Shown: positions 1 through 40,087 of the stretch, piece by piece | How positions within the stretch are numbered: position 1 is the first letter of the stretch | Layout of the letters: each line of letters opens with the position of its first letter | Virus record (IMG/VR): IMGVR_UViG_3300047548_002028 | Span: 1-40,087 of that record | Reading direction: 5' to 3' (one strand) | DNA length: 40,087 bases | Source: a virus | Program-made: the position numbers and the translations under genes | Notes under the pieces: model-generated | What the model was told of the DNA's origin: nothing | What the model saw: only the letters and a program-made list of their open reading frames with translations | The model's database searches: none

Positions 1-7
1 TCTATAT
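1..7. repeat. 7-bp terminal direct repeat (left copy)
   Basis: The first seven bases, TCTATAT, are identical to the last seven (40081-40087). This could be the residue of circular assembly, a short cohesive end, or chance. Merging the two copies keeps a minus-strand reading frame open across the join (see the entry at 39975). Confidence 0.5.
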
Positions 8-9
8 CT

Positions 10-276
10 TCAGTCTTCGTTTTCACAATTGGGATCATCTCTTTGACCAAAGGCATCTGTTTGCAACATGTTTTGGTATTGCAACAATTCGTCTCTTTTT
101 TCAATAAGCCCTCGGTATTCTTTATCAATTTTCTCCATCACATGTTCTGGAGTCTTCTCGTCAAAGTCTTGGATTCTTTTCTCGATGTGGAGAAATCGAC
201 TTTCAATCTCATTCAAAGCAGTTTCGCATTTCTGCATGTAAATGGCACGAACTTTGGGATGAGTGGGCAAAAACAT
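10..276 (-). CDS. Small coiled-coil protein of unknown function
   Basis: The product is 88 residues, mostly charged, with a heptad-like pattern of Leu, Ile and Met between about residues 17 and 70, so it is probably a helical coiled coil. I do not recognise the family. An in-frame TTG lies three codons upstream, but GAGGAG sits directly against it with no spacing. The same GAGGAG is 9 nt from the ATG at 276, so I chose the ATG. The gene is the last of three minus-strand genes at this end, but a strong terminator at 390-425 separates it from its neighbour. It therefore probably has its own promoter, in the region that holds the GTCCAAT repeats. A second frame overlaps its last 45 bases and runs over the contig end. 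Confidence 0.6.
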   Translation of the reverse strand: MFLPTHPKVRAIYMQKCETALNEIESRFLHIEKRIQDFDEKTPEHVMEKIDKEYRGLIEKRDELLQYQNMLQTDAFGQRDDPNCENED

Positions 277-331
277 GTCAACCAACTCCTCTGTCTAAAT
301 TTCTAGGTTTTATCGAGATTAGATATGATTC

Positions 332-391
332 GAGTCCAATGGATAGACATTTATTGGACTCAAACAAAGAAATAACTATTTTATTGGACAC
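332..391. promoter_or_regulatory. Three GTCCAAT repeats upstream of the 10-276 gene
   Basis: GAGTCCAAT at 332-340 is the perfect inverse of ATTGGACTC at 353-361. A third copy, ATTGGACAC, lies at 383-391, 30 bp from the second. The sites sit between the terminator at 390-425 and the start of the 10-276 gene, where its promoter should be. They could bind a repressor or activator of that gene. Binding is inference; the repeats are seen directly. Confidence 0.35.
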
Positions 392-425
392 AAAAAAAGA
401 CCTGCTATTACAAGAATAGCAGGTC
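390..425 (-). terminator. Rho-independent terminator after the 445-753 gene
   Basis: On the minus strand an 11-bp perfect stem (GACCTGCTATT with AATAGCAGGTC, positions 399-409 and 415-425) with a 5-nt loop is followed by seven T residues. It lies 20 nt after the stop codon of the 445-753 gene. Confidence 0.9.
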
Positions 426-444
426 AAACAACCCCAATTCTCTT

Positions 445-753
445 TCAAGCCTTTGGGATGAAATAGCTATCCACATGAACAAAACCCGTGTTTTCTTTCA
501 ACCACTCTGCCATATCCTTAAGCTCAAAAAACAACCTTTGTTTGTGTTCGTTGGTTTCTAATTCTTGATATTCAAGAACATAAAACTTCGATTTTTCAAC
601 ATATTCACTAAAGTTTTTTAGAAAAAGCAACCCTTCCACAATTTTATAATGGATAACTTTCACTTTAGGTTGATGAAGTTTCAGACTAACGTCTTGTTCA
701 GTTTCTGCTATTGGCTCAGTTTCTGCTATAAGTTGTTCCACAATCTCCGACAT
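445..753 (-). CDS. Hypothetical protein, 102 aa
   Basis: I do not recognise this protein. It begins with an acidic stretch containing the near-duplicate segments IAETEPIAETEQ, followed by a mixed alpha/beta-looking body ending HVDSYFIPKA. A longer frame opens at 780, but AGGAG lies 5 nt before the ATG at 753, so I take 753 as the start. It follows the winged-helix gene at 784-1248 by about 30 nt and is probably co-transcribed with it from the promoter at 1276-1304. A strong terminator follows. Confidence 0.6.
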   Translation of the reverse strand: MSEIVEQLIAETEPIAETEQDVSLKLHQPKVKVIHYKIVEGLLFLKNFSEYVEKSKFYVLEYQELETNEHKQRLFFELKDMAEWLKENTGFVHVDSYFIPKA

Positions 754-783
754 CAGTTCTCCTTTTTCATACAAAAACATGGT

Positions 784-1248
784 CTAAAAGAGGCTTGATT
801 GCGCATTTAGACCTTTTGGCTGGTCTAATCTCACCACTCTCGATTGCGTCTTTACGCCTTTTTGTTCATCTAATCTTTCCAAAAGCGCTTTTCCCTTTTT
901 CGACAAACGGTAATGCTTTTGCTTTGTGCGCTCAATGACCATTGTATCCAAAAGCCCAAGTTCCACCATTTGCTGCACGTTGGTTGTCAAAAAATCCTTC
1001 TTTTGCCACTTGCTAGAAACATGCCGTGTCATACCTCTGACAGTCAAATAGCCATATTTGTCTAAGACTTGCAGTATTTTATGGTGGACAGGATCCACTT
1101 GCTCTTTAGGAGGTTCGAACAATGCCGTGTTGCTGTCTAGTAACTCCATAATTTCTTTGCGCAAATTGTCTATGCGTGATGTTAGCAATCCCTTCAACTC
1201 AACCAACTTTGTAATTTTATTTACCTTTTCCACTGCACAACCTCTCAT
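784..1248 (-). CDS. Winged-helix DNA-binding protein
   Basis: The product is 154 residues. The N-terminal 40 residues are a likely helical dimerisation segment (LVELKGLLTSRIDNLRKEI). The centre, about residues 53-122, reads as a winged helix of MarR or replication-protein type: a helix (HHKILQVLDKYGYLTVRGMTRHV), a recognition region, a LGLLDT turn, and a wing with RTKQKHYRLSKKG. It lies divergent from the recombination operon, and their promoters overlap, so it may regulate that operon and itself. The ATG at 1248 has AGGAG 13 nt away. A GTG at 1233 has AGAGG at about 8 nt and is a real alternative. Whether it is the phage repressor or a replication accessory protein cannot be told. Confidence 0.6.
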   Translation of the reverse strand: MRGCAVEKVNKITKLVELKGLLTSRIDNLRKEIMELLDSNTALFEPPKEQVDPVHHKILQVLDKYGYLTVRGMTRHVSSKWQKKDFLTTNVQQMVELGLLDTMVIERTKQKHYRLSKKGKALLERLDEQKGVKTQSRVVRLDQPKGLNAQSSLF

Positions 1249-1275
1249 TTTATTGACACTTCTCCTGTGACGCTT

Positions 1276-1304
1276 TTTATAACAATTTCGACTTGCAAAG
1301 TAAA
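1276..1304 (-). promoter_or_regulatory. Minus-strand sigma70-like promoter
   Basis: On the minus strand TTTACT (1299-1304) and TATAAA (1276-1281) are 17 bp apart and point at the winged-helix gene. The element overlaps the plus-strand promoter at 1293-1321. Confidence 0.5.
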
Positions 1305-1321
1305 CAAATGATTAGTATATT
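1293..1321 (+). promoter_or_regulatory. Plus-strand sigma70-like promoter for the recombination pair
   Basis: TTGCAA (1293-1298) and TATATT (1316-1321) are 17 bp apart, about 50 bp before the ATP-binding protein gene. Its -35 region overlaps the -35 of the divergent promoter, so a single regulator could control both directions. Confidence 0.5.
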
Positions 1322-1374
1322 GCCAACTCAACTGTTGTAAGTTCTCATTTTGTAGATTTGTGGAGATGCTTGTT

Positions 1375-2226
1375 ATGTCTATAGATTCTAGTGCTGTCTC
1401 TAGTGAAGTGATTGGTACTCATGCCGATCCCATCGCCCTTACCACTCCTGAAGATGAATTCCCCGTCATAACTGAAAAAATCTTTGAAAATTGGATTGGT
1501 ATTCTCTACGGAGAAAGCGGTGTCGGCAAAAGTTCGCTTGCTATGCAAATCCCAAATTCCATCATGTTCGACATCGAAAGAGGTTGCGGTGGTATTTATG
1601 GCCCTAAACAACGGTTCCCAACCAACAAGCACCCAAGTTACATCCTGAATGCCATTAGGCATTGCGTGCATAAGCGCATCCAGGATGGATACACAACAAT
1701 CATTTTCGACTCTCTCTACGTCATCCAAGATTTGTTCGAAAAACAATACCTACTGGAAACGGGAAAAGAGGCGTTAACAAGCGCAAACCGTGGCAATGAC
1801 TACACAATCATTTGCAACCGGTTTAAGAAGTGGCTGGGGTCTAAAGATGACGGCATGATTGCTTATATCCTGAGCAAAGGGTGCAATCTGTTGATTCTGG
1901 GCCATGAGGATAGGTATGAAGCCGAATTTGACGGCAAAGCCATGCAAATGGTCCAACTCGATGCCTATAAAGGCATTAGACGATTCACTGCAAGCCTCAA
2001 TGTCGATTTTGTCTTTTACTACCTACGCAATATCGACTCACAAAATGAGCAATCAGGGCACACCACACTAAAGACTCACAAGACCAATGGCCGCAAAATA
2101 TACACAGACACCATGGGCAATATCTTTGCAAAAAACAAATACCAGCTAAAACCCGTTTACTACGATCCCAAAGGCGAGTGGTTTGCGGATATACGCAATT
2201 TTGGCAATCTACCTGAACAAAAATAG
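1375..2226 (+). CDS. Sak4-like RecA-fold ATPase (phage recombination)
   Basis: The product is 283 residues. A Walker A motif, GESGVGKSS, lies at about residues 46-54. A Walker B-like strand, TTIIFDSL, lies near residues 106-113, and a further strand ends in LLILGHED. This is the layout of the AAA_24/Sak4 family of phage P-loop proteins, shortened relatives of RecA that promote strand annealing together with a single-strand binding protein. The partner gene follows 9 nt downstream, the usual pairing for this family. GGAG lies 9 nt before the ATG at 1375; an upstream GTG at 1360 lacks a site. The pair is driven by the promoter at 1293-1321. The recombination role is inferred from family and context. 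Confidence 0.75.
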   Translation: MSIDSSAVSSEVIGTHADPIALTTPEDEFPVITEKIFENWIGILYGESGVGKSSLAMQIPNSIMFDIERGCGGIYGPKQRFPTNKHPSYILNAIRHCVHKRIQDGYTTIIFDSLYVIQDLFEKQYLLETGKEALTSANRGNDYTIICNRFKKWLGSKDDGMIAYILSKGCNLLILGHEDRYEAEFDGKAMQMVQLDAYKGIRRFTASLNVDFVFYYLRNIDSQNEQSGHTTLKTHKTNGRKIYTDTMGNIFAKNKYQLKPVYYDPKGEWFADIRNFGNLPEQK

Positions 2227-2235
2227 GAGACGGTT

Positions 2236-2910
2236 ATGGCTTTTTACGACTTTTCTGACCACGGCGACTTGGAATTTAGAGCAATCCCAGCAGATAGCGA
2301 AGTTCTCCCCGAAGGCTTCTACGCTGCCGCTATCATCAAAATAGAATCTCAAATCCCTAGATCCGGTGGTGCCCCTTACCTAAACATTGAATTCAAAATT
2401 GAAAAAGAACCCTCATACGCACTTTGCCCCTTTATTGGCAGACGCACATGGCGGATCTTGTCCTTTCAAGCAGAATCCGAAATGGCTCGGACCATTGCAA
2501 AAGAAGGTATGATTGCTCTCCTCAAAGCCGTGGGCGCACCACCACGATTTGATGAGCGTGAGCTGATGGCTATCCTTGGCCACCAACCCCTCTACATCCA
2601 AGTCGCACATGAACTCGATAAACAAAAGGGTATCTACAGGGATAGACCTACGGGTTTCTTTGGACGTGCTCAACACACTGGCAAGCATGCCTATGGCAAC
2701 TTGGCAGATATCCCCTCTGCACAAACCACAATCACCGGAAACGCTGAGCTGTGCGCTAAGGCCATTGAGATGCGGAATCGTAAACTTGCCCGTTCGCCTG
2801 GACCTGGGATACCGGGAATCCCCATGAATGGGGCAGGAACAGGTCTAGGAGCGAAGAAAGAGGGGAACCCTAACCCTAACCACCCTGCTTTCCAAGATTT
2901 GCCCTTCTAG
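2236..2910 (+). CDS. Single-strand DNA-binding protein (DUF669-like)
   Basis: The product is 224 residues. The first 140 residues resemble the DUF669-type phage proteins (GDLEFRAIPADSEVLPEGFYAAAI, then PYLNIEFKI, with FIGRRTW and AKEGMIALLKAVG). The C-terminus is Pro/Gly/Asn-rich and disordered, and it ends FQDLPF, matching the acidic, aromatic tail with which bacterial SSBs recruit partner proteins. The gene follows the Sak4-like ATPase by 9 nt with a good TAGGAG site, so the two are co-translated and probably work together in annealing or replication. It converges on the rep gene, with a 4-bp overlap of coding ends. The single-strand binding role rests on the tail motif and the pairing. Confidence 0.75.
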   Translation: MAFYDFSDHGDLEFRAIPADSEVLPEGFYAAAIIKIESQIPRSGGAPYLNIEFKIEKEPSYALCPFIGRRTWRILSFQAESEMARTIAKEGMIALLKAVGAPPRFDERELMAILGHQPLYIQVAHELDKQKGIYRDRPTGFFGRAQHTGKHAYGNLADIPSAQTTITGNAELCAKAIEMRNRKLARSPGPGIPGIPMNGAGTGLGAKKEGNPNPNHPAFQDLPF

Positions 2911-4505
2911 CCCCCTAAATGGGGGTTTTCTTCTTTTTGCCCTAAATTGACAACTTGACCAACTTGTTGATCCTCAACCAACAGAGTTCCAGAAGGTACT
3001 AACCTCAGATGGGAGATAGATTGCAAATTGACTTCGCCAAGATATGGTTTTCTCTGAAGCCTTCCGAAGATATATTGCCCATTCTCAAAACCTGAATCTT
3101 GATGCAAATATTCAGCATCCTTTAATCTTTTAATGGAATTTTTGATTCTTCCATTAAACACATAATCATCTAATTCGTTATGTGTTTTAGGATAAAATAA
3201 CTCTTTCATGAAAGAGAGTGATCTTTGAAAAGAAGCATTAACACCCTTTCCATACTCATGGCTTTCTAAAAAAGTGACTAATCGGTAATCCATTGCATTC
3301 AATGTGTTTAAAAACCGCATGTCTAGCTGGCTAAATAAACGCCTTTGGGTATGAATAATTAATGAATTGTTAAATTTTACAACCAACCCTTCAGCACTCA
3401 AGCTATAATCCAGTACCTTCCCAGAAAAAATCCCAAGATGTTTATGACCAGGTGATGCCTGAAACTCAATATAACACGATGATAATCGGCCCAAATGACG
3501 TGCCAAACGGTAATAAGTTCTGCCATCTAAACTATGCTTGCCATTTTTATTTAAAGTTTTCATTCCCAATGTTTGGGCCAGTTTTAACCCTGTTGTCTTT
3601 AGATATAAACCAAAATTTCTCTTATGAAGGAACAAGAGAGCATTGAGCACCTTAGCATCGCCTGTGCATAAATAAGGACCGGATATTTCAAATCGCCCAC
3701 ATTCCCAATCATAAACCTCTGTTTCAGGTCTATCTATATCCACCTCAACACAATTTATTATGCGAGTATAACGGTAACGCTCTTCAGAAGACATCACATT
3801 GAACACAGGACCACGAGCAAAAAGACTAAAATTAAACGTGTCATTTACAAATGTGTTCGCTTTTTTCAAATTCATTTGAAACTTCTCTGGATGTTGAAGA
3901 AAATAAACAATCTTTTCTTCTGGATTCTTGGGTTTATCCTTAAACCTTGTAATCTCTTTCTCTACATCCTGATGCTTAACCTTTGCAAGTCCTTTTTTAA
4001 ATAGTTGTAACTTTGTAAGGACATTGTTATCGCTCAAGTCTTGGAATTCACTTTTGTTTCGTCTAACCCTTTTTTCAATAACTTTTATTTCCAAAACTGA
4101 CTGATCTGCTGTTTGGATAGTTAGCTGGCTGGTTGGTTGATTTGTTGAAACGGCTTTAACTGGAATCTCCACCAAAGAAGGAGTCTCATACTCCTTTAAT
4201 GCAAAATAACCATCCTTAAACATACCAAATTGAGGCTTTTCACGACATAAGCATAGAAACCTATCCAAGAGGTGTAATCCATCAGGAAAATCCCTCTGTA
4301 ATGCCTTAAAATAGGATTGTCCCCATCTGGATAAGTAGTAAGATTCCAAAACCTTGAAAATCAATTCTCTGGAAATTATGTCTCTGATAGCTTCTCTATC
4401 AACCCTGTATATAACACTTAGTCTTTTGATATCATCATCTTGTATATTCTTTTGCAGAAAAAGACTGATATCGCTATTGACTTTACTCAATGATTCATTT
4501 AACAA
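2907..4505 (-). CDS. Iteron-type plasmid replication initiator (TrfA/RepA-like)
   Basis: The product is 532 residues. The region from about residue 270 to 480 has the tandem winged-helix look of TrfA/RepA initiators. It includes a GPYLCTGDAKVLNALLFLH segment, an LGM...LDGRTYYRLARHLGRL recognition region, SLIIHTQRRLFSQLD, then FLNTLNAMDYRLVTFL and a late basic helix (FNGRIKNSIKRLKDAEYL). The N-terminal 200 residues are less conserved and contain a basic linker. Iterons lie about 330 bp upstream of the start, as expected for an initiator that binds its own origin. GGAGG is 5 nt from a TTG at 4505-4503, and there is no ATG with a site, so I take TTG as the start; a weak start would limit initiator level. 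The gene ends inside the convergent terminator. The initiator role is inferred from fold pattern plus origin context. Confidence 0.75.
   Translation of the reverse strand: MLNESLSKVNSDISLFLQKNIQDDDIKRLSVIYRVDREAIRDIISRELIFKVLESYYLSRWGQSYFKALQRDFPDGLHLLDRFLCLCREKPQFGMFKDGYFALKEYETPSLVEIPVKAVSTNQPTSQLTIQTADQSVLEIKVIEKRVRRNKSEFQDLSDNNVLTKLQLFKKGLAKVKHQDVEKEITRFKDKPKNPEEKIVYFLQHPEKFQMNLKKANTFVNDTFNFSLFARGPVFNVMSSEERYRYTRIINCVEVDIDRPETEVYDWECGRFEISGPYLCTGDAKVLNALLFLHKRNFGLYLKTTGLKLAQTLGMKTLNKNGKHSLDGRTYYRLARHLGRLSSCYIEFQASPGHKHLGIFSGKVLDYSLSAEGLVVKFNNSLIIHTQRRLFSQLDMRFLNTLNAMDYRLVTFLESHEYGKGVNASFQRSLSFMKELFYPKTHNELDDYVFNGRIKNSIKRLKDAEYLHQDSGFENGQYIFGRLQRKPYLGEVNLQSISHLRLVPSGTLLVEDQQVGQVVNLGQKEENPHLGG
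2911..2938 (+). terminator. Terminator after the ATPase/SSB operon
   Basis: CCCCC (2911-2915), loop TAAAT, GGGGG (2921-2925), then a pyrimidine tract TTTTCTTCTTTTT. It starts immediately after the SSB stop codon. The stem also encodes the last residues of the convergent rep gene. Confidence 0.8.
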
Positions 4506-4511
4506 TCAAAC

Positions 4512-4580
4512 CTCCAAATAACACGTCCATGTGTTGGAATTCTAAAGAGGGACAGTTAACGTTGTCCCTCTTTTCTTTTT
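4512..4580 (+). ncRNA. Candidate antisense RNA to the rep leader
   Basis: A plus-strand promoter-like pair, TTGACT (4477-4482) and TAACAA (4500-4505; a poor -10), spaced 17 bp, lies over the rep start. A transcript from about 4512 would cover the complement of the rep ribosome binding site. It would then form a 5-bp hairpin (AACAC/GTGTT, 4520-4535) and end at the strong terminator at 4544-4580. This is about the size and shape of plasmid copy-control antisense RNAs. The hairpins are seen; the promoter and the function are inference. Confidence 0.35.
4544..4580 (+). terminator. Plus-strand terminator in the rep leader (copy 1 of 3)
   Basis: AAAGAGGGACA (4544-4554) pairs perfectly with TGTCCCTCTTT (4563-4573) around an 8-nt loop and is followed by TTCTTTTT. 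No plus-strand protein gene ends here, which is odd and suggests a short antisense transcript. The tail CCTCTTTTCTTTTTG is repeated in the two terminators at 5153 and 5235. Confidence 0.8.
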
Positions 4581-4714
4581 GCCTTCCTTTTCCAGACCAA
4601 AAAACCACCGTTTAAGTGAGCTGCTCGTTTCATAGGGCTTGCCCCTCAAAATGATTTTTTGAGATTACACCTCTTCCACCGATTCTCCAACTCAACACCC
4701 AAAGATGGGGTCAA

Positions 4715-4813
4715 AAAAAAAGACTATATATACACTATGTATTAATACACTATAATACACTAAGAGGGTTACGGTTATCTAGTAACAGTTTAAATTCACT
4801 AGATTATCAGGCG
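4715..4813. other. AT-rich segment of the origin with ATACACTA repeats
   Basis: This stretch between the rep leader and the iterons is strongly AT-rich (for example ACTATATATACACTATG) and is the likely unwinding element. It holds three copies of ATACACTA at 4730-4737, 4745-4752 and 4755-4762. They share the core ATACAC with the iterons, so the initiator may also bind here to repress its own promoter. A small inverted repeat GTTAC...GTAAC lies just downstream. I saw no convincing DnaA box. Confidence 0.5.
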
Positions 4814-4827
4814 TTCTAAATTTAGAA
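4814..4827. repeat. 14-bp palindrome next to the iterons
   Basis: TTCTAAATTTAGAA is a perfect palindrome ending one base before the first iteron. It could be a protein binding site at the origin edge. Confidence 0.5.
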
Positions 4828-4828
4828 T

Positions 4829-5027
4829 CATACACAGGAGACACGTTTCTCATACACAGGAAACACGTTTCTAAACCAAAAATCATACACAGGAGACACG
4901 TTTCTCATACACAGGAAACACGTTTCTAAACCAAAAATCATACACAGGAGACACGTTTCTCATACACAGGAAACACGTTTCTCATACACAGGAAGGGCGT
5001 AGGTGCATACACAGGAAACACGTTCCT
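4829..5027. repeat. Replication origin: eight 22-bp iterons
   Basis: The core is CATACACAGGARACACGTTT plus CT. Copies start at 4829, 4851, 4884, 4906, 4939, 4961, 4983 and 5006. Copies 1-6 form three 55-bp units: two abutting 22-bp iterons plus an 11-bp spacer (AAACCAAAAAT, 4873-4883 and 4928-4938). Copies alternate GGAGAC and GGAAAC. Copy 7 (4983-5004) is degenerate in its second half, and copy 8 has one change and follows after one extra base. Spacings of 22 and 33 bp keep the first seven sites on one face of the helix. Direct repeats of this type beside a Rep gene mark an iteron plasmid origin. This is not CRISPR: there are no variable spacers. Confidence 0.85.
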
Positions 5028-5079
5028 AATTCTCAAACAACCAACAAAATCAATCACATAGAAAAACGCTTGCTAAAAC

Positions 5080-5108
5080 TTGTCAGAATTTCACTTTTGT
5101 AATAAATT
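5080..5108 (+). promoter_or_regulatory. Possible plus-strand promoter beyond the iterons
   Basis: TTGTCA (5080-5085) and TAAATT (5103-5108) are 17 bp apart. A transcript would start near 5115 and end at the terminator at 5153-5190, giving an RNA of roughly 75 nt. There is no open frame of note in that interval. Confidence 0.3.
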
Positions 5109-5152
5109 CAAAGTCTTCTGAAGTGGATATCCAGAAGATGTTAATGAGAGTG

Positions 5153-5190
5153 AAGAGGGATAGATTTAGGTCTGTTCCTCTTTTCTTTTT
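5153..5190 (+). terminator. Plus-strand terminator (copy 2 of 3)
   Basis: A 12-bp stem including two G-U pairs, AAGAGGGATAGA (5153-5164) with TCTGTTCCTCTT (5171-5182), is followed by TTTTCTTTTT-type sequence. It is almost identical in its 3' half to the copy at 5235-5270. Confidence 0.75.
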
Positions 5191-5234
5191 GGATGAGTCC
5201 ATTTAGAGTCTAAGTTCCGACCAACACCTACGGG

Positions 5235-5270
5235 GAGGAATGGGTTTCAACCTGTTCCTCTTTTCTTTTT
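5235..5270 (+). terminator. Plus-strand terminator (copy 3 of 3)
   Basis: GAGGAATGGG pairs with CCTGTTCCTC (5235-5260) around a small loop, followed by TTTTCTTTTT. It shares the 20-base string TGTTCCTCTTTTCTTTTTGG with copy 2. The two form a tandem barrier between the origin and the 5376-5615 gene. Confidence 0.75.
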
Positions 5271-5314
5271 GGCAGAGCTTGCAATTTGGTTTTCCAGCTT
5301 CCACAATGGAACAA

Positions 5315-5354
5315 CCAACCCTAGTGCTTCACAGGCGCAACCTCATAGGGTTGG
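5315..5354. repeat. 9-bp inverted repeat upstream of the 5376 gene
   Basis: CCAACCCTA (5315-5323) and TAGGGTTGG (5346-5354) are perfect inverses separated by 22 bases, ending 11 bases before the ribosome binding site at 5366-5370. A second small pairing, CTCCT with AGGAG, could cover that site. It may be an operator or an mRNA structure affecting translation. Confidence 0.35.
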
Positions 5355-5375
5355 CTCCTTTTTCTAGGAGTTTCC

Positions 5376-5615
5376 ATGCTCAAATTTTTGACAATTGGTA
5401 TGCTGTTATCTTTAGGGTGTGCACATGCAAGTGGAAAACCATTGATTCAGGATGAAGATAGACCTGTGTGCACAATGGTTGAAATCAGAAAAGGCTTAGA
5501 TATCATCCGTTGCTCTTTTCCCACCGATAATACTGTTTGTTATGTCACTATGGAAAACTTTAAAGTCAACAATACACAATGCTTACGACTTGTTGAAGCT
5601 GAAATTAGGACTTAA
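5376..5615 (+). CDS. Small secreted cysteine-containing protein
   Basis: The product is 79 residues. An N-terminal signal sequence (MLKFLTIGMLLSLGCAHASG) could be cut by signal peptidase I after AHA, or act as an imperfect lipobox at SLGC. The mature part has four Cys (PVC, IIRC, TVC, TQC), consistent with two disulphides in the periplasm. AGGAG lies 5 nt before the ATG. The gene stands alone on the plus strand behind two terminators and converges with the VRR-NUC gene, overlapping it by 11 bp. I do not recognise the family. A role in lysis, superinfection exclusion or host surface change is possible but unsupported. Confidence 0.55.
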   Translation: MLKFLTIGMLLSLGCAHASGKPLIQDEDRPVCTMVEIRKGLDIIRCSFPTDNTVCYVTMENFKVNNTQCLRLVEAEIRT

Positions 5616-6054
5616 GATACCCTTCACGGCGAAAACAATCCTCCACATCCTCCACACACCTTGCCACAATCCCTATCCCACCCCTGTTGTTGATTTGCAT
5701 CAAAAAGGTGGCTTGCTCAGGAGAGAGTTTGCCATTGACACTCTTAACCTCAATGGCCAAAAACCTCCCTAGACCAGTCATTAAGCCCTCATCAATCCCA
5801 CAAGTGCCCACAACACCCAATATGTCACTCACACCCCTTATACGCCCTATTCCGTAGGGAAAACGGTATGTGCGAGCTATGGGGTCGTATATGCCAACAT
5901 TTTGTTGCCGAAAAGTAAAACAGAAGTCTTGGATATGAGGTTGGTTTAGGTAGGCTATAATCTCACCTTGGATAACAGTTTCTTTTTTGCTCCCAAAAGA
6001 ATCAAGTATGTCTTTTTTCTTAGCTTTTTTACTTTGACTAACAACAGTCTCCAT
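5605..6054 (-). CDS. VRR-NUC domain nuclease
   Basis: The product is 149 residues. After a basic N-terminus, the VRR-NUC fold runs from about residue 25 to 140: an N-terminal helix with E31, a strand and loop with GVSDILGV (D77), the core FLAIEVKSVNGKLSPEQ (E102, K104, Q114), and a final GIGIVARCVEDVEDCF helix. These are the PD-(D/E)XK active-site positions of the family found in phage and in FAN1-type nucleases, which cut branched or flapped DNA. Together with the Sak4-like ATPase and SSB it probably resolves replication or recombination intermediates before packaging. AAGGA lies 8 nt before the ATG at 6054. The family assignment is firm; the substrate is inferred. Confidence 0.8.
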   Translation of the reverse strand: METVVSQSKKAKKKDILDSFGSKKETVIQGEIIAYLNQPHIQDFCFTFRQQNVGIYDPIARTYRFPYGIGRIRGVSDILGVVGTCGIDEGLMTGLGRFLAIEVKSVNGKLSPEQATFLMQINNRGGIGIVARCVEDVEDCFRREGYLKS

Positions 6055-6121
6055 CTTTTTTTCCTTGCTTTCATCCTTAGTCTCATTCTGACAGGACTCA
6101 GCAAATACCTCTCGTCAAACA

Positions 6122-6589
6122 CTAAAGCCCCCAATCCACTATTAATTTCTTTGGATCCAACTTTCGCAACCAAACCACTATATCTTTCATATCGCCTAGA
6201 GTCGTTGTGACTAAGCAACCAGCAGAACCAGGAGCTTTATTTCTGTTGTAATCACAATGGATTCCAAATTCCCCTCTGCGTTTTTCTTCTGGACAAACTA
6301 TCGGAATAAAAACAGGCCCAATGCCAGCAGCATGACTAGATTCCCAATTGTCCTTACCACCTGCCCACAAAATATCATGCACAACATATGTCCCTTGAGG
6401 ACAAGGCTCCATGGAGCCTGGAATATTACGCCCTGCCTTACGAAATTGCTGGGCATAGCCCTGACCTGAGCAAACAAGCCATCTGGCTTGCTCCTGATCC
6501 TTTTCATTAAAAAGTTGCAAAACTAATTTATAAGTCCCATCAGGAAACTTTTCATTTTTTTTGGATACTCGCAAATAAGGTTCACCCAT
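6122..6589 (-). CDS. L,D-transpeptidase-like murein-active protein
   Basis: The product is 155 residues. A catalytic-looking segment, FGIHCDYNRNKAPGSAGC, places His111 and Cys125 in the H-x(n)-GS-x-GC arrangement of YkuD/L,D-transpeptidase and related cell-wall enzymes. EPCPQGTYVVHD upstream fits the family's strand before the active site. In a phage such a protein may cleave or exchange cross-links during lysis or entry. I start at the ATG at 6589 because the longer frame (ATG at 6718) begins inside the T-tract of the terminator at 6719-6737; that longer form would add a 43-residue N-terminus with an aromatic, membrane-like stretch. The enzyme class is likely, the precise reaction unknown. 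Confidence 0.6.
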   Translation of the reverse strand: MGEPYLRVSKKNEKFPDGTYKLVLQLFNEKDQEQARWLVCSGQGYAQQFRKAGRNIPGSMEPCPQGTYVVHDILWAGGKDNWESSHAAGIGPVFIPIVCPEEKRRGEFGIHCDYNRNKAPGSAGCLVTTTLGDMKDIVVWLRKLDPKKLIVDWGL

Positions 6590-6718
6590 ACACCACCCTA
6601 ATCCTTCAGATTGTTTATAGATTCCCAACAACAGACATATTGATTTTCTAAAAAAACGGTAATTAAAGTAAAAAAAAAGTTTTGTTGCAGAAGATATTTC
6701 TTCGAGAAGTGAAATCAT

Positions 6719-6737
6719 AAAAACCCCCAGCGGGGTT
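6719..6737 (-). terminator. Terminator after the 6736-7140 gene
   Basis: On the minus strand AACCCC (6737-6732) pairs with GGGGTT (6727-6722) around a 4-nt loop and continues into T residues. It overlaps the stop codon of the 6736-7140 gene. Confidence 0.65.
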
Positions 6738-7140
6738 AAATTGCAGTTCTAAATTCTTTTGTGTTGTAAGTCACTTTGGCTGAAATTTTATTAAAGATTG
6801 CTGGAACTTTTCCTGCCTCTATTGCTCTTTCCATTGCATCTATAGAATTGAGCCCATGCAACTTGACTTCGCATTCAATAAATTCAGCAATTTCCTGCAT
6901 ACCAAAAACAATCATTTGATCTATTAACTTAACTGCAATGTCATCCCACTTTTGGCCAGGTATGAGATTCCTCACCCATGCTTCAATTTCATGCCTTTGC
7001 TCTGCGTACTTTTCTCCAGCAAAATTAAGAACCTTGCAACCAACACCCTTAGCTACAGGTTCCGCCCATTCTCTCAAATGTGAAAAAAGATACTCAACAA
7101 CTTTTGGCCCTAAGTATGATATAATCCCCTCTATAACCAT
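6736..7140 (-). CDS. Hypothetical protein, 134 aa
   Basis: I do not recognise this protein. It is amphipathic and helical throughout, with three Cys and no clear membrane segment or signal peptide (MVIEGIISYLGPKVVEYLF at the start is amphipathic). GGGGG lies 7 nt before the ATG. It stands between the tail-fibre block and the L,D-transpeptidase-like gene and ends directly in a terminator, so it may close the late transcript or belong to a lysis group. There is no sequence evidence for a specific function. Confidence 0.55.
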   Translation of the reverse strand: MVIEGIISYLGPKVVEYLFSHLREWAEPVAKGVGCKVLNFAGEKYAEQRHEIEAWVRNLIPGQKWDDIAVKLIDQMIVFGMQEIAEFIECEVKLHGLNSIDAMERAIEAGKVPAIFNKISAKVTYNTKEFRTAI

Positions 7141-7214
7141 TTACATACCCCCATCGGAAAACGAAAGCAAAATGCTTTTTTGTTTCCCAAAAGGATTATA
7201 TCTTTTTTTTGTTC

Positions 7215-7490
7215 TTATCGGGTAATGATGTTTTGTTCAAATTCTTCTTGCGTAATAGGGACATAAGCACCAGAACCATCCCCATAAAGATAATCCCCTG
7301 ATTTCTTTTTTATAAAAACTTTGATAACCGATCGATTCACTGAATAAATAGCTATGACATTCATTTGTCTTTGCGGATTGATCAAAATAGCATTGCAAGC
7401 TGTTTTCCTACCAGCAATAAAAGGTTGATAACTCCCTGTCCATTCTGGATATTCTAATTTCACAAATTTATTAAAATCAGCTAATTGCAT
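7215..7490 (-). CDS. Hypothetical protein, 91 aa
   Basis: I do not recognise this protein. It looks alpha/beta (VIAIYSVNRSVIKVFIKK) with a loop rich in Gly, Asp and Tyr (SGDYLYGDGSGAY). No strong ribosome binding site precedes the ATG. The gene lies 37 nt after the tail fibre gene on the same strand, so it may be a fibre-associated or assembly protein, but that rests on position only. Confidence 0.5.
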   Translation of the reverse strand: MQLADFNKFVKLEYPEWTGSYQPFIAGRKTACNAILINPQRQMNVIAIYSVNRSVIKVFIKKKSGDYLYGDGSGAYVPITQEEFEQNIITR

Positions 7491-7527
7491 ATATTTTCAC
7501 TTTTTATTGAATTATCAGACTGTTATG

Positions 7528-9759
7528 CTACAAACGCACAGCAGCTAATAGACTAACAGTTGCTAACACTAAAGGTGAAGAACCGCTATAACCTGCCCGA
7601 CACGTTAAATAATATGGCGTGCTGGTCGTTATCGACACAAGTCTGGGGCGTGTGGCTAAATAAATATCACGTGAATTACCAGGATTAGAATTACTTGCCA
7701 TGCACCCAGTATCAAGCGTATTTAGGGCCGTTCCAATCGATACAATAACTTCGCTCCTAGTTGTGGCTGATGTATCAAAAGCAGCCTGAGCATAAACAAG
7801 CCAAATCCCAGGATCTAAAGTTAATGTGACAAATGTTTTAGGTGTGTCAGGGCCACCAAAAGATGTATTTGAGCCTAATGTTTGAGAAGCCCCCTCTCCT
7901 ACATAACCAGTTCCAGGTGCCCCATTTCTATACCCTTGAACACGTACGCCCTGGCCTGTCGTAGCATTGGTGGTATTGCGTATTTCTATCTCTCCAGTCC
8001 CACTGGAATAAATCCCTAACGCTGCGTTGGCTCCACTGTTGCGGATAATACGTGCGTCAAAATCTGGGTTTGCACCGGTTGAAATTAAGTCTAGATAAGA
8101 CGGTCCGTCGGAGCCTCTACCAAATCCAACCTCAAGCGCACCTCCTGGAAGCATGGCCGCATTGGCAAACAGTGTGCCAGAGACGCCCATACCACCTGTG
8201 ACTGTCAAAGCACCTGTGGTTGTACTTGTGGCCGTTGTCCCTGAAGTAAAAGAACCGTTGCTAGTAAAGGTCTTTACACCACCTATGCTTTGAGTCCCAC
8301 TTCCAACAACAATTTCACCACTGAGATTAGGTGCACTGATGCTCCGATTGCCTGTTAATCCAGCTGTGGAGATCGAAAGGCGAAACGTGTTATCCCCAAC
8401 AATATCAAGCTGATTGGCAGAAGCTGCACCAATATTGATTTTATTTGTGGCAGCAGCTCCTGGGGTCCCTGAAAGGGTGAGCGCTGTGCTGAATTCTTTT
8501 GAGCCTGCTAGGACTTGAGTCCCCGTTGTCACAACACCTGCATTGCTAGCACTGGCTGCTTGGATCTTACTTCCAGAGATACTAGCCGATGGTGATATAT
8601 CGCCATCAACAATTGTCTCATTGGCTATCATGACCGAAGTCACTGAGCCCGTATCACCTGTTCCCACTAACGTCCCAGAGGCATTTGGAAAATTGATCGT
8701 TCTATCAGCTGTTGAAGTGGCAACGAGAGTTGTCTTTGCAGAAGCTGCCCCCTGGATATCCACAATACCCTTAGTGGGAGCTTTGATTTCCCAACCCGTC
8801 CTAGCTGTATTCGTTTTGACGTAGGCTGTAGCCGAACCACCTTCCTCTATCTCTAGCCCACTCTCTCCACCCGATGCCGCTAACCCACCTTTGTTAGCTC
8901 TGATCAGTTTGTCTTCAACATCTAAATTGGTCGTGTTGATAGTGGTCACTATCCCATCGAGTACGATGGTTGAAGTGGATGAGCCCACATTGATCTGCGA
9001 ACCCGGTTTAGTGCCAATATTAACCGTCGAAGCATTGGTATCCCCAATGTCCAAAGTCCCACCTAAAGTCGTTGCATCGAGATCAGGTGTTGCAATGCGA
9101 GTCGTTGCACTCAAAGTGTCGCAAGAGATAGCTCCCGCAACAGTCAGACTTTGCAACGTGGGGTTGGTTGCATTGATGAGTTCCCATTTTTGCAAAGAAG
9201 GCGTTATAGCCGCAGTGTTCACAACACCAACAGCAGGAGTCACGTAAACTTCTGCTATTTTTAATGTTCCAGCAGGCGCACTTGGAGCTACAGGAGAGGC
9301 GTTGGGAGTGCCCACGACAAGCAAAAGCGTTCCGATGTATTCAGTAATTTTGTCCACGGTTGCGCTACTCACCGTGTTGCTTCCCCCAATCCGCACATCC
9401 CTTGTATAGCTTTCTTGGGTTGCATCATCGGGAACCAAAACCAAAGTATCGATCCGTGGAAGTGTAGCGTGTGCGGCTGGAACGGCAACCGTTGCCGTGG
9501 CTTGGGTCCCAATGAGCGTGTATGCAGATTCGCCTATGGGCACACTAGAGCGTTTGTACAAAACCTCACCGGCAGTCACACCTAAAGAAGTGACTGAAGA
9601 TTGGGTTATCACCAACCCATCTCCCAAAATACAACCTGTTGAACCCTTGACTAAATTGCCAACAATACGGTCTAAAACACTGTCGTAAATGGCATTGCTA
9701 ATGTTGTTTAGGTCTTCGGACAATATCCGTTCGTACTGTGTAAACCGTATGCGCCGCAT
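7528..9759 (-). CDS. Tail fibre / receptor-binding protein
   Basis: The product is 743 residues. The N-terminus (MRRIRFTQYERILSEDLNNI) looks like a baseplate attachment domain. The long middle is low-complexity Ser/Thr/Ala/Gly sequence with repeated short beta segments (SLTVAGAISCDTLSATTRI, TTLGGTLDIGDTNASTVNIG, DRTINFPNASGTLVGTG), typical of trimeric fibre shafts. The last 100 or so residues (TFVTLTLDPGIWLVYAQAAF onwards) resemble a beta-sandwich tip. TAAGGAG precedes the ATG. It is the last of the tail genes, as expected, and only one fibre gene is present. No separate fibre chaperone is evident. Host specificity is expected to reside in the C-terminus. Confidence 0.8.
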   Translation of the reverse strand: MRRIRFTQYERILSEDLNNISNAIYDSVLDRIVGNLVKGSTGCILGDGLVITQSSVTSLGVTAGEVLYKRSSVPIGESAYTLIGTQATATVAVPAAHATLPRIDTLVLVPDDATQESYTRDVRIGGSNTVSSATVDKITEYIGTLLLVVGTPNASPVAPSAPAGTLKIAEVYVTPAVGVVNTAAITPSLQKWELINATNPTLQSLTVAGAISCDTLSATTRIATPDLDATTLGGTLDIGDTNASTVNIGTKPGSQINVGSSTSTIVLDGIVTTINTTNLDVEDKLIRANKGGLAASGGESGLEIEEGGSATAYVKTNTARTGWEIKAPTKGIVDIQGAASAKTTLVATSTADRTINFPNASGTLVGTGDTGSVTSVMIANETIVDGDISPSASISGSKIQAASASNAGVVTTGTQVLAGSKEFSTALTLSGTPGAAATNKINIGAASANQLDIVGDNTFRLSISTAGLTGNRSISAPNLSGEIVVGSGTQSIGGVKTFTSNGSFTSGTTATSTTTGALTVTGGMGVSGTLFANAAMLPGGALEVGFGRGSDGPSYLDLISTGANPDFDARIIRNSGANAALGIYSSGTGEIEIRNTTNATTGQGVRVQGYRNGAPGTGYVGEGASQTLGSNTSFGGPDTPKTFVTLTLDPGIWLVYAQAAFDTSATTRSEVIVSIGTALNTLDTGCMASNSNPGNSRDIYLATRPRLVSITTSTPYYLTCRAGYSGSSPLVLATVSLLAAVRL

Positions 9760-9761
9760 CG

Positions 9762-10319
9762 TTACTCCTTATAAACTATGTCAAAAAACACACCAAAAGC
9801 ATTCACTTCCGCAACGAGATCAATCAAAGATGAATAAAACAAAGCCCGATCTATGACTGGCAAAGGACTTGTTATTTCTATAAGGAATTGATTGTACCCT
9901 TTATCCACATTGACCATATCAATGTCTAAAAATCCAAGTTCTGTGTAAGGGCCATACCCATACCACTCATATAATTGGTAAGTAATAGTCTCTAATGGGT
10001 AAACATCTTCAATAGCTTGTTCAATAGCGGCCTCAACTGCACTTTTGTTGATCACGCTTCGGGTCACGATCCGTGTCCGGTACGCTGTATCGCTTTCCCC
10101 ATCTAATCTTGGGATCCCACGCTCTTCCCCGTATTGATCAAGCCTTTCCGCTTCTGCTGTTTGCAAAAATGTTTCGTTGTAATGGCTTTCAATGGAAAGC
10201 GTCATTTCTCTAAAGACTTTTGCAATGGCATAGGCTAAAGCATCATAAGTTTCCCCTTGCCTCCAACCTGGCATCAGACTTTTGACGTAACCTGCATAAT
10301 CCCCAAGGCTTCTCACCAT
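9762..10319 (-). CDS. Baseplate protein, P2 gpI / PBSX XkdU-like
   Basis: The product is 185 residues. The N-terminus has the family pattern of an aromatic, acidic helix followed by TFLQTAEAERLDQYGEERGIPRLDGESDTAYRTRI, the tail protein I signature in which a mature, flat helix region precedes a DGESDxxYR loop. The rest is alpha/beta. The gene starts with ATG at 10319, overlapping the J-like stop codon (TGATG), so it is translationally coupled. Three nucleotides separate its end from the fibre gene. It probably forms baseplate wedges that hold the fibre. Confidence 0.8.
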   Translation of the reverse strand: MVRSLGDYAGYVKSLMPGWRQGETYDALAYAIAKVFREMTLSIESHYNETFLQTAEAERLDQYGEERGIPRLDGESDTAYRTRIVTRSVINKSAVEAAIEQAIEDVYPLETITYQLYEWYGYGPYTELGFLDIDMVNVDKGYNQFLIEITSPLPVIDRALFYSSLIDLVAEVNAFGVFFDIVYKE

Positions 10320-11518
10320 CACACCACCGCCATTGTCCCTGGAATCAGTTTTTGAGCTGTCGCCCCAGCAATATCCGCTCCGGGAATTGTCGTGCTTGCT
10401 GCTGTTAAATCATCGGTTCCAGTCGGACCGAAAATAGAAAGGATGGCATTTGTTGCTGTTGTTTTGACAAAACCATTACCTATTGCAATCCCATGGATAT
10501 ATTCGCTCATCGCATCTTCTATGAGAGTAAAATCACCAAAACTAAACGCTGGATAATTGGGACCTAGAGGATTTAGCGTGACCGAAAGTGTCCAAGTCAC
10601 GGACAAAGGAGTCGCCCCCACAACATTGACTGCCACACCCCATGCCCTAACCGCTTCAATATTTTCAAGAGCTTCAGCGATTTGCGTTGGTGTTGCTGTC
10701 CCCGTAACTCCAGCAATGTAAACCACTGGATAAGGGATACGGAAAAACTCTGCCCCGGATTTGATAGCGTTGGTTGCAATATCGTATTCAATGACTGGTT
10801 TATTGATTTCCACCGCTTGGGCGACAGTTATCCCCGTGACATCTAAGCATGCAGCTTCAATGGAATCTTTTACAGTGAGCCGTCTATTGCCTAATTGACT
10901 GATAATAAAATCTCTATATTCGGCATCTGTTTGCGCTTCCGATCCCCCCGTAAAGGCTAAAGACGGGTGTGTTTGGCACACAACTGTGGGATCGGTGAGT
11001 GCTGTTTCAATTTGCAATGGGACCGATAGGGATAAATTGCCATTTACCCCTGCAACAATGGCTTCAACAGGTGCGGTGATCGTGGTTCCTGTCAATGTCT
11101 TGTCTTGGGTTGTTGCAAAACGGATTTCTAGTCCAGAGGCATCTTTTGCCGTCTTAACCACTGTTCCTGTTAAGATAACGACATCGCCTGCATCGGCTGT
11201 TGGACGTGAAAAAACGACTGTCCCAATCGCTTTTTGCGCTGGAAGCCGAGAAAAACCAGTTCCAAAGTGGTCAACAGCTAGCGTTTGGAGATCATCAGGT
11301 CCACCTGTCACCTCTGGACCATTGGCAGTCGAAAAAAAAGTTTTCGCAAAAAGCTCTTGGGCGATAAGCATGGCTTCTGAAGCCAAAAATGCGGTTGCCC
11401 CGGCTAAGGTGTCTATGACCGAACCCTCAGAGGTATCGGTCAGCTTGGGTTGGCGGCTTTGCAGCTCTACAACAAAGTCATCCACCAATTCCTGCATCGT
11501 CTTTACAATCAGTGCCAT
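10319..11518 (-). CDS. Baseplate wedge protein J-like
   Basis: The product is 399 residues. It matches the baseplate J family (P2 gpJ, Mu gp47, PBSX XkdT): an N-terminal helical domain with LTDTSEGSVIDTLAGATA, the central GGSEAQTDAEYRDFIISQLG segment typical of the family, then GTATPTQIAEALENIEAVRAWGVAV and a beta-rich C-terminus. In the virion it joins gp25-like and I-like proteins into wedges around the tail hub. AAAGG lies upstream of the ATG. It sits in the expected position between the gp25-like and I-like genes. Confidence 0.9.
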   Translation of the reverse strand: MALIVKTMQELVDDFVVELQSRQPKLTDTSEGSVIDTLAGATAFLASEAMLIAQELFAKTFFSTANGPEVTGGPDDLQTLAVDHFGTGFSRLPAQKAIGTVVFSRPTADAGDVVILTGTVVKTAKDASGLEIRFATTQDKTLTGTTITAPVEAIVAGVNGNLSLSVPLQIETALTDPTVVCQTHPSLAFTGGSEAQTDAEYRDFIISQLGNRRLTVKDSIEAACLDVTGITVAQAVEINKPVIEYDIATNAIKSGAEFFRIPYPVVYIAGVTGTATPTQIAEALENIEAVRAWGVAVNVVGATPLSVTWTLSVTLNPLGPNYPAFSFGDFTLIEDAMSEYIHGIAIGNGFVKTTATNAILSIFGPTGTDDLTAASTTIPGADIAGATAQKLIPGTMAVV

Positions 11519-11530
11519 AATAGATTACCT

Positions 11531-11905
11531 TTAGCCTATATCAAACTGTAAAATAGCATCCCCGGAACCATCAATAAGCACAGATGCCAATAGAGTGACG
11601 CTAGAGGGGTTCTCAGGAGAATCTTGTATTTGGATAGTCTTTACCTCTGCCACCCTTGAATCGTTCAAGAATTGCCCTTGTATCGCAACCGCCATTTTTC
11701 GCTTTGTGTCAAAAGACAGAGGTGAGTTGAGATAATCCTGGATCCCAACTCCATATTCTGGACGATGAACAACGGTCCCAGGGGTGGTTAGCAACCGGTG
11801 CAAAAGAGCTTGGCGTACATTTGCCACACCTTCAACCAACGCAAAATCCCCTTGTGCCGAAACTGTAAAATCATCATCAAGCAAAAGATCGTTTAGAAGT
11901 TCCAT
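11531..11905 (-). CDS. Baseplate wedge protein, gp25/W-like
   Basis: The product is 124 residues. The family signature is clear: ALVEGVANVRQALLHRLLTTPGTVVHRPEYGVGIQDYL, containing the conserved R-x-E-YG core that starts sheath polymerisation in T4 gp25, P2 gpW and PBSX XkdS. Length is normal for the family. It sits directly upstream of the J-like gene, the invariant neighbour in contractile tails. Confidence 0.92.
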   Translation of the reverse strand: MELLNDLLLDDDFTVSAQGDFALVEGVANVRQALLHRLLTTPGTVVHRPEYGVGIQDYLNSPLSFDTKRKMAVAIQGQFLNDSRVAEVKTIQIQDSPENPSSVTLLASVLIDGSGDAILQFDIG

Positions 11906-11912
11906 TTTTGCC

Positions 11913-12125
11913 TCAAGAGATTGTCCCCGTTGCCGAACCTGTCACGGGGCCATTGGGAGCCACAAGTCCAGTTGCTGGGACAGTCACAACACCGTTTTGC
12001 TTGATTTCATCAACAATGGCTTTTGCAATTTTACCCAAAACATCTTGTTGCATCGTGGGATCCGAAGCCGTTCCCAGTTCTGCAATCATTTTAGCCGTTA
12101 AAGATGCTGCCGTGAGAGCCATCAT
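11913..12125 (-). CDS. Small baseplate-region protein, 70 aa
   Basis: The product is 70 residues, beginning MALTAASLTAKMIAELG and ending in a Val/Thr/Gly/Pro-rich stretch (GLVAPNGPVTGSATGTIS). I know of similar small proteins between spike and gp25-like genes in contractile phages, but not their function. The ATG overlaps the end of the spike gene by 4 bp (ATGA), so it is coupled to it. The C-terminal segment could fold onto the spike, but it is not an obvious PAAR protein because the required His residues are absent. Confidence 0.6.
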   Translation of the reverse strand: MMALTAASLTAKMIAELGTASDPTMQQDVLGKIAKAIVDEIKQNGVVTVPATGLVAPNGPVTGSATGTIS

Positions 12126-12775
12126 TCCCCCCTAATAGTGAACCACACTTTCGACTTGATGTTGGTTGAAGCATCCGTCAAATAAGTGCTCCTGATTGTC
12201 CCTATGTCTGATTTTAAAGTGTTGAGTGCTGTTGTTTTGGCTGGATTAGGTGCCGTGGGATTTCCTGGAGAAGTCACAAGAAAGATATCACCTGCAATCA
12301 ATTGGTCCAAAATACCTTCAATTTTGGTTAACAATGCCCCCAAACCAGTGGCAAGCACATTTCCCAAAACCACTGGTTCGGTTGCAACAGTCAGGTCAAA
12401 ATCTGTCAAATGCCCTTTTTTCCCACCTAAATACAGATCTTTTTCCTGACGTGAAGTGAGAATCACATCTCCATCTTTGGCTTTTTGAGGCACTGGATCA
12501 TCGGAATTGGCTATATAGCCAAATATATAAGCATCATCAGGAGAAGAATAAGCCACAATGACAAAATCATCGGGGTCTGGAAGGGCAAAATAGCCACCCC
12601 CTTTGTGGGCATGCGGGAATGCGACTTGAGCCACAATTTCTATTTCGTCTGGCAAAACAAGAACAAGTGCCCGACAAACAGACAGGTTAGCAGCAATTTC
12701 CACTTTGAGAATACGCCCAACGGCGATGTGGGTTCTTTTGTCTCCAAATATCGCTTTTAGGGTTTCCAGATCCAC
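12122..12775 (-). CDS. Baseplate spike protein, gpV/gp45-like
   Basis: The product is 217 residues. The N-terminal half reads as the OB fold of central spike proteins (ALVLVLPDEIEIVAQVAFPHAHKGGGYFALPDPDDFVIVAYSS is interrupted by short loops; FALPDPDDFVIVAY is the characteristic piece), followed by YIFGYIAN and beta repeats (DVILTSRQEKDLYLGG). It probably forms the trimeric membrane-piercing tip beneath the hub. It lies one base downstream of the hub gene's stop codon. Confidence 0.8.
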   Translation of the reverse strand: MDLETLKAIFGDKRTHIAVGRILKVEIAANLSVCRALVLVLPDEIEIVAQVAFPHAHKGGGYFALPDPDDFVIVAYSSPDDAYIFGYIANSDDPVPQKAKDGDVILTSRQEKDLYLGGKKGHLTDFDLTVATEPVVLGNVLATGLGALLTKIEGILDQLIAGDIFLVTSPGNPTAPNPAKTTALNTLKSDIGTIRSTYLTDASTNIKSKVWFTIRGE

Positions 12776-14155
12776 CTAAACCCCCTGGTTTTTCGTTTCG
12801 ATTCTATTGATGAAATCGACATGCAAACGCCAACCATTTTCAATAGAAAATTCCATATTGATGTCTTTGGCATAAAATGGCGTTGCAAATTTGCCAAAAT
12901 TATTGGCAATGACAGAAGCCACTTGACGGGTATACCCCCTCTGCAATAGGTATTTGAGCCGCTCACTGGAAGCACTCAGTCGCCTCATGGCTTTCATATC
13001 TTGGGGAGAGACATCAATGGCAACTGCGGCACCATTTCTTAATTTACTTAAATCAATCACATTTCTATAATTGTCAAAAGATTCCATATCATGGGTTTCA
13101 AATTTGCCCTCTATCTCCTGACGGCTCATCTCTTCGTAAATATTTTCACCAATTTTTATGAGAGCATCCTTGGATGCCACCCCGGAAACAGCAAAGGTGT
13201 AATAAGGTGCCGCTTCTTCTCCATCTTGGATTTTGCCACCCTTGCTTGTCTGTTTTTTGACTGTGTTTTCTTTTCCGGCAACATCAAGGGATGTGGCTTC
13301 CTTGGGGATATCGGCCACAAGAACTGTTTTGCCGACAATGCTTCTCACACGCACGTTAAAACCCTTGGAACGTCCTAGCTTGCGTTCAAATTGCAAAGAC
13401 TTAAGATTGTGTCCAAAAATGAAATTGACTGCTTTGTTGGGGTCACGGAGGACTTGAGGGATAGTCAAAACCAGTTTATCCAGCTCGATATAAGCAATGA
13501 GTGCTGCTTTTGCAGCTATTTCCTGTATGACATCCCAAACGCTTTCTTTGCGTTTTGCCCCACGGGTCCCGGCCAATTCTCCTAAATCTGGGGCAATGTT
13601 GGCTAGGATGGGTAATGGTGAAATACCAGTCCGATTATCCACCTTAATATCGCCCGTTGTTTTGAGTTGAGAGATGATATCCTCAATGACTTTATCAACT
13701 GGTTTTGACAGAGAAACCGCTTTTCCACCCCAAGGGATATCCGCATAAAGGCTTGTAAAATCCCTGCCCTTCATAAGTATTGTTTTGGTCGTGTCGTTAA
13801 AATCTATATTGCTCGTGTCCACAAACCCCATCAAAACAGTGTTGTGGGAAGCCCCAGAACTAGGTGCCCTTGGCTTTATGCGGACTGCTTTTCCATTGCT
13901 ATCAACCAACTTTTCCATATTTTCAATATGGATGGTGATTTGACAAGAGCGCACAAAGCGTGGGTCAAGAGGGAAGATACGGTAATCCAGTTCCACCTCA
14001 AAAGTATCCGCCTCTTTATAGTTGTTGAGGCTAACCGAAACCCGTTTTGGCAACACCTCCATAGTGTAAACATCTTGAAGTTCAGGTTTGTTTGTTTTGA
14101 AATCCTCCCAAATGACACGCAAAACCACTGCGGCTTGTGGATAAGAGATTGTCAT
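12776..14155 (-). CDS. Baseplate hub protein, gpD/XkdQ-like
   Basis: The product is 459 residues. It follows the pattern of tail hub proteins (T4 gp27, P2 gpD, Mu gp44, PBSX XkdQ): an N-terminal beta domain about coordinates and fields (RVSVSLNNYKEADTFEVEL), then VLMGFVDTSNIDFNDTTKTILMKGRDFTSLY, and a C-terminal half with KETLxS-type helices (SVWDVIQEIAAKAALIAYIE). It links the tail tube to the spike. Its ATG overlaps the LysM gene's stop by 4 bp. Confidence 0.85.
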   Translation of the reverse strand: MTISYPQAAVVLRVIWEDFKTNKPELQDVYTMEVLPKRVSVSLNNYKEADTFEVELDYRIFPLDPRFVRSCQITIHIENMEKLVDSNGKAVRIKPRAPSSGASHNTVLMGFVDTSNIDFNDTTKTILMKGRDFTSLYADIPWGGKAVSLSKPVDKVIEDIISQLKTTGDIKVDNRTGISPLPILANIAPDLGELAGTRGAKRKESVWDVIQEIAAKAALIAYIELDKLVLTIPQVLRDPNKAVNFIFGHNLKSLQFERKLGRSKGFNVRVRSIVGKTVLVADIPKEATSLDVAGKENTVKKQTSKGGKIQDGEEAAPYYTFAVSGVASKDALIKIGENIYEEMSRQEIEGKFETHDMESFDNYRNVIDLSKLRNGAAVAIDVSPQDMKAMRRLSASSERLKYLLQRGYTRQVASVIANNFGKFATPFYAKDINMEFSIENGWRLHVDFINRIETKNQGV

Positions 14156-15435
14156 GTCTTGGGAATCTCCAAGATAGAACCAACAACAAGTTCTGTAGAT
14201 GAAAGTTTATTGTGTGTGTAAATCCTTTGCCAAAGTTCACTATTTTTATAAAAGGTGTAAGCAATTTTGGCCAAGGTATCCCCTTGCCGAACACGGTAAC
14301 GAGCAAGTGGCAGAGTTTTGCTAATGGCTTCCAGTTGCCTTTGCAACCGAGATAATAAAATCTCTAAACTCGGAGTTGTGCGCACGGCACTGGCACTTGT
14401 TAATGAGCTTGTCGTGGACAAGTAACTTCCCACATTTGCAGAACTCTTGAGAATTGTGGGACGGGAAGGTTTGTGCAAGCCTTGGCGCAAATTAAAATTG
14501 ATCACATCGGTGAATTTGCGCCGCTCTGCTGCCGAAAAACTCATCGAAATATCACTAATTGAGACTCCAAGTAACCCTATTCTGCGTTTAAATCGTGCAA
14601 TATCACCCCTTAAACCCTTAATTAACGACAGAGCTTTGCCTATATGGTCTGTGGTTTTCTCTGCTAAAGCCAGTGTCCCATCAATGAATTTAGTGACCGT
14701 GGCAATTTTGCTGGCCAACGACGACATGGCATTGCTAAATTCTGAAAAAATGCCAGAAGGCACAGGAAGGTCAAGAAGTGAGTCTGTGTTAAAATCTGTA
14801 GCTGCAACGGCCATTTGCAAGTTTGTATCTATTGGAAGCTCTTGAAGATTATTAGCAAAAAAGTTTTGTGTCGGTTTGAATTTTGAAATGACTGAGAAAA
14901 CAATTTTCCATTCAATGAAACCGATTGTTTTCATCATAAAATTTGTTTCTTCAATATAGCCGTATCTTTCCCATTCTCCTAACCTCATATAAATGAGATT
15001 GCCACGCATACGCAGAGCATCAAAATACTCTTGGAGTTGGTAGGAAATTCCATAAATGTCAGGATTTTGAAGGTCAGATGCTGATTTGACTTTATTTCTC
15101 TTGTCAGACCATTTGCCCTCTAAAGTGACATTTTCTTCCCTTGGCCCAAGAATTTGCACCGCAGGTTCTAAATTTCCTGGGTAATATTCTTTTGTGATTC
15201 TTTGGGAGCCTCCCCATGTGAAAGGCTGTTTGGGCATCCGAGTGCCCTTTAAGAAGATAGTAGAACCACCGGTGCCATCTTTGAATGTTGCTAAATCTGT
15301 GATTTCTGTGACTTGCAAACCATCTGGAAAGTCTTCACCTTGATAACCAATATTTAATGGCGAACGAAACGGTGCGAGAAAATCGCTTAAGGTGTCTGCT
15401 GCAATCTTTTTGATATCACCAAAGCTACCCAGCAT
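14152..15435 (-). CDS. LysM-containing baseplate/tail protein (XkdP-like)
   Basis: The product is 427 residues. The last 48 residues form a LysM domain (YRVRQGDTLAKIAYTFYKNS, then WQRIYTHNKL and VGSILEIP). The N-terminal 200 residues (FLKGTRMPKQPFTWGGSQRI, VTLEGKWSDKRN) resemble the XkdP/gp53-type protein that connects tube initiator to hub. The middle is helical. A LysM at this place may touch peptidoglycan during entry or organise the baseplate centre. It lies between tape measure and hub genes, as in PBSX. Start ATG at 15435 follows GGGTGGG. Confidence 0.85.
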   Translation of the reverse strand: MLGSFGDIKKIAADTLSDFLAPFRSPLNIGYQGEDFPDGLQVTEITDLATFKDGTGGSTIFLKGTRMPKQPFTWGGSQRITKEYYPGNLEPAVQILGPREENVTLEGKWSDKRNKVKSASDLQNPDIYGISYQLQEYFDALRMRGNLIYMRLGEWERYGYIEETNFMMKTIGFIEWKIVFSVISKFKPTQNFFANNLQELPIDTNLQMAVAATDFNTDSLLDLPVPSGIFSEFSNAMSSLASKIATVTKFIDGTLALAEKTTDHIGKALSLIKGLRGDIARFKRRIGLLGVSISDISMSFSAAERRKFTDVINFNLRQGLHKPSRPTILKSSANVGSYLSTTSSLTSASAVRTTPSLEILLSRLQRQLEAISKTLPLARYRVRQGDTLAKIAYTFYKNSELWQRIYTHNKLSSTELVVGSILEIPKT

Positions 15436-15446
15436 ATGCCCACCCG

Positions 15447-17624
15447 TTACCTAAAAAAGCCAGTCGCCAATCCACCTGTGGCACCTTGCCTAGGATTATC
15501 GGCGACCTCCATGAGTGTCTTCACAAGACTGTTGGCTATGCGGTCAGGTTCCAATTGTTCTTTGAAAGCATTGTTGATAACCACTTTATCAATATTTGTG
15601 TTGCGGTTCACAATGGCCTTATCTTTTTTGTTTGGATTGTTGATGTCAGACATATAACGACCAACGATATCTTCATATCCTGCATTGTAGGCGACTCCTA
15701 TTTCACTAAAAGGAGTCAACTTGTCTGTAAGAGGCTTGAGTGACATAGCCCCGGATAAATCACCACTCAGGATAGAATTGAAAAAGTTTTTAAATAGATC
15801 CGCTAGCCCTGTCAGAAGATTGCTAAACATATTCGTAAACACTTCAAATGTGCGAAAAAGAGCAAAAAAGATGCCCTGCAAATTGGCAAGAAAATTAATA
15901 AAAATATCTCTAACAAACTCCAATGCCTTAGCTAATCCTTCAAACACCCAAAGGATTTTGCCCAAAATGTCTTGACCTGCAATATAAGTCATACCAAATA
16001 AAGGAGAAATCATTCTAGCAATTGAATCTACAATGTCATCAATGGGTTTTAATATTTGAGCAATCACTTTGACAATGCGAGAAAAGACCTGTTCAAATTG
16101 TGGGGCCATATCATATATTTTTTTAGCATCTAAAATTTTTGCATAACCCATTGCACGAGATAAAGTCTGAAATGCTAATGTTGACAAAATAATGGGTGCT
16201 AATATACGCCTTAATACCCATGCTAATCCGTTAAATACAAATAAAATACTTCCTATGACTTTTTTCATATTGAATAAAGCCAAAATGAAAGTACCTATGC
16301 CTGTCACAACTGCAACCAAAGCACTAATTAGAACACCTTTACCAATAAATTTAAAAATACTTCCTAAAGAAAAAGCTCCAATTATTTTTGCAACTCTTCC
16401 AAGCAAAAGAGTGTTTAAAAAAGCCGCAATTTGAATTCCAAATCGCTCAAGACCAATTTTTTTAAAAACGGCAATAATACCAGTCCCAAATGCCTGGACT
16501 GCTTGAGGAAATTTACCAAATATTTGAAATAAAAATTTTATACCAAGCAAAATAGGCATAAAAGCAGCAATTTTGCCCACAAGATTAAGATCATTCTGCA
16601 ACTCTCGCATTTGATACATAGTTGCAAAAAGGCGTTCTGGGTTATCTGCTGCAACTTCTATCGCTTGCGAAAGCCTTAAAAATGCCGGTCTAACATGAGT
16701 TTCTATCATTTTAGAAATAAACTCTAAAATCATTCTTAACTTAGGGACAATTACTGCACCAATTGGTTGCAAAACACCAGCCACGCCAGTTAACTGATTT
16801 TTTATAGCCATCAATTTATTGGAGAGAAGATTGGCATTCCCTGCCGCCACATCCGCATCATCTCCAAATTGTGTGAGGGCTTGTGTCAAAACCTCCACAC
16901 GAGAAGCGGCAGGCAAGGCATTGAACATTTTAGAGATAGAATCAAAAACCTTTACATTGCCCTTAAATCCACCTGCTTTTTGCACATCTTCTGACACAAC
17001 ACCTTTTTTGAGGTCTCTAAAAACCTTAGTTTCTGCCGCTAAACGGCGAAAAAGCGTGTCATTAAGGCTTGCCGAGCCTTCCATAGAGCGCAAAAGTTCG
17101 CCTTGGACAAAATTAGGGTCAACACCCAAAATAGGAGCCGATTTCAATAGCCCACGGCTCATTTCTTTAGCGGTGCCAAAGTTTGTTCCAGCCAACCCTT
17201 TTGGGACAAGCTGGGCAGTGAGCATTTTGGTGGTTTGTATGAAAGCCCCTTCGTCCAAACTAAATTGCTGAGCTGTTTTGGCAAAATCTTTTAAAAGAGC
17301 ATCCGAAGCTGCCATCCGCTCGTTAAAAGTCCCAATAGGGCCTTCGAGAGAATCCAAATTTGATGAAATGATATTGGCAAATGCAAGGGAATTTTTCTGC
17401 AAGTTTTCAAAACTACTCACAGCACCATACAAAAGCCCACTGGCTCCAAAAGACATCCCCAAAGACGACGAAAGCATCTGTGGGATAATGGACACTTTTT
17501 TAAATAAATTATCTATGGAATTAGAAATACCTGCCGCAGCGTTTTGCACGGCATCCATATTTATGAGCGCAGATTGCGCTTCGAAACGAAACTCGTTAAT
17601 TATTTCATAAATGAGACTTGCCAT
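15447..17624 (-). CDS. Tail tape measure protein
   Basis: The product is 725 residues, long, mostly helical and alanine-rich. It has several very hydrophobic stretches in the middle (FMPILLGIKFLFQIFGKF, ISALVAVVTGIGTFILALF, LAWVLRRILAPIILSTLAF), the usual profile of tape measure proteins that set tail length and are ejected to help DNA cross the inner membrane. Its start lies 16 nt after the end of the frameshifted chaperone, as expected. No lysozyme or peptidase domain was seen in it. The length would predict a tail of medium size (about 0.15 nm per residue in other phages). Confidence 0.9.
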   Translation of the reverse strand: MASLIYEIINEFRFEAQSALINMDAVQNAAAGISNSIDNLFKKVSIIPQMLSSSLGMSFGASGLLYGAVSSFENLQKNSLAFANIISSNLDSLEGPIGTFNERMAASDALLKDFAKTAQQFSLDEGAFIQTTKMLTAQLVPKGLAGTNFGTAKEMSRGLLKSAPILGVDPNFVQGELLRSMEGSASLNDTLFRRLAAETKVFRDLKKGVVSEDVQKAGGFKGNVKVFDSISKMFNALPAASRVEVLTQALTQFGDDADVAAGNANLLSNKLMAIKNQLTGVAGVLQPIGAVIVPKLRMILEFISKMIETHVRPAFLRLSQAIEVAADNPERLFATMYQMRELQNDLNLVGKIAAFMPILLGIKFLFQIFGKFPQAVQAFGTGIIAVFKKIGLERFGIQIAAFLNTLLLGRVAKIIGAFSLGSIFKFIGKGVLISALVAVVTGIGTFILALFNMKKVIGSILFVFNGLAWVLRRILAPIILSTLAFQTLSRAMGYAKILDAKKIYDMAPQFEQVFSRIVKVIAQILKPIDDIVDSIARMISPLFGMTYIAGQDILGKILWVFEGLAKALEFVRDIFINFLANLQGIFFALFRTFEVFTNMFSNLLTGLADLFKNFFNSILSGDLSGAMSLKPLTDKLTPFSEIGVAYNAGYEDIVGRYMSDINNPNKKDKAIVNRNTNIDKVVINNAFKEQLEPDRIANSLVKTLMEVADNPRQGATGGLATGFFR

Positions 17625-17639
17625 TGGTGTGTCTTAGCC

Positions 17640-18076
17640 TTAGTCTTTTGGGCCATTTTCCGCTTCGATAATATCTTTAAGAGTATCGCACACCAACGCA
17701 AACTCCTCCACGGAAAGGCTTAGGAGTTCCTCAACTGAGTAAGAGGAATAGCGTTTAATCCAGGTTATTGTTTGCCAAAGATGAGTTCGCTTTGTGTCTC
17801 CTGAACAGTCCCTCCTCCCAGTAACTTTCCCAAAAAAGAATAGAGCTGCATGATTTCAGCTAATGAAAATAAATCATCCATATCCAAAAGGTCTGGTTTT
17901 TTGATGTCTTGTTCATCAACTTTTTGAATAAGTTGCTTCAAGAGTTCTTCTTGAAAAACCAAACCTGTCATATTCCCATTGGCTAATTTTTCAGCAAGTT
18001 TCATATGCTTCATTTTGGGTTCGCAAATAAGAACAACTTTTCCAGTAGCTAAAGTGACTTTATGAACTGCAAGCAT
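17640..18076 (-). CDS. Tail assembly chaperone, frameshift fusion product
   Basis: This is the predicted -1 frameshift product, 145 residues: 82 codons of the upstream chaperone up to the slippery site at 17825-17837, then 63 codons in the -1 frame. The extension passes through QTITWIKRYSSYSVEELLSL and ends DIIEAENGPKD before TAA at 17640-17642. The -1 frame is open all the way and has no good start of its own, which argues for frameshifting. The fusion is the counterpart of lambda G-T and P2 E-E', which coat the tape measure protein while the tube assembles. The tape measure gene follows at once. Confidence 0.8.
17765..18076 (-). CDS. Tail assembly chaperone, unshifted product
   Basis: The product is 103 residues, starting MLAVHKVTLATGKVV and ending SELIFGKQ. 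It is small, acidic and helical (PDLLDMDDLFSLAEIMQLYSF) and lies between the tail tube and tape measure genes, the fixed place of the G/E-type chaperone. Most ribosomes should make this form; a minority should shift at codon 82 to make the longer protein. No strong ribosome binding site is visible. Confidence 0.75.
   Translation of the reverse strand: MLAVHKVTLATGKVVLICEPKMKHMKLAEKLANGNMTGLVFQEELLKQLIQKVDEQDIKKPDLLDMDDLFSLAEIMQLYSFLGKLLGGGTVQETQSELIFGKQ
17825..17837 (-). promoter_or_regulatory. Programmed -1 frameshift site with two overlapping slippery heptamers
   Basis: On the minus strand TTTTTTGGGAAAG reads in frame as T TTT TTG GGA AAG. TTTTTTG (17837-17831) is the P2 E/E' slippery sequence, and GGGAAAG (17831-17825) is the lambda G/T slippery sequence; both are in the correct zero frame and share one G. 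The zero frame ends 60 nt later, while the -1 frame stays open for 63 codons. Confidence 0.8.
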
Positions 18077-18136
18077 AAAAAAACTTTCAATTGAGAAATA
18101 AAGAATTGTCTTGAGGATAGAAAAATAAGGGGCGTT

Positions 18137-18562
18137 TTACAACGCCCTACGGGTAGATGCTTGGAAATCTAACTTTTTGGTGATTTTATCGGACATGCCT
18201 TTTGCGCTACGGGAGAGCTTGAATTGGCAGTCGATATAAACATATGATTTACTTGTCCCATCGGCATAATTGTCTGTGATCACAAATGTGTAATCACTCA
18301 AACCAACACCGTTCAAGTTAGCTGTGATAAGGGCGTCAATAAACTCTTCAACTTTGGCATCTTTGACTTCCATATCAATGGAGCCTGACCACCCTTCAAC
18401 AACTTGGTCACCTTCTCCAATATTTGCGCCCACATAATAGGCTCGGCTAAAACTGGAATCCATAGAGACATCGACGCTTGTCACAGCCAAAATATCAACC
18501 AACGCTCCATTTTCGTAAAGCCGGAAACTACCGTTATGGCCTCTGATACTTGGTGCCGCCAT
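18137..18562 (-). CDS. Tail tube protein
   Basis: The product is 141 residues, beta-rich, with GHNGSFRLYENGALVDILAVTSVDVSMDSS broken by loops and a late KKLDFQASTRRAL. It matches the size and style of XkdM-type tube proteins and lies between sheath and chaperone genes as expected. AAGGAG is 6 nt before the ATG. That site lies inside the last codons of the upstream HNH gene, so the endonuclease was inserted without breaking tube translation. Confidence 0.85.
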   Translation of the reverse strand: MAAPSIRGHNGSFRLYENGALVDILAVTSVDVSMDSSFSRAYYVGANIGEGDQVVEGWSGSIDMEVKDAKVEEFIDALITANLNGVGLSDYTFVITDNYADGTSKSYVYIDCQFKLSRSAKGMSDKITKKLDFQASTRRAL

Positions 18563-19042
18563 TTAAATCTCCTTTTTTTTTAAGACAAAATTTCTTTTAG
18601 TAGATCTTAAACCGTATTTTACCATCGCAGTAATTGTAGCATTTGACAGTTTCAAATATTTAGATGCTTCCGCTTGGCTAAAAAATTGTTTTATTATTAT
18701 TCCAGTTATTTTATCAATCATAACTACAGCATTTTTATTATTTTCATTTATAGGCAAACCATTTCTATGATTTCTTTCCTTGATATTGTCGCTTTGGGTA
18801 ATAAAAGAAATATTATCTAATGTGTAATCTTTGTCATGATCTATTCTACCAATTGACCATACTTTTGTTGAATCTTTTGGCTTATTGCAAAGATACCATT
18901 CAATAAAGGTTTTTGATGGTATCTTCATTTTTATCCCTTTACCCCCATAATACCTATAGTGCATAGCCTTTGGATTGTTGCATCTATATCTTATAACTTT
19001 CCATCTTCTATAAGCCTCTTCCATTAAAGGGTCAGCATACAT
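18563..19042 (-). CDS. HNH homing endonuclease with NUMOD1-like tail
   Basis: The product is 159 residues. The nuclease part contains WSIGRIDHDKDYTLDNISFI, giving D68-H69 and N77 of an HNH active site. A C-terminal module of about 50 residues (VVMIDKITGIIIKQFFSQAE, ATITAMVKYGLRSTKRNF) resembles NUMOD1/IENR DNA-binding modules. The gene is freestanding between the sheath and tube genes. Its stop codon abuts the tube ATG and its codons KKEI contain the tube gene's ribosome binding site. It is more AT-rich than its neighbours, consistent with recent arrival. It is likely a selfish element with no role in the virion. Confidence 0.85.
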   Translation of the reverse strand: MYADPLMEEAYRRWKVIRYRCNNPKAMHYRYYGGKGIKMKIPSKTFIEWYLCNKPKDSTKVWSIGRIDHDKDYTLDNISFITQSDNIKERNHRNGLPINENNKNAVVMIDKITGIIIKQFFSQAEASKYLKLSNATITAMVKYGLRSTKRNFVLKKKEI

Positions 19043-19061
19043 AATTTACTCTTAAATAGAG

Positions 19062-19075
19062 GTGTCCTTGGACAC
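19062..19075. repeat. Hairpin between sheath and HNH genes
   Basis: GTGTCC TT GGACAC is a perfect 6-bp inverted repeat with a 2-base centre, 25 bases after the sheath stop codon. It lacks a T-tract, so it is not a clear terminator. It may protect the sheath message end or relate to the HNH insertion. Confidence 0.4.
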
Positions 19076-19099
19076 TTTATATTATTTAAGAATGTTAAA

Positions 19100-20569
19100 T
19101 CAACCTTCTGTTACAGCAACAGAAGTCCCTATTTGCGCTTTGAGGACAATATACCGCATTGAACTGTAAATCCTTTGTTTCCACAGGACATAGAAAAACC
19201 CTGCTGCGATGGTGGCATCGGTATTGAGAGACTCAACATCCACAAGGGTCGCTTTGCCAGAACGCAACTCAGAATCTCTTGGCAAAAGCCTATTGGCTTG
19301 ATTTTGTGCAACAAAGGCTTCTATAGCCGCTTTGACTGCGAGACGGTTTTCTGCTGAGTTGACCGCATTTTGGTAGTTTTTTAGGAATCTTGCAGCTGAG
19401 TTGGTCAGGTAATCTGTCATGCGGCGGCGCAAAACAGGTTGTTTTTCAGTATTCAGAATATGGGTTGTCACCCCGTTTTTGATTTTGTAGCCAATATCAG
19501 CATCAAACTCAAAAGCAGATATTCCAGCAGCATTCAGACTGATATAGTCAGAACGGGTTAAGGTGAGCTTAAGACCAGTTATTCCAGCAAGAAATTGGGA
19601 ATTTTGGACATAGGCAGGGTCGATATTGGGAGCTGATTGGCTTAACAGTGCCCCGTAAAAAGAAGCAGGAGACACATACACATTGCTACCGCTAATGTTT
19701 GTTTGTACCCATGGGTAAGCATAGATGAGCCGCCCGTCATCATCACGAAGCGAACCAACGGCAGAAATAGCAGTCGATACACTATCCCCTTCTGCTCCAG
19801 CCAGGACACACATTTTGTCTTGTGTATCAGCAGCATGGGTTTTTAGATACCCATTACGAGTTGTGTTGTAGACATCCAAAAACAAGATATTACCGGCACC
19901 CTCTACACCTGCTTTAGCAATAGCCGCTTGGTAATCAGTATCAGCCAAACTCCCATCGCTTCCACTTGCTAAAGCGGTGGCAGCCATGTTTTCGGGGTTA
20001 GCCGTAACTGCCAAAACATTCACATCAACCAACCGAGAAGCGGAAAAAATCCCTGCGGCATTGGCTACAGCGGCAGAAGCGTATGCGGTTAAATCAACAT
20101 TGTCATAGACTTCAATGGGCAAAACGGCGTTGGTTGTGGTGTCTTCGATAGTGATTTTTTTACCACTTGTTGTTCCAGCGGCTACGGTTACTTTCAAAGA
20201 ATTGCCGTAAACACCTTTGTATTTAGCCGTGACAGTCATCACATTTACAGGCGAACCGCCACCATCATCTAAAGTTAAAGTCCCTTTTGCAGAAGATGTT
20301 GGCTCTACACGGATAATTTTGAGTCTGCCAAATTTTTTGTTTTGCAGAGCTTTGAGACCTTCATATGCCAAATTATTGCCATAGGCTTCAAAAAGCTCTC
20401 CAACACTGCCCACTTGGGTCAAGTCATGAGATCCCCTCTCAAATTGTCCCACTAAGATCACAATGTTGGCAGCTACCCCTTGAATAGCAGAAGGGGGCGC
20501 AGTTTCATCAATGATGATCCCATCTATATCATCAAAAGCTGTTGGGTCATTTGTCCGAAAAATTCCCAT
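19100..20569 (-). CDS. Contractile tail sheath protein
   Basis: The product is 489 residues. Family features include the N-terminal APPSAIQGVAANIVILVGQFERG, GNNLAYEGLKALQNKKFGRLKIIRV, and the conserved C-terminal domain with TDYLTNSAARFLKNYQN and a final beta arm (MRYIVLKAQIGTSVAVTEG). These are the marks of XkdK/Mu L-type sheath proteins and prove a contractile tail. AAGGA precedes the ATG. It is followed by the HNH insertion and the tube gene. Confidence 0.92.
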   Translation of the reverse strand: MGIFRTNDPTAFDDIDGIIIDETAPPSAIQGVAANIVILVGQFERGSHDLTQVGSVGELFEAYGNNLAYEGLKALQNKKFGRLKIIRVEPTSSAKGTLTLDDGGGSPVNVMTVTAKYKGVYGNSLKVTVAAGTTSGKKITIEDTTTNAVLPIEVYDNVDLTAYASAAVANAAGIFSASRLVDVNVLAVTANPENMAATALASGSDGSLADTDYQAAIAKAGVEGAGNILFLDVYNTTRNGYLKTHAADTQDKMCVLAGAEGDSVSTAISAVGSLRDDDGRLIYAYPWVQTNISGSNVYVSPASFYGALLSQSAPNIDPAYVQNSQFLAGITGLKLTLTRSDYISLNAAGISAFEFDADIGYKIKNGVTTHILNTEKQPVLRRRMTDYLTNSAARFLKNYQNAVNSAENRLAVKAAIEAFVAQNQANRLLPRDSELRSGKATLVDVESLNTDATIAAGFFYVLWKQRIYSSMRYIVLKAQIGTSVAVTEG

Positions 20570-20582
20570 TTTTTATTCCTTG

Positions 20583-21146
20583 TTATAGTTCTTCTGCATA
20601 GTTGACAGTGGGTTCTCCTGCAAGAACGATGTTGGCCATCACAGATTCGGTTTGGTTCATGATTGCATTACAAAGAGCGTCCACCCGGATTATACAACGC
20701 CATTCTTGCTTTTGTGTTTGCTCATTCCCATCTAAAAAAGAATAACTTGTCATCACATAGGATGCCCATTCGTTAAAATAATTATCAAGCTGAATACGCA
20801 CTCCCATGTTTTTTGCGTCAGGATTCAACGCTTTCCAAACAAGTTCATACATTTCAGCCCTTTGAATTTTATTTGAACACCATAAATCAAGTTGCAACCT
20901 TGGTTCGTAATGCCCGCATAAATAGTTGGTTGAAGATGATGCCCCAGATGGAGCTGAGAGGTAAACGACAGAAGAAGAAAGAGGGATAAAGCGCACTTCA
21001 CCAACTGTTAAAACAGTTAATGATGGGTACACAAGCTGCGAATTTGCAGTGGGCCACTCTGGAGTCACCTTAGCAAGACTTGGCACTGCACTTGCTACAT
21101 ACTGCGCCAATGCTGTTGTGATTGCCCGTTGAAATTCGTTAGCCAT
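20583..21146 (-). CDS. Probable tail terminator / completion protein
   Basis: The product is 187 residues with an alpha/beta pattern (FQRAITTALAQYVASAVPSL, then strands such as RLQLDLWCSN and WRCIIRVDAL). Its place directly before the sheath gene and after the HK97-gp10-like gene fits the tail terminator that caps the tail tube, or a neck completion protein. GAGGGATGAG precedes the ATG. The call rests mainly on position, since this family is poorly conserved in sequence. Confidence 0.55.
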   Translation of the reverse strand: MANEFQRAITTALAQYVASAVPSLAKVTPEWPTANSQLVYPSLTVLTVGEVRFIPLSSSVVYLSAPSGASSSTNYLCGHYEPRLQLDLWCSNKIQRAEMYELVWKALNPDAKNMGVRIQLDNYFNEWASYVMTSYSFLDGNEQTQKQEWRCIIRVDALCNAIMNQTESVMANIVLAGEPTVNYAEEL

Positions 21147-21155
21147 CTCATCCCT

Positions 21156-21620
21156 CTACAGTTGACGAACTCTCGCCGCCACCCTTTCCATAATATCATC
21201 CACCGCTTGTTCCAGCAGTCTATGGGGTTTCAAACCAAATTTTGCAATTTTATTTTGTGTTCCCCGTGCCAATGCTTGCACCTCTGGCGAGTATTTTGGC
21301 GGCTGTGAAGGGTCTTGAAGAACACGTTTGGCCCAGGCAAGCAAAGGGCCAAGAGGTGGGGTAAAGGGCCTTGCACCCATTTCTATCTGTGGAGCATAAG
21401 GAGCAGAATTGCCCAAAAGTATCTTATCCTCTGTTTGCGTGACACCCCACGACTGGGCAAAAAATCCAGTATCAACAGGAGATTTTTTAACAAGTAAAAC
21501 CAATTCCTGTTGAATTTCATCCATAATAATGGTTTTTTGCTTTTCCAGCGTGAGTTTTTTTAGCTGTGGGAGTTCTTCATAGAGGTATTGTTTTAAAGTG
21601 ACTCTTTTTGTCGTTGCCAT
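21156..21620 (-). CDS. HK97 gp10-like neck protein
   Basis: The product is 154 residues. The family pattern is clear: KSPVDTGFFAQSWGV, then LGNSAPYAPQIEMGARPFTP and PPLGPLLAWAKRVL, as in HK97 gp10 / Mu gpG-like proteins of the neck and tail completion group. It sits in the neck gene cluster between the stopper-like and terminator-like genes and is coupled to the preceding gene (2-nt gap). Confidence 0.8.
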   Translation of the reverse strand: MATTKRVTLKQYLYEELPQLKKLTLEKQKTIIMDEIQQELVLLVKKSPVDTGFFAQSWGVTQTEDKILLGNSAPYAPQIEMGARPFTPPLGPLLAWAKRVLQDPSQPPKYSPEVQALARGTQNKIAKFGLKPHRLLEQAVDDIMERVAARVRQL

Positions 21621-21621
21621 T

Positions 21622-22029
21622 TCATCCCGATACCTTACGGATAGTCACTTCCCAGGTCACATAAGATTCATTGACGGAAATCACTTGGTAAAACTTACCA
21701 TTGATTTTATAGAACTTTTCGATATTGGAGTCAGATGATTTACAAGAAACAACATCTTCATCAGGGTAATTTTGCTTTGAAATATGTCGGATAATGAGGT
21801 CGCCCACTTCATATTGCCCAGCCTGTAAAGCAGGTAAGTTAAAAGTTAGTTTTTGCACACTAGGTGATGGAAGCATTTGTTCTTCCTCATCTAAATAAGT
21901 GCCATCACCAACACTTTCCCCACTCCATGTTCTGGTCACTAAATAAATAGGATGAATAACCGCACCAATATCATCACGAACACCCAAAATGTCGTTAGTT
22001 ATTGGCAGTAGGTCATCTATTATGCCCAT
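21622..22029 (-). CDS. Head-tail stopper-like protein
   Basis: The product is 135 residues, beta-rich in the centre (VQKLTFNLPALQAGQYEVGDLIIRHI, KFYKINGKFYQVISV and VTWEVTIRKV lie on either side of loops). Position after the adaptor and before the gp10-like gene fits the stopper that closes the head. The ATG at 22029 overlaps the upstream stop codon (TAATG); a longer frame from 22038 is unlikely. The specific role is from gene order. Confidence 0.55.
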   Translation of the reverse strand: MGIIDDLLPITNDILGVRDDIGAVIHPIYLVTRTWSGESVGDGTYLDEEEQMLPSPSVQKLTFNLPALQAGQYEVGDLIIRHISKQNYPDEDVVSCKSSDSNIEKFYKINGKFYQVISVNESYVTWEVTIRKVSG

Positions 22030-22388
22030 TACACACACACCCCAAACATACGTCCACCTGAAGATGAGCTGGCTATATTGATGCCCATAAGCGAACTCAA
22101 ATCACGCAAAAGTCTTCTGTATTCAGTTGATAAAAGGGAATGTTCATCCGAATTGAGTTCAATGTCACCCACCTTTTTTACCAACATACGAGAAGAAGAC
22201 GTTGCCATTTTAGTGCGCACATCACCAATTTGCACAAGCAAAGCCGTAATCAAAGTTTCAGCTTCTGGAGTGAGATTTTCCATCCTATCAGCTAGGATTT
22301 TGTCGTAATCCGTACTTCCAGGGATGATGCTTGTTGCGCTATAGCCTAAATAAAATATTATTTCGGCTTTTTGGTTTGACGTGAGCAT
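22029..22388 (-). CDS. Head-tail adaptor-like protein
   Basis: The product is 119 residues, largely helical (AETLITALLVQIGDVRTKM, SLLSTEYRRLLRDLSSLMGI), with a flexible Ser/Gly end (IASSSSGGRMFGVCV). Small helical proteins in this slot, after the capsid genes and before the stopper, are usually the adaptor ring under the portal. Only the position supports this. It overlaps the end of the small basic frame at 22358-22465. Confidence 0.5.
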   Translation of the reverse strand: MLTSNQKAEIIFYLGYSATSIIPGSTDYDKILADRMENLTPEAETLITALLVQIGDVRTKMATSSSRMLVKKVGDIELNSDEHSLLSTEYRRLLRDLSSLMGINIASSSSGGRMFGVCV

Positions 22389-22465
22389 TTTTTATTCTCA
22401 CCTTCTGACTTCTTAAGATTTTCAGCTTGTTTTTTTGCTATGCGTTGGCGTGTGCGTCCTATCAT
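22358..22465 (-). CDS. Small basic protein, 35 aa
   Basis: A short frame fills the gap between two head genes. It begins MIGRTRQRIAKKQAENLKKS and continues with more Lys, Arg and Gln to a TAA at 22358. Its ATG overlaps the upstream stop by 4 bp (ATGA), the coupling used elsewhere in this operon, and its end overlaps the adaptor gene start by 31 bp. It is highly basic and may bind DNA or a head protein. It could also be a chance frame. Confidence 0.4.
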   Translation of the reverse strand: MIGRTRQRIAKKQAENLKKSEGENKKCSRQTKKPK

Positions 22466-22845
22466 GTGTAGTACCCTTCTACAATCACTCGTGAACGTGT
22501 TAAAGCAGCAGATCCATTGATCGTGACAACGCACGTTATTGTTGAGTTTGCTGGAACAGTGTCGTTTGCTGAGTCAATTGCAATTTGCACAACATCTGCC
22601 GCAGGCAAACCACCATCGCCTCCAGTTGCCGTGGACCAATCACCCAAAACCGTAGAACCACGCTTGATTTCGATCACCACATAATTGCTTCCGTGTGCCG
22701 CTAAAACGGCATCATTAGAAAGATGCAAATGTGTAATTTTAAAACGTCTTTTAACATTAAAAAGAAAGTGCGTTTGGGTTGCGGAAACACTCCCTATGTT
22801 CATACTTAGGATAACGGGTCCTCTGGCATTGTTTTGTGCACTCAT
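22462..22845 (-). CDS. Probable head decoration protein
   Basis: The product is 127 residues and beta-rich, with VKRRFKITHLHLSNDAVLAA, YVVIEIKRGSTVLGDW and STITCVVTINGSAALTRSRV. A compact beta protein immediately after the major capsid gene is often a capsid cement or decoration protein. GGAG lies 8 nt before the ATG. I do not recognise the sequence itself. Confidence 0.5.
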   Translation of the reverse strand: MSAQNNARGPVILSMNIGSVSATQTHFLFNVKRRFKITHLHLSNDAVLAAHGSNYVVIEIKRGSTVLGDWSTATGGDGGLPAADVVQIAIDSANDTVPANSTITCVVTINGSAALTRSRVIVEGYYT

Positions 22846-22872
22846 GAAAACATCTCCATAAAGGTAATAATT

Positions 22873-23766
22873 TTAAGCACCAACGGTTGTAATGATTTCA
22901 CAAGTGCGCAGATCATCAGCAGCCTGTTTAGCGTGGAATGATTTGACTGCATACCACTGATTACCAGTAAATACCCATTCACGATGGAGGATGTCGTAAT
23001 CCGATTCCATTTCGGCTTCTTGTTTTACGATGTAACCATAGGCTTCCGGTTTGTGCAAAAATGCCCGGTAAGTATCGGTAGAAGCAATTTGAGTAGAAGC
23101 AGGAACCGTATCCACAACCACAATAGCCATACCCAGCATGGTGGTCATCATACCTTGAGTCACAAGCTCAGGAGCGAGAGAGTTGTCTGTTTTCAGGGCG
23201 GCAAAGGTGTCATCTCTCAAAAGGTCAAGCCATTGACGGGAGTGCATAAAGCACACAACAGCTTCGTTCCCACGGTCTCCAAAGGCTTTGTATTTGGCGG
23301 CAGCTAACCTTTTGACGGTCATAACATCAGTTGCAAGGGTAGAGGTGTACCCATTTACAAAGTTTCCGCTACCTGCAAATTCCGTTAACAAGTCTGCATC
23401 CACTTTTTCGGCCATTCTGCGGCCAATTTGCATTTGAATATTGGAAATGATGGTGTCTGTTTGAGCCGCAGATTTTTTAAAAGCCTTCTTTTTTATACCA
23501 ACAGCTTTACCGATTTCTTTCACGGTGGCCGAAAAAGAGTCATCGGAGATTGAGTCAACAAGTAACCCTTCGCTTTCCGCTGGCTCTTCTGCCGCACCAA
23601 TGGTCTTGAAATAGGGGAAATTGATGGTTAAGCCCGGTTGGGATGTCAAAGTATCATCGGTGAATGCAAATGCGCCAAAGACCAATTTCCGGCGGAAATA
23701 AGCCATAACGTGATCTGACCACACCTTTGGTTCAAAAACAAAATCTGCGGCTACTGTAGCTGCCAT
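22873..23766 (-). CDS. Major capsid protein (HK97-fold)
   Basis: The product is 297 residues. It shows the general order of HK97-fold capsids: an N-terminal arm, an E-loop region (INFPYFKTIGAAEEPAESEG), KAVGIKKKAFKKSAAQ, a spine helix region (ISNIQMQIGRRMAEKVDADLL), the P-domain (AVVCFMHSRQWLDLLRD), MLGMAIVVVDTVP and a final YAVKSFHAKQAA strand. It follows the scaffold gene by 7 nt. I see no prohead protease gene beside it and no N-terminal delta domain, so the separate scaffold likely serves instead. Confidence 0.85.
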   Translation of the reverse strand: MAATVAADFVFEPKVWSDHVMAYFRRKLVFGAFAFTDDTLTSQPGLTINFPYFKTIGAAEEPAESEGLLVDSISDDSFSATVKEIGKAVGIKKKAFKKSAAQTDTIISNIQMQIGRRMAEKVDADLLTEFAGSGNFVNGYTSTLATDVMTVKRLAAAKYKAFGDRGNEAVVCFMHSRQWLDLLRDDTFAALKTDNSLAPELVTQGMMTTMLGMAIVVVDTVPASTQIASTDTYRAFLHKPEAYGYIVKQEAEMESDYDILHREWVFTGNQWYAVKSFHAKQAADDLRTCEIITTVGA

Positions 23767-23773
23767 TGAATTT

Positions 23774-24424
23774 CTACCTTATAGTTTTTTTCCACTCTGC
23801 CATTAAATCGGCATATTTTTGTGGATTTGTTTGATATAACTTGGTTCTTTCCGACATCCCCAGTTTACTAAACTGCTGAACTGTCATTTCACCTCTTGTA
23901 TCAGGAGCGGATTGCGGAGTCTTTACGCTACTTTGCATCATCATAGGACCAGATTTTTGCTTAACCTCTGCCAAAATACCACTCATGGTGTCCTGGCTCA
24001 GTTCTTCACCTTCCTCTAGCTCCATGGTTGCTTGCTGGATCAAAAACTCAAAATAAGGGATGCCAGTTGCAGGGATGCCATGGTTTACCGCTTCCGAGAG
24101 GATAGCGTTTTTAAATGACAACTCCTGAGTAGCACTTTGCAATTGGACAACTGCTTCTTGTGGGTCAATAGATTCCTCTTCTCCCCCAAAAACAGATTGG
24201 ATCCGCCCTTGCAGGTCCTCAAATTGAGCTTTGACTTGATTTGCCGTTGTCCTGTGGCTTGCCGCTTCTTGACGCAAAGATTTGATATATTTTTGGACAC
24301 CTGGATCCAAATTGGATAAATCAAATTTGCTACCTTCTGCTTGCTCACCTTGAACTTGACTATTTTCTTGTGCTGTTTCAGTTGGTTGCTCACCTGGGGC
24401 AACGACTTGGGTCTCTTCGCTCAT
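23774..24424 (-). CDS. Scaffolding protein
   Basis: The product is 216 residues, acidic and Gln-rich (ETAQENSQVQGEQAEGS near the N-terminus), with a coiled-coil centre (VQKYIKSLRQEAASHRTTA to VQLQSATQELSFKNAILSE) and a basic end (MAEWKKTIR) that could bind capsid. This is the standard scaffold profile, and the gene lies immediately before the capsid gene. GGAGAGATT precedes the ATG. It begins the scaffold-to-fibre transcript; the terminator at 24482-24512 lies just upstream. Confidence 0.8.
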   Translation of the reverse strand: MSEETQVVAPGEQPTETAQENSQVQGEQAEGSKFDLSNLDPGVQKYIKSLRQEAASHRTTANQVKAQFEDLQGRIQSVFGGEEESIDPQEAVVQLQSATQELSFKNAILSEAVNHGIPATGIPYFEFLIQQATMELEEGEELSQDTMSGILAEVKQKSGPMMMQSSVKTPQSAPDTRGEMTVQQFSKLGMSERTKLYQTNPQKYADLMAEWKKTIR

Positions 24425-24481
24425 AATCTCTCCAGACCATCTAGGTCATTAAAAGGTTAGCACAAATCTGGCTTTGACGAG

Positions 24482-24512
24482 AAAAAAAAGCAAGGGTTTC
24501 AACATACCCCTT
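24482..24512 (-). terminator. Terminator upstream of the scaffold gene
   Basis: On the minus strand AAGGG (24512-24508) pairs with CCCTT (24496-24492) around an 11-nt loop, followed by GC and eight T residues. It would end a minus-strand transcript 58 nt before the scaffold start, or act as an attenuator of the head operon. No protein gene ends here, so it most likely ends the RNA proposed at 24559-24744. Confidence 0.6.
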
Positions 24513-24558
24513 CCAGACACTGGTTTTTTGCTTTTTGCCTTTCTTGTTCAGAGTCTTG

Positions 24559-24744
24559 AAAGTCCACACACCCTAAAAACCAAAACCCAATACCTTTCAA
24601 TTGAGGTGAGGGACTGAGGGGCCCCGTAGGGGCACCCAGTCCAAGGCAACACTGCCGTCATGGGGAGTTGAGATGCCTAGTCTGTGGCACTGCCTGGAGG
24701 GTGCAAAAAGGGGGTGGCTTTTGTTGTTTTGGTGTGTGAGCTTT
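24559..24744 (-). ncRNA. Candidate structured RNA in a GC-rich island
   Basis: A segment much richer in GC than its flanks is closed by CACACACC (24565-24572) with GGTGTGTG (24731-24738), extended by AAAG/CTTT. Inside are GGACTG/CAGTCC (24611-24616 with 24637-24642) enclosing CCCC-GTA-GGGG, GGCA-ACAC-TGCC (from 24645), and GCAC/GTGC (24687-24690 with 24701-24704). There is no protein gene. The downstream terminator at 24482-24512 favours the minus strand, with a weak promoter candidate near 24761-24789. The pairings are seen; that it is an RNA is inference. It could instead be an origin or packaging signal. Confidence 0.35.
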
Positions 24745-24881
24745 GGCCCCTCTCTTAATACATATAGAAGCGTTTGAAACTTTGTTGAATGATATCAAGC
24801 CCCATAATAAAAAAAATCGATATTTTGATTAATAGCCTACTGATATTTCATTAAATTAGTTTCCATATTTTGGCATTACTC

Positions 24882-24910
24882 TTGACAAATATTCTTAACA
24901 AGAATACAAA
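24882..24910 (+). promoter_or_regulatory. Promoter of the RepL-like gene
   Basis: A perfect -35 TTGACA (24882-24887) and a -10 TACAAA (24905-24910) are 17 bp apart, 44 bp before the start codon. The spacer is filled by a palindromic operator. Confidence 0.7.
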
Positions 24911-24920
24911 ACATATTCTT
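24890..24920. promoter_or_regulatory. Operator: palindrome plus half-site
   Basis: TATTCTT AAC AAGAATA (24890-24906) is a perfect 7-bp inverted repeat between the -35 and -10. A further half-site, TATTCTT, lies at 24914-24920, 24 bp after the first. A dimeric repressor bound here would shut the promoter. The RepL-like protein itself is the nearest candidate. Confidence 0.6.
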
Positions 24921-24953
24921 AAAGCATCAAATTTCATTTAGGAATATGTTTCT

Positions 24954-25562
24954 ATGGAAAGTTTAGAAATTGAAAAAAAACCGAAAAAATTGGGGCGACC
25001 TAAAGGGCAAAAGCGATACAAACACAATCCATTTGTAAATGAAAACGAAATCATTGTTAAAAGAACAAAATTAAAATTTGTTGAAATCAAATCTTCTGAG
25101 CCTGTAAAAATAGGTGACACACAAATAGGGCAAGGTTTATACACGGCAGTGGAACAAGTGGTGAGTGGGGAACAGTTTGTTAAGCTTTATGGCAGATATG
25201 CCAGCATATGGTTTGACCTATCGCCGGCAGCTCTTAAGATTTTTGGACTGCTTTATGCAATGGTTTTAACCTCACCGCCTGAAACGACTTATTTCTATCT
25301 TTCCAATAGTGATCCCATTTTGAACAGGTATATCAAAACCCCTGTTTCGTTTCATGGTGCATTGAGAGAACTCATTTCAAAAAGAATTATTGAGAGGCAC
25401 TTTTCTGAAGGGTGGTATTGGATCAACCCATACGTTATGGGACGTGGAGATCAAATCAAAATCCTAACCAACCTAAAATTGCAGCACTCTCCCAAGTCTC
25501 ATCAAGAGATTGTAGACTTGTTAGATGACAAGCAAACTTCAAAAGTTAACTTTAAGAAATAG
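24954..25562 (+). CDS. RepL-like winged-helix protein (replication or regulation)
   Basis: The product is 202 residues. The N-terminus is basic with an AT-hook-like core (KKLGRPKGQKRYKHNP). Residues about 80-165 resemble the RepL family of small plasmid initiators: FVKLYGRYASIWFDLSPAAL, then YLSNSDPILNRYIKTPVSF, a recognition helix ALRELISKRIIERH, and the family ending WYWINPYVMGRGDQIKI. RepL proteins start replication within or next to their own gene. Here the gene is alone on the plus strand between two minus-strand late blocks, under a strong promoter with an operator. It could be a second, lytic-phase initiator or a regulator. AGGA lies 10 nt before the ATG. No terminator was seen after it. 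Confidence 0.6.
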   Translation: MESLEIEKKPKKLGRPKGQKRYKHNPFVNENEIIVKRTKLKFVEIKSSEPVKIGDTQIGQGLYTAVEQVVSGEQFVKLYGRYASIWFDLSPAALKIFGLLYAMVLTSPPETTYFYLSNSDPILNRYIKTPVSFHGALRELISKRIIERHFSEGWYWINPYVMGRGDQIKILTNLKLQHSPKSHQEIVDLLDDKQTSKVNFKK

Positions 25563-25573
25563 GCAATGATAAC

Positions 25574-25657
25574 ATGAATACAGATGTTGAAACTAAAAAT
25601 AAACCTGGAAAACCAAAAGGTTCACAATCGATGATAAAAATACCCCTATTCGCTTAA
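25574..25657 (+). CDS. Tiny frame after the RepL-like gene, 27 aa
   Basis: A 27-residue frame begins MNTDVETKNKPGKPKGSQSM. Its PGKPKGSQ resembles LGRPKGQK in the N-terminus of the preceding protein, so it may be a decayed partial copy of that gene. There is no clear ribosome binding site. It may equally be a chance frame. Confidence 0.25.
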   Translation: MNTDVETKNKPGKPKGSQSMIKIPLFA

Positions 25658-25672
25658 TCAATAATAAAAATT

Positions 25673-26620
25673 TCACATTCTCACTGAGCTGTACCAAACA
25701 TCACCATCATGGCTCATCACTTTACGCAGGTCACTATAACTGTAAGTCAACCCTTTGCCTGAAACAGATGTGTCATACTCATACCCTCCTAACCAATTTC
25801 CATAAGGGTCGTGCACGACAAAACCCATAGATGTATATCCAATCACCACAACAATATGCCCTGGTTTTGTAAAATAACCATGCGTGACAACAGGTTGGCC
25901 AAGTCTAATCAAACTCTTTATTTCATCGAAGGTGCCATTATAGGTTTTGGTAACTTGAGCACGAGAACCCAAAACTGTTTTGTAAAGATTAGCTAATGTT
26001 TCTGGAGATTGGCCAGTCTCTTTACCATAGACTTGATAAAGCTGATCAGCACGGATTTCTTTCCCCCAAAATGCAAATAACATACTTGCACTTGTGATTC
26101 CGCATGTTCCCGTTGGGTCATAACTATTATCAAGCTGAGAACGGTAAGGAACAGTTAAAAGAGGATGAGCTGATGTGTTCAAACCCACAACATACTCTTT
26201 GGGTATATACCCCTGGACTCCTTTATCTGGAGTTGCAAAACGATCTATCCAATACCAATCATCTTTTTCAGAATTGATTTGTACCAAACTGCCTGTTAGT
26301 AATTTGCGCACCACATTGCCATCAGAAGAAGGCTCACTTCGTCCATTGGCAAAGCCATCCGAGCTTATGATGTAACCTATTTTTCCTTCTTTCAAAATTT
26401 GCGATTCATGAATCCAAACAGAAGGGTTTAAAACTGATAATGCCATTTTATCTATGGCAGAAATAACCTGTACCCAATTTTTTTCATTTTGTTGTTTTTG
26501 AACAAGCAAAACTGTTCCATTATCAAAAATACGCAAAGGCTTTAAGTCTGTTTGGGGTTTTTGTCTAATTCCAGCAATTCCTACAGACGTTTTGACAGAA
26601 ACAAGATGGTAATCAGACAA
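25673..26620 (-). CDS. C39-like cysteine peptidase with SH3-like repeats (lysin)
   Basis: The product is 315 residues. Two SH3-like segments (about 16-55 and 92-145; the second with GRSEPSSDGNVVRKLLTGSL and WYWIDRFATPDKGVQGYIP) precede a Peptidase C39-like domain. Its active-site pattern is visible: Q162 and Cys173 in DPTGTCGITSASML, His255 in KPGHIVVVIGY and Asp271 in VVHDPYGNW. SH3 repeats plus this peptidase fold suggest a peptidoglycan hydrolase, either an endolysin or a virion-associated lysin. AGGAGG lies 7 nt before a TTG at 26620, just after the MuF-like stop, so I use that start rather than the longer frame from 26755. It sits in the packaging block, which favours a virion role. Confidence 0.7.
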   Translation of the reverse strand: MSDYHLVSVKTSVGIAGIRQKPQTDLKPLRIFDNGTVLLVQKQQNEKNWVQVISAIDKMALSVLNPSVWIHESQILKEGKIGYIISSDGFANGRSEPSSDGNVVRKLLTGSLVQINSEKDDWYWIDRFATPDKGVQGYIPKEYVVGLNTSAHPLLTVPYRSQLDNSYDPTGTCGITSASMLFAFWGKEIRADQLYQVYGKETGQSPETLANLYKTVLGSRAQVTKTYNGTFDEIKSLIRLGQPVVTHGYFTKPGHIVVVIGYTSMGFVVHDPYGNWLGGYEYDTSVSGKGLTYSYSDLRKVMSHDGDVWYSSVRM

Positions 26621-26633
26621 AATTTTTCCTCCT

Positions 26634-27458
26634 TCAAGAATTCCAACTTGGCCGATATGGGATAACAATAGACCGATCATTAGGACGGTCGATGGTGTTG
26701 AACACCCTCCATTTGCCTTTCCACTGGTACCTAAACGGCTCTCCAATATCAGCAACTAAATTCAGACTATGAGCATAAATACTATCTTCTGCTGTACGAG
26801 AGTCCATAGGATGGTAAAGCGTTTTCTTAAGGTCAGGAAATGACTTGCTTTGCACATCCTCCATGCCAAATTGCTTAGCAGTGCCATAGATATTGTGCAT
26901 TTCCGTGCGCACAATTCTTCTCAGCCGCCATTCCTCTCTCCCAAAAAATCCTACCATGCGCCCTATAATATCTTCTGGAGGCACCACTTCCACAATGGCA
27001 TCCTGTAACCCAATCGCAATCTTGTCTCGCAGGGATTGAGAATAGGCTTTTATAGAGGCATCAAAGGTGTTGAATAGAAAATTCTTAGACTGACTTGCGA
27101 CCTTAACGGCATTGATATTGATGGGAACCATGCTTTGATTGAATTTTCTCTCAAAAACGCCCATTTCTATTCCCAAATGCTTTGATGCTAAATTGGCAAC
27201 AACTTCGGTCGAAAATTCCACATCACTGCGTAAAGACGCTTTAATGGCATCTATACCAGAATTGACTTGCAAAAGAGTAAACCTCACGGCCTCATCTACA
27301 GATTTGTCTTGAGAAAGAGTAAGACGGGATGCTAGTTTTTGTGCAACCCTTCTAAATATTTTTAGTATGTTGGTTGATTCCTGCTTCTCCAATTTAAACA
27401 AAGCATCGGCGTGGGATTCCAAAACATCAATATTGTCTATATCTTCAAAAAAACTCAT
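26634..27458 (-). CDS. MuF-like minor capsid protein
   Basis: The product is 274 residues. The C-terminal part carries the MuF/SPP1 gp7 pattern: RRIVRTEMHNIYGTAKQFGM, then KTLYHPMDSRTAEDSIYAHS and a tail with DRPNDRSIVIPYRPSW. The N-terminal 170 residues are helical. Such proteins bind the portal inside the head and help DNA delivery. It overlaps the upstream tagged gene by 4 bp (ATGA). Normally MuF follows the portal directly; here five tagged genes come between. Confidence 0.75.
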   Translation of the reverse strand: MSFFEDIDNIDVLESHADALFKLEKQESTNILKIFRRVAQKLASRLTLSQDKSVDEAVRFTLLQVNSGIDAIKASLRSDVEFSTEVVANLASKHLGIEMGVFERKFNQSMVPININAVKVASQSKNFLFNTFDASIKAYSQSLRDKIAIGLQDAIVEVVPPEDIIGRMVGFFGREEWRLRRIVRTEMHNIYGTAKQFGMEDVQSKSFPDLKKTLYHPMDSRTAEDSIYAHSLNLVADIGEPFRYQWKGKWRVFNTIDRPNDRSIVIPYRPSWNS

Positions 27459-28285
27459 GATTTGTCATTTACATTTGCAGCATAGACTGCTCCAGCAGTC
27501 CCAAGCCCAACGCCAGTTAGAAATTTCGCCTCATGAGCTTTCCAAAAATCTATAACTGGTTTTTTATAACTATATCCTGACTCCCTCTTCACTCGATTGA
27601 TTTTATCTATAAGAACAGACGCTTGTTTTGATTTTTGATTTGATTTTTGTGCAAATTTGATAGCTTCTTTTTGCATATTTGTTATTTTTGCATAATCAAA
27701 CACATCTTTTGATTTTATTGTTTTTTCTAATAAACTTGCTTGTTTGGAAATTTCAGAAGACGTTTTTGCAAAGCTAGAAGCCTTTTTTAAATTGTAGGCT
27801 TTTATAGCTTCCATAGATTTGACATAGCGAGTGACTCCAGAGAATCCTTGCGGCCCATGAATAGTCTTAGATAAAGTTTTTAACGCTTTAACTCCACCAA
27901 ATATAGCCCCAGCAGCAGCAGCCCCAGCCCCTAGACTCATACCAATGATTTCTGGATTGAGATATTTGTTTCCAAATATTCCTCTGTTGTGAGTAAATTT
28001 TTGCTTTTCTACTCTTTCTGCTTCCAAAGATTTGCGTATGGCATAGCGTTCCCTGCGCTGCTCATTGCGTTTATCCAACTTTGTTTTATAAGGGCCACGA
28101 GAACCCACGCCAGAGGGTTTGTTTGCTACTGTAAAAGTTTGACCTGTCTTTCCTTTAGCACCACCAACCAAATTCATATTATTTGATGGGTTGATTTGCG
28201 GGTTAACTCGAATAGGGATAATCCTTCCCCCTATGCGCCGAAAGATAGTTTCGCCTAACCCTTGCTGTTTTTCTTTGTTTTGCAT
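27455..28285 (-). CDS. Tagged protein E of the FVRINGR family
   Basis: The product is 276 residues. The family motif is present in a diverged form at residues 14-27 (IFRRIGGRIIPIRV), after ten extra N-terminal residues. The body is very basic and helical, with a glycine/alanine-rich hydrophobic segment (IIGMSLGAGAAAAGAIFGGV) and another near the C-terminus (FLTGVGLGTAGAVYAANV). These could insert into membranes. It is the last of the five tagged genes and is coupled to the MuF-like gene. Its function is unknown; I infer an internal head or ejected protein from the tag, the glycine-rich segments and the position. Confidence 0.65.
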   Translation of the reverse strand: MQNKEKQQGLGETIFRRIGGRIIPIRVNPQINPSNNMNLVGGAKGKTGQTFTVANKPSGVGSRGPYKTKLDKRNEQRRERYAIRKSLEAERVEKQKFTHNRGIFGNKYLNPEIIGMSLGAGAAAAGAIFGGVKALKTLSKTIHGPQGFSGVTRYVKSMEAIKAYNLKKASSFAKTSSEISKQASLLEKTIKSKDVFDYAKITNMQKEAIKFAQKSNQKSKQASVLIDKINRVKRESGYSYKKPVIDFWKAHEAKFLTGVGLGTAGAVYAANVNDKS

Positions 28286-28305
28286 GTCTCAACCAACTTA
28301 TTTTA

Positions 28306-29085
28306 TTATTTTTTCTTTTTTAATGGCTTTAATCTTGCATTATCGTATTCTCCTTGTCTTTTTTGATTTGCTGCTACGTTTGTCACTGCACCTAAAGTCC
28401 CTCCTATAGCAGCTCCTCCAATAGTTCCTTTTTGTATTGCACCTAAACTATCTATATTTTCTAGACGGTTTACAGTTTTACGACCTAAGATTTTTGCATT
28501 TTTGCCAGCTTTATTAGTAAATGATCTCATTGATTTTGCTGTAGAACTTGATGTTGCTTTAGAAATTGCACTTGATGCTTTGCTACTGGCTTGGTTTATA
28601 CCACGCCTTGCTGTTTGCCCTATTGAACTAGTTGCTGCTCTTGAAAGTGCACTGGAGGTTTTGTTAGCGGCTTGGCTTATATTTCTGATAGCTGATTGCG
28701 CTCCAGGACGACTTGCTGTTTTCGATGCCACTTTCGAAACTGTTTTAAATCCTACATTTGCAGCACTTTTAGCTCCTTTAAGAGCACCACCAATTTTTCC
28801 TAAAATTTTCCCCCTATTACCCAATACGGCTCCAGCCACTCCTAAACCCGTACCAGCAAACATACCAATTACTGATCCAAAAGATGCACCACCAATTAAT
28901 CCAGTTGTAGCCCTTGCAGCCACAGAGGGTCCTTTTTGTCTTTGAGAACTTCCAGGCATTTTTCCTTGGCCACTTTTAGCACCTTGATTCATACCTTTTC
29001 CTGGAGGAATCTCGCCAGGCTTTACCTTTATAGGAACCACTCGGCCATTTATGCGCACAAAACGAACGGTTGGATCTTGGCTCAT
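28306..29085 (-). CDS. Tagged protein D of the FVRINGR family
   Basis: The product is 259 residues. The motif is VRFVRINGRVVPIK at residues 7-20. The body is rich in Ala, Ser, Gly and Lys. A long glycine-zipper stretch (LIGGASFGSVIGMFAGTGLG) comes first, then two similar helical repeats (GAQSAIRNISQAANKTSSAL and GQTARRGINQASSKASSAIS), a second glycine-rich stretch (GTIGGAAIGGTLGAVTNVAA) and a lysine-rich end. AAGGGG precedes the ATG. The composition recalls amphipathic ejected proteins or histone-like DNA condensers. No known domain was recognised. Confidence 0.65.
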   Translation of the reverse strand: MSQDPTVRFVRINGRVVPIKVKPGEIPPGKGMNQGAKSGQGKMPGSSQRQKGPSVAARATTGLIGGASFGSVIGMFAGTGLGVAGAVLGNRGKILGKIGGALKGAKSAANVGFKTVSKVASKTASRPGAQSAIRNISQAANKTSSALSRAATSSIGQTARRGINQASSKASSAISKATSSSTAKSMRSFTNKAGKNAKILGRKTVNRLENIDSLGAIQKGTIGGAAIGGTLGAVTNVAANQKRQGEYDNARLKPLKKKK

Positions 29086-29094
29086 AAAATCCCC

Positions 29095-29553
29095 TTATTT
29101 ATTTTTTTGTTTTGATAGAATCTTTGTGCCTATGATGCTTTTGTATATTTGTGAAAATCTTTTATCTAATTCTATAGGTTTTTTTCTTTCTTTTACAGAA
29201 TATTTATTAACAACACCTCCTATCATGCCAAAAAATGCAGCATTGATTCCTGCCCCAACCGCAAAGGCTCCTACTTTTTGAACTTTTGTTAATGTTGGTT
29301 TTAACATGGGATTTTTTGAGGTAATCAAAGCACTAACTCCCGTGATACCAATACCAACACCTGCGCCAATTTTAGCACCTGTTGAAAATGCTGATTTTTT
29401 TCTATCTTTTTTAATTCTATAATGTTTATCAAATTGATAAGTTGCATATGCTCCTCTAGCAACATTTGTCGCTATACTTTCAGCAGGACTTTTTTGCTTT
29501 ATTGGAACAATACGCCCGTTAATTCTGACAAATTTAACATTTTGGTTTTGCAT
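29095..29553 (-). CDS. Tagged protein C of the FVRINGR family
   Basis: The product is 152 residues. The motif is VKFVRINGRIVPIK at residues 6-19. Two hydrophobic glycine-rich segments follow (GAKIGAGVGIGITGVSALI and KVGAFAVGAGINAAFFGMIG), so it is probably a two-pass membrane protein after release, with a basic C-terminal end. Its ATG overlaps the stop codon of protein B (TAATG). The function is unknown; an internal virion protein is my inference. Confidence 0.65.
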   Translation of the reverse strand: MQNQNVKFVRINGRIVPIKQKSPAESIATNVARGAYATYQFDKHYRIKKDRKKSAFSTGAKIGAGVGIGITGVSALITSKNPMLKPTLTKVQKVGAFAVGAGINAAFFGMIGGVVNKYSVKERKKPIELDKRFSQIYKSIIGTKILSKQKNK

Positions 29554-30203
29554 TAGCCTAACCTTCTTAAAAATTTGCCGACAGGTTGCACCGCATTGAG
29601 TAATGGTTTTCGACCTAAATACAATCCAGTTCCAGCAACAGCAACCCCAGCTCCAATGCGAGTCACATTTTGTGCTTTTTCGTACGTGCCCAACGCATAT
29701 TCTCTAACTTTTTGCCTCTCCTCTGTATTTCTTCCTGGGGCAGCGTCCCAAGCTCTTTTCTCAAGTTTTAAAGTACGTCCAGAAATTGCCCCTATTAAAC
29801 CTGTGTCCAAAAACGGATTAAATTTATTAACTTTAAAATCTTTTGTATGACCAATTTCATGAGCTAATACATGTTTATTCACTTTTTTAGATACAAATAC
29901 AAAGTTTTTTTCTTTATTCGGCAAGGCAAAAGCATTTTCACCTTTTTCTGCAATTTTGACAGTAGGTGTTAATAAAAGTTTTCTAAACCAACCAAATTGA
30001 TTATTTTTTTTAAAATCTTCCGTTCCGGTAATCAAATTTTCTTTATATCTATATTTTTTGGCTTGTGCCTTTGCATCTACAACACTCATATTTGTTATAA
30101 CGTCTTTTAATGCTGCTTTTGTTTGTGTATTTGTCTTTTTGTCAATTTTCATAGGTACTATTCTTCCGTTGATTCTCACGAACCTAACGTCTTGATTTTG
30201 CAT
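29553..30203 (-). CDS. Tagged protein B: putative zinc metallopeptidase
   Basis: The product is 216 residues. The motif VRFVRINGRIVPMK lies at residues 6-19. A zinc-binding HEIGH motif lies at 115-119 within VNKHVLAHEIGHTKDF, with a plausible third ligand E148 in TLKLEKRAWDAA, the spacing of gluzincin-like peptidases. A single glycine-rich hydrophobic segment (IGAGVAVAGTGLYLG, about 183-197) is near the C-terminus. It overlaps protein A by 20 bp. It may mature head proteins, cut tags from its sister proteins, or act on host targets after injection. The metallopeptidase motif is seen; activity and target are inference. Confidence 0.65.
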   Translation of the reverse strand: MQNQDVRFVRINGRIVPMKIDKKTNTQTKAALKDVITNMSVVDAKAQAKKYRYKENLITGTEDFKKNNQFGWFRKLLLTPTVKIAEKGENAFALPNKEKNFVFVSKKVNKHVLAHEIGHTKDFKVNKFNPFLDTGLIGAISGRTLKLEKRAWDAAPGRNTEERQKVREYALGTYEKAQNVTRIGAGVAVAGTGLYLGRKPLLNAVQPVGKFLRRLG

Positions 30204-30846
30204 CTTTATTCCTTTGTATTATATAAGCAATACCACCACCTAAAGCTAAGCCCGATGCGAGTCCTAACAAACCACCTTTTGTGGCAAATCTTATTTTATT
30301 TTTTTTGGAGTATATTTCCGAAAGTTTACCAAAATTGTTTTTATAAAGACTTGTCTGATTTTCAAATAACGATTTTTGAGCATTGTATGCTATTTTATTG
30401 TTTTTAATATTATTTTTTGTAACTAAATTTAATAGATTATAATTGGATTTGAGAGTATCGGCTTTAGATGGATCCAAACCTCTTTTTCCTAAATAATCTT
30501 TGTACATATTTTTTGCTTTTGTAAAACCCATTTCATCATCTAAAGGATTAAATTTTAATGGATTTGTGGATTTTTCGACTGAATACTTTGTGATTTTCCC
30601 AGCTTCATCTATGTCTTTCATTAAAAAATCTTGATTTTGCTTTTTGAATACAGAATATTCTTTTTCTAAAATATTGAATTTGGATTTTTTATCTTTATTG
30701 AATTTAACAAGAGCAATACCAGCACCCGCTCCTGCTCCAGTTGCTCCCATTAATCCCACTGCTGGAATGGTTTTATCTTTTTTTTTAGCCCTTATTGGGA
30801 CTATACGTCCTCTTACTCGGATAAATCTAATGTCTTGGTTTTCCAT
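30184..30846 (-). CDS. Tagged protein A of the FVRINGR family
   Basis: The product is 220 residues. The motif is IRFIRVRGRIVPIR at residues 5-18. A glycine-rich hydrophobic segment follows at once (AVGLMGATGAGAGAGIALV), then a long lysine- and asparagine-rich helical middle and a second hydrophobic segment (GGLLGLASGLALGGGIAYII) just before the basic end. The ATG at 30846 overlaps the portal stop (TGATG), with AAAGGAG 7 nt upstream. The gene is markedly AT-rich. The function is unknown; it heads the tagged cluster directly behind the portal. Confidence 0.65.
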   Translation of the reverse strand: MENQDIRFIRVRGRIVPIRAKKKDKTIPAVGLMGATGAGAGAGIALVKFNKDKKSKFNILEKEYSVFKKQNQDFLMKDIDEAGKITKYSVEKSTNPLKFNPLDDEMGFTKAKNMYKDYLGKRGLDPSKADTLKSNYNLLNLVTKNNIKNNKIAYNAQKSLFENQTSLYKNNFGKLSEIYSKKNKIRFATKGGLLGLASGLALGGGIAYIIQRNKDAKSRR

Positions 30847-32291
30847 CAAAAGGCTCCAAAAGGATTGAGTGAGGGTTGGTTGGCTATTTTTTCAATCTCT
30901 GCTTCCACATCTTGAACATCAAAATCTTTTGCCAACCAACGGGTGAGCGTTTCCCTTGAGATTAAGGAGGCTTGGCTTACCCTGACCGCCACATTCACTT
31001 TCTCATTTAAGTCTACAATTGTTTGTGGAAAAACTGGGGGCCATACAACCTGAACGTCAAAACTGACCGGCTTATAACCAGGCGGGATGGAAATCGGAGA
31101 AGCACCCGCTTGTCCGTAAATAGCTAAATTGATGACTGCCATTTTTTGCAAAATATTGACTAAATGCTTTTGCTGCTGGGGCCTCAATTCATCAATCAGC
31201 TCAACCAACGGACTGTGCATAATCTCAAGCGCACGTCCTGAAATAGACTGTGCATTGATTTTCTCAGGATCCATGAGAAGGATCCGAGAAATATTTTGAA
31301 TATTGGTTTTGATTTTGTCTACAAATTCAACTGCGGTTTGCGCTGCACCCAGGTTAGATTCGAGAAAATTGGCCGTTCCATCCCTACCCAAATTCCATCC
31401 CTTGGCACTCGATTTGACTAGACTGCTTATTTCGTCTTGGTCTAAGCCTGTGATAATGAGCTGAGGGTCGATGTTGTAGCGTATAGCTGTCGATGTTTGA
31501 GAGAGTTTGTAGTTCATTTCATCAATAAAATCCAAAACATCTTCTAAAAGGCTAGGACCATCTATTTTTTGTGGAACTATGGCAGTCCGTATCCACTCTC
31601 CTTGCACAAAACCTAAATTGTGCTCAACCCTCTCGACCTCTTCAAATGTTGGTTCTGTGTCCGAGTTGTATTCTGGAGTGTCATAAAGAATGTCAGCTAT
31701 TTTTGTGAGTTCTATTTTTACCCATTTTTCTTTTTTATCGCTTGGGTCTTTAAATGTGTATTTGATTTCAATTCGCACTAATTCGTCGTTCTCATCAAAT
31801 TCTGGATAGCAATACTGCGCTTCAAATGCTTCAAGTTTAAAATTTCCAGCTTGCACAGAAATTCGGAGAAACGCAGAACCTTGGACAATCACTGATTTAA
31901 AACATTGCAAAAGTGTTGAGTCCAAATTTGTGATTCGGATTATGGTTTGCAAATACTCTTCAGTCATGGGATCAGCTTCAATTTTTATGGCAGGGAAGCG
32001 CTTTTTGCCCCACATAAAACTGGCTAAGGTACCTGCCATCCTTTTGGCAAAGAGAAAATTGATACAAGGTTTGCGGCGGTGAATAGGTATATATTCTTGG
32101 GTTGGCTCTAATACCCATGGGGCCAAATGGTCATATTGTGTCCCCTCATAATACATATCAAGTTTATGCAGCCTATCATCACGCCACTTCTTGTTTTTAG
32201 ACACCTTATCGGCAGGGATAATCCCAAGCGTGTTGTCTATGCGTTGTTGTGTCCGTGATTTTGGAAGTCCAAGCCAATTGCGGTCTGCCAT
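30846..32291 (-). CDS. Portal protein (SPP1 gp6-type)
   Basis: The product is 481 residues. The SPP1/PBSX portal pattern is present: LHKLDMYYEGTQYD near the N-terminus, FAKRMAGTLASFMWGKKRFP, the wing region with strands and acidic loops, the long helix LLEDVLDFIDEMNYKLSQTS, TAIRYNIDPQLIITG and ISGRALEIMHSPLVELI. It forms the dodecameric DNA gate at one capsid vertex. GAGGA lies 5 nt before the ATG at 32291, preferred over an ATG at 32303 that overlaps the terminase stop. It follows the large terminase as usual. Confidence 0.85.
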   Translation of the reverse strand: MADRNWLGLPKSRTQQRIDNTLGIIPADKVSKNKKWRDDRLHKLDMYYEGTQYDHLAPWVLEPTQEYIPIHRRKPCINFLFAKRMAGTLASFMWGKKRFPAIKIEADPMTEEYLQTIIRITNLDSTLLQCFKSVIVQGSAFLRISVQAGNFKLEAFEAQYCYPEFDENDELVRIEIKYTFKDPSDKKEKWVKIELTKIADILYDTPEYNSDTEPTFEEVERVEHNLGFVQGEWIRTAIVPQKIDGPSLLEDVLDFIDEMNYKLSQTSTAIRYNIDPQLIITGLDQDEISSLVKSSAKGWNLGRDGTANFLESNLGAAQTAVEFVDKIKTNIQNISRILLMDPEKINAQSISGRALEIMHSPLVELIDELRPQQQKHLVNILQKMAVINLAIYGQAGASPISIPPGYKPVSFDVQVVWPPVFPQTIVDLNEKVNVAVRVSQASLISRETLTRWLAKDFDVQDVEAEIEKIANQPSLNPFGAF

Positions 32292-32299
32292 ATGAGTCC

Positions 32300-33964
32300 T
32301 CATCTACCTAGTGCATCAATATTAACGCCATTTGCATTGTAACGCCCCTCAACCAACGACCAGAGCATATGAGTGGCATCTGGAGCATCGTCGTGTGAGG
32401 CCATTGGAAACGCTTCCATTTGATTTTTGTATTCTTGGCTCAAATTGCGATTAAAAAGCATCCACCCATTGGACACTTTAGGCTCAAGAGTAAATATGCG
32501 TTTGAGCTTATTTTCTGTATTGATAATATCGTAAAAATTGACCTTGATTCCCCAATTCTTGAAACCTGATTTTTTGCGGTTTTCTTCTCTTTGTTTTTTG
32601 GCAGTTGCTATATTAGGGATAATTAAGTTACGGAACAAATTGGTTTCAACTCCAAATTTTTCAATAGGTTGCATTTCACAAAATTGAAATATGCGGTCAA
32701 TAGATTCCGTTGGAGTGAGACGTTGCGTGATGTCTTCTAAGACATAACATCTCCCTTTATAGTCCGTAGCTCCAAGTAAAATACATGTGTAGTCAGCTTT
32801 AGAGTTTTTTTGCACCTTACGCTCACCTGCTGCTGGGTCAATAACGGCATAAAACCGCAATTGCCCCATAGAGACAACTTCTCCCGTTGATTCGATATGG
32901 ATTCCATTTTGATGAACCGTAAACCATTTAAATTGCTTAAAGAGTGCGTCTACTGCTGCAACAGGTTCGTTTTGGTCTTCTTTCTGAAAGGCCAAACGTC
33001 CAATCTCTACCCGCTTTTTCATCAAGTCGAGATAAGTGTTTTTTTCCGGCCATAACACTTCAGAACCTTTGAGCATGTCTTCTTTGTGCTCATTAAAAAA
33101 ATCGTGAGAATCGCAAAAACGGTTTAGGTTACCTAAATCAATGTATATCTTTTCCCATTTTTGCCACAAATCCTCTCTATGTGCCCATGATTTTATGGCT
33201 TTGTATACTTTTCCATGATAATTAGGGTTTTTGATAAGCCGTTGCAGAAGAGATTCGTGGTGCAGGACCGTGCCTATAAAATGAATATTTGTACCGGGTT
33301 GGCCGAGATATGTGAGGTCTTCTTTAAACCAGTTTTCAAGTTTTTCCCTTTGGATCTCCGAAAAGACTTCTTCTGAATGCTCGACATCGTCAAGAATAAT
33401 CTTGGTTGGGCGTTCACTCCCAAAACGGATACCACGGACTTGGGTTCCCACTCCAAACCCGGACACCATTGTTTGATTCCCATTACAAGATGCCACAAAA
33501 GACTTTTCGCTAACTTTCTTGTTAGGGAAAAAAGAGCCATAGCAATACCGTAGAAAATCGTTTTCCAGCAACTCATTTTTAATATCACGGAGTTTCTGTA
33601 AAGCCTGAGCCTCGGTGTTAGAGAAAATGGTGATATAGGTTTCTTGGTGGTAACAAATATCGTGGATGGGTTTAATAAGCGAGACCATTGTAGACTTTGC
33701 GGAACCTCGTGGTGCTGCATCCACCCAGCGAGTGCCACGCTCATTCTTGTCCCAACGTGCAAATAAATCCTTATGAAATGGAGAAAAAGGGTATTTACAA
33801 AACTTGCCAAAAAACATTTTTGCAAATAATTCCAAGTCATGTCGGCAGCGTGTTTGCAATATACGTCTAACAGCTTTAGGGTCATCCTTCACCACCACCA
33901 ATAAGTCGGCTAATTGCTTCTGCGATAACTTTTCCAATTCGTTCATTTTCTTGCTCATCCGCAT
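32300..33964 (-). CDS. terL: Terminase large subunit
   Basis: The product is 554 residues. The ATPase part has Walker A APRGSAKST (84-92), Walker B TKIILDDVE (187-195) and the coupling motif FIGT (229-232). The RNase H-like nuclease part has D376 in FYAVIDPAAG, E440 in FGVETN and aspartates in HDDAPDA (524-530). This enzyme pumps DNA into the head and cuts it. The frame overlaps the small subunit gene by 83 bp if it starts at 33964. A second ATG at 33946 is possible, and no strong ribosome binding site decides between them. The type of packaging (cos or pac) cannot be told from the sequence. Confidence 0.92.
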   Translation of the reverse strand: MRMSKKMNELEKLSQKQLADLLVVVKDDPKAVRRILQTRCRHDLELFAKMFFGKFCKYPFSPFHKDLFARWDKNERGTRWVDAAPRGSAKSTMVSLIKPIHDICYHQETYITIFSNTEAQALQKLRDIKNELLENDFLRYCYGSFFPNKKVSEKSFVASCNGNQTMVSGFGVGTQVRGIRFGSERPTKIILDDVEHSEEVFSEIQREKLENWFKEDLTYLGQPGTNIHFIGTVLHHESLLQRLIKNPNYHGKVYKAIKSWAHREDLWQKWEKIYIDLGNLNRFCDSHDFFNEHKEDMLKGSEVLWPEKNTYLDLMKKRVEIGRLAFQKEDQNEPVAAVDALFKQFKWFTVHQNGIHIESTGEVVSMGQLRFYAVIDPAAGERKVQKNSKADYTCILLGATDYKGRCYVLEDITQRLTPTESIDRIFQFCEMQPIEKFGVETNLFRNLIIPNIATAKKQREENRKKSGFKNWGIKVNFYDIINTENKLKRIFTLEPKVSNGWMLFNRNLSQEYKNQMEAFPMASHDDAPDATHMLWSLVEGRYNANGVNIDALGR

Positions 33965-34592
33965 GATTATTAAATGCTAATTCATCTGGTATCTCTGAGT
34001 AACCATGTGATGTTTTTAGCTTAAATATCGCTGCTTGTGTAGAACCCGGTTCTTGCCTATCTGAAATTGCATTGAGGTTGGTAAGATGCCGCAATTCATG
34101 TTCTTTGTACCCATCTAACATGGCTTTTGTGATTTCTGGATACATGATTTTTAATTGTCTCCAAACCGTAGGTTCCACCCCATAATAAAAAGCAATGTTT
34201 TTTTGTAGCATCCCGTGAGAGGCCATTTCACGCACTTTATCAATGTCGTCTCTGGAAAAAGTTCTGAGCGAAAACACTTTTTTATGAAATCTATCTAAGG
34301 CTTCTGTATACGAGCAAATCGGGACGAGCAAATTTGTGGGGACATCACGCCTTGGCTCAATTCTATTTTTGCTAGGATCTTTTTTTGTGGTAGTGACCTT
34401 TACTTTTTTTAATGGTTCTAAAGGGGGGATTTCTCTACCTTCAAGCTCTGCTTCAAATGCTGCCTCCTGATGCGCTTTCACCCGTGCCCTGTGTTTTCGT
34501 GTGCGCTCTCTTTGCGCTTCTCTTGTCTGACCAACATATTTTTTTTCGTCTAACCTAAACATTCCAGGAATATTTCTAGCTATCTTTTTCAT
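33882..34592 (-). CDS. terS: Terminase small subunit-like DNA-binding protein
   Basis: The product is 236 residues. The N-terminal 75 residues are very basic. A helix-turn-helix region follows at about 115-150 (KVREMASHGMLQKNIAFYYG, EPTVWRQLKIMYPEI), then the oligomerisation pattern common in small terminases (GSTQAAIFKLKTSHGYSE). It recognises the packaging site and hands DNA to the large subunit, whose gene it overlaps. AAGG lies 8 nt before the ATG. The basic N-terminal extension is longer than usual. Confidence 0.75.
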   Translation of the reverse strand: MKKIARNIPGMFRLDEKKYVGQTREAQRERTRKHRARVKAHQEAAFEAELEGREIPPLEPLKKVKVTTTKKDPSKNRIEPRRDVPTNLLVPICSYTEALDRFHKKVFSLRTFSRDDIDKVREMASHGMLQKNIAFYYGVEPTVWRQLKIMYPEITKAMLDGYKEHELRHLTNLNAISDRQEPGSTQAAIFKLKTSHGYSEIPDELAFNNHADEQENERIGKVIAEAISRLIGGGEG

Positions 34593-34637
34593 ATTCTATA
34601 CCTTTATCTTTTGTTTGTTTTGTTACATGGATCATTA

Positions 34638-34664
34638 TTTATAACAAAATCAATATATTAGCAA
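34638..34664 (-). promoter_or_regulatory. Possible promoter of the packaging operon
   Basis: On the minus strand TTGCTA (34664-34659) and TATAAA (34643-34638) precede the small terminase gene. The spacing of 15 bp is short, so this is a weak call. The surrounding 115 bases are AT-rich with no frame. Confidence 0.3.
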
Positions 34665-34707
34665 TTAATAATGACTAAAATAGTTTACCAAAAATTCTTT
34701 TGCAAAT

Positions 34708-34944
34708 TCAATATCTTACAAGCCCAGCTTTTTGTGCTTTTTCTAAACATTTTTCTTCCATTTCCCGAAATGCTTTGCGAAAAACGTTTGGTGGTATGTT
34801 GGTTGTGATACCCAAAGGAAATTCGGCAGCAAATTGACACACCTCATGTTCTTTTTGTTTTGTCCTCCCTACCTCATCAATGATGATGGAGTCTTCTATG
34901 ACAGACACTGCTGAATGGATCATAACTCTGTTTTGCATAGTCAT
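34708..34944 (-). CDS. Hypothetical protein, 78 aa
   Basis: I do not recognise this protein. It begins with a beta-like stretch (VMIHSAVSVIEDSIIIDEVG) and ends with an amphipathic basic helix (FRKAFREMEEKCLEKAQKAG). AAGG lies 7 nt before the ATG. It is divergent from the MazG-like gene and upstream of the terminase genes on the same strand, so it may be a late regulator, but nothing in the sequence proves it. Confidence 0.5.
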   Translation of the reverse strand: MTMQNRVMIHSAVSVIEDSIIIDEVGRTKQKEHEVCQFAAEFPLGITTNIPPNVFRKAFREMEEKCLEKAQKAGLVRY

Positions 34945-35068
34945 TTTTTAACCTTATCTTATGCAACTGTTTTCATTTTTATTCTTAATCATTTATTTTA
35001 TTTTTGTAAATTTTTTGGTTTGGTCCTTTTCGTCCTTTTCGTCCTTTAATTGTATTGGAGAGATTGAA

Positions 35069-35401
35069 ATGAGTTTGCTTGATATGCACAAGATTGTGGA
35101 TCGGACATGGCGGAAAGACTTGCCAGAACGAGACAGGCTTGCAAATGCTGGACTTGGTTTAGCAGGAGAATGTGGCGAAGTCATCGAGTTGCTAAAAAAA
35201 CATTTGTACCATGGTCATGAATTGCAAAGGGAAAAGATCCTTATTGAGATAGGAGATGTGTACTATTACCTAGCAGCACTTGAGATAGAGCTTGGGTATA
35301 TCCGGGAGCAAGCTGAAATGCGAGTCCAGGAAAAATTAAAGGGCAGGTATCCCGAAGGGTTTTCAGAAGATGCTAGCAAAAACCGCCCACCCGAACAATA
35401 G
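35069..35401 (+). CDS. MazG-like nucleotide pyrophosphohydrolase
   Basis: The product is 110 residues, the usual size for single-domain MazG-like proteins. The metal site is visible: LGLAGECGEVIELLKKHL (E34, E37) and ILIEIGDVYYYLAAL (E60, D63). These enzymes hydrolyse nucleoside triphosphates. Phages may use them to adjust nucleotide pools or the host stringent response. GGAG lies 8 nt before the ATG at 35069; the longer frame from 34961 has a hydrophobic, low-complexity start over three GTCCTTTT repeats and is unlikely. It may open a plus-strand operon, although the next gene has its own promoter. Confidence 0.8.
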   Translation: MSLLDMHKIVDRTWRKDLPERDRLANAGLGLAGECGEVIELLKKHLYHGHELQREKILIEIGDVYYYLAALEIELGYIREQAEMRVQEKLKGRYPEGFSEDASKNRPPEQ

Positions 35402-35404
35402 CTA

Positions 35405-35433
35405 TTGACTTACAAAGATTTTTTTGATATATG
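35405..35433 (+). promoter_or_regulatory. Strong sigma70-like promoter before the 35483 gene
   Basis: TTGACT (35405-35410) and TATATG (35428-35433) are 17 bp apart. Just downstream, adjacent direct repeats GTTGTAAC (35443-35450) and GTTGTAAA (35451-35458) cover the expected start of transcription and could be an operator. Confidence 0.65.
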
Positions 35434-35482
35434 TAAATTTAAGTTGTAACGTTGTAAACGTTTTAGATAAAAGGAATTTGAA

Positions 35483-35950
35483 GTGTCAATAGACAAAATG
35501 CAGATAGCAGAAGATATACAAACCGCACTCAAAAAACTGACCAAGACTTTTGAAGAAGAAAAACCGAGCGTTAAGAACACTTTTAAATCATTATCGAAAT
35601 TGCGAGAACTGATTCAAAAATATTTTTTGGAAAGCGATCTCGAAATAGATGAGTGCATGGAGCTTTTTAAAGCTTTTCGTGAATCCGAAACGGCAAGTGT
35701 GTCAAAATCTTATTTCACCTCTGGATACATGTACGAAGAAATCATTAATAAAATACTTGCCAACTATACTTATTTTTTTGATTCAAAAGATCTGAAGATG
35801 CTGGCCGAGTTTAGTGATAAATATGGCATGGAATACAATATATACAATGTTTTACCACAACTAACCGATAAGATTAATAAAGAGCAATTGCATGCATTTT
35901 TAGACATAGTTAAAAAACTGCAGGGCGGAGATCAGGACAGTGAAGATTAG
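35483..35950 (+). CDS. Hypothetical helical protein, 155 aa
   Basis: I do not recognise this protein. It is acidic and almost wholly helical (LKKLTKTFEEEKPSVKNTFK, then MLAEFSDKYGMEYNIYNVL), soluble and without a signal. It starts with GTG at 35483, where AAGGA lies 7 nt upstream. It is followed by a similar-sized helical protein after 8 nt, so the two may act as a pair. Possible roles include takeover of host functions, but there is no direct evidence. Confidence 0.6.
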   Translation: MSIDKMQIAEDIQTALKKLTKTFEEEKPSVKNTFKSLSKLRELIQKYFLESDLEIDECMELFKAFRESETASVSKSYFTSGYMYEEIINKILANYTYFFDSKDLKMLAEFSDKYGMEYNIYNVLPQLTDKINKEQLHAFLDIVKKLQGGDQDSED

Positions 35951-35958
35951 GAGACCAC

Positions 35959-36435
35959 ATGCATAATTTTCTCACCGTATCTGCATTTATGAACAAGGTC
36001 ATGGACGCAGATTACAACAGAAAAAATGGCAATATAAGCCAACAAGATGCCGAAAAAGTTAAAGATTTTCTTGAGATAAGCCTGACGAAAGAAGGTCGCA
36101 TTGACGCAGAGTTACATAGTTTTTACTTGTGGCTTCATGCTAAGGAAATGACGGCAAACGACAAAAACGCAATAAAAACAAAAGCAATTGAAATTGCTGA
36201 TCATCTTTTAAATAAGCATAAAAACGATTTAGAAAAAATTGATTTACTAGAACAAGAAGAACGGCTTTACATAATGTCACGGTTTTGTTTTATTTTAGGT
36301 ATTTTATTGGAAATGGAATACGATCAAAATGAACAGACATACAAAATCTTGATGAAAATTTTTTCAAAATCTCTTTGCTTATTCGCCCAGCACTCCAGAC
36401 TCCCCTACCAACCCCGCACACTCCAAGCCTTGTAA
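35959..36435 (+). CDS. Hypothetical helical protein, 158 aa
   Basis: I do not recognise this protein. It is helical, with IADHLLNKHKNDLEKIDLLE and a more hydrophobic stretch (MSRFCFILGILLEMEYDQ). TAGGAG is 5 nt before the ATG and the gene follows the previous one by 8 nt, in the same operon. The last 15 residues (SRLPYQPRTLQAL) look different in composition from the body and may be a shifted or altered end. Confidence 0.6.
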   Translation: MHNFLTVSAFMNKVMDADYNRKNGNISQQDAEKVKDFLEISLTKEGRIDAELHSFYLWLHAKEMTANDKNAIKTKAIEIADHLLNKHKNDLEKIDLLEQEERLYIMSRFCFILGILLEMEYDQNEQTYKILMKIFSKSLCLFAQHSRLPYQPRTLQAL

Positions 36436-36489
36436 ATTTTTAGAATTTCTAACATCATTTTGTTGCTAAGAATTAAAAAGGGCTACAAA

Positions 36490-36876
36490 ATGATAATTAC
36501 TTTTACAAAAGTGATGAAATCCCCCTACCGAAAAAGAGATTTGCCTCAAGTCCAAGGTGAAAAATCACCTCATGCAAAATACACACAAGACATTGTTATA
36601 AAAGCTATTGAAATGATTATCAATGGTTATACAAGATCAGAGGTTTCCCAATCTTTAAAAATCAATAAAGACTATTTGAGTCATGTTATGGCAGGACGTA
36701 GCTGGAGAAATATCGCACACACAAAAGAGCGTTTGCTATTATGGTCTGAATACATGCAAAGCGATATCAAGGGAGGCATTCTTCAACCCGAAGTCCTCAG
36801 AAAAAAGCGATATGAAATGTGGAAAAAAAATATTGGTTGGCAATTGCAACGTTTTAGCAAAAAGGAATTGATTTGA
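36490..36876 (+). CDS. Helix-turn-helix DNA-binding protein
   Basis: The product is 128 residues. A helix-turn-helix lies at about 45-80: IKAIEMIINGYTRSEVSQSL, then INKDYLSHVMAGRSWRNI. The ending GRSW resembles the sequence-specific HTH repeats found beside phage homing endonucleases and in small phage regulators. The flanks are basic. AAGGG is 7 nt before the ATG at 36490. It is in the plus-strand accessory operon and overlaps the next gene by 1 bp. It could be the operon's regulator or a stray endonuclease DNA-binding module. Confidence 0.6.
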   Translation: MIITFTKVMKSPYRKRDLPQVQGEKSPHAKYTQDIVIKAIEMIINGYTRSEVSQSLKINKDYLSHVMAGRSWRNIAHTKERLLLWSEYMQSDIKGGILQPEVLRKKRYEMWKKNIGWQLQRFSKKELI

Positions 36877-37052
36877 TGGTATCCCAAGAAGAAAAAAAGA
36901 AGAAAATCATCCTGAATGCCATTAATAAGAATTCTTTATTTGATAAGTTTATGCAAAACATATACAGCAATACGTTTCTGTATTTAACGTTGATTTTTGT
37001 TCTGACTGCCTTTGCTTATATCATTATACTGATGAATATCACTCAAGATTGA
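36876..37052 (+). CDS. Small membrane protein, 58 aa
   Basis: This short gene begins MVSQEEKKKKIILNAINKN and has one strong transmembrane segment (FLYLTLIFVLTAFAYIIILM) near its C-terminus, after a basic start. The ATG overlaps the stop codon of the HTH gene (TGATG), so it is translationally coupled. It is 74 bp before a terminator and so closes the operon. A holin, antiholin or membrane-acting inhibitor is possible; none is proven. Confidence 0.6.
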   Translation: MVSQEEKKKKIILNAINKNSLFDKFMQNIYSNTFLYLTLIFVLTAFAYIIILMNITQD

Positions 37053-37125
37053 TTCAACAAAAAAGAAACCAAAAGAAAATAACCATTAATAACATCAAGA
37101 TTATGGATAAAATAGAAAGTGACAT

Positions 37126-37176
37126 AAAACCCCACATAGGTTGAGTTATGCCATGTTAATCCATGTAGGGTTTTTT
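37126..37176. terminator. Terminator between convergent genes
   Basis: AAAACCC-C-ACAT (37126-37137) pairs with ATGT-A-GGGTTTT (37163-37174) with one mismatch, around a 25-nt loop, and is followed by T residues. The A-tract on the other side lets it act in both directions, ending the plus-strand operon and the 37185-37646 gene. Confidence 0.6.
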
Positions 37177-37184
37177 ATAGTCTT

Positions 37185-37646
37185 CTAATTGATTTTGTTT
37201 TGCAACTCACCGGCTATATTTTTTTCTAGAATGGGCGTTGCCAAAATCACTTTCTTCAATATTTCAAAAAACTTAAATTTCAAATCATCTAAAATCAAAA
37301 GCTCCTGAGTGTCTTTTGTTTTTAATTGAGTTGAAATGATATAGGCACAGGCTAATTCCGCTAAAATCTGTGATTGGCTTGCGCAAGGCTCAAAATAGCC
37401 AGTTAACGCAAATTTGTATTTATTAAACACATTTAAGAGATTTGTGATTGTTAAACTTACCATTTCCTCATTGTGGTAGTGCAAACCTTTTTCAGAAATC
37501 ATGCTCATGTCTAAAAGTAAGGCCAACGTTTCCAACTCAATACCATCAACACCCTCTGCATCAGTTACAAAATGACCAATTTCAGAATTCAAAGAATAGT
37601 TTAAACATTTCTTAAACTTGACTAACATATCGGACAATTTCAGCAT
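37185..37646 (-). CDS. Hypothetical protein, 153 aa
   Basis: I do not recognise this protein. It is soluble, mixed helical, with DAEGVDGIELETLALLLDMS, then MVSLTITNLLNVFNKYKFAL and AELACAYIISTQL. AAGGA is 7 nt before the ATG. It is a single-gene unit on the minus strand with a promoter whose -10 lies in a palindrome (37664-37680), so expression is probably tightly controlled. This pattern would suit a regulator or an immunity-type gene expressed from the plasmid state, but that is speculation. Confidence 0.55.
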   Translation of the reverse strand: MLKLSDMLVKFKKCLNYSLNSEIGHFVTDAEGVDGIELETLALLLDMSMISEKGLHYHNEEMVSLTITNLLNVFNKYKFALTGYFEPCASQSQILAELACAYIISTQLKTKDTQELLILDDLKFKFFEILKKVILATPILEKNIAGELQNKIN

Positions 37647-37663
37647 AGATATATCCTTAAGTA

Positions 37664-37702
37664 GTAGAATTTGATTCTACAACAATTACAGCACACTTAC
37701 AA
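37664..37702 (-). promoter_or_regulatory. Promoter with palindromic operator over the -10
   Basis: On the minus strand TTGTAA (37702-37697) and TAGAAT (37679-37674) are 17 bp apart. GTAGAAT TTG ATTCTAC (37664-37680 on the plus strand) is a perfect 7-bp inverted repeat that covers the -10. Confidence 0.55.
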
Positions 37703-37709
37703 AGAAACA

Positions 37710-37738
37710 TTGACATCAGTCATACCGTTGGGTATCCA
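37710..37738 (+). promoter_or_regulatory. Possible promoter of the exported-protein cassette
   Basis: A perfect -35 TTGACA (37710-37715) is followed after 17 bp by TATCCA (37733-37738), a poor -10. It points at the gene starting at 37781. Confidence 0.35.
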
Positions 37739-37780
37739 AAGGGTGGGTTGCGTATTTAGCGAATTTTGTAGGAGGGTGTT

Positions 37781-38374
37781 GTGAAGGCAAAAATTATAAG
37801 CGATATGCTTTTGAAATCATTTGTGTTGTGTGCAAGCGTTGGCATTGCCACCCCAAGCCAAGCTGCGTGGCGTGGTTGGAACAAATTCTGGAAGTCTATT
37901 GATCCAACCAACAAAAAAACTTGGGAAGATCTGGGTGATTCCATAGCCGATGTGTGCCATTGGGGACCAGGGCAAAGCTGGCTACCAAAGGAAGGTCTAA
38001 CTGTCGTGGTTGGTTGGCGGGCAGACCAGATGCCTTTTGTCTGGCAAAAAATGAACCATGCTTGGCAAAACCCTCATCAATATCAAGGCATGATGACAAC
38101 CCGTGGTGATGTTTGGGTTGTGGCTCATGATTATGTCCCAGTGATATCCGAAGTGGAATCTCACAGCGAGTTTTGTACTGAAATGGCTCAAAGCCTAGAG
38201 GCTTTAAAGGGTTCGACGGGTGACGGGTTGATGTCTATCCACAACACAGTTATGCAAATGGATGAAGAGGGTTGCAAAAATATCCCTGATTGGGCCAGAA
38301 GTACTTCAAACGAAGGGCAAAATGTTTTGAATTGTTTAGCAAACGCTGACTGGAGCAAAGTCAAATTCTTCTAA
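37781..38374 (+). CDS. Secreted protein of unknown function
   Basis: The product is 197 residues. A signal peptide (MKAKIISDMLLKSFVLCASV then GIATPSQA) should be cleaved before AWRG. The mature part is rich in Trp and has four Cys (DVCHW, EFCTE, EGCKN, LNCLA), which suggests a disulphide-bonded periplasmic protein. GTG at 37781 has GGAGG 5 nt upstream and is preferred over a later ATG. It is first in a three-gene cassette with a lipoprotein-like and a two-pass membrane protein. I do not recognise the family. Confidence 0.6.
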   Translation: MKAKIISDMLLKSFVLCASVGIATPSQAAWRGWNKFWKSIDPTNKKTWEDLGDSIADVCHWGPGQSWLPKEGLTVVVGWRADQMPFVWQKMNHAWQNPHQYQGMMTTRGDVWVVAHDYVPVISEVESHSEFCTEMAQSLEALKGSTGDGLMSIHNTVMQMDEEGCKNIPDWARSTSNEGQNVLNCLANADWSKVKFF

Positions 38375-38388
38375 AAAAGGCTAAAAAT

Positions 38389-39141
38389 ATGTCAAAACAA
38401 ATGTTTCTATTGCTATTAGCTATGGGATGTGGTGGGCACCAACCAGCACAAGCTGAACATAATATAAACCCTGTTGAGGAAACTGTTGATCGGCATTTGG
38501 ACATTTTGACCGAAATGGCAGCAAATGGAGAACTTGCTGAATTGTTAGAGTATAATCCCATACCAGATGGGGAGATCGTCTGCTTAGACAAAGAATGTAA
38601 GATGGTAGTCGATGACTTTTACAGTGTGGCTTGGGCCTGTTTTGGTGGTGCTGGAATTGGGACAAAAATTGCAAACTACGACTATACAAAACACCTAAAT
38701 GGTGAGGTTGTTAAAGCATTCACAGGAAGCGATGAGTTCAAAAAAATTGGCACATACCTAGCCACACAAGCAAGAAGAGGAAAATTCTTGAGACTCACAA
38801 GTTATCTGAGTGCTATGGGTTTAGCACCCCTAGGCATAAAGCAAGTTGTCATGATCTTTGCTGCTGGAGGATGCGCTGTTGGGGTTGGTCAAACCCTTTA
38901 CCTCCTGAACGAAAAACAAAACGAATGCCGGAAGGATTTAGAGGCAGCAAAAGCACAATTGGCTAAGGAACAGGAGCTTTTTGCACAAAACCTCAGGCTG
39001 TCCGAAAATCTCAATCAATGCCAAAATAATCTCAATCAATCCCAAGATAATCTCAATCAATGCCAAGAGAATGTGCGAAAACAAGAGAAAAAATTAGATT
39101 ACCTCATCAGAATGACGGAAGCCTTGAGTACCTTGAAATGA
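38389..39141 (+). CDS. Exported protein with membrane segment and coiled coil
   Basis: The product is 250 residues. The N-terminus (MSKQMFLLLLAMGCGGHQPA) looks like a short signal with either a lipoprotein-type Cys (AMGC) or cleavage after AQA. A second hydrophobic segment at about 158-180 (IKQVVMIFAAGGCAVGVGQT) is followed by a long coiled coil of about 60 residues containing three copies of a seven-residue repeat (NLNQCQN, NLNQSQD, NLNQCQE). The layout of membrane segment plus periplasmic coiled coil recalls inner-membrane spanins, but the exported N-terminal domain is not typical. The next gene overlaps by 4 bp. Confidence 0.55.
   Translation: MSKQMFLLLLAMGCGGHQPAQAEHNINPVEETVDRHLDILTEMAANGELAELLEYNPIPDGEIVCLDKECKMVVDDFYSVAWACFGGAGIGTKIANYDYTKHLNGEVVKAFTGSDEFKKIGTYLATQARRGKFLRLTSYLSAMGLAPLGIKQVVMIFAAGGCAVGVGQTLYLLNEKQNECRKDLEAAKAQLAKEQELFAQNLRLSENLNQCQNNLNQSQDNLNQCQENVRKQEKKLDYLIRMTEALSTLK
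39007..39069 (+). repeat. Three 21-bp tandem repeats in the coiled-coil gene
   Basis: Units at 39007-39027, 39028-39048 and 39049-39069 share AATCTCAATCAATSCCAAR and encode the heptads NLNQCQN/NLNQSQD/NLNQCQE. Units of 21 bp keep the frame, so copy number could change the coil length without breaking the gene. Confidence 0.8.
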
Positions 39142-39347
39142 AAGAAATTTTACTCGTAGAGTTTTCGTGTTTTCTTTTTGCTATTTTGCTTGGCTATGTT
39201 TTGTTGCAATTCTTTCCAAAATCCACACGTAAACAATCACAACGGCAAAAACTTTTTAGTGCCTTTGTGGGGATTTCCCTTTTTTATGCGCTGAGGTTGG
39301 TTGCTTTTGTGGTCATTTGGGTCCTGAAAATCATTTTTCACTTGTGA
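39138..39347 (+). CDS. Two-pass membrane protein, 69 aa (possible holin)
   Basis: The product is 69 residues with two transmembrane segments (VEFSCFLFAILLGYVLLQFF and AFVGISLFYALRLVAFVVIW) joined by a basic loop (PKSTRKQSQRQK). The ATG at 39138 overlaps the upstream stop codon (ATGA), so it is coupled to the coiled-coil protein; the longer frame from 39060 lies inside that gene. Size and topology fit a class II holin, and the neighbours could then be lysis partners, but no lysin gene is adjacent. Confidence 0.5.
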   Translation: MKEILLVEFSCFLFAILLGYVLLQFFPKSTRKQSQRQKLFSAFVGISLFYALRLVAFVVIWVLKIIFHL

Positions 39348-39356
39348 TATGGATTA

Positions 39357-39950
39357 TTATGTCTCGTGAATTTGTTTTTCTAGGATTTCTAATTTCCTTC
39401 TAAATTCAGATCGTCTTATTTTATTTCGATTGATTTTATCAGGAAATTTATTTTTCAATTCAAAATCGCTCAATGCCTTGAGATAAGCCTGATGTGCTTC
39501 TTGTTGAGTAAAGTAACTTCCCAGATAAAATACTTTTCCATTTAATTGAATTTTTGCTTGCCAAGGTTTTATTAAAAATCTTTGGCTTATTATTTTTATG
39601 TTTTCAAGCTTTCTGAAACATGTTCCAACCAAATGTCCTTTGCGATGGCATTCTTTGTTGGATGTATTTTGTCTTCGTGTACATTCTCTTAAGTTTTCTA
39701 TCCTGTTATCAGCACGATTTCCGTTTAAATGATCAATATCTCCAATTGGGTCCATTCCGTTTTCTATCAACCAAATAAGTCTGTGAACTAAATATTTTTT
39801 ATTTTGATAACAAAATAATCTATATCCCTGACCATTCCATCCAGCACCATTTACTATTTTAAGTCTCTGCGAAGGTTTTACTTTCCAATATAATTCACCT
39901 TTGTTTTTGTCATAATCAAATATTTTTAATATTTCTTCACGATTCTTCAT
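39357..39950 (-). CDS. HNH-AP2 homing endonuclease
   Basis: The product is 197 residues. An HNH_3 domain spans about 40-105: YLVHRLIWLIENGMDPIGDI with H56, then DHLNGNRADNRIENLREC with H74. It is followed by an AP2-type DNA-binding domain (PWQAKIQLNGKVFYLGSYFT, QQEAHQAYLKAL) and a basic tail. This is the common freestanding phage homing endonuclease. It converges with the holin-like gene and has no strong ribosome binding site. It is AT-rich and likely a mobile passenger. It is unrelated in domain order to the other HNH gene at 18563-19042. Confidence 0.88.
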   Translation of the reverse strand: MKNREEILKIFDYDKNKGELYWKVKPSQRLKIVNGAGWNGQGYRLFCYQNKKYLVHRLIWLIENGMDPIGDIDHLNGNRADNRIENLRECTRRQNTSNKECHRKGHLVGTCFRKLENIKIISQRFLIKPWQAKIQLNGKVFYLGSYFTQQEAHQAYLKALSDFELKNKFPDKINRNKIRRSEFRRKLEILEKQIHET

Positions 39951-39974
39951 ATATTCACAAACTTAACTGGTTAG

Positions 39975-40087
39975 CTAATAGGTATTCTGCCAACTGTTGT
40001 TTCTGAGAATCCCCACCCACCTTGTCCCCACCCACACAAAATCAAAATACAAATGGTCTGGAGGAGGAGGCGGTGGGTCTTCTATAT
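39975..40087 (-). CDS. Part of a junction-spanning small frame (if circular)
   Basis: If the two TCTATAT ends are merged, a minus-strand frame runs from an ATG at 56 (or 38) across the join to TAG at 39975-39977, about 53 residues. It contains EDPPPPPDHLYFDF and VWVGTRWVGILRNN. It overlaps the last 45 bases of the 10-276 gene in another frame. A G-quadruplex-prone sequence lies within it. The protein is unknown and may not be made; its main value is as a hint of circularity. Confidence 0.3.
   Translation of the reverse strand, partial: IEDPPPPPPDHLYFDFVWVGTRWVGILRNNSWQNTY
40011..40033 (-). other. G-quadruplex-prone sequence
   Basis: The minus strand has four G-runs, GGG-T-GGGG, then a 7-nt loop, then GGG-T-GGGG, within 23 bases. 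On the plus strand it is a direct repeat of CCCCACCC at 40011-40018 and 40026-40033. It stands out in an AT-rich genome. It meets the usual motif G3+N1-7 repeated four times. Confidence 0.6.
40081..40087. repeat. 7-bp terminal direct repeat (right copy)
   Basis: The last seven bases, TCTATAT, repeat the first seven. See the left copy at 1-7. Confidence 0.5.

Follow-up and report, generated by a model that had tools for sequence, protein, structure and literature searches.

A tagged, predicted gluzincin-type metallopeptidase in the head-gene block of an uncultured phage, plausibly one of a pool of interchangeable virion proteins

Five adjacent ORFs sharing a short peptide tag lie between the portal gene and the gene for a MuF-type minor head protein in a viral DNA of 40,087 nucleotides (IMG/VR record IMGVR_UViG_3300047548_002028, positions 1 to 40,087), the whole of which is called here the window. 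ORF B, the second of the five, adds to the tag a HEIGH motif, and the locus raises the question of what a putative peptidase does among head genes: whether it matures the head, trims its sister proteins, or enters the host with the DNA. ORF B (29553-30203, minus strand) encodes 216 aa, from the ATG at 30203 to the stop at 29553. The initial annotation had placed tag and HEIGH in one protein, and this is confirmed, the tag (MQNQDVRFVRINGRIVPMK) being found at residues 6-19 and HEIGH at residues 115-119. The relevant features are the following.

22873..23766, minus strand: major capsid protein (phrog_544, 1.2e-37)
23774..24424, minus strand: predicted scaffold protein, distinct from the capsid gene
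about 25673-26620, minus strand: untagged SH3 plus C39-type cysteine peptidase, between MuF and scaffold (Pfam 1.6e-20)
26634..27458, minus strand: MuF-type minor head protein, 274 aa, separate ORF without effector extension
27455..28285, minus strand: tagged ORF E
28306..29085, minus strand: tagged ORF D
29095..29553, minus strand: tagged ORF C, its ATG overlapping the stop of ORF B
29553..30203, minus strand: ORF B, tagged putative zinc metallopeptidase (homolog L037:9862-10500:-, 37% over 147 aa, E 9e-20)
29613..29669, minus strand: Gly-rich, weakly hydrophobic C-terminal stretch of ORF B, residues 179-197 (Kyte-Doolittle)
29742..29990, minus strand: predicted zincin core of ORF B, residues 72-154 (AlphaFold2, seven rows, pLDDT 64.7)
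29751..29762, minus strand: E148-x-x-A151 of ORF B, predicted third metal ligand; both residues invariant in seven members
29847..29861, minus strand: HEIGH, ORF B residues 115-119; H, E, G and H invariant in seven members
30147..30188, minus strand: tag of ORF B, residues 6-19, VRFVRINGRIVPMK; predicted beta-hairpin (strands 6-11 and 14-19), low-confidence model
30184..30846, minus strand: tagged ORF A, MENQDIRFIRVRGRIVPIR
30846..32303, minus strand: portal protein (phrog_64, 2.4e-28)

Tagged genes cluster near head genes (terminase, portal, MuF, scaffold, capsid). Related loci repeatedly show the gene order terminase, portal, tagged genes, MuF, scaffold, capsid, sheath, and in them tagged genes are found also ahead of the portal and beyond the capsid. 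Two nucleases are encoded elsewhere in the window, an HNH endonuclease (HNH_3, 1.8e-16; 39357-39950, minus strand) and a protein with a VRR-NUC domain (1.9e-05, over cut-off; 5605-6054, minus strand).

The tag fits the consensus V[RV]F[IRV]R[IKV][NRG]GR[IV][IV]PI[RK]. It was identified in 239 ORFs from about 75 viral stretches, the shuffled control giving 0.0; the five tagged ORFs of the window compare with 0.002 in shuffles. Most instances are N-terminal (189), 30 are C-terminal and 24 are located elsewhere, and some proteins are tagged at both ends. A family of 12 members (such as L138:9406-9933, L129:11673-12233 and L005:3340-3882) often features the tag, or a close variant of it, at both termini. 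Synonymous sites of the window tags are saturated (pooled pS 0.82, pN 0.23) while the peptides agree, which argues that the tag is held by selection and excludes recent copying. Tags from the same phage are barely more similar to each other than tags from different phages (0.616 and 0.594, respectively), and co-evolution with a phage-specific receptor is therefore not claimed. Since the loci were collected via the tag, its apparent universality is in part an effect of selection.

A scan for the tag in genomes of bacteria and archaea found eight loci, two of which have several tagged ORFs; one of these two agrees in length and match position with a viral contig. A tagged phage contig, L064 (JAFCCX010000028.1), is binned within a Pacearchaeota genome; equal to the viral contig L042 in length and match position, it probably duplicates that phage record. 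The window's phage clade has no match among the annotated phages searched: no match was obtained in INPHARED, where the silence of short tag queries is weak evidence because they were possibly lost to the low-complexity filter. The core sequences of the tag are not mentioned in the full text of the open papers searched.

Proteins carrying the tag are diverse. Clustering sorted the 199 non-redundant tagged ORFs into 41 groups, and the biggest group (120 members) is partly chained through the tag itself. Over the Pfam cut-off are three ADP-ribosyltransferases of the ART-PolyVal type (L061:3536-4279, 2.6e-14; L133:8578-9318, 1.6e-17; L141:3862-4620, 3.4e-11), a domain named after early-phase effectors of phages and plasmids (PMC5512222), and GNAT acetyltransferases encoded in L043, L061 and L120. 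A tagged family of four members lacking Pfam matches (L038:3837-4859, L135:11978-12880, L129:14076-14732, L138:1983-2696) is possibly kinase-like, as judged by eye.

Searches with ORF B as single sequence returned zero relatives. Pfam gave nothing over the cut-off (best E 0.023), NCBIfam no relevant match above it, PHROGs only sub-threshold matches and the PDB sequence search only chance matches; no additional domain was found. Relatives were obtained by scanning IMG/VR for the tag, written as degenerate DNA; the scans yielded dozens of contigs bearing runs of tagged ORFs. The closest homolog found is encoded in L037, and carries HEIGH and ESEARAWD; the corresponding E148 of ORF B sits within KLEKRAWD. 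Five more tagged lineages (L075/L123, L079/L124, L083/L093/L125, L109, L012/L122) feature HE[LM]GH followed by ExxA. HExGH...ExxA is thus present in seven tagged members, six of which are 14-40% identical to ORF B, and only H115, E116, G118, H119, E148 and A151 are invariant in the seven-row alignment. The spacing between HEXXH and Glu varies. An Asp three residues past HEXXH (D122) is shared by ORF B and the L037 protein, and is missing from the other five. The seven peptidases make three sub-groups, whose resemblance outside the tag is mostly confined to the motif; they share so little beyond it that common descent is in doubt, and the seven may not be one family.

The motif is enriched among tagged ORFs. 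Of the ORFs of 100 aa or more from related loci, 8 of the 222 with a tag contain HE[ILMV]GH and 0 of the 1989 without one (Fisher p 9e-9), a contrast somewhat inflated by non-coding frames among the untagged ORFs. Seven non-redundant tagged proteins have it, against 0.01 expected from shuffled tagged proteins. The invariance of E148 in the alignment is stronger evidence than this contrast, and substantiates the early suggestion that E148 is a plausible third ligand, as the residue is kept across seven divergent members.

The fold was predicted by AlphaFold2 for residues 27-216 from the seven-row alignment (pLDDT 64.7, pTM 0.63). An alignment of two rows gave a model of low quality (pLDDT 41.6), whose fold search was meaningless. 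In the seven-row model a helix comes first, then three strands, then the HEIGH helix and last the Glu helix. This order is zincin-like and, with modest confidence in the structure, matches the core described for phage polyvalent proteins (PMC5512222). The PDB fold search with this model gave no match. Of the top three Foldseek matches among viral models, one is a phage peptidase, one a minor capsid protein and one an uncharacterised protein of a Bacillus phage; their probabilities are 0.82-0.97, yet their E values just 0.05-0.07. Taking together the invariant H115, E116, H119 and E148 and the zincin-like predicted order, the assignment of ORF B as a putative tagged metallopeptidase of the gluzincin type (HExxH plus Glu) is well supported. 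The C-terminal segment, annotated at first as glycine-rich and hydrophobic, is indeed Gly-rich; its hydrophobicity is weak, the best 19-residue Kyte-Doolittle mean being 0.92 (residues 179-197), and is too low for calling a membrane anchor.

The initial annotation also considered that ORF B matures the head, and remarked that no other prohead protease was evident in the block. In 42 related records, searched for S78, ClpP-type and S49 proteases, none was found over the cut-off, and to this extent the statement stands; it does not hold for peptidases at large, because of the C39-type gene next to MuF. The latter probably starts at the TTG at 26620, after GGAGG, and is over the cut-off only in the window among the 42 records; a role at the cell wall is suggested by its SH3 domains and by a PHROG match resembling endolysins. 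The location of ORF B in the head block, and the lack of the three protease families, would suit a prohead maturation protease acting on capsid or scaffold. Its distribution would not. Seven of the 60 rows in a MuF tree carry the peptidase, scattered so that seven changes are counted, as many as with random labels; many records are fragments, and some absences may reflect missing sequence. Other phages lack the peptidase although their portal, MuF, scaffold and capsid genes are the same. The gene is inside the portal-to-capsid block in 3 of 46 blocks, and its position varies, being before the portal in L123 and after the capsid in L109. The predicted scaffold, moreover, is encoded by its own gene; P22 and phi29 are phages with a separate scaffold gene that mature without a protease. 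The head-maturation role, which we now consider highly improbable, was dropped on the evidence of the MuF tree. On the same tree the window and L037, the closest pair of peptidases, are divided by a supported split (96/91), as expected for cargo moving between phages.

The main rival explanation keeps ORF B as a processing protease, trimming tags or segments of the proteins packaged with it, in the head or after ejection. Autoprocessing has been proposed by Iyer et al. for the metallopeptidase domains of polyvalent proteins, and P1 DdrB is cut prior to packaging (PMC5512222); as the tag is common to ORF B and its sisters, their location is probably common too. On the other hand, most phages bearing tags have no peptidase, hence trimming is not generally needed, the five window proteins have no common motif past the tag, as judged by eye, and the tag is found at C-termini as well. 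We regard such processing as possible, though doubtful. ORF B might alternatively work as a part, endowed with peptidase activity, of a trans-envelope conduit, the tag being an assembly or membrane-insertion element. This would fit the hydrophobic segments of many tagged proteins (67% have a 19-residue hydrophobicity mean above 1.3), but soluble-looking enzymes such as the ARTs and GNATs bear the same tag, and this reading seems unlikely. Quite improbable, finally, is an inactive ORF B with a structural or ejection role, in which HEIGH is the relic of a recruited peptidase. Its N- and C-terminal parts resemble other tagged proteins, and certain tagged families are Gly-rich and hydrophobic; the four catalytic or ligand residues are retained in seven of seven divergent members, and no broken copies were seen.

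The reading that we favour, by a cautious preference, is that ORF B is interchangeable virion cargo, a gluzincin-type peptidase docked by its tag, ejected with the DNA and cutting a host protein early. The sequence itself shows the tag, its presence on unrelated proteins, the conservation of the catalytic residues, the genes around ORF B and the patchy occurrence of the peptidase. The N-terminal tag, about 14 residues probably folded as a beta-hairpin, would be a docking signal common to the proteins of the cassette, and might draw ORF B into the head as it assembles, by way of a head component for which portal, MuF, scaffold and capsid are candidates. From the gene context, and from the precedents of T4, P1 and MuF proteins, we infer that ORF B is packaged in the head and ejected into the cell along with the DNA. 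Here zinc would be held by H115, H119 and E148, and E116 would act as general base. The target of this putative activity may be a host protein cut early in infection; sister proteins are a less likely target. An effector role is favoured because the ART and GNAT enzymes share the tag and, like the peptidase, occur each in only some phages.

A broader proposal, for which we see even chances, is that in an uncultured clade of contractile-tailed phages a beta-hairpin of about 14 residues, at either terminus, serves as universal tag loading interchangeable zinc peptidases, ARTs and acetyltransferases into the head for injection. Were this true, the proteins packaged and injected by these phages could be predicted by looking for the tag in their sequences, and such cargo lists are otherwise hard to get for uncultured phages. 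It would also provide a short modular peptide for putting proteins inside phage heads, and the peptidase would belong to a common stock of injected enzymes that moves between phages.

A close likeness is to the internal proteins and Alt of T4, which carry a capsid targeting sequence (CTS), similarly a short terminal peptide on dissimilar basic proteins varying among related phages (PMC9026906). Ten residues of CTS are sufficient for foreign proteins to be taken into the head (PMC9026906). The tagged proteins are strongly basic (net charge +0.145 per residue), in parallel with the T4 internal proteins, described as basic (PMC9026906). Tag and CTS are unrelated in sequence; the tag, a putative packaging signal, may in addition be C-terminal or at both ends, and S78, ClpP and S49 prohead proteases that could remove it were not found. 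The metallopeptidase (MPTase) domains of polyvalent proteins resemble ORF B as modelled in having the HEXXH helix, and then the Glu helix, after three strands, and one phage-type clade of them has the Asp found three residues past HEXXH in ORF B and L037 (PMC5512222). ORF B, in contrast, is a stand-alone protein of 216 aa rather than a multidomain one, has no profile match, and the Asp is missing in the five other members. In MuF polymorphic toxins effector domains (metallopeptidase in 20%, ART) are similarly linked to a portal-associated head protein (PMC5576092), whereas here MuF is short and unfused, and the putative effectors are separate genes linked solely by the tag. The Dar proteins of phage P1, likened here by description, are several head-packaged proteins co-ejected with the DNA, but their packaging relies on DarA and Hdf, with no known shared tag (PMC12810830). 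Effectors packaged in phage heads are already known; what differs here is a short shared tag, placed at either end, on proteins encoded by separate genes.
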